Of a stretch of DNA of 32,519 bases, positions 1-32,519 are shown one piece after another; position 1 is the stretch's first letter, and each line of letters opens with the position of its first letter. Below the pieces are notes generated by a model, which worked only from the letters and a program-made list of their open reading frames with translations, had not been told where the DNA came from and did not search any database. The DNA is from an uncultured Opitutia bacterium (GTDB lineage: Bacteria; Verrucomicrobiota; Verrucomicrobiia; Opitutales; Opitutaceae). The position numbers and the translations under genes were made by a program. The DNA lies in the NCBI GenBank assembly GCA_903896015.1, contig CAITWF010000036.1, forward strand, positions 1-32,519, written 5' to 3'.

Positions 1-697
1 GCTCGTGGAGACACTCAAAGTAGGCCATCTCGGGCTGGTAACCGGCCTCGACGAGCGTCTCGAAGCCCGCCTGCACGAGCGCGCTGGCACCACCGCAAAG
101 GACGGCCTGCTCGCCGAAGAGATCGGTCTCGGTCTCTTCCTTGAACGAGGTCTGGAGCACGCCGGCACGGGTCGAGCCGATGCCCTTGGCCCACGCGAGT
201 GCACGGCTCTTCGCGGCCTTGGAACCACCCGGTGCAACAGCGATCAGCGCCGGCATGCCCTTGCCCTCGGCATAAAGGCGGCGGACCATGTGGCCCGGGC
301 CCTTCGGAGCGACCATGATGCAATCCACACCCTTAGGCAGCTTGATCAGGCCAAAGTGCACCGCGAGACCATGGGAGAAAAGGAGCGTCTTGCCCTTGGT
401 GAGATTGGGCAGAATGTCGTTCTCGTAAACCGAGGCCTGCTTCATGTCGGGCAGGCCGACCATGATGACGTCGGCGCGACGAACCGCCTCAGCGGTGTCG
501 AACACCTCAAAGCCATGCTGCTCGGCAACGGCCTTCGACTTGGACCCCTGATAGAGGCCGATGATGACCTTGCAGCCGCTGTCCTTCAGATTGAGCGCAT
601 GGGCGTGGCCCTGCGAACCGTAGCCGAGGACGGCGAGCGTTTTATTTTTAAAGACGCCGAGATCGGCGTCTTTGTCGGTGTAGACTTTGGCGGGCAT
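1..697 (-). CDS. ilvC: Ketol-acid reductoisomerase (3' end cut by window edge)
   Basis: Second enzyme of valine, leucine and isoleucine synthesis. It isomerises and reduces acetolactate or acetohydroxybutyrate with NAD(P)H and Mg2+. Read from an ATG at 697, the first 232 residues are present. The Rossmann motif [10 protein letters not shown] lies near residues 24-33, and a phosphate-binding loop YQGSKSK near 49-55. The start of the knotted C-terminal domain follows, with TETDLFGEQ at 190-197, whose Asp192 and Glu196 are metal ligands in this family. The gene continues beyond base 1. It lies 45 bases downstream of ilvN on the same strand, the usual ilvN-ilvC order. No clear Shine-Dalgarno sequence precedes the ATG. 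Identification is secure, although a long antisense reading frame covers the same DNA. Confidence 0.96.
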
Positions 698-742
698 GAT
701 AAATTTTTTGTTCGGAGTTTGGGTTGTGGGTTTGAAAACAGG

Positions 743-1213
743 TCAGCGCTTGAGCGCGAGTCGGCCGGTGCGGGCGAGCTCGAGGATGCCGAACGGCTCG
801 AGCAGGCCGAGCAGCGCGGCGATCTTGTCGTCGGTGCCGGTGAGCTCTATGATGAGGTTGTCGGCCGCGAGATTGACGATCTTCGCGCGGAAGATGTCGG
901 CGATCTGGACGATTTCGGAGCGGGTCTTGGTGTCGGCCTTAACCTTCACGAGCACAAGCTCGCGGGCGACGGCCTGGCCTTCCTTGAAGTCGACGACTTC
1001 GACGACGTTGACGAGCTTGCGGAGCTGCTTGACGCACAGGTCGAGCGAAGCCTCGTCGCCCTTGAGGACGGCGGTGATCCGCGAGAGCGACGCGTCGTGC
1101 GTGGGCGCGACATTGAGGGAGTCGATGTTGAAACCGCGGCCGGAAAACATCCCGGAAACGCGCGCCAAAACGCCGAACTTGTTCTCAACGAGGACGGAGA
1201 TCGTGTGTCGCAT
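743..1213 (-). CDS. ilvN: Acetolactate synthase small (regulatory) subunit
   Basis: Regulatory subunit of acetohydroxyacid synthase, the first committed enzyme of branched-chain amino acid synthesis. It activates the catalytic subunit and usually carries valine feedback inhibition. The 156-residue product has the family length. An N-terminal ACT domain (about residues 3-76, beginning HTISVLVENKFGVLARV and including GRGFNIDSL) is followed by the C-terminal small-subunit domain (about 80-154). The catalytic subunit gene ilvB, often directly upstream, is not here; a tRNA-Val gene is there instead, 22 bases away. No good Shine-Dalgarno sequence precedes the ATG. It probably shares a transcript with ilvC and possibly with the tRNA. 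Confidence 0.95.
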   Translation of the reverse strand: MRHTISVLVENKFGVLARVSGMFSGRGFNIDSLNVAPTHDASLSRITAVLKGDEASLDLCVKQLRKLVNVVEVVDFKEGQAVARELVLVKVKADTKTRSEIVQIADIFRAKIVNLAADNLIIELTGTDDKIAALLGLLEPFGILELARTGRLALKR

Positions 1214-1235
1214 GAAGGTTTAATTTGAAATGTGA

Positions 1236-1312
1236 TGGTGGACGCTAAGGGACTCGAACCCCTGACCCCCTCGGTGTAAACGAGATGCTCTAACCAACTG
1301 AGCTAAGCGTCC
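1236..1312 (-). tRNA. tRNA-Val (anticodon UAC), CCA encoded
   Basis: The minus strand folds as a complete cloverleaf. The acceptor stem is GGACGCT/AGCGTCC, the D stem GCTC/GAGC, and the anticodon stem TCTCG/CGAGG around the loop TTTACAC. The T arm is AGGGG/CCCTT around TTCGAGT, and the discriminator base is A. The three bases after it are CCA, so the 3' end is encoded. The loop gives anticodon UAC, which reads the valine codon GUA. The gene lies between asd (104 bases upstream) and ilvN (22 bases downstream), all on the same strand. Confidence 0.96.
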
Positions 1313-1416
1313 GAGCCAGTAGAAGAGCAAAGCGGGCGGGCGACGGTGGTGACAAGGAATTATTCGGGGCTGAAGCGGCGGCGACCATCGCGCACCGTCG
1401 CGTCCACCGGAGATGG

Positions 1417-2463
1417 TCAGGCGCCAATGAGCGCTGCCTTCGACTTGAGCAGCCCTTCGCGCACCATGAGTTCGGCGTTTTGGAGCGCGTTGAGGGCGGC
1501 GCCTTTCCAGAGGTTGTCGCCGCTGACCCAGAGCGCGAGGCCGTTGTCGAGGGCGGTGTCGAGACGGATGCGGCCGACGCCACACTTCACCTTGCTGCTG
1601 AATTCGAGCGGCGTGGGATAAACCTTGTTCGCCGGATCATCGACCAGCTCCGCGCCTTCAAACGCGGCGATCGCCGCCTGCGCGGCCTCGACCGAGACGG
1701 ACTTCTCAAACTCGGCATTGATCGCTACCGAGTGCGCCCGCACGACCGGCACGCGGACCGTCGTCGCCGAAACCTTGAGGGCCGGCAGACCCATGATCTT
1801 GCGGCTTTCGAGCATCATCTTGGTTTCCTCGCCCGTGTAGCCGTTGGGCCCGAACGAATCGACCTGCGGGATCACGTTGAACGCGATCTGATAAGGATAA
1901 ACTTTCTTCTCTATCGCCCCGCCCTTTACGTAGGCCTGCACCTGCGCTTCGAGCTCCTCAATCGCATCGACGCCCGTGCCGGAAACCGACTGATACGTCG
2001 CCGCGAAATAACGCTTCAGGCCAAAAGCCTTGTGCAGCGGCCACAGCGCCATCAACGCGACGGCCGTCGAGCAGTTCGGATTGGCGATGATCCCCTTGTG
2101 ATTCCTCAGCTCCTCGGGGTTGATCTCGGGAATCACGAGCGGCACTTCGGGGTCCATGCGAAACGCCGAGCTCTTGTCGATCACCACGCAGCCCGCTTTT
2201 ACGGCGTCGGGCGCCAGCGCCTTCGTGATGGCGCCCTCGGTCGCGAAGAACGCCACATCGACGCCGGCAAACACCCCAATCTTCGCCTCTTCGACGGTGT
2301 ATTTCTTCCCCGCACACTCCAAAACCTTGCCCACCGACCGCGCCGAGGCGAACAGCCGCAGCGATGCCATGGGAAAATTTCGCGCGTGCAAAAGCTGCAG
2401 CAGCTCTTGACCGGCAGCCCCGGTGGCGCCGACGATACCGACATTGATGGAAGCGTTATTCAC
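1417..2463 (-). CDS. asd: Aspartate-semialdehyde dehydrogenase
   Basis: Reduces aspartyl-4-phosphate to aspartate semialdehyde with NADPH. This is the branch point to lysine, diaminopimelate, threonine and methionine. The N-terminal NADP motif VGATGAAGQE is at about residues 9-18. The active-site cysteine lies in NPNCSTA, and the substrate-binding region includes the later arginine-rich RVPVVRAHS segment. I place the start at GTG 2463 because a strong AAAGGAG (2472-2478 on the complementary strand) lies 8 bases upstream. The frame is open further upstream, but the added residues do not resemble the family. That gives 348 residues, a normal length. It diverges from the L,D-transpeptidase-like gene with essentially no intergenic space. 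Confidence 0.95.
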   Translation of the reverse strand: MNNASINVGIVGATGAAGQELLQLLHARNFPMASLRLFASARSVGKVLECAGKKYTVEEAKIGVFAGVDVAFFATEGAITKALAPDAVKAGCVVIDKSSAFRMDPEVPLVIPEINPEELRNHKGIIANPNCSTAVALMALWPLHKAFGLKRYFAATYQSVSGTGVDAIEELEAQVQAYVKGGAIEKKVYPYQIAFNVIPQVDSFGPNGYTGEETKMMLESRKIMGLPALKVSATTVRVPVVRAHSVAINAEFEKSVSVEAAQAAIAAFEGAELVDDPANKVYPTPLEFSSKVKCGVGRIRLDTALDNGLALWVSGDNLWKGAALNALQNAELMVREGLLKSKAALIGA

Positions 2464-3010
2464 GAGTGAGTCTCCTTTGAAACAGGTCACTGAAACCTGC
2501 GCCCGCCTCGGCATCAAGCCCGGAGAGCGCCTTTTGCTGGTGCGCATCAGCACAGCGACCCTGCAGTTCTACCGCCGCGGTGTGCTTGCCAAAAGCTACG
2601 TCATTTCCACGTCGCGCCGCCCGCCGTCCAACGTGAAGAATTCCCTTGGCACTCCCCGCGGCCTGCACGAGATCGCCGAGCGCGTCGGCGCCGGCCAGCC
2701 GCCCGGCATGGTTTTCAAGTCGCGCGTCCCGACCGGCCGCCACTTCAACGAAGTCGCCGACCTCGATCCCGACAAGGCCGCCGACAATTTGATCACCAGC
2801 CGCATCTTGTGGTTGCGCGGCCTCGAACCCGGCGTGAACCGCGGCGGCGATGTCGACACCTACGAACGCTACGTCTACATCCACGGCACCAGCCTGGAAG
2901 ACCGCATCGGCGAGCCGCTCAGCGCGGGCTGCGTGCTGATGCGCAACCTCGACATCGTCGAACTCTATGACGAGGTCCGCGCCGGTGATCTGATTTGGAT
3001 TGCCGACTGA
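2447..3010 (+). CDS. L,D-transpeptidase (YkuD-like) protein with altered active-site motif
   Basis: Resembles the YkuD family, whose members form 3-3 peptidoglycan crosslinks or attach proteins to the wall through a catalytic cysteine. The signature region is recognisable: YIHGT near His146, then 16 residues later SAGCVLM with Cys162, followed by RNLDIVELYDEV. The usual motif is S-H-G-C-I-R-M, so the His before GC and the Arg after it are replaced by Ala and Leu. No signal peptide or membrane segment is visible, which is odd for a periplasmic enzyme. The start is uncertain. ATG 2447 overlaps the asd start codon by 17 bases; TTG 2477 would leave the two genes non-overlapping. Neither has a strong ribosome site. 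Confidence 0.75.
   Translation: MEALFTSESPLKQVTETCARLGIKPGERLLLVRISTATLQFYRRGVLAKSYVISTSRRPPSNVKNSLGTPRGLHEIAERVGAGQPPGMVFKSRVPTGRHFNEVADLDPDKAADNLITSRILWLRGLEPGVNRGGDVDTYERYVYIHGTSLEDRIGEPLSAGCVLMRNLDIVELYDEVRAGDLIWIAD
2472..2478 (-). promoter_or_regulatory. Ribosome binding site fixing the asd start
   Basis: AAAGGAG on the minus strand lies 8 bases before GTG 2463. It is one of the few strong Shine-Dalgarno sequences in the window, and it argues for the GTG start over longer upstream alternatives. Confidence 0.7.
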
Positions 3011-3030
3011 CTGCGCCCGTTGCGCGGTCA
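3008..3030. terminator. Hairpin joining the stop codons of two convergent genes
   Basis: A 9-pair stem (TGACTGCGC against GCGCGGTCA, including one T-G wobble) with a 5-base loop. The left arm begins with the TGA of the L,D-transpeptidase-like gene (3008-3010). The right arm ends with the complement of the TGA of the lipoprotein gene (3028-3030). There is no T-run on either side, so it is not a classical rho-independent terminator. It may still limit read-through between the converging genes. Confidence 0.45.
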
Positions 3031-3492
3031 GTTCCCCGCCATCGCAATCCGCGCCTCACCGTTGGCGTGAATCACGCGCACACGGTCGCCATCCTGATAG
3101 AGTCCACCCTGAACTTCCTGCGTCACGACCACCGTCCGGCCATCATCCATGCGGATGGTAATTTCCTGGGCGCGTTTGCGGGTCGCCGCCTCCTCGACCG
3201 CCTGTCCGACAATCGCACCACCCACGGCGCTCGTCGCCGTCGCGAGCGATTTACCGACTCCGTTGCCCACCCCCGAACCCGCCGCGCCTCCGATCAATCC
3301 GCCACCATACATGCCGAGTTGGGACTTTTGCCCCTCGATTGTCACGTCGCGCACGCCGATGACCATGCCGGTGTCCACCGTCTGCAGCACGCCTGCCTGC
3401 GACGCCTTAATGGTATTGCGCGAGGAGGGAAACGCGCAGCCGACCAAGAAGAAGCCGGACGCCGCTGCGAAATGGAGCAACTGGGATTTCAT
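3028..3492 (-). CDS. SlyB-like outer-membrane lipoprotein (glycine-zipper)
   Basis: A 154-residue predicted lipoprotein. A short signal peptide ends in the lipobox LVGC with the lipidated Cys at residue 19. A glycine-zipper stretch follows (about 60-95, YGGGLIGGAAGSGVGNGVG and a second GGAIVG segment). The C-terminal part is a small beta-rich domain (about 108-150, with the segment DGRTVVVTQEV). This layout matches the SlyB/Pcp group of outer-membrane lipoproteins, which contribute to envelope integrity. The gene lies 56 bases downstream of the metal ATPase on the same strand and converges with the L,D-transpeptidase-like gene. Its role is inferred from the family only. Confidence 0.8.
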   Translation of the reverse strand: MKSQLLHFAAASGFFLVGCAFPSSRNTIKASQAGVLQTVDTGMVIGVRDVTIEGQKSQLGMYGGGLIGGAAGSGVGNGVGKSLATATSAVGGAIVGQAVEEAATRKRAQEITIRMDDGRTVVVTQEVQGGLYQDGDRVRVIHANGEARIAMAGN

Positions 3493-3548
3493 GATGGTAA
3501 AGACGCCTTACGCTGGGACTCCAGTTACCTCGAAAAAGTGCCCCGGCT

Positions 3549-5786
3549 TCAACGATTTTTTCCGAACAGCAACCGCAGCGAATTCAGGCACACGACCAGC
3601 GTGCTCCCCTCGTGCGCGCCAACGCCCAACGCCAGCGGCACACTGCCGCTCGCCGTCGCGATCACCATCACGATCACGACGCCCAGCGAAATCGTCAGGT
3701 TCTGCCGGATGATCGACCGCGCGCGCCGGCTCAGCCGCTGCGCCGCCAGAAAATTTTCGATCCGATCGTGCATCAGAATAACTTCGGCCTGCTCCAGCGC
3801 GGCGTCGCTGCCGCGGGCGCCCATCGCCACGCTCACGTCAGCCACGGCTAGACACGGCGCATCGTTCACGCCGTCGCCCACCATGGCGACTTTGTGCCCC
3901 GCCGCGCGCAGCGCTTGGATCGCCGCCACTTTGTCTTCGGGCGAAAGTCCCGCGCGCACTTCATCGAGACCCAGTTCCTGCGCCACCGCCTCCGCCGCAT
4001 GGCGCCGATCGCCAGTGAGCATGATCGTTTTCACGCCGAGCGCCTTCAACTGCGCGAGCACGCCGCGCGACTCGGCTCGTATCTGATCCTTCAACAGCAC
4101 TCGACCGACTACATCGCGGCCAAGCACCCAGACCTCGCTCAACTCCGCCGATGCCGCCGGCAACTTCGCCGCCCACTCCGCCAGTGGTCCGCTTTCGAGC
4201 AACTCACGGCGCCCGAGCAACAGCGTCACGCCCTCCACCTTGCCCCGCAGCCCCTGCCCCGTGATCGACTGAAAATCGTCGAGCGCGAGTTCACTCACGC
4301 CCTCTGCCTTCGCGTGGCGCACGATCGCGCGCGCGATCGGATGGTGCGACTTCGCCTCGAGCGTGTAGGCCAACTGGAGAATTTCGCGCTCGCGCCCGGT
4401 GGGGTAGCTTTCGCAACCGACCACCGCGAGTTCGCCTGTCGTGAGTGTGCCGGTCTTGTCGAGCGCGACCGCATCGATGTCGGCCAGCTTTTCGATCGCC
4501 GCCCCACCGCGAAATAGCACGCCGTGCCGCGCGCCCCACGCGATCGCCGCGAGAATCGCCGATGGAATCGACAGCACCAGCGCACACGGACTTGCCACCA
4601 CCATCATCGTCATCGCGCGATAAAAGGCGGAGCGCACACCCGTCACGTCGTCGTTATGAAACGCGGGCAGGTGAAAACCGAGCCACAGCACGAGGAAAAA
4701 TAACGTCGCCCCGCCAATCACGGCGTAGGTGTAGCCGGTGCCAAACTTATCCGTGAAGCGTTCGCTCGGCGCCTTGAGTTTCTGGGCGGTCTGGATCAGC
4801 CGGATGATTTTCTGCAGCGTGCTCTCGCTCGGCAGCCGCACGACGTCGAAATCGATCGCCCCCCAGAGGTTGAGCGTGCCGCTGAAAACTTGATCACCCA
4901 TTTGCTTTTCCACGGGCGTCGCCTCGCCCGTCAACGCCGACTCGTCGCTCGCACTCTTGCCGGCCACGACCAGACCATCCGCCGCGAATGCCTCCCCCGG
5001 TTTCACCCGCAAGCGCTGGCCGACCTTTAGCGCCTCGATGGCAACGTCGCGTTCCCGACCGTCCGCCTCCACGACGGTCGCGCGCTTGGGCGAGGTCTTC
5101 AGCAGCGCACTCACCTCGCGTTGCGTGCGGTCGAGCGCGTATTCCTCCATCGCACCCGACGCGGAAAACAAAAACAGCAACAGCACCGCCTCGCCCCAAG
5201 CGCCGATAAACACCGCGCCGACCGCAACCGCGAGCATCAGAAAGTGAATGTCGATTTCGCGCTTCTTGAGATTTTCAAATGTGTCCATCGCCGCATCCCA
5301 GCCGCCCGTGATCAACCCCACGCCGAACAACGCGCGCCCCAGCCACGGCAGTCCCGTGGCAACATGCTCCGCAATCGCGCCGCTGATTCCTGCCGTGCCG
5401 CACACTGTCGCAAGCACCGCGAGTGTCCGCCATTCCTGATCCTCGCGCGCCGGCTCGGCCGTGATTTCGGGCCACTTCATCTCGCGCCACAGCCACATTT
5501 TTTCGGCCGTCACGCATGAGTCGCGGCCAAGCACCGTCGCCTCGCCTTCGTGCCGCAGCGAAAAGCCCACCGGCACCGGCGCGTTCGTCGCCAGCTTCGC
5601 CTCAATCGCCGCAATCGTGGCGGCGAGTTTTTCCTGAAACACTTCCACGTCCACGCGCCCGATCGTCGCCACGGAAATCCGCTGCGCCGCCGGATCGATG
5701 CGCACGGCGCTCACGCTCGGCTGCTCGCGCAGGAAACGCGCGAGTTCCTCCACCCAACTGGCGTCGATGGTGTTGGTGGTGAGCAT
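3549..5786 (-). CDS. Heavy-metal P-type ATPase, P1B-4 subgroup
   Basis: Inner-membrane pump that exports metal ions using ATP. From ATG 5786 (AGG 8 bases upstream; GTG 5810 is a longer option) it has 745 residues. The N-terminal 60 residues look like an HMA-type metal-binding fold but lack the CxxC pair. The actuator motif TGEATPV is near 286-292. The ion-binding motif is SPC (about 399-401) instead of CPC. The phosphorylation site is DKTGTLT (about 443-449). The nucleotide-domain HP is in SHHPIA, and the hinge is GDGVNDAPCL. The last helix carries HEGS (about 725-728). SPC plus HEG(G/S) is the mark of the P1B-4 subgroup, known for Co2+, Zn2+ or Fe2+ export. The exact metal cannot be read from sequence. 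Confidence 0.92.
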   Translation of the reverse strand: MLTTNTIDASWVEELARFLREQPSVSAVRIDPAAQRISVATIGRVDVEVFQEKLAATIAAIEAKLATNAPVPVGFSLRHEGEATVLGRDSCVTAEKMWLWREMKWPEITAEPAREDQEWRTLAVLATVCGTAGISGAIAEHVATGLPWLGRALFGVGLITGGWDAAMDTFENLKKREIDIHFLMLAVAVGAVFIGAWGEAVLLLFLFSASGAMEEYALDRTQREVSALLKTSPKRATVVEADGRERDVAIEALKVGQRLRVKPGEAFAADGLVVAGKSASDESALTGEATPVEKQMGDQVFSGTLNLWGAIDFDVVRLPSESTLQKIIRLIQTAQKLKAPSERFTDKFGTGYTYAVIGGATLFFLVLWLGFHLPAFHNDDVTGVRSAFYRAMTMMVVASPCALVLSIPSAILAAIAWGARHGVLFRGGAAIEKLADIDAVALDKTGTLTTGELAVVGCESYPTGREREILQLAYTLEAKSHHPIARAIVRHAKAEGVSELALDDFQSITGQGLRGKVEGVTLLLGRRELLESGPLAEWAAKLPAASAELSEVWVLGRDVVGRVLLKDQIRAESRGVLAQLKALGVKTIMLTGDRRHAAEAVAQELGLDEVRAGLSPEDKVAAIQALRAAGHKVAMVGDGVNDAPCLAVADVSVAMGARGSDAALEQAEVILMHDRIENFLAAQRLSRRARSIIRQNLTISLGVVIVMVIATASGSVPLALGVGAHEGSTLVVCLNSLRLLFGKNR

Positions 5787-5875
5787 GCGGCGAGCCTGCG
5801 GCGTCCGCACGGTCCTGCAATTTCATTTGCGCGCACCGTGCCCCGCGCTCTTGGTTCACCGCTCGACCTTCTGCC

Positions 5876-7951
5876 ATGATCGGACTCCGCGACGAAACCG
5901 ACTCCGCCCCGCCGCCGCCCAGCCGCGCGCCGGAACTCGCCGCGAAAATTTTTGCGGAGAACGGCTGGCTGCGCTCCGCGCTCCGCCTCGATCACCGCCC
6001 ACAGCAGGAGGAGATGGCGCGCGCGGTCGCCGCCGCGCTCAAGGCTGATGCGCCACTGCTCTTCGAGGCCGGCACCGGCGTCGGCAAATCCCTCGCCTAC
6101 CTCGTCCCCGGGATCATCCACGCCGTCGACCAGTCGCGCCAATTAATCGTTTCGACCCACACGATCTCGCTGCAGGAGCAGCTCGAAACGAGCGATCTAC
6201 CGAAATGCCGACATCTATTCCAAGGCGAGCCTGCGCTCGCGCGCTACGCCGGGTTCAAGGCCGCCGTGCTCGTCGGCAAATCGAATTACCTCTGCACCAC
6301 GCGCCTCGCCCACGCGCTCGCCGATCGCGCGACGCTGTTCGCGGACGCCGATTACGACGAACTCCAGCGCATCGCCGCGTGGGCCGACGCGACGCCGACG
6401 GGACTCCGCCACGAGTTGCGACCGCCCCCGCGCGCCGAGGTATGGGACGCCGTTAACGCCGATTCCTCCTCGTGCTCGCGCAAGCATTGTGATTGCGAGA
6501 AGTGTTTTTACCAGCGCGCCAAGGCCCGGCTCCGCACCGCGCACGTCATCATTGTGAATCACGCGCTGCTCTTCGCCCTCGTCGGCCGCGGTGGTGCCCA
6601 CGCGCAGGGGGCCAATCACGATGCACGCGGAGTGCTCTTCCCCGACGATTTTCTCGTGCTCGACGAAGCCCACACCGTTCCGGAAGTCGCGACCGATCAC
6701 TTCGGACTTTCGCTTTCAAGCTACGGCCTCGATCGCGCGCTCAAGTTTCTATTCAACCCAAGGACAAAACGCGGTCTGTTCCGCAAACTCGGCGGACCCG
6801 AGGCGCAGCAACTCATCGTCGACGCGCTCGACGCCTCGAAACTGTTTTTCGATTTTCTCTCGAAGAGCCTGCTCGCGCAGCGAGCAATCGTGCGCGTGCG
6901 CGAGGAAGGCGCGGCCGAGTCGACGCTCGACGGCCCGCTCGGCGCGTTGCACCGGCAGCTGGGAAAACTCGGCGACAAACTCGAGGACGGCCGCGAGCGC
7001 GACGAAGTGCTCGAGCAGAAGCAGCGCATCAAGGGCCTCCAAGCCGGACTCACCGACTGGCTGACACTCGGCGACAAGGGGCACGTTTACTGGGCCGAGC
7101 GCAGCGGCCGCAAACAGACTATCGTCACCCTCCGCAGCGCGCCGATCGACGTGGCCCCGGCGCTCCGCCAGCACCTCTTCGGCTGCGGCACCTCAATCGT
7201 CTGCACGAGCGCCACGCTCGCGATGGGCGGGACGATCGAGCGGTTCGCGCAGCGGATCGGCGCGGAAGGCGCGCAGGCGGTCGTCGTAAAATCGCCCTTT
7301 GACTTCGAGCGCCACATGCGCGTGTTCGTCGCCCGTGACGTGCCGCTCCCCTCGCCCAACGAGGCGAAACTCGCACTCGACGTGCTTGCCGAATATGTCG
7401 GCTTTTGCGTCGAACGGGTCCGCGGTGGCTCCCTCGTGCTGTTCACCAGTTACACCGACATGCGCGCGATCGCGGCGAAACTGGAAGACAAATTCCGAGC
7501 CGCCGAGCGGCCGTTTCTCCTCCAGGGCGCCGATCTCTCGCGCACCGAACTCACCCAGCAGATGCGCGCACACGGGAATGCGGTGCTCTTCGGCACCGAC
7601 AGTTTCTGGACCGGCGTCGACGTGCCCGGCGAGGCGCTAGCGCAAGTGATCATCACGCGCCTGCCGTTCGATCCGCCGACGCATCCGATTACCGAAGCCA
7701 AATGCGAGCACATCCGAGACAACGGCGGCAACCCCTTCAACGATCTCACGCTGCCCGACGCGCTAATCAAGTTCCGCCAGGGCGTCGGCCGGCTTATCCG
7801 CACCGCGACCGATCGCGGCAGCGTGACGATTTTGGATTCGCGCGTGCTCGCGAAAAATTACGGGCGGCTTTTTCTCGGCTGCCTGCCGCAGACGGAGTTT
7901 ACGGTGCTGACGCGGGAAACGCTTAAGGAAAAATTTATTCCTTTCGCTTGA
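5876..7951 (+). CDS. dinG: ATP-dependent DNA helicase, DinG/XPD family
   Basis: Superfamily 2 helicase that unwinds DNA 5' to 3' and is linked to replication-transcription conflicts and DNA repair. The 691-residue product has Walker A GTGVGKS at about 66-72 and motif Ia STHTISLQEQL. Cysteines at about 140, 200, 205 (or 207) and 210 match the four ligands of the family's iron-sulfur cluster. The DEAH box is at 263-266. Late motifs include GVDVPGEALAQVIITRLPF and QGVGRLIRT (motif VI). It diverges from the metal ATPase across 89 bases and leads into the phosphatase gene. DinG is the closest named relative; YoaA-like is the alternative. Confidence 0.9.
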   Translation: MIGLRDETDSAPPPPSRAPELAAKIFAENGWLRSALRLDHRPQQEEMARAVAAALKADAPLLFEAGTGVGKSLAYLVPGIIHAVDQSRQLIVSTHTISLQEQLETSDLPKCRHLFQGEPALARYAGFKAAVLVGKSNYLCTTRLAHALADRATLFADADYDELQRIAAWADATPTGLRHELRPPPRAEVWDAVNADSSSCSRKHCDCEKCFYQRAKARLRTAHVIIVNHALLFALVGRGGAHAQGANHDARGVLFPDDFLVLDEAHTVPEVATDHFGLSLSSYGLDRALKFLFNPRTKRGLFRKLGGPEAQQLIVDALDASKLFFDFLSKSLLAQRAIVRVREEGAAESTLDGPLGALHRQLGKLGDKLEDGRERDEVLEQKQRIKGLQAGLTDWLTLGDKGHVYWAERSGRKQTIVTLRSAPIDVAPALRQHLFGCGTSIVCTSATLAMGGTIERFAQRIGAEGAQAVVVKSPFDFERHMRVFVARDVPLPSPNEAKLALDVLAEYVGFCVERVRGGSLVLFTSYTDMRAIAAKLEDKFRAAERPFLLQGADLSRTELTQQMRAHGNAVLFGTDSFWTGVDVPGEALAQVIITRLPFDPPTHPITEAKCEHIRDNGGNPFNDLTLPDALIKFRQGVGRLIRTATDRGSVTILDSRVLAKNYGRLFLGCLPQTEFTVLTRETLKEKFIPFA

Positions 7952-7983
7952 AGCCCGCGGCGGCTACGGTTTCGCCTGACCCT

Positions 7984-8706
7984 ATGCCATCTCTCCGCGC
8001 CGCCGCGCTTACCGACATCGGCCGAGTCCGCCGCCAAAACGAAGATCGATTCCTCCTCGACGATACTGTCCGCGTCTATGGCGTGGCCGACGGCGTGGGT
8101 GGCTTGCCCGGTGGCGCTGAAGCCGCCCAGCAATCCGCCGACGACGTGATCGGGTCGATCCACGCACTGGCCGCCGGCCAGGAACCCGACCTCACCGCGA
8201 TCGTGCATCACACAAACGAATCAGTGCTCGCGCTCGGCAAGCGTATCAGCCCCGCCATGGGCATCGGCACCACACTCACGTTTGGGTGCGTGCGCGGCAA
8301 CATCCTCCAGATCGCGCATGTCGGCGACTCGCGCGTCTACGGTTGGCGCAACGGCGAGTTCATGCGCCTCTCCGAAGATCACTCGGTGGAAAACGAGGCA
8401 CGGCTACGCCGGGCACGCGGGGAAGTCGTCTACTATCATGAGGCCAACCGCAACGCCCTCACCCGCTGCATCGGCCAGCCCACGCCGCCCGACGTCGATC
8501 TCATCTCGCGCCCGCTCGTCGCAGGCGATCGCTACGTGTTCGTCACGGACGGAGTCACCCGCATGGTCGGCGACGCCGAACTCTCCTCGATCGTAGGCAA
8601 GACCGCGGAACCGGCCGAAATCCTCAAGGAACTCATCACGCTCGCCGTGCGCCGTGGCGGTCCGGATAATGCGACCGGTGTGATCTTGGTCGTCGATTCG
8701 CTTTGA
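7984..8706 (+). CDS. PP2C-family Ser/Thr protein phosphatase
   Basis: Predicted metal-dependent protein phosphatase of the Stp/PrpC type, which reverses the action of Hanks-type kinases. Taking ATG 7984 the protein has 240 residues, the size of a free-standing catalytic domain. The expected motifs appear in order: GRVRRQNEDRF (Glu20 and Asp21), ADGVGG (Asp36), GDSRVYGWRNGE, LTRCIG, VFVTDGVTR, and GGPDNATGVIL near the C-terminus. The Asp residues coordinate the two Mn2+ or Mg2+ ions. A TTG at 7948, overlapping the helicase stop, would add 12 unconserved-looking residues. It sits between the helicase and a TPR gene 3 bases downstream. No kinase lies in the window. Confidence 0.92.
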   Translation: MPSLRAAALTDIGRVRRQNEDRFLLDDTVRVYGVADGVGGLPGGAEAAQQSADDVIGSIHALAAGQEPDLTAIVHHTNESVLALGKRISPAMGIGTTLTFGCVRGNILQIAHVGDSRVYGWRNGEFMRLSEDHSVENEARLRRARGEVVYYHEANRNALTRCIGQPTPPDVDLISRPLVAGDRYVFVTDGVTRMVGDAELSSIVGKTAEPAEILKELITLAVRRGGPDNATGVILVVDSL

Positions 8707-8709
8707 GCG

Positions 8710-9021
8710 ATGACCTCGCGGGTCGAACAGTTCACCGCTGCCGTCGCGCGGCAGCCGGCGAACGAATTATTTCGGTTCAGTCTTGCCCAGGCACTCCTCG
8801 CGGGCGGACGCACCGCGGAGGCCGTGTCACACTTGGAGTTTTGCGTCGCTGCCAAAGCCGAATGGATGATGCCGCGCATCCTGCTCGGCAAAACGCTCGC
8901 CCAACTCGGCCGCGTCGCCGATGCGCGCGCACCGCTTGAGTCCGCGCTGCGCCTCGCGATCGAACAGCACCACGAGGACCCGGAGCGGGAACTGCGCGCG
9001 CTGCTGATGGATTTGCGTTAG
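8710..9021 (+). CDS. Small tetratricopeptide-repeat (TPR) protein
   Basis: A 103-residue, mostly helical protein that begins 3 bases after the phosphatase stop codon and is almost certainly translated with it. Two to three TPR-like helix pairs are visible: RFSLAQALLAGGRTAEAVSHLE, then RILLGKTLAQLGRVADARAPLESALRLA. No signal peptide or membrane segment is present. TPR proteins serve as protein-binding scaffolds. Close coupling to the phosphatase suggests it could bind or tune that enzyme, but this is inference from position only. Confidence 0.75.
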   Translation: MTSRVEQFTAAVARQPANELFRFSLAQALLAGGRTAEAVSHLEFCVAAKAEWMMPRILLGKTLAQLGRVADARAPLESALRLAIEQHHEDPERELRALLMDLR

Positions 9022-9075
9022 TATAGTTTTTGTTGGATTTTCCGCGGCGAATCTGCACGTTCACGCGTCCGCGTC

Positions 9076-9150
<75 letters not shown>

Positions 9151-9201
9151 ATTTCGCGGGCAGTTGACCTTCGGAGGTAAAACAAGCATCTCACGCGGCT
9201 C

Positions 9202-9843
9202 ATGCCCAGCCTTCGTCAACTTCTCGGCGCCTACGCGCCACTGCTGGTGCTCGATGCCGCGTCGGCCCGCGTGCAAGCGGGCTGGTTTGCCGCAGACGAT
9301 CCATCAGACGCTCGCTGGGTGGCGGCAGACGAGGAAGCGGGCACGGGCGTTTTTCGCTGCGTAGAAAAGCTCGGCGTAGATCTGACCACCGCACGCGCGT
9401 TCGTGTTTTGCGATGGCCCCGGCTCGGTGCTCGGAATCCGCACGACCGCGATGGCACTGCGCGCGTGGGGCGTGCTCACGCCCCGGCCAGTATTCGCCTA
9501 TCACAGCCTCGCGCTGCTGGGCGAATTTCTCGCGCGAGGCGATCTCACTGTGATTGCAGATGCGAGACGCGAGTTATGGCACGCGCAGACGCGCGCCAGC
9601 GCATTGCGTCGTGTGCCGGTCGGCGAACTGCAAGGTGCGCTCGCGATGCCAGAAAACTTCCGCCACTGGTCCGCGCTTCCCGCCGGAGTGCGCCTCGTGC
9701 CCTATGCGCTCGACGAGATTTTTCCCCGCGTGGCCGACGCCGATCTGTTCCGGGCTACGAGTTCGCCCGACGCATTTTTGCACGAGGCGCCCAGCTACGC
9801 ACTCTGGACTCCCCAGGTCCATCGCGCACCGAGCGCGCATTGA
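9202..9843 (+). CDS. tsaB: TsaB-like protein (tRNA t6A modification partner)
   Basis: Resembles TsaB, the actin-fold partner of TsaD in making N6-threonylcarbamoyladenosine at position 37 of ANN-decoding tRNAs. The best signature is CDGPGSVLGIRTTAMALRAW (about residues 73-92), matching the GPGSFTGIR region of TsaB. It is followed by a typical VFAYHSLALLGEF strand-helix and VIADARRELWH. The 213 residues fit the family. The N-terminus (LLVLDAASARVQAGW) fits the first actin-fold strand, with the usual DTS altered to DAAS. The protein is divergent, so the symbol is tentative. A GGAGG at 9173-9177 is too far (24 bases) to serve ATG 9202. The gene follows the CAU tRNA and precedes the DUF1800 gene. 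Confidence 0.65.
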   Translation: MPSLRQLLGAYAPLLVLDAASARVQAGWFAADDPSDARWVAADEEAGTGVFRCVEKLGVDLTTARAFVFCDGPGSVLGIRTTAMALRAWGVLTPRPVFAYHSLALLGEFLARGDLTVIADARRELWHAQTRASALRRVPVGELQGALAMPENFRHWSALPAGVRLVPYALDEIFPRVADADLFRATSSPDAFLHEAPSYALWTPQVHRAPSAH

Positions 9844-9873
9844 GCCATTCGCGTCCGCACGACCTTCATAATA

Positions 9874-11409
9874 ATGAAACCGCGGGGGGCGCGGCTCGTC
9901 TTTGCGAAAGTGAAGATCTCGCTGACCCCCGCCGAAGCGTGGCAACCGCAGCCCGCGACCGAGTGGAGCGCCGACGCCGCCCGCCATCTCCTTCGCCGCG
10001 CTGGCTGGACGGCGCAGCCCGCCGCCGTCGATCGCGCCGTTGGCGAGGGGCTCGCCACCACGCTCGAACGGCTCTTCCCTGTGGATCCGATCCTGATGCC
10101 CAAGCCCCGCGCGATCCAGCGCCTTGAGGGCGACGCGCCTGAGCTCGTTCAGGCCGCGCAGAAAATGAGCGGCGAGGAAAAATTCCGAGCGCAACGCGAA
10201 GTACAGGAGCGCCAGCGGATCGCCGTTCAGGATCTCAGTTTGAAATGGTTGCGCCACGCGGCCGAGCCGGATGGCTCCGCCTTCGCCAAGTGGGTCTTGT
10301 TTCTGAGCGACGTCTATGTCGTCTCGGCCGAAAAAGTCCGGAATCCCGCGCACCTTTTCGAACACATCGATCTGCTCGCCCGCCACGGGCTCGGCCCCGC
10401 GCCGGCCCTGACCAAGGCGATCTCGCGCTCGCCGGCGATGGTCACCTATCTCGATCTCAACCAGAGCCAAAAGCGCGCGCCGAACGAAAATTTCGCGCGC
10501 GAACTCTTCGAACTTTTCGTGCTCGGCGAGGGCAATTACACCGAGAAAGACATCAAGGAATCCGCCCGGGCCTTCACCGGCTATCGCGCGCAACCGTTCC
10601 GGGGGGACTTCCGATATGCGCCCGCCCAGCACGACGCGACATCCAAAACAATCTTTGGCCAAATCGGAAACTTCACGGGCGATGACGCAATCGATCTGGC
10701 CTACCAGCAGCGGGCGGCGGGCGCGTTTCTGCCGCATGAGCTCGTGAAGTTTTACCTGAGCAGTGATGAAATGTTGCCAGCGGAATACTTGTTCGCGCTC
10801 GGCGATCAGTGGCGTGCTGGCGGCTATGAGTTGCGCACCCTCGCGCATCGTTTCTTTGGAAGTCGGTTATTTTTCGCGCCGGAATTTCGCGGTAATTTCA
10901 TCAAGAGCCCGCTGCAATTTTACCTCGGCCTCGTGCAGGACTGGTCCCTCGACGTCCCGCCTCTGCCGCGCCTCACGATCAACTCCCTGCGGCAGATGGG
11001 CCAGTGGCCGTTTTACCCGCCGAATGTGCGCGGCTGGGTCGGCGGTCGCAACTGGATCAACTCCGCCACGCTCGCCTCGCGCCGACAGCTCGTGGAAATG
11101 CTCTTCACCCCGATCGACGAGCGCAGCCTCAACGCCGATGAGCAAGTCGATCTGCTCGCCGCGCGCGCCAACGGCAGCCCACACTTCACTGTCGATGATT
11201 CCGCACTCACCGGGCTTGCCCAACTCGATCCGTCGTCCGCCACCAATCGGCTGGTGCAAAATTTCCTGCCCGTGGCCGTGACGCCGGACTTTCGTGTGAG
11301 TGTCGAAAAATTTCTTTCGGTCGGCGCCACGGATGAAAAGCAGCGGTTGCGTCGCGCGCGACGCGCCGCCGTCACGCTGCTCCAATCACCCGAATACCAA
11401 CTTTGCTGA
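9874..11409 (+). CDS. DUF1800-domain protein
   Basis: A 511-residue member of the DUF1800 family, common in Verrucomicrobia and Planctomycetes and of unknown biochemical role. Family hallmarks are the opening AARHLLRRAGW segment, the highly conserved NENFARELFELFVLGEGNYTE followed by DIKESARAFTGYR near residues 205-240, and the later PPNVRGWVGGRNWINS block. No clear signal peptide is seen at the chosen ATG. The stop is followed 10 bases later by a DUF1501 gene. This pairing recurs widely, and the two products are thought to act together in the envelope or outside it. No enzyme activity is claimed. Confidence 0.88.
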   Translation: MKPRGARLVFAKVKISLTPAEAWQPQPATEWSADAARHLLRRAGWTAQPAAVDRAVGEGLATTLERLFPVDPILMPKPRAIQRLEGDAPELVQAAQKMSGEEKFRAQREVQERQRIAVQDLSLKWLRHAAEPDGSAFAKWVLFLSDVYVVSAEKVRNPAHLFEHIDLLARHGLGPAPALTKAISRSPAMVTYLDLNQSQKRAPNENFARELFELFVLGEGNYTEKDIKESARAFTGYRAQPFRGDFRYAPAQHDATSKTIFGQIGNFTGDDAIDLAYQQRAAGAFLPHELVKFYLSSDEMLPAEYLFALGDQWRAGGYELRTLAHRFFGSRLFFAPEFRGNFIKSPLQFYLGLVQDWSLDVPPLPRLTINSLRQMGQWPFYPPNVRGWVGGRNWINSATLASRRQLVEMLFTPIDERSLNADEQVDLLAARANGSPHFTVDDSALTGLAQLDPSSATNRLVQNFLPVAVTPDFRVSVEKFLSVGATDEKQRLRRARRAAVTLLQSPEYQLC

Positions 11410-11419
11410 GCAGTCTCCC

Positions 11420-12679
11420 ATGAAAAATTCCACGCCGTTTCTTCCCACCACTCGCCGCGAATTTCTCGCCCGTTCGAGCGGCGGGCTCGGCCTGATAGCG
11501 TTCAGCCGGTTCGCGCCATCGTTTCTCGTGCAGTCAACGCTCGCCGCCGCACCGGCCCCCGAAAAGGACCGCAGCATCCTTGTGCTTGTCCAACTCGCCG
11601 GCGGCAATGACGGGCTCAACACGCTCATTCCGTTTGAAGATGCCGACTATTATCGGCTGCGGCCGACGCTCGGGATAGCCAAAGACAAAGTCCTGCGCGC
11701 GAGCGACACGCTCGGCCTGCACCCCGCGATGGCGGCGATGCACGGCCTGCTCCACGACGGCAAACTCGCGGTTGTGCAGAACGTCGGCTACCCGAACCCG
11801 AACCGCAGCCACTTCCGATCGACGGAGATTTGGGAGACGGCCAGCCGGAGCGATGAGTTTGCCGCGACCGGTTGGATTGGGCGTTATTTGGATAACGCCT
11901 GCGCCGGCCAGCCCCTCGACTCACACGATCCGGTCGCGGTGCATGTCACTAACGGCGTGCCGCCGTCGTTTCTCGGCGCACGGGAGCACGCGACTTTCGG
12001 CTTGCAGCCCGGCGCGGGTAATCGCCGAGAAAACGAGGAGACGCGACAACTGCTCGAGAAGATGGTCGCGCAGACCGGCGCAGGCGACGAAAACGACAAC
12101 GGCACTTTTCTGCGACATACGCTGATGGATGCGCTCGTCACCGAGCAAAAAGTCCAGCGCTTACTCGGCGACTACCGGCCAGGCGCGGGTGTGAACTATC
12201 CGGGCAATCCGTTCGCGGCGTCGCTGCGGAACGTCGCCGCGTTAATCGCGGCCGGCCTGCCAACGCGCGTGTATTTCGTTTCGATCAGCGGCTTTGACAC
12301 CCACAGCAACCAACTCGCCGCGCAGGCAAATCTTCTCACGCAACTTTCCGATGGCCTCGCCGCATTTCAAAAAGATCTCGAGGCACATAAGCTCGATGGC
12401 CAAGTCATGACGATGACGTTTTCGGAGTTCGGCCGGCGCCCGAGCGAAAATGAAAGCCGGGGCACCGACCACGGCACGGCAGCGCCGCTCTTTGTTCTAG
12501 GATCGCGTGTAAGGGGCGGATTGCACGGCACCGCCCCCTCGCTGAAACTTGAACGCAATCAAGACCTGACATTCAGCACTGATTTTCGCCAGGTTTACGC
12601 GACCGCACTTGATAGCTGGCTCGGCTGCCCGAGCGCAGCCGTGCTGGGCGGTAAGTTTGACCGGCTCGGAATTATCTAA
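11420..12679 (+). CDS. DUF1501-domain protein with Tat signal
   Basis: A 419-residue exported protein. The N-terminus has a twin-arginine signal (TRREFLARSSGGLGL, then a hydrophobic stretch and LAAAPA), so it is probably exported folded. The DUF1501 family has an alkaline-phosphatase/sulfatase-like fold. Conserved stretches are QLAGGNDGLNTLIPF, the HPAM segment, SISGFDTHSNQ, SEFGRRPSENESRGTDHGTA and VRGGLHG. The Asp/His-rich segments suggest metal binding. I chose ATG 11420 because it starts the Tat signal; the frame is open upstream but overlaps the DUF1800 gene. It forms a two-gene unit with that gene. Substrate unknown. Confidence 0.9.
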   Translation: MKNSTPFLPTTRREFLARSSGGLGLIAFSRFAPSFLVQSTLAAAPAPEKDRSILVLVQLAGGNDGLNTLIPFEDADYYRLRPTLGIAKDKVLRASDTLGLHPAMAAMHGLLHDGKLAVVQNVGYPNPNRSHFRSTEIWETASRSDEFAATGWIGRYLDNACAGQPLDSHDPVAVHVTNGVPPSFLGAREHATFGLQPGAGNRRENEETRQLLEKMVAQTGAGDENDNGTFLRHTLMDALVTEQKVQRLLGDYRPGAGVNYPGNPFAASLRNVAALIAAGLPTRVYFVSISGFDTHSNQLAAQANLLTQLSDGLAAFQKDLEAHKLDGQVMTMTFSEFGRRPSENESRGTDHGTAAPLFVLGSRVRGGLHGTAPSLKLERNQDLTFSTDFRQVYATALDSWLGCPSAAVLGGKFDRLGII

Positions 12680-12690
12680 GTGGGTGATTA

Positions 12691-12703
12691 TGCGACACGT
12701 GTC
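12691..12703. promoter_or_regulatory. Candidate operator, copy 1 (palindrome GACACGTGTC)
   Basis: The 104-base gap before the PEP-CTERM gene contains TGCGACACGTGTC. Its last ten bases (12694-12703) are a perfect palindrome. The identical 13 bases recur at 17875-17887 ahead of the polygalacturonase. The site ends 80 bases before the gene's start codon. A perfect palindrome repeated in two promoter-sized gaps is what a dimeric repressor or activator site looks like. The regulator is not in the window. Confidence 0.5.
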
Positions 12704-12783
12704 TACGTAATTTTGCTTAAGTAGTATCCGTAGGTATTTGACCCTAGTTATCGGTTGAAGAAAAGGCGATTGGAGCCGATGCT

Positions 12784-15700
12784 TTGAATATCAAACTCAC
12801 ACGGCACAACCTCTTGTCATTATTCGCAGCTCTGGCGGCGGTAGTCGCATTACGGCTGACTGCGCAAACGGTGACGCTTTCCGGATCATTTACCGGCTCA
12901 ACACTCGATAGCGGATGGACCGTGGGCGGCTCAGGTTACACGCCCGTGTTGACGGCGTCGAGTGCGGGAGGAAACATCGACACCTCCGGCAACGGCTGGC
13001 TGCGGATGACCAGCAGTTCGGGCAATCAAGCGACGTACGCTTACGACACCAACTCTTTCGCAGCGGCCAACGCGACGATCACGGCCACGTTCAACTACTC
13101 GTCCTATAACGGCTCCGGCGCGGACGGCATCACGTTCTTCCTCGCCGACGCGAGTAAGACATTCGGGGTCGGAGCTTATGGCGGCAGTCTCGGCTACGCC
13201 CAGAAGACCGCGGCGGGTGGCGGTGGTGCAGATATCAACGGCATGAACGGCGGCTACATCGGCGTCGGTATCGATGAATTTGGCAATTTCTCCAACCCGA
13301 CGGAGGGCCGCATAGGCGGCACTGGCTCTACTCCGAATGCGGTCGCCGTGCGCGGCCCGGGTCAAGGCCTCACCGGTTACAACTACCTCGGCGGCACCGG
13401 CAACCTCGGCACCAACTCAATCGCGTTTCCCGCTTCAACCACCCGTCCGGCCGGTGCGAATCTTCGCACAATCCAAGTCGTCATCACCGCGACGAATCAA
13501 ATGACCGTATACATGGCGACCGGCGGCACGAATAATTTTATCCCGCTCTACTCGATCGATCTTTCGGGTTATACCCGGCCGGATTCGCTGATCATGGGCT
13601 TCACGTCAGGCACGGGCGGCGCGACGGACATCCACGAAATTCAGGCGGTAACACTTTCGAGCGTCGTTTCCAACCTCTGGAAAAACGCGAGCGGCGACAG
13701 CACATGGGCCACCGCGACAAACTGGAACAACACCCCGGCGGCCGTTCCGGCCAGCGGTTCCGACATCCTGCTCGACAACACCTTCGTCAGCTCCGCGCAA
13801 AATATTGCCGTCACCGGCACCAAGCTCATCCGCAATCTGCAAATCGACGCACCGTTCAGCTACACCCTCAGCGGCGGCACACTCGAACTAAACGGCAGTT
13901 CGGCGACCGGCCCGTCCGGAATCTTCGTGTCGCAGACCCACGGCTCAGCGACGCAGACCATCGGCTCAAACATCATCGCCGACAACGCGATTCAAATTCA
14001 GAACAACAGCACGTCGACGCTGGCCCTGACCGGCGCTACGGTCAGTCTCGGCAATTCGACCGCGACGCTCAATGGCAGCGGCAACACCACCATCTCCGGC
14101 ATCATTTCCGGCACCGGCACGGGCGCCAAGCTTGTTCAGAGCGGCACCGGCAGCACGACGCTTTCCGGCGCGAACACCTACTCCGGCGGCACGACTCTCA
14201 GCGCCGGCACGCTGACCGTGAACAACGCGACCGGACTCGGCACGGGAGCCCTCACGATCAACGGCGGCAACCTCAGTTCCACCAACGGCAGCAGCGTCTC
14301 CAACATTCTCACGCTTCAGGGCAACGTCGGCATCTCCGGCATCACGACCAGCGGCGCTCTCACGCAGACGGGCGGCAGCTACGTGGTGAATCTTTCCAAC
14401 GCCACCCAGTCCGGCATCGTCAACCTTTCCAACAACAACACGTCACAGACGCTCACTGTTCAAGTCGACAGCGGCAATTCCACGATCTCCGGCAACATCG
14501 TCAACGGCGGCACCGCCGCCGGCAACCTCACTAAAACCGGCAATGGCAATCTTGTTCTTTCCGGTACCAACACCTACACCGGCACGACCAATATCACGAC
14601 CGGTTCGATTGTCCTCGGCGGAAGCAACATTCTCGCGAACACCAGCAGCGTGGCCATCGGCGCGGCCGGCACCCTGAACCTCAACGGGTATTCGCAGCAA
14701 ATCGGCAACCTCACGGCCTCCGCCGGTGGAGCGACCATCGATTTCGGCACCGCGACAACCAACAACACGTTCGTCTTCGGCAAATACACGCCCCCGGCGA
14801 GCGGCGTTCTCGTCATCAACAATTATCAATCGGGCAACGATACGCTTGCCACCACGGTGGCCACCGGCAGCCAAGGCACCAACGGCACCCAAACGATCAA
14901 CAACTCCGTATATATTTCCGGTTACGGAGTCGCGACGGAAAACACCACGACCTCAAGCACGCTCTACGGCAGCGCTTACCTGCTTACGCCGGCGGTCGCT
15001 AGCACCAATGAGTGGAAAGGCACCACTAGCGTGAACTGGAATACTAACACGAATTGGAGCAGCGGCGCCAAACCTACCACGACGCAGATCGCTGTCTTCA
15101 ACACGCTGGGCACCGCCCAACCCAATGTCACCCTTAACGGCGCCAACACTATCGCCGGCGTCCAATTTGGTAACCAGAGCACCGCTAACTACAACATCTC
15201 AGGCGCCAACACCCTGACTCTCTCGGCCGCCATCCCGTACATTCAGCAGCAAAGCTCTAAGGACCAAACTCTCAGTCCCTCCGCGATCACGATCACCAAC
15301 AGTACCGTCGCCGATATCACCGGCGCCGGCAACCTCACGATCGGGGCAAACATTACAGGTGGAAACAGCACCGTGAACCTCATCAAGGACGGCACCGGCG
15401 CCGGCAAACTCATTCTCACCGGCAACAACACCGGCCTCACCGGGAGCGTTTACGTGAACAACGGCATCGTCCAAGCCGGCAATACCAAGGCCCTCGGCAC
15501 CAATACCACATACGTCAGTGGCGGCAGCACTCTCGAACTTTCCGGCGGCATCAGTCCCACCAACGCCATCTCCGTGTCCGGTGCCGGCGTCGGTAGCGCG
15601 GGTGCCATTCATAACGTCAATGGCAGCAACACGCTCTCCGGCACCATCACCGAGGCAGCCGATGCCGTCATCGCCGCCGACTCCGCCACCACGTTGAGCC

Positions 15701-17325
15701 TCACGGGAAATCTCACCGGAACGAACACCAATACCACGCTTTCCGGCGCGGGCAACACAACCCTCAGCCTCATCACGACCGGAACTGGCAACGTGCTCGT
15801 CAACAGCACGGGCACGACCACGTTCAGCGGTTCCGCTGCCAATACTTACACCGGCACGACCACGCTCAACGCGGGCACGCTCACTCTCGCCAAGACCGCC
15901 AACATCACCGCCATCGCCGGCAATCTGACCATCAATGGCGGCACGGTGAATGAAAATGCCAGCGGCCAAATCTCCTCCACCGCCACCGTCGCGCTCAACG
16001 GGGGCACCCTCGCCCTCGGAGCCAGCGTCACCAACACCTTCTCCACGATCACCAGCGCGAGCGGCAGCACCCTCAATCTCGGCAGCAGTGCCGTCGCGAC
16101 GATCAACAGCTCCGGCTCCAACCTCCTCAGCGGCAATGTTACCGGCGCCGGCGGCCTTTCAACGTCCGGTACTGGCAGCGTGACGCTCGGCGGCACCAAC
16201 ACCTACTCCGGCGGCACGGCCGTTGGCTCCATCGTCACGCCGATTTCAAGCACGGCGTTCGGCACCGGCACCGTCGCGGTAAATTCCGGTGGTAGTGTCG
16301 AAACCCAAAATACCGTCAATCTCGCCAACAATTTCACGCTCAACAGCACGGGCACCACCGCCTACAATGGCGCGATCGAAAACATCTCCGGCAACACGAC
16401 CCTCTCCGGCACCGTCACCCTTGCCGGCAGTTCACGCCTCCAATCCGACTCCGGCACCCTCACCGCTTCCAACACGGTCGCGCTTGCCGGCAACACGCTC
16501 AACGTTGGCGGCTCGGGCAATACAACGATTAGCGGCGCGATCACTGGCACCGCTGCCAGCAGCCTCACTAAGGACGGTACCGGCACCCTCGCCCTCGGCG
16601 GCACCAACACGTTCGCCGGAACCGTCGTCGTCAACGCGGGCACTGTGCTCGCCAATGCGGCCAACGTGTTCAACAGCTCGAATCAGATTACGGTCAACAC
16701 CGGCTCGATTCTCAACCTCAACAGCTTGGCCGAGACAGTCGCATCCATCACCAACAACGGCACCCTTGCATTGGGCAGCGGTGGCACCCTTACACTCAGC
16801 GCCGGCGCGAGCACACTCGGTGGCACCATGACCGGCAGCGGCTACATTGTGATCGGGCCCGGCACGTCACTTACCCTCGCCGCCAACTTCAACGCGCCCA
16901 ACGTCAATTTCATCCTCAATGGCGGCACGCTCAATCTGAATGGCACCTCGGACACCTTCGGCAATATCGCCGTGACCTCTGCCTCCGTGCTCGACTTCGG
17001 CAGCAGCACCGCCTCCACGCTCAACTCCAGCGTCGTCCAGTTGGTCGGCAGCGCCACTCTCTCCGTCACAAACTGGGTCAACACCGTCGACTATTTCTAC
17101 ACCCAAAATTTCACCGGTGCGACCCTCGGCAACCGCGGCGGCACTCCGTTGAACCAAGTCACCTTTACCGGCTTCAGCAGCAACAGCACTGCGTGGCAGT
17201 CTTGGGATCACCAAATCACCCCAGCGCCCGAACCCGCCACCTATGGCGCAATCTTCACCGGTGCAGCCCTCGGTCTCCTCGCCTGGCGCCGCCGGCAAAA
17301 AACGACCGCGTCCGTTGCCGAATAA
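12784..17325 (+). CDS. PEP-CTERM surface protein: lectin-like domain plus autotransporter-type beta-strand repeats
   Basis: A 1,513-residue secreted protein. I chose TTG 12784 because GGAG (12772-12775) lies 8 bases upstream and the next residues form a signal peptide (LLSLFAALAAVVALRLTAQ). Residues about 29-290 resemble a bacterial L-type (legume-like) lectin domain, with DGITFFLADASK, GGSLGYA and GGYIGVGIDEFGNF. From about 297 comes a WKNASGDSTWATATNWNN segment. At least six autotransporter-associated beta-strand repeats follow, starting near residues 448, 580, 865, 1003, 1122 and 1259 (type TKTGNGNLVLSGTNTYTG), consistent with a long right-handed beta-helix. The tail is a PEP-CTERM signal: PAPEPATYGAIF, a hydrophobic helix, then RRRQ. 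There is no beta-barrel. Exosortase processing and surface anchoring are expected; carbohydrate binding is inferred. Confidence 0.9.
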   Translation: MNIKLTRHNLLSLFAALAAVVALRLTAQTVTLSGSFTGSTLDSGWTVGGSGYTPVLTASSAGGNIDTSGNGWLRMTSSSGNQATYAYDTNSFAAANATITATFNYSSYNGSGADGITFFLADASKTFGVGAYGGSLGYAQKTAAGGGGADINGMNGGYIGVGIDEFGNFSNPTEGRIGGTGSTPNAVAVRGPGQGLTGYNYLGGTGNLGTNSIAFPASTTRPAGANLRTIQVVITATNQMTVYMATGGTNNFIPLYSIDLSGYTRPDSLIMGFTSGTGGATDIHEIQAVTLSSVVSNLWKNASGDSTWATATNWNNTPAAVPASGSDILLDNTFVSSAQNIAVTGTKLIRNLQIDAPFSYTLSGGTLELNGSSATGPSGIFVSQTHGSATQTIGSNIIADNAIQIQNNSTSTLALTGATVSLGNSTATLNGSGNTTISGIISGTGTGAKLVQSGTGSTTLSGANTYSGGTTLSAGTLTVNNATGLGTGALTINGGNLSSTNGSSVSNILTLQGNVGISGITTSGALTQTGGSYVVNLSNATQSGIVNLSNNNTSQTLTVQVDSGNSTISGNIVNGGTAAGNLTKTGNGNLVLSGTNTYTGTTNITTGSIVLGGSNILANTSSVAIGAAGTLNLNGYSQQIGNLTASAGGATIDFGTATTNNTFVFGKYTPPASGVLVINNYQSGNDTLATTVATGSQGTNGTQTINNSVYISGYGVATENTTTSSTLYGSAYLLTPAVASTNEWKGTTSVNWNTNTNWSSGAKPTTTQIAVFNTLGTAQPNVTLNGANTIAGVQFGNQSTANYNISGANTLTLSAAIPYIQQQSSKDQTLSPSAITITNSTVADITGAGNLTIGANITGGNSTVNLIKDGTGAGKLILTGNNTGLTGSVYVNNGIVQAGNTKALGTNTTYVSGGSTLELSGGISPTNAISVSGAGVGSAGAIHNVNGSNTLSGTITEAADAVIAADSATTLSLTGNLTGTNTNTTLSGAGNTTLSLITTGTGNVLVNSTGTTTFSGSAANTYTGTTTLNAGTLTLAKTANITAIAGNLTINGGTVNENASGQISSTATVALNGGTLALGASVTNTFSTITSASGSTLNLGSSAVATINSSGSNLLSGNVTGAGGLSTSGTGSVTLGGTNTYSGGTAVGSIVTPISSTAFGTGTVAVNSGGSVETQNTVNLANNFTLNSTGTTAYNGAIENISGNTTLSGTVTLAGSSRLQSDSGTLTASNTVALAGNTLNVGGSGNTTISGAITGTAASSLTKDGTGTLALGGTNTFAGTVVVNAGTVLANAANVFNSSNQITVNTGSILNLNSLAETVASITNNGTLALGSGGTLTLSAGASTLGGTMTGSGYIVIGPGTSLTLAANFNAPNVNFILNGGTLNLNGTSDTFGNIAVTSASVLDFGSSTASTLNSSVVQLVGSATLSVTNWVNTVDYFYTQNFTGATLGNRGGTPLNQVTFTGFSSNSTAWQSWDHQITPAPEPATYGAIFTGAALGLLAWRRRQKTTASVAE
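14127..16660 (+). repeat. Coding repeats of the beta-strand (PATR-type) family
   Basis: Degenerate repeats within the PEP-CTERM gene encode units of the type L-x-K-x-G-x-G-x-L-x-L-x-G-x-N-T-Y-x-G-x-T. They are clearest at about 14127, 14524, 15376, 15792, 16150 and 16561. Two copies still share an identical 21-base run, at 14173-14193 and 16198-16218, which suggests recent duplication or conversion. Others match only as protein. Confidence 0.8.
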
Positions 17326-17372
17326 AATCCTTTCTCCGCGATAAGCGGTGACATTACGCCAACAGATTCCAA

Positions 17373-17402
17373 GGCCGCCCCACCGGGCGGCCTCGTTCTT
17401 TG
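17373..17402 (+). terminator. Rho-independent terminator after the PEP-CTERM gene
   Basis: A perfect 8-pair GC-rich stem (GGCCGCCC/GGGCGGCC) with a CACC loop at 17373-17392, followed by the T-rich TCGTTCTTTG. It lies 47 bases after the PEP-CTERM stop codon and before the next gene. Confidence 0.75.
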
Positions 17403-17433
17403 CTTCCGCTGGAATCAAGCTTCACTTGTCGCT

Positions 17434-17796
17434 ATGCCCAACCCCGCTCCGCCGCCACCCGCCCATCCCGCGCCCAAGTCTCGCCCATTTCACCGCCGTT
17501 TTCTCGGCGCCGTCTTTCTGTCCGGCGCTCTCATCAGCGCATCCCTCGGCCTCGGCGTCCTCGGCTACCATTTTGTCGCAAACCTCAACTGGATCGACGC
17601 TCTGCTCAACGCCTCAATGATCCTCACCGGCATGGGGCCAGTGAATACCCTCGGCACCACAGCCGCCAAACTCTTTGCCTCCGCTTACGCGCTCTTTTCC
17701 GGCCTCATTCTGATTTCCGCGAGCGGCATTTTGCTCACTCCGATCTTCCATCGCGTGCTCCACCGCTTTCATATCGAGGAACGCGATCTCAAGTAG
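17434..17796 (+). CDS. Small two-helix membrane protein with a K+-channel-like pore segment
   Basis: A 120-residue protein with a proline-rich N-terminus (residues 1-18) and a first transmembrane helix (about 23-48, FLGAVFLSGALISASLGLGVLGYHF). A short re-entrant-looking segment follows (52-72, WIDALLNASMILTGMGPV). The second helix (about 78-104, KLFASAYALFSGLILISASG) leads into a charged tail. The helix-pore-helix order, and the KLFASAYALFSG segment after the loop, resemble two-helix potassium channels. However, the selectivity filter TVGYG is replaced by TGMGP (65-69). I do not assign a transport function. It is separated from the upstream gene by a terminator and precedes the pectinase genes on the same strand. 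Confidence 0.75.
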   Translation: MPNPAPPPPAHPAPKSRPFHRRFLGAVFLSGALISASLGLGVLGYHFVANLNWIDALLNASMILTGMGPVNTLGTTAAKLFASAYALFSGLILISASGILLTPIFHRVLHRFHIEERDLK

Positions 17797-17874
17797 CCGC
17801 CACGCTACTCGCCCGCCCTCCTCCATTTTTTTCGTATCCACAGCCGGGCTGGCGCGTCTGCTCCTTGTGCGCTT

Positions 17875-17887
17875 TGCGACACGTGTC
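17875..17887. promoter_or_regulatory. Candidate operator, copy 2 (palindrome GACACGTGTC)
   Basis: TGCGACACGTGTC, identical over 13 bases to the site at 12691-12703. The perfect 10-base palindrome is at 17878-17887. It ends 27 bases before the polygalacturonase ATG (17915), where binding could block or recruit RNA polymerase. The rest of the 118-base gap holds a T-run at 17826-17832 but no convincing -35/-10 pair. Confidence 0.5.
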
Positions 17888-17914
17888 CCAGTTTCACCCC
17901 GCCCCCTCCAGCCC

Positions 17915-19261
17915 ATGACCATTCCCCTCGTCTCCGCTCGTTCTCGCTTCTCTGCTGCACTCCCGCTTGCCGTGATCGCACTTGCCGTGCCGCTCACCGC
18001 CGCCGACGTCGATGTCACCGCCGCCGAGCACGTCCACCCCGCACTTCCTGTAATCCCTGACCGCACCTTCAACCTTGCCGACTTCGGTGCTGTCGGCGAC
18101 GGCGCGACGCTCAATACCGCAGCCTTTACGAACGCCATCGCTGCCATCGACAAAGCCGGCGGAGGTAAACTCGTCGTCCCACGCGGCGTCTTCGTCACCG
18201 CGCCCTTCAAACTTTGCTCCGCGCTCAATCTCCACCTCGACGACGGCGCGGTGATCAAGGCCCCCGAGACCTTCGAAGCCCTCGGCCTGCCGAATCCCGC
18301 CCAGTTCAAGACTCAGTCCGAACTCAACGCCGCCTTCCACGTCCCCGATCCGCTCATCACCGGCACGAAGCTCCACGACGTCGCCCTCACCGGCTCCGGC
18401 ACGGTCGATGGCAGCGGAGCGCACTGGTGGGCGTGGTCCGAGCGCGCCGCACGCAGCGCCAAGACCAAAGGCGAACCCGGTCGCGTCATCATCCGCCGCC
18501 CGCACCTCGTCACCTTCAACGGCATCGAGCGCCTCCATGTCACCGGCGTCACGTTCACCAACTCCTCGATGTTCCACCTCGTCCCACGCAATATCACCGA
18601 CCTCACCATCGATCACGTGAAAGTGCGCGCACCCTACGACGGCTCCGGTCCCAACACCGACGCCATTGATCCTGGCCCCGGCACCAACTTTTGGATCCAC
18701 GATTGCGATATCGATAATGGCGATGACGACATCGTGATCAAATCAGGCGGCACCAACATCCTGATCGAGAACAACACGATCAAACACGGCCACGGCATCT
18801 CGATCGGCTCGGAGACGAGCGTCGGCATCCACAACATGCTCGTCCGCAACTGCACCTTCGACGGCACCGACAACGGCATCCGCCTGAAATCAATGCGCGG
18901 CGCTGGCGGCCCGGTGGAAAACATCCGCTACACCAATCTTCACATGAAGAACGTCGCCAATGCGATCGTTCTCCAACTCGACTACGTCGACAACAACCGC
19001 CCCGACTTCAAGGGCGATCCGACCAAAGTCCCGTCGATCCACAACATCCTCCTCGATCACATCACCATCGAAGGCGCGCGCAACGCCGGGATCATCCACG
19101 GCCTCCCCGACAGCAAGATCACCAACATCACGCTTAAGGATATATCGATCGTCGCAGAAAAAGACCTCGACGTGCGCGACGCCGACAACCCGATCTACAT
19201 CAGCGTCACGCGCGACATCCGCCCCGGCGTTGGCCCGAGGAAAGAGTCAGGCGAGCACTGA
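17915..19261 (+). CDS. Polygalacturonase, glycoside hydrolase family 28
   Basis: Secreted right-handed beta-helix enzyme that hydrolyses alpha-1,4-galacturonan (pectin backbone). The 448-residue product starts with a signal peptide (SAALPLAVIALAVPLTAADV), which supports ATG 17915 over an upstream GTG at 17867 that would swallow the putative operator. The N-terminal block is NLADFGAVGDGATLNTAAF. GH28 catalytic motifs appear in order: NTDAID (247-252, Asp249), GDDDIVIKSG (269-278, Asp270 and Asp271; the family usually has GDDC), GHGISIGSE (292-300) and RLK (323-325). All essential residues are present. The next gene is a pectate lyase 52 bases away. Family assignment is firm; exo or endo action and exact substrate are not decided. 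Confidence 0.93.
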   Translation: MTIPLVSARSRFSAALPLAVIALAVPLTAADVDVTAAEHVHPALPVIPDRTFNLADFGAVGDGATLNTAAFTNAIAAIDKAGGGKLVVPRGVFVTAPFKLCSALNLHLDDGAVIKAPETFEALGLPNPAQFKTQSELNAAFHVPDPLITGTKLHDVALTGSGTVDGSGAHWWAWSERAARSAKTKGEPGRVIIRRPHLVTFNGIERLHVTGVTFTNSSMFHLVPRNITDLTIDHVKVRAPYDGSGPNTDAIDPGPGTNFWIHDCDIDNGDDDIVIKSGGTNILIENNTIKHGHGISIGSETSVGIHNMLVRNCTFDGTDNGIRLKSMRGAGGPVENIRYTNLHMKNVANAIVLQLDYVDNNRPDFKGDPTKVPSIHNILLDHITIEGARNAGIIHGLPDSKITNITLKDISIVAEKDLDVRDADNPIYISVTRDIRPGVGPRKESGEH

Positions 19262-19313
19262 GTTCCCGGACCGACCGCGATCGGCTCGCTTCTCTATCAA
19301 TCTTTACCCTACC

Positions 19314-21068
19314 ATGCTCACACGAAACGCTTTTTTGATTCTGGGTCTTGCTTGCGCCGCCGCGCTCCCGATTTCGGCCTCCGCGGTTCCGACCACAGCC
19401 GAACAGGATGCCTCCCGCTTGAAGGCCGTGGTCGAGTTCGCCGACAACGTCCTACGCGACGCCGCCGATCATCAGCACAAGGACCCCACGCCACTTCTCG
19501 CGAACGGCGTCAACGTCTTCACCAAGCAGCCACTCCAGTGGCACCTGCCCGACAAGCAGGTGATGATCATTTCCGACCTCACGGTGCAGCAGAATCTCAT
19601 GCGCGAGCTCGCCGCGCTCACGAATCTGACCGGCGATGAGAAATACAAGGATGCCGCCAAGGCCCAATTCGCCTATTATTTCGCGCATTTTCAGGACGAA
19701 GGCGGCCTGCTCTATTGGGGCGGCCACAAATTCGTCGATCAGCGCTCGCTCACCACCGCCAACTTCAAAAACGGGGTGCATGAGTTGAAGAACGTCTTCC
19801 CCTACTACGAGCTGATGTATGAAGTGAATCCCGTCGCGACGGCGAAGTTCATCACCGGTTTCTGGAATGCCCACATCTACAACTGGCAGACGCTTGAGGT
19901 CAGTCGCCACGGCGAATATGGCCACAAGCCCGGCGCGCAGTGGGACCAAAAATTCGACGACCCCGCGCCCTACTTCGAGACCAAGGGTCTCTCTTTTCTC
20001 GATGCCGGAAACGACCTCATTTACTCTGCTGCCATGCTCTACCGGCTCGCCGGTGACAAAGGCGCACTCGTCTGGGCGAAACGCCTCGCCGTCCAATACG
20101 TGAAGGCGCGCGATCCTCAGACCGGTCTCGGCGCCTATCAATTCACCCAGCCGAAGAAGACAGAAGAGCCACCGAGCGATGACGTCACCCTCTCGTGGAT
20201 GGGCGACCGTGCGAAGCGTCAGTTCGGCCCCGACTTCCCCGGCCACCGCGTGCTCGAGGGCACCATGCTCCTTCATCGCCTCGCCACGACCATTTATTCT
20301 GAAAACGCGCTCATGCAGCTCGAAGTCGCTCAGGCACTCGGTGCCGAAGGCAAGGAGTTTCTCGACTGGACACACAACGGCATGGCCGCCTTCGCGCATT
20401 ACGCCTATATCCCCGAAAAGAATCTCCTGCGCCCAATGCTCACCGACGGCACCGATCTCTCGGGCTTCGTGCTAAAGCGCAACGGCTACTACGGGCGGAA
20501 GGACACGACGCTCCAAGCCTATCAGGCAACGCCCGATTTCATGATTTCCTACGCCCGCGGATTTATGCTCACCGGCGATGCGAATCTCTGGACCCTCGCC
20601 CGCGGCAGCGCCAAAGCTGCCGGTCTCGGTGAGATCGGCGCCACACCCGGGCACGACGTGCACGTCAATCTTGCCACTACCAATAACGATCCCTTCGCGC
20701 TGTTCTCGCTGCTCGACATCTATCGCGAAACCCACGCCGACGCCTACCTTCAACTCGCACGCGCGATCGGCAACAACATCGTCTCAACCCGCTTTCACCA
20801 CGGCTACTTCACCCGCTACCCCGATCAAATTTGGGCCAATATCGATGTGATCGAACCCTATGCGCTGCTCGCGCTCGACGCTGCGATCAAGGGAGCGCCG
20901 GACAAGGTGCCGTATTTCATCAACGGCTCCGGCTTCATCGACGGCGTCTATCTCTTCCCCGACGGCCAAGCCCGCCCCGCGAGCGACGGCATGCTTTTCC
21001 GTTCGCGCCAGTCCGCCCCCGAAGTAGCACCTATCGTACGTGACCCGAATCCGGAGACGAACGAGTAA
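19314..21068 (+). CDS. Pectate lyase, polysaccharide lyase family 2-like
   Basis: Cleaves polygalacturonate by beta-elimination. The 584-residue product begins with a signal peptide (NAFLILGLACAAALPISASA), implying a periplasmic or secreted enzyme. The core contains LYWGGHKF (His138), GVHELKNVFPYYELMYEV (Glu157) and FWNAHIYNWQTLEVSRHGEYG. Arg198-His199 there match, from memory of the Yersinia PL2A structure, the catalytic Arg and a Mn2+ ligand; His138 and Glu157 would be the other metal ligands at similar spacing. The alpha/alpha-barrel character fits the many aromatic-rich helices. It lies 52 bases after the polygalacturonase and is probably co-transcribed. In-frame sequence upstream of this ATG is antiparallel coding noise over the GH28 gene. 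Confidence 0.85.
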   Translation: MLTRNAFLILGLACAAALPISASAVPTTAEQDASRLKAVVEFADNVLRDAADHQHKDPTPLLANGVNVFTKQPLQWHLPDKQVMIISDLTVQQNLMRELAALTNLTGDEKYKDAAKAQFAYYFAHFQDEGGLLYWGGHKFVDQRSLTTANFKNGVHELKNVFPYYELMYEVNPVATAKFITGFWNAHIYNWQTLEVSRHGEYGHKPGAQWDQKFDDPAPYFETKGLSFLDAGNDLIYSAAMLYRLAGDKGALVWAKRLAVQYVKARDPQTGLGAYQFTQPKKTEEPPSDDVTLSWMGDRAKRQFGPDFPGHRVLEGTMLLHRLATTIYSENALMQLEVAQALGAEGKEFLDWTHNGMAAFAHYAYIPEKNLLRPMLTDGTDLSGFVLKRNGYYGRKDTTLQAYQATPDFMISYARGFMLTGDANLWTLARGSAKAAGLGEIGATPGHDVHVNLATTNNDPFALFSLLDIYRETHADAYLQLARAIGNNIVSTRFHHGYFTRYPDQIWANIDVIEPYALLALDAAIKGAPDKVPYFINGSGFIDGVYLFPDGQARPASDGMLFRSRQSAPEVAPIVRDPNPETNE

Positions 21069-21089
21069 CTCGAAGCCCGCGGCCGCGCT

Positions 21090-21110
21090 GCGCCCGAAAA
21101 TATCGGGCGC
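21090..21110. terminator. Hairpin between convergent genes
   Basis: A perfect 8-pair stem (GCGCCCGA/TCGGGCGC) with an AAATA loop fills most of the 44-base gap between the pectate lyase and UDP-glucose dehydrogenase stop codons. There is no T-tract, so termination efficiency is uncertain. Its position suits a bidirectional transcription barrier. Confidence 0.45.
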
Positions 21111-21112
21111 GG

Positions 21113-22471
21113 TTACTTCCCAATGCCGCTCGTGCGAAAGCCGAGCGCGGCTAGTTTTTTCAAATCGAGGATATTGCGTCCGTCGAACACGAAGGCCGGT
21201 TTGTGCATCGCTCCCAGAATCTTCGCGTAGTCGAGGTGCTTGAACTCATCCCACTCCGTCACGACGGCGATCGCATGTGCATCCTTCGCCGCCTCGACCG
21301 CCGAACTAACGATCGTCAGCCGATCGTTTTTGCCGTCCTTGCCTAGAATATCATGGCGAATCTCATCCGCCGGAACCTTCGGATCGTAGACGATCACGCG
21401 CGCCTGCTCTGCGAGGAGATCCCGGCAAACCGCAATCGCGGCAGATTCGCGCGTGTCGTTCGTGTCCTTCTTAAACGCGAAACCGAACACTGCGATTTTC
21501 TTGTCGGCGACCGTGTTGAAGAGCGACCGTACGATCTTCGCGGCAAAGCGATGCTTCTGCCAGTCGTTCATCTTCACCACGCTCTCCCAATAGTGCGCGA
21601 CCTCCGGCAGCCCAAAGTGATCGCACAAGTAGACGAGGTTCAAGATGTCTTTCTGAAAGCACGAGCCACCAAAGCCGACGGATGCTTTCAAAAACTTCGG
21701 TCCAATGCGCGAGTCCTTGCCGATCGCGTTGGCCACTTCATCCACGTCTGCACCCGTCGCCTCGCACAACGCCGAGATCGAGTTGATGGAGGAGATACGC
21801 TGGGCGAGAAACGCGTTGGCGACCAGCTTGGAGAGTTCGCTCGACCAGAGGTTGGTCGTGATGATCCGATCGCGAGGCACCCACGTCGCATAGACATCGA
21901 CGAGGGTCTGAATCGCAACCTCGCCGCCGGGCGTGCGCTCGCCACCGATGAGCACGCGGTCGGGCATCTGGAGGTCGGCGACGGCCGTTCCCTCGGCAAG
22001 GAATTCCGGATTCGAGAGCACCTCAAATTTGTGCCCGCCGGAGTTGGCCGCGAGGATGTCCTTGATCGTCTCGGCGGTCTTCACCGGGATCGTGGATTTC
22101 TCGACGATGATTTTAGGACCGTTGGCGTGCTCGGCGATGGTGCGGGCGACGGACTCGATGAACCGCAGGTCCGCCGCGCGCCCCGCGCCAACGCCGTAAG
22201 TCTTTGTCGGCGTGTTGACGGCAACGAAGATGATGTCGGCTGCTTTGATCGCGCCAAAGACATCGGTCGAGAAATGCAGGTTTTTCCCGCGCACCTGCTT
22301 CACGACGTCGTCGAGGCCAGGCTCGTAGATCGGCAGCGTGTCGGAGTTCCACGCAGCAATGCGCGCGGTATTCATGTCGACCACGCGGACTTCAATATTC
22401 GGGGCCTTGAGGGCGATCATCGCCATCGTAGGACCGCCAACGTAACCAGCGCCAATGCAGCAAATTTTCAT
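21113..22471 (-). CDS. ugd: UDP-glucose 6-dehydrogenase, animal-like type
   Basis: Oxidises UDP-glucose to UDP-glucuronate with two NAD+, supplying uronic acids for polysaccharides. The 452-residue product has the N-terminal NAD motif [11 protein letters not shown] (5-15), the substrate loop [12 protein letters not shown] (152-163), [16 protein letters not shown] (Lys215 and Asn219), the catalytic Cys271 in [10 protein letters not shown], and [15 protein letters not shown] in the C-terminal domain. The sequence follows the human enzyme closely over long stretches, for example [17 protein letters not shown], and differs from the short Ugd type common in bacteria. It is transcribed alone, away from ftsH, and converges with the pectate lyase. 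Making UDP-glucuronate next to uronate-degrading genes is suggestive but not proof of a link. Confidence 0.94.
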
Positions 22472-22542
22472 GCGAGGAAAAGGAGCGCGCAGGATTGCCG
22501 CTCAACGGGGCGAATCCAAGGCAGATTTTCGCGGAAAACACG

Positions 22543-22568
22543 AAGGGCGAGACATGCGTCTCGCCCTT
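22543..22568 (-). terminator. Terminator of the ftsH operon
   Basis: A perfect 11-pair stem (AAGGGCGAGAC/GTCTCGCCCTT) with a 4-base loop lies just past the ftsH stop codon. On the minus strand it is followed by CGTGTTTT. The arrangement fits rho-independent termination of the operon before the ugd gene. On the plus strand it is followed by TGATTCTT. Confidence 0.75.
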
Positions 22569-22574
22569 TGATTC

Positions 22575-24602
22575 TTAAGCGGGGGTCGGCGCCGGTGTCG
22601 CGCCGCCATGCTCAAGCGGATCGGGCGCCGCCGCCGGCTTGTCCGTTGGCTTTTTGGCGGACTTGTCGGGTTGACGCGAAAGCGGCTCATTCACGATCGG
22701 GGAGCGGATTTCCCCAAATTCGAGAATCTCCTTAACGTGCTTTCCCTCGATCGTCTCGTGCTCGATCAGCGCGGCGCCAATCATGTCGAGCGCGGAGCGG
22801 TGCTGCGTGATGATTTCTTTCGCCCGAGCGTATTGCTCCATGATCATCCGATGGACTTCCTCATCGATGCGGCGGGCTGTTTCCTCGCTGATGTGTTCCG
22901 AGCGGGTAATGTCGCGACCGAGAAAGACGGTGTCTTGATTACCACCAAGCGCGACCGGCCCAAGTTCGCTCATGCCGTAATCGCAGACCATCGCGCGGGC
23001 AATCTTGGTGGCCTGCTTGATGTCGCCGTAGGCGCCACTGCTGAAATCTCCCGTGACGAGTTCTTCCGCGATGCGCCCGCCCATCGCCATCGCGATTTGA
23101 TCGAGGAGCTTTTTCTTCGGCCGCGTCAAAAGATCCTTTGTCGGGAGATAGGTCGTGCTGCCAAGGCTTTGACCGCGCGGAATAATTGTCACCTTGTGCA
23201 CGGGCACGGTGCCATCGTCGAGCACCGCCTGGACGATGGCGTGACCGGATTCGTGCCAGGCGATGAGTTTCTTCTCGGCGTCGTCCATGACGCGGCGGCG
23301 CTCTCGGCCCCAGAGGACCTTGTCGCGTGCGTCGTCCACATCGCTCATGTCGATCCGCTTCTTGTTGCGGCGGGCGGCGAGGAGCGCGGCTTCGTTAAGA
23401 AGATTCGCGAGCTCCGCGCCGGAAAGGCCCGGCGTGCCACGCGCGATGACGGAAAGATCGACGTTCTCGGAGAGGGAAACTTTCTTGGCGTGGACGCGGA
23501 GGATTTGTTCGCGACCCGTGATGTCCGGAAGATCGACGTAGATCTGCCGATCGAAACGGCCGGGGCGCAGCAGCGCGCTGTCGAGCACGTCGGGGCGATT
23601 GGTCGCGGCGATAATGATGACGCCCTCGGTGGTGTCGAAGCCGTCCATCTCGACAAGCAGCGAGTTGAGCGTCTGCTCGCGCTCGTCATTGCCGCCGCCC
23701 AGACCGGCCCCGCGCTGGCGGCCGACGGCGTCGATTTCGTCGATGAAGATTAGGCATGGCGCGCTCTTGCGGCCCTGCTCAAACATATCACGCACGCGGC
23801 TTGCGCCCACGCCGACAAACATTTCGACAAAGTCCGAACCACTGATGCTGAAGAATGGAACGTCCGCCTCACCGGCGACGGCTTTCGCGAGAAGCGTTTT
23901 GCCCGTGCCCGGAGGACCGACCATCAGGATGCCCTTTGGAATCCGACCGCCCATCTTGGTGAACTTCTTTGGGTCTTTCAAAAATTCCACGACCTCAGAA
24001 ACCTCTTCCTTCGCCTCGTCGCAGCCGGCGACGTCAGCGAACATGATTTTGTCGCGATCACGCGTGAGGAGTTTGGCGCGGCTCTTACCGAAGCTCAACG
24101 CACCGCGCCCGGCCTGACGAAGCTGGCGCACGAACAAAAAGTAGAGCAGCCCGATGATGATCACGAACGGGATCACTTGCGCTGCGATCGACGTAAAGAG
24201 CGTCGTGGATGGTTGCTCGACGAACGACTTCGTCTTCATCAAACGCTCCTGCATTCCGTCGGTCAGCCGCCCGGCAGAGTGAAACGGCCGGTATTTCGCC
24301 GTTGAGTCCGGCCGGCTCTCGCCGGTGACCGTGACCCAGTCCTTGCTGCCGCCACTCGGGTCGGACCGAATGACAGCAATCCGCGCGGGATCGTCGTGTC
24401 GGATGTTTCCCGCCTCGGCGCGATCGACGACTTCCTGAACCGTCAGTGAATCCTGCGGCGCAGTGAGGCTCGGCGAGAAGAAATAGAGCGCCGCCACCGC
24501 CGCCACCAGGGCGAGCCAGAACAGCAGCATCTTGGGTTGAAAGCGATCCGGCGGCAGGTTTTTCAACGCCCGGCGGTTCTTTGGGTTTTCGGGTTCAGAC
24601 AT
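22575..24602 (-). CDS. ftsH: ATP-dependent zinc metalloprotease FtsH
   Basis: Membrane-anchored AAA+ protease that degrades misfolded membrane proteins and regulatory targets such as LpxC in some bacteria. The 675 residues include a first transmembrane helix (about 24-43) and a periplasmic domain. A second helix (about 138-158) is followed by Walker A GPPGTGKT (229-236), Walker [10 protein letters not shown] (286-294), the arginine-finger segment [18 protein letters not shown], and the zinc motif HESGH (450-454). FtsH usually has HEAGH; the Ala-to-Ser change leaves the ligands intact. The likely third ligand is the Asp in [12 protein letters not shown]. The C-terminal tail is Pro/Ala/Lys-rich and low in complexity. 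It is the last gene of the serS-tilS-ftsH run; the tilS-ftsH pairing is widespread. Confidence 0.97.
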
Positions 24603-24673
24603 CGAGGATTGGACTTGGGCGTCAACGTGGATGTTCCCGCGTGGGAAGTCAATTGGCCCGCCGTGGAAAAACG

Positions 24674-25732
24674 CTACCGCGTTTCCGACCGGGCGTAACG
24701 CAAATATCCGCCGCGAATCACGGCAAACCCATCGCGCCCTAAGCTGTGCCGCGTCGGCGTGCCACGCTCGACGGCCGCTAGCAGCGATTCGAAGCCCTGC
24801 CGGGATAGCTCGCCCGCACCAAGCTGCGCCCGAAGCCAGCGATGCAATGCCCGTCGCACAATCGCGCGCGGCTGGCCCACGATTTTTTTCAACGCGAGCG
24901 AGCGATCAGCTGCAAGGGGACTCAACTCGTCTACCCTCATCTCGAGCGCCACATCATCCTCCGCGAGTAACTCGCGCGCGAGCGCCGCACCTGCGAGTGC
25001 ATCACGCTGCGCCGCTTTGAGCCAGCGCGGCAGCACGTCGCGCCGGATGCGGTTGCGAAAAAAATCGCCGCCTGCATTCGTCGCGTCCTCCCGCCACGCC
25101 GCGCCGACCGCGCGCAATGCTCCGACAATTTCGGCTTTCTTCAGAGTTAGCAGTGGGCGGAGGTGCCAGCGTCCCTCCGGCATCTCCTGCGCCGGACGAG
25201 GTGCGGCAAGCCCCGCGGACCCACTGCCACGAGCGAGCCGCATCAGCATCGTCTCCGCAATGTCGTCCTGCTGTTGGCCAAGCCACAACAGGCGGATCTT
25301 CCGGCGGCGCATCTCGCGGTGAAAAAAATCGAAGCGCGCCGCGCGCGCCTCCGCCTCGCTCGCGTCCTTGCGCGCCGTGCGCCATCGCCCGGCGATAAAT
25401 TTTATTCCGAGCGCCGAGCACACGCGTGCGCAAAATTTCTCGTCGGCGTCCGCTGCGCGCCCGCGCAGCCGGTGATTGAAATGCAATACCATGAAATCGC
25501 GCCCCCACCGCCCCGGACCTTCCGCCCACAACACCAACAGCAGCGCGAGCGAGTCCGCACCGCCCGAGAACGCGAGCGCATGGCGCGGTTTGTGCCGCGG
25601 ATTTTTTCGCTTCTCGTGATCGAAATCCGCGAGGGCCGTCAGCATCGCACCGGGATGGAGCGCGCCGTGCGAAATCCTCCCAGCGAACGCGGTGGCGATC
25701 GCTGGCCAGTCGAGTGACGCTCGTGTTGTCAT
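24674..25732 (-). CDS. tilS: tRNA(Ile)-lysidine synthase
   Basis: Converts C34 of the CAU-anticodon isoleucine tRNA to lysidine, so that it is charged with Ile and reads AUA. The ATP-pyrophosphatase P-loop SGGADS is at 56-61. It is followed by LHFNHRLRG, the [12 protein letters not shown] segment and [22 protein letters not shown], all typical of TilS. At 352 residues it is shorter than the E. coli enzyme (about 430), so the C-terminal substrate domain is reduced. About 50 residues precede the P-loop, more than usual. It starts 29 bases after serS and is followed by ftsH 71 bases later. Its substrate could be the tRNA at 9076-9150, if that is the Ile2 type. Confidence 0.92.
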
Positions 25733-25761
25733 GCTGACCGAGGCGTCGATCGACGGCCCTG

Positions 25762-27030
25762 TTAGCTGAAGCTCAGATGTTCCTTGCCGAAATACGGCAC
25801 AAGCGCCGCCGGAATTTTTACGCGCCCATCTGGCTCCAGATTATTTTCCAGCAGCGCCGCGAGCACGCGAGGCACGGCGAGACCCGAACCGTTGATGGTG
25901 TGAACGAGCTCGGGCTTGCCACCGTCCTTCGCCCGGAAGCGAATCTGCGCGCGCCGCGCCTGAAACGCCTCGAAGTTTGAGCAACTCGAGACCTCAAGCC
26001 AGCGCTTCTGGCCCGCCGACCATACTTCGAGATCGTATTTTTTCGACTGCGCGAAGCCGAGGTCGCCGCCGCACATCAGCAGCACGCGATACGGCAAATC
26101 GAGCTTGCGGAGGATCCGCTCGGCATCGTCGCGGAGCTTGTCGAGCTCCTCGTAGCTCTTCGTCGGATGTACCCACTTGAGCAACTCGACCTTGTCGAAT
26201 TGGTGCAGGCGGTTAAGCCCCCTTACGTCCTTGCCGTAACTGCCCGCCTCCCGGCGGAAGCACGGCGTGTAGGCGCAGCGGTAGATTGGCAGCACGGCCT
26301 CGTCGACGATCTCGTCGCGGAAGAAATTCGTCAGCGGCACCTCGGCCGTCGGCACCGCGTAGAGATGATCGGCGGTCTCATACATCTGTCCTTCCTTATC
26401 GGGCAACTGACCCGTCGCCGTCGCGCTCGCCGCGTTCACAAAGATTGGCGGCGCCACTTCGACGTAGCCGGCCTTGGTGTCTTCATCCAAAAAGAATTGA
26501 AGCAATGCCCGCACGATGCGTGCGCCATCGCCAACGTAAAACGGAAAACCCGCCCCCGTGACTTTCGCGCCCCGCGCGAAATCGAACAGCTTCTCGAAAC
26601 CGGCAATCTCCCAGTGCGGAATCGCGTGCGGAAACGGCCGCTCGTGCGACCCGTGCAGCGAAAACACCACATTCTCCTCCGGCGTCCGGCCCTCCGGCAC
26701 GCTCGCGTGCGGCAAATTTGGAATGGAGAGCATCGCGGTGCGGAACTTCTCCTCTGTCTCCTTGAGCTGCGCCTCGCGCGCCTTCACGTCGGCCGAAACC
26801 GCCTTCATATCGGCCACCTTCGCGACAAACTCAGGCGAACCCTTCGGCAGCGCCGCCATCGCCGTGTTCGCCGCCTTCTGTTTCGCACGCAGCGACTCGA
26901 CTTCGTGCAACTGCGCGCGCCACGCCGTATCGATCGAGAGCACGGCGTCGAGATCGACATCGAGATGTTTCTTGGCAATCGCCGCGCGAACGGCGTCCGG
27001 AGTTTCACGAATCAGTTTGGGATCGAGCAT
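25762..27030 (-). CDS. serS: Seryl-tRNA synthetase
   Basis: Class II aminoacyl-tRNA synthetase charging tRNA-Ser. The 422-residue product opens with MLDPKLIRETPDAVRAAIAKK. It then has the long antiparallel coiled-coil arm (about 30-100, rich in Lys/Glu/Ala heptads) that grips the tRNA. The class II core follows: motif 2 CAYTPCFRREAGSYGKDVRG, the LHQFDKVEL segment and motif 3 GSGLAVPRVLAALLENN near the C-terminus. It begins 26 bases after the heptosyltransferase stop and is followed 29 bases later by tilS, so these are likely one transcript. Nothing unusual is seen in the protein itself. Confidence 0.97.
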   Translation of the reverse strand: MLDPKLIRETPDAVRAAIAKKHLDVDLDAVLSIDTAWRAQLHEVESLRAKQKAANTAMAALPKGSPEFVAKVADMKAVSADVKAREAQLKETEEKFRTAMLSIPNLPHASVPEGRTPEENVVFSLHGSHERPFPHAIPHWEIAGFEKLFDFARGAKVTGAGFPFYVGDGARIVRALLQFFLDEDTKAGYVEVAPPIFVNAASATATGQLPDKEGQMYETADHLYAVPTAEVPLTNFFRDEIVDEAVLPIYRCAYTPCFRREAGSYGKDVRGLNRLHQFDKVELLKWVHPTKSYEELDKLRDDAERILRKLDLPYRVLLMCGGDLGFAQSKKYDLEVWSAGQKRWLEVSSCSNFEAFQARRAQIRFRAKDGGKPELVHTINGSGLAVPRVLAALLENNLEPDGRVKIPAALVPYFGKEHLSFS

Positions 27031-27056
27031 GGCGGAAACTTTAGTTTGGAAAATGT

Positions 27057-28013
27057 TTACTTGGCCTTCGCCAGCGCGCGCTGGAACCGCGCCTGGACTT
27101 CCTTCACCGACAGCAGCTTCAAGTCGCCGACGGGGGCCTGCACGATGAAATTCGTCGGCGCGTTCAGCGGGTAAGGACCGAATTGCCGCGGATCGGTCGG
27201 CCCGAAAATGCCGAGCGTCTTCACTCCCAGCGCCGCCGCGAGATGCATCGGCCCGCTGTCGTTGGAGATCACCCAGTCGGCGCGTTTGATGAGCGCCGGC
27301 AGCGACACGAGGCTCGTGTTGCCGGTGAGGTTGAAAAATTGTTCCGGCGGAAACACGCCGCGATCGTGCACGTAGTTGCTCCCGGCCCAGACGATCTTGC
27401 GCGACCTATTTTCGCGAAGTAGCAACTCGGTTAGTTGCTTGAAGCCGCCCCAGCATTTCTCCGCGCGCCGGCTATCCGGAAACATCACGATCGGTCGTGC
27501 TCCGCCGCGCGCGTCGGCGAACCGCAGGTTGAGACTGTCCACTTCCTTGAATCGCAGCGTGCCGCGCAACTCCGGTTTCGCGCCAAGCACCGGGCAGAAC
27601 TGCAGCAAAATATCCAAGGCGTGGCTCTTTCGTCCGTCCGGCGGCAACGGCACTTTCTCGTCGTAAAATACCCCAGACCATTCGCGCGCGTCACTCCGTC
27701 CGACCTTTTTCTTCGCGTGCGTGCGCGAGGTAATCAGGCCTGTGCGCAGCAGACCCTGCATGTCGAAGACGTAGTCGAATTTCGTTTTCCGAATCTCTTT
27801 TGTCAGTTTCAGAAATCCCTTCGTCCCCGCGTTGCGCTCGAAGAGGTAAACGTGATCCACCGCGGCGCACGCCCGCACAATCGGTGCAAAGATCTCCCGC
27901 ACCACCCATGAAATGCGCAGCCCGTCCCGCTGCGCTTTAAGCGAGGTCGCCACCTGCAACCCGTGCACGATGTCACCGAGCGACGAGGGTTTGATGATGA
28001 GAAGTTCGGTCAT
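27057..28013 (-). CDS. Glycosyltransferase family 9, heptosyltransferase I-like
   Basis: Predicted to add heptose to the LPS inner core at the cytoplasmic face of the inner membrane. The 318-residue product has the GT9 opening LLIIKPSSLGDIVHGLQVA. A FPDSRRAEKCWGGFKQL block corresponds to the donor-binding region, and NDSGPMHLAAALGVKTLGIFGPT (about 255-277) to the nucleotide-sugar site. It looks more like WaaC than WaaF, but the sugar is not certain. It heads the apparent operon with serS, tilS and ftsH, and diverges from the acyltransferase-heptosyltransferase fusion gene, so two LPS-core genes sit back to back. Confidence 0.85.
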   Translation of the reverse strand: MTELLIIKPSSLGDIVHGLQVATSLKAQRDGLRISWVVREIFAPIVRACAAVDHVYLFERNAGTKGFLKLTKEIRKTKFDYVFDMQGLLRTGLITSRTHAKKKVGRSDAREWSGVFYDEKVPLPPDGRKSHALDILLQFCPVLGAKPELRGTLRFKEVDSLNLRFADARGGARPIVMFPDSRRAEKCWGGFKQLTELLLRENRSRKIVWAGSNYVHDRGVFPPEQFFNLTGNTSLVSLPALIKRADWVISNDSGPMHLAAALGVKTLGIFGPTDPRQFGPYPLNAPTNFIVQAPVGDLKLLSVKEVQARFQRALAKAK

Positions 28014-28122
28014 GGAGTGCTTCGCGCGGTCGCCGATGCGAATCTGCTTTAACCGCGCGAGCGTTACGTTTCATGGTTTTTCCCGACGGAAATCAAACGC
28101 CAAATCCCGTCTTCCCGCCCGC

Positions 28123-30033
28123 GTGTCACTTTTTTTCCTTAAATTCATCGGCTGGCTCGTCGCCCGCACGCCCGAACCGCTTCTGCGCGTGCTGGCCGTC
28201 GTCCTCGGTGACGGGATCTTTTTTCTCCTGCCGCGCCGCCGGCGGCTCGTGCTGTCCAACCTCCATCATGCGTTCCCCGAAAAGCCCGCCGCGTGGCACC
28301 GCGCGATCGGGCGCGAAAGCTGCCGTCGCCTGATCGAAACCGGGCTTCTCTCGCTCGCAACGCCGTATCTCGACGCCGATCGCTACCGGAAAATAATCTC
28401 GGCATCGCCTGCCCTCCTCGCCACCCACGAGCTCCAGCGCACCGCGCCTGCCGCTACGCTCATTTGCTCCCCGCACCTCGCCTACTGGGAGGCGCAAACG
28501 GCTCAGCCCCTCGTCGTGCCCGGATCGTTTCCGGAGTTCGGCATCATCTTCCGTCCGCTCGACAACCCCGCCGCCAACTCCTTCGTCAAAGAATCCCGCG
28601 AGCGCTTCGGCATGAAGCTCCTCTCGCGCAAGGAGGGCTTCGCCGAGGCCCTGAAAATTCTGCGTCGCGCCGGCTTCGTCGGCGTGCTCTTCGATCAGAA
28701 CGCCGGGGTGCAGGGCGCACTCACCACGCTGTTCGGCCGGGTCTGCTCGACGACAGAGTTGCCTGGCCTCATGGCGGAAAAGTTCGACGCGCGCGTCTAC
28801 GGCATTTTCCCGCGTCGGCTTGGATTCTGGCGCGTCGAAATTTCTGTCGAACTCATCCCCGGCCCGCGCACGAGCGACGCCGTCACTATCGGACTCAACC
28901 GCTGGCTCGAAACCCTCCTTCGCTCCGACGACAACCTCTGCGCCTCGTGGCTCTGGGCCCACGATCGCTGGCGCAACCAGGATATACCCGAAAAGCGTTT
29001 CCGGCTCGAAGCCAAACGCAACCTCCTCGCCACCGATCTCGCCGCACGCGGGCTCGCCAGGCTGCCACGCCGCACGCGGATTTTCATCCGCCTGCCGAAC
29101 TGGCTCGGCGATGTCGTGATGGCACTGCCGCTCCTCCGCGCGCTCCGCATCTCAAGGCCCGATGCCGAGTTCACCCTCCTCGCGCGCCCACAATTTCTTC
29201 CCCTGCTCGAATCGTGGCAGATCGCAGACAGCCTGCTCGCGCTGCCGCCGCGCGGTGCCGGCTACTTTTTCCATTTCTGGAAGCTCCGCTCGGAGTATCC
29301 CGACGTGTGGTTGCTCTTCACGAATTCGATCCGCGGCGATCTCGAAGCTTGGCTCAGCGGTTGCCGGCAGCGCTTTGGGCTCGTGCGCGCGGATAAATCC
29401 CGCCCTCTGCTTTCACACGCCTTTCGCGTTCCCGCCGATTTCGACGAGCGCACGCACCACCAAACCGAACTTTGGGGAAACTTTCTCCGCCACTTCGGAC
29501 TGAACGCCCGGCCCGATCGCTCGCCGCTTCTCCCGCCTTCCGCGCTCCCCCGCACGCCTTCCGCGCCGGTTGCGTTGATTTGCGGCTCCGAAAACAATCC
29601 CGAGAAACGCTGGCCGGTTGCCCACTGGCGAGCGCTGATCGAGGCGCTGCCCACCGAACGCTTCGTCCTCCTCGGCACCCCCCATGATCAACCGATCACC
29701 GTTGCCGTTGCCGCCGGCTTCGATCCAGCGCGCGTCGAAAATTTCGCCGGCAAAACCTCCCTCGCCGATTTCGCCGTTCGCCTGCGCTCGTGCCGACTGC
29801 TCGTCACAAACGACACCGGCGGCATGCACCTCGCCAACGCCCTTGGCGTTCCGCTCATCGCGCTCTTCGGCCCAACCAACCCCCTCCGCACCGGCCCAAT
29901 CTTTGCCGCACCGACCAACATCCTGCAACCGCCTGCCTGCACTCCGACCGGCGGAGCCGCTCTCGCCGATCTTGCGCCCGTCACCGTCGTCGCCACAGTG
30001 CGCGAACTCCTTACTGCGCCGACGACCCACTGA
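28123..30033 (+). CDS. Fused lipid A-type acyltransferase and heptosyltransferase (LpxL/HtrB + WaaF-like)
   Basis: One uninterrupted frame encodes two envelope enzymes. Residues about 1-290 resemble LpxL/HtrB late acyltransferases: a hydrophobic N-terminus (FLKFIGWLVARTPEPLLRVLAVVLGDGIFFLLP), LVLSNLHHAFPEK, and the catalytic HX4E in SPHLAYWE (His118, Glu123). Downstream are FGVKES-like and VGVLFDQNAG segments. Residues about 320-620 are a GT9 heptosyltransferase, with FIRLPNWLGDVVMALPLLRAL, GSENNPEKRWPVAHW and NDTGGMHLANALGVPLIALFGPT, closest to WaaF. The start is uncertain. GTG 28123 gives 636 residues and a natural LpxL N-terminus; ATG 28036 is an alternative. No strong ribosome site is seen for either. 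The oppD-like gene starts 9 bases after the stop. Confidence 0.85.
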   Translation: MSLFFLKFIGWLVARTPEPLLRVLAVVLGDGIFFLLPRRRRLVLSNLHHAFPEKPAAWHRAIGRESCRRLIETGLLSLATPYLDADRYRKIISASPALLATHELQRTAPAATLICSPHLAYWEAQTAQPLVVPGSFPEFGIIFRPLDNPAANSFVKESRERFGMKLLSRKEGFAEALKILRRAGFVGVLFDQNAGVQGALTTLFGRVCSTTELPGLMAEKFDARVYGIFPRRLGFWRVEISVELIPGPRTSDAVTIGLNRWLETLLRSDDNLCASWLWAHDRWRNQDIPEKRFRLEAKRNLLATDLAARGLARLPRRTRIFIRLPNWLGDVVMALPLLRALRISRPDAEFTLLARPQFLPLLESWQIADSLLALPPRGAGYFFHFWKLRSEYPDVWLLFTNSIRGDLEAWLSGCRQRFGLVRADKSRPLLSHAFRVPADFDERTHHQTELWGNFLRHFGLNARPDRSPLLPPSALPRTPSAPVALICGSENNPEKRWPVAHWRALIEALPTERFVLLGTPHDQPITVAVAAGFDPARVENFAGKTSLADFAVRLRSCRLLVTNDTGGMHLANALGVPLIALFGPTNPLRTGPIFAAPTNILQPPACTPTGGAALADLAPVTVVATVRELLTAPTTH

Positions 30034-30042
30034 TCCCATTCG

Positions 30043-31017
<975 letters not shown>

Positions 31018-31025
31018 TCCCTCCC

Positions 31026-32018
31026 ATGGCCGAACCGATTCTCGAACTCCGCGACGTCCGCACCCACTTTCCCGTTTCGCAGGGCTTCCTTTTCAAACGT
31101 GCCCTTGGCACAGTGAAGGCTGTTGACGGCGTCACACTTTCGCTCGGACGCGGCGAGGTGCTGGGGCTCGTCGGCGAATCCGGCTGCGGCAAATCTACGC
31201 TCGCCCGCACGATCATGCAGTTGCTGCCCACGACCGGCGGCGCCGTGATTCTCGAGGGAAAAAACCTAACCACCGGCAGCGCCGGCGATGTGCATCACAT
31301 CCGCCGCGATCTCCAGATGGTGTTTCAAGATCCTTATGCGTCGCTCAATCCGCGCATGACGGTGTTTGACACCCTGGCCGAGCCCCTGCGCGTGCACAGG
31401 GTGTGCCCGGCGACCGGAGTGCCGGCGCGCGTCGCGGAATTAATGCAGCTCGTCGGCCTAGCGCCGCGTTTCATGCAGAAATACCCGCATGAGTTTTCCG
31501 GCGGCCAGCGCCAGCGCATCGCGATCGCCCGCGCGCTCGCGCTCGAGCCCAAGATCATTATCGCCGACGAACCAGTCTCCGCACTCGACGTTTCGATCCA
31601 GGCGCAAATCCTGAACCTCCTCGCTCAGCTCGTGCGAAAGATGAATCTTTCGCTGGTCTTCATCGCCCACGATCTCGCGGTGGTGAAGCACATTTCCGAT
31701 CGCGTGGCGGTGATGTATCTCGGCAAAATCGTCGAACTCGGCCGCGCCGCCGACGTGATCGAGCGGCCGCGGCATCCCTACACGCGCGCTCTCGTCAGCG
31801 CGATCCCGACACCGAATCCCGACCTCGAGCGCACGCGCCAGCGCATCGTGCTCCCGGGCGATCCGCCGTCGCCGATGAATCCGCCCTCGGGTTGTGCGTT
31901 TCATCCGCGCTGCCCGCACGCCCGCGAAATTTGCAAATCCGGCGTGCCGCCGCTCTTCGAATTCGAACCCTACCGCGAAGTCGCGTGCGTGCGCGTCGAG
32001 GAGATCGCCAATCTCTGA
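31026..32018 (+). CDS. oppF: Oligopeptide/dipeptide ABC transporter ATPase (OppF/DppF type)
   Basis: Second ATPase of the peptide importer, expected to pair with the preceding OppD-type subunit. From ATG 31026 it has 330 residues. The frame is open upstream, but that part overlaps oppD. Motifs are Walker A GESGCGKS, the Q-loop VFQDPYASLNPRM, the signature FSGGQRQRIAIARAL, Walker B IIADEPVSALDVS and the H-loop FIAHDLAVV. The C-terminal PPSGCAFHPRCPHAREIC segment is the family's cysteine-bearing tail. A FLFKRALG insertion near the N-terminus is typical of OppF. It converges with the gene fragment at the right edge. Confidence 0.92.
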   Translation: MAEPILELRDVRTHFPVSQGFLFKRALGTVKAVDGVTLSLGRGEVLGLVGESGCGKSTLARTIMQLLPTTGGAVILEGKNLTTGSAGDVHHIRRDLQMVFQDPYASLNPRMTVFDTLAEPLRVHRVCPATGVPARVAELMQLVGLAPRFMQKYPHEFSGGQRQRIAIARALALEPKIIIADEPVSALDVSIQAQILNLLAQLVRKMNLSLVFIAHDLAVVKHISDRVAVMYLGKIVELGRAADVIERPRHPYTRALVSAIPTPNPDLERTRQRIVLPGDPPSPMNPPSGCAFHPRCPHAREICKSGVPPLFEFEPYREVACVRVEEIANL

Positions 32019-32029
32019 CCGCGGACTGG

Positions 32030-32383
32030 CTAGGGCACTTCGTAAGCTTCGGCGAGCACCGTGCCACTACCGCCGTCAAGCGAAGTGGCCTGAAGCGTGT
32101 AGGCTCCAGGGAGCAGCGCGATTTCAAGCGCCGCATCCCGGCTCGTGGGGCTCGCGAAGTGAAACGCACCGGCCAGATCAAACGCCGTGGTGAGTTGTTG
32201 GACGTTGTTGAGGCTCCAGTCCGAGTTGCTCGCGATGACAGTCGCACCGGAGTAGAGCGTAACCACGGGCCGGGTCACCGCATCCGTCACGCCGAATTGC
32301 GTCAGCGAAGGTCCGACCGCCCGGACAAGAATGTTGCGCGGAGTGCGGCCGCCGATGACGAAGCCGGCGATCAGCGCATCACT
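32030..32383 (-). pseudogene. C-terminal fragment of a secreted Opitutaceae-type protein, 5' part missing
   Basis: The minus strand encodes about 117 residues of a domain often found at the C-terminus of large secreted proteins in Opitutaceae. It starts SDALIAGFVIGG, continues NILVRAVGPSLTQFGV and SRDAALEIALLPGAYTLQA, and ends AEAYEVP before a TAG. In complete relatives this domain follows several hundred residues of other modules. Here the frame meets a TAG (32387-32389) just two codons before SDALIAG. The first usable internal start is GTG 32290, inside the domain. I infer that the gene was cut by the element at the right edge. A complete small gene starting at 32290 is unlikely. Confidence 0.6.
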
Positions 32384-32519
32384 GTGCTAACTACCAGATC
32401 ATGGACGTAAGCTAGCGACGAAACTGGGTAACACTTCATTGAAAGAAGGAGTGTTACGATGGAAACGAAAGAGGTAGTGGAAAGCAAGGTGGTCCGCGAA
32501 CCGCGGACCACTCCGAAGA
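32383..32519 (+). mobile_element. Probable left end of an inserted element (IS-like), continues past the window
   Basis: Coding similarity of the minus-strand gene stops at about 32380-32386. New sequence then begins TGTGCTAAC and leads into a plus-strand reading frame with a good ribosome site. The abrupt junction within a conserved domain, and a 5'-TG terminus, suit an insertion sequence such as the IS3 group. The right end, target duplication and transposase body lie outside the window, so the family is not established. Confidence 0.45.
32459..32519 (+). CDS. Start of a reading frame, possibly a transposase OrfA (truncated by window edge)
   Basis: ATG 32459 is preceded at 7 bases by AAGGAG (32446-32451). 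The 20 visible residues are charged (METKEVVESKVVREPRTTPK), resembling the N-termini of some IS3-type OrfA proteins that precede a helix-turn-helix, but this is too short to identify. A 10-base perfect inverted repeat lies inside the visible codons. Confidence 0.45.
   Translation, partial: METKEVVESKVVREPRTTPK

Follow-up and report, generated by a model that had tools for sequence, protein, structure and literature searches.

A candidate LacI-family operator for pectin breakdown in Opitutaceae

Why would one short palindrome stand ahead of both a gene for a large, lectin-like PEP-CTERM protein and a pectinase operon in an uncultured bacterium of the Opitutaceae? The window, by which we mean the whole stretch of 32,519 nucleotides analysed here, is the entire contig C36 of a 4.96-Mb genome in 123 contigs, and a reading of its sequence alone had placed an identical 13-base site in front of these two plus-strand genes. 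The 13-mer TGCGACACGTGTC is found exactly there, at 12691-12703 and 17875-17887 of the plus strand, without a mismatch; the sole further match in the window at up to two mismatches is the second site on the reverse strand. What we observe are the sites, the genes that follow them, genes for candidate regulators, and a co-occurrence of site and regulator across genera; from these we propose that the core of the 13-mer, GACACGTGTC, is very likely the operator of an Opitutaceae clade of LacI-family proteins that controls pectin breakdown, binding being predicted from sequence.

The two window sites and their genes

The core is an even palindrome of 10 bp, whose halves GACAC and GTGTC meet at a central CG. 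Site 1 lies in a gap of 104 bp (12680-12783), with 80 nt between the end of its core and the TTG start codon of the PEP-CTERM gene; site 2 lies in a gap of 118 bp (17797-17914), its core ending 27 nt ahead of the ATG of a GH28 gene. Against a 16-bp form of the palindrome, site 2 has one mismatch and site 1 three. From base composition, that of the window, one would expect the 13-mer 0.0013 times per window and 0.20 times per 4.96-Mb genome, which agrees with the earlier judgement that identity of 13 bases between two gaps of about 100 bases is improbable by chance; for the 10-bp core, the expectation is 5.5 copies per genome. A scan for sigma-70-type promoters found none at either gap.

Table 1. 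Features of the window and intergenic places of the palindrome on other contigs of the genome
Feature	Position	Strand	Remark
Site 1, TGCGACACGTGTCTAC	12691..12706	+	Exact core GACACGTGTC at 12694-12703; half-site flanks C and A
Block CCGTAGGTATTTGACCCTAGTT	12728..12749	+	Lies after site 1 and ahead of the PEP-CTERM gene, whose promoter element it may be
PEP-CTERM gene product, 1513 aa	12784..17325	+	Legume-lectin-like N-terminus, beta-strand repeats (PATR, TIGR02601), C-terminal PEP-CTERM-like motif by eye
Terminator-like hairpin	17372..17393	+	Behind the PEP-CTERM gene; 9 pairs, 8 of them G-C
ORF, 120 aa	17434..17796	+	Between the PEP-CTERM gene and site 2; without counterpart in the G001 alignment
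Site 2, TGCGACACGTGTCCCA	17875..17890	+	Exact core GACACGTGTC at 17878-17887; half-site flanks C and G
GH28 polygalacturonase family protein, 448 aa	17915..19261	+	First gene behind site 2
PL2-type pectate lyase, 584 aa	19314..21068	+	Second gene behind site 2
Intergenic palindrome place	C54:42775-42790		Perfect 16-bp; before a pectinesterase with Ig domains
Intergenic palindrome place	C95:8892		Before a pectinesterase
Intergenic palindrome place	C27:115988		Before a GH28 gene
Intergenic palindrome place	C22:14084		Before a GDSL esterase

Given the 120-residue ORF and the terminator-like hairpin between them, the PEP-CTERM and GH28 genes look like separate transcription units. Three terminator-like hairpins were found in 17300-17930, where shuffled sequences gave a mean of 0.6. 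The ORF contains hydrophobic stretches and is missing at that place in G001, the one further genome of this genus in our set. A DUF1800 and a DUF1501 gene adjoin each other at 9874-12679, immediately before the PEP-CTERM gene.

The lectin domain that had been proposed for the PEP-CTERM protein is tentatively supported by its residues 1-300, which resemble legume lectins by sequence (1gsl, E 0.0014) and have legume lectins as their top Foldseek matches (best 2pel, E 2.2e-9, from a model with a mean pLDDT of only 49.3). On these matches 'lectin' is a fair label, the ligand and any handling of pectin being putative. The sorting motif was seen by eye, and no PEP-CTERM model in Pfam or NCBIfam matched at E<=0.001.

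The palindrome in this genome and its relatives

Outside the window, the exact 13-mer occurs at one place only, inside the perfect 16-bp palindrome TGCGACACGTGTCGCA on C54. With one mismatch allowed there are 11 distinct places genome-wide (13 strand matches), five of them inside called genes (C8, C26, C28, C33 and C105). Five of the six intergenic places precede GH28, pectinesterase or GDSL esterase genes, and the sixth precedes the PEP-CTERM gene; the GDSL esterase is, from its motif, presumably of the rhamnogalacturonan-acetylesterase type. The genome scan suggested by the sequence-only reading thus returns intergenic matches that lie mostly before pectin-type genes.

The exact core occurs at eight places, compared with none for a reversed-pattern control. 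Two are coding (C26, C82), and six are intergenic, preceding GH28 genes (C36, C61), pectinesterase genes (C54, C95), the PEP-CTERM gene and a gene on C31 that is TonB-receptor-like by sub-cut-off matches only and whose neighbour looks copper-related by eye. Because composition alone predicts 5.5 copies, copy number is weak evidence and was dropped as an argument; the evidence is location. Four of the six intergenic cores stand before GH28 or pectinesterase genes, for which the probability of at least four of six is 4e-9 to 6e-7 if 19-60 pectin genes are taken among an assumed 4200 genes. Over 37 genomes of the family the core is present at 77 places and the reversed pattern at 19, the latter being a weak control as it lacks CpG. 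The wider form SGACANNTGTCS gave 15 places against 3 for its reversed pattern, nine of the 15 intergenic; further intergenic places, with genes labelled by eye, are on C16 (between sigma-factor-like and leuA-like genes), C17 (TonB-receptor-like), C83 (esterase-like, resembling a glucuronoyl esterase of G001) and C123 (unknown).

From the end of the core to the start codon the distance is 25-27 nt at four sites (site 2, C54, C95 and C27), and 11, 58 and 145 nt at C22, C61 and C31, respectively. The genome has 14 GH28 matches. Those on C36, C27 and C61 have 9 or 10 matching core bases near their starts, and the C54 GH28 gene sits within the gene run behind the C54 site; ten of the 14 have no core match of at least 9 in the stretch searched, for which the frame used reached, in several cases, well upstream of the likely start, and the exact core is lacking at 12 of the 14, being present only at C36 and C61. 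A place at C22:16926, with three mismatches and before a LysR gene, was treated as chance, and GCGATAGGTGTCCCA (C13, C31) was dropped as lying inside receptor-like coding sequence.

Which genes follow the palindrome in relatives? We read 60 distinct core copies at loci of 12 genomes, the loci having been chosen partly for their sites. GH28 genes lie directly behind intergenic cores in G001 (two), G007, G018 and G024, and Ig-domain pectinesterase genes do so in G007 and G034. In G024 the genes behind intergenic cores include those for a pectic acid lyase (PF09492) and an MFS transporter, and on its contig C104 a TonB receptor (by Pfam) follows a core. A glucuronoyl-esterase family protein is encoded behind a core in G001, acetate kinase and transketolase in G029, and in G034 a protein with a partial match to tagaturonate epimerase (UxaE; 36.1 bits, cut-off 27.1). 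Seven other long genes had no Pfam match at 1e-8, two of them having sub-cut-off TonB matches. For five intergenic cores (L167, L182, L184, L197 and L198), no suitably oriented gene was called within 450 bp. The gene caller places some likely regulatory sites inside spurious ORFs (L158, L165 and L171).

In G001 and G024, a GACACGTGTC site separates GH28 genes from divergently oriented genes for large LamG-domain proteins (L185:169-3930, L176:154-4002), which are a second kind of lectin-like protein tied to the palindrome. In four genomes, a core lies inside what by eye is a nitroreductase-like gene (L149:5486, L183:4007, L190:4015 and L196:4042), a recurrence that is probably due to chance via conserved protein sequence. 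Genomes without a close homologue of the LacI protein described below also hold the core, mostly in coding DNA (six copies in G014, four in G022). Intergenic cores account for 37 of 51 copies in genomes with a close homologue versus 3 of 9 in G014 and G022 together (P 0.049), a comparison made on loci partly picked for their sites and with a home-made gene caller.

Candidate regulators and the flanking base

On C54, the perfect 16-bp site lies between a LacI-family gene (370 aa; PF00356, PF13377), which it follows, and the gene for the Ig-domain pectinesterase, which it precedes. The helix-turn-helix of the LacI protein (PF00356) scores 35.4 bits (cut-off 27) and its periplasmic-binding-protein-like sensor (PF13377) 121.1 bits (cut-off 26.5), and its solved relatives by profile are CcpA, LacI and PurR. 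A second pectinesterase gene and the GH28 gene come after the Ig-domain pectinesterase on the same strand. Genes for a ketopantoate-reductase family protein and for a fusion of class II aldolase and short-chain dehydrogenase lie beyond lacI on its other side; the fusion resembles rhamnulose-phosphate aldolase fusions. The Ig-domain pectinesterase here (L029:5273-9751, corresponding to G000 C54:38272-42750 on the minus strand of this genome) contains one in-frame stop after 74 codons, which may reflect either a true nonsense mutation or a fault of assembly; its counterparts at L250, L252, L247 and L155 are long and uninterrupted.

Matches to the C54 LacI protein at E<=1e-30 occur in 23 of the 57 genomes searched. 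This genome has three such genes, on C54, C13 (53%) and C40 (41%), and G001 has one homologue (55%), of the ARTT type introduced below, with none of the SRSA type at that threshold. No palindrome site was found upstream of the C13 gene or of the G001 gene (L217). The C54 and C13 proteins fall below the equivalog cut-offs of the named NCBIfam LacI groups (RbsR, GntR, CytR, CcpA and others), the best such model being RbsR with 132.6 and 144.8 bits, respectively, at a cut-off of 382.

The association of site and regulator extends to other genera. Among the first 12 LacI loci inspected there, five carry a perfect palindrome with the exact core in their upstream region (G007 C22, where it is present twice, G007 C23, G031, G018 and G029), and G003 has GACAATTGTC. 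A scan of named genomes confirmed 99 LacI loci, of which 80 were kept: 49 records from Opitutaceae, Opitutae or Verrucomicrobia and 31 distant LacI proteins (23-32% identity). The exact core lies within 350 bp upstream of 13 of the 49 family-type homologues, and GACANNTGTC upstream of 21, versus none of the 31 distant proteins in either case; hence the core is very probably the operator of one LacI clade. In 200 dinucleotide shuffles the means were 0.010 loci for the core and 0.115 for GACANNTGTC, with a maximum of 1, and after merging of similar proteins the exact core is present in 12 and the wider form in 20 of 39 clusters. The core occurs in 13 loci across 17,097 upstream bases; elsewhere in these loci, 524,817 bases contain 17 copies. 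No other palindromic 10-mer lies upstream of more than two of the 49 homologues. A GACANNTGTC site is lacking upstream of 28 of them, many of which belong to one clade (L218-L227, L249, L254 and kin). Taken with the genome scan and the candidate regulator, the palindromes upstream of regulator homologues in other genera give good support to the pectinase part of the regulon envisaged by the sequence-only reading.

The base beside the core varies with the recognition helix of the neighbouring regulator. Counted from -500 to +1500 of the LacI match, 21 sites (42 half-sites) accompany an ARTT helix, the flanking base being G in 37, A in five and C in none; six sites in five loci accompany an SRSA or SRST helix, with C in 12 of 12 half-sites. 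One ARST and one SRAT site were kept out of these counts, neither having C on both sides and the SRAT site having one C-type half. Fisher's P for flank versus helix type is 3e-6 on whole sites, which is overstated because the SRSA/SRST proteins form a single clade (SH-aLRT 99 in a quick tree of 53 rows, built without the fragments L242 and L251), so that the change of helix is one event. Within this clade the regulator adjoins an Ig-domain pectinesterase in five of six loci (C54 of this genome, L250, L252, L247 and L155); at L246, of the SRSA type, it lies about 4 kb from one, and no site was found.

In this genome the half-site flanks beyond the window are C/C at C54 and C22, A/C at C95, C/G at C27, G/C at C83, and G/G at C61, C31 and C17. 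The four intergenic cores of G001 have one C in eight half-sites, which belongs to a G/C site before a GH28 gene resembling the orthologue of the C27 GH28. TGCG-flanked sites are commoner where an SRSA paralogue exists, and a mixed site is no proof of such a paralogue. With one C-type half each, the window sites could be read by either paralogue or by both. A firm assignment of both to the C54 protein was withdrawn on account of these single halves and of the mixed G/C site in G001, which has no SRSA-type homologue; on balance, we provisionally predict the C54 protein as their reader. Of the earlier proposal of one dimeric regulator, the dimer is supported, and 'one' may be two paralogues with overlapping sites.

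We propose the following model. The candidate regulators are the SRSA-helix protein of C54, with a perfect 16-bp site beside its gene, and the ARTT-helix paralogue on C13. A LacI dimer would bind the palindrome near the start codon, overlapping promoter or leader, and block transcription until a pectin-derived sugar, perhaps a product of galacturonate or rhamnogalacturonan type, releases it. Classical LacI repression is most likely, and would fit the position of the sites close to start codons; both the effector and the sign of regulation are what we infer. More tentatively, we speculate that, after duplication of a LacI repressor, the pectin regulon of the Opitutaceae has started to divide through a change of the base pair on either side of the shared GACACGTGTC (G for ARTT, C for SRSA), and that in this species the newer branch has recruited, along with secreted pectinases, an autotransporter-like protein that bears a lectin domain and is anchored at the surface. 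The single C-type halves of the window sites and the mixed site in G001 lower the odds of such a split. If it were true, attachment to pectin and its digestion would be switched on together.

Could the two 13-mers instead have arisen by chance, or be a repeat without regulatory function? Composition leads one to expect 5.5 copies of the 10-bp core, and some copies do lie in coding DNA, but its positions ahead of pectin genes and, in several genera, ahead of LacI genes make this highly improbable, and a chance repeat was rejected on gene context and the cross-genus footprint. The palindrome might also be the operator of another regulator, with the neighbouring LacI genes merely among its targets. 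Regulator genes can be targets of other regulators, the same site stands ahead of many genes, and 28 of 49 LacI homologues are without it. We nevertheless consider this improbable, since the base beside the core shifts with the recognition helix of the adjacent LacI protein (in one clade, as one event) and an even palindrome with a central CG is the form given for LacI sites in part of the text of PMC4052901.

Does the PEP-CTERM gene belong to the regulon? The G001 orthologue shares 70% identity with it and likewise has a GH28 gene behind it, so this neighbourhood is older than the species. However, the palindrome is absent from the 300 bp upstream of the orthologues in G001, G004 and G021, where the best core matches are 7/10 in G001 and G021 and 8/10 in G004; this runs counter to the membership claimed earlier and makes the gene only a probable member. 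It is possible, if rather unlikely, that operator and pectin regulon are real but that site 1 arose by chance, the PEP-CTERM gene being driven solely by a promoter block of its own. Where the palindrome is lacking in G001 and G004, the stretch of CCGTAGGTATTTGACCCTAGTT beside site 1 that ends in ACCCTAGTT is partly kept, and site 1 lies farther from its start codon than the four pectin sites at 25-27 nt. Yet the exact 13-mer, rare as it should be, stands in a 104-bp gap beside a pectinase operon with the same site, and sites turn over between this genome and G001 at clear pectin genes too: the G001 orthologues of the C95 pectinesterase and of the C54-operon GH28 have 7/10 and 6/10 core bases, and the position of site 2 reads GCGGGCACCTGTCCGC there, a degenerate 8/10. 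The ACCCTAGTT block is not supported as a general PEP-CTERM promoter element, TTNACCCTAGTT being rarer than its reversed control (13 places in 11 of 34 genomes, one of them in this genome). We judge from sequence that site 1 is probably functional and that the PEP-CTERM gene would respond through it.

Relation to known systems

Given a candidate operator and two candidate repressors, dispersed pectinase genes of related genomes could be predicted to form a regulon. How duplicated repressors come to divide their targets could be tested on a natural example, in which helix type and flanking base are paired. In Erwinia and Dickeya, the IclR-family KdgR is one repressor that governs scattered pectinase and uronate genes. 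The system proposed here is alike in placing such genes under a repressor, and differs in protein family and operator. In searches of the open-licence PMC literature, no listing or beginning of an abstract described a regulator of pectin genes in Opitutaceae, and the letters of the core led to no account of this regulon either.

Among LacI-family regulators, sites are mostly even palindromes with a central CG and lie mostly 30-140 bp upstream, according to part of the text of Ravcheev et al. 2014 (PMC4052901), in which neither Verrucomicrobia nor pectin is mentioned. The form of the present operator fits that description, whereas several of its distances are below 30. The LacI-family uronate regulators ExuR, UxaR, UxuR and KdgR are described in the same portion as controlling the use of galacturonate and glucuronate; compared by description only, the clade proposed here differs in having an operator of its own and in counting extracellular pectinases and esterases among its predicted targets. 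Camas et al. 2010 (PMC2978694) found, through local regulation, that residues of the recognition helix vary along with bases of the operator, NT-6 going with residue 20. Here, in the register of our own alignment, residue 20 is Arg in both helix types and NT-6 still differs. We regard operator and regulator as a new group of a known kind, the LacI family.
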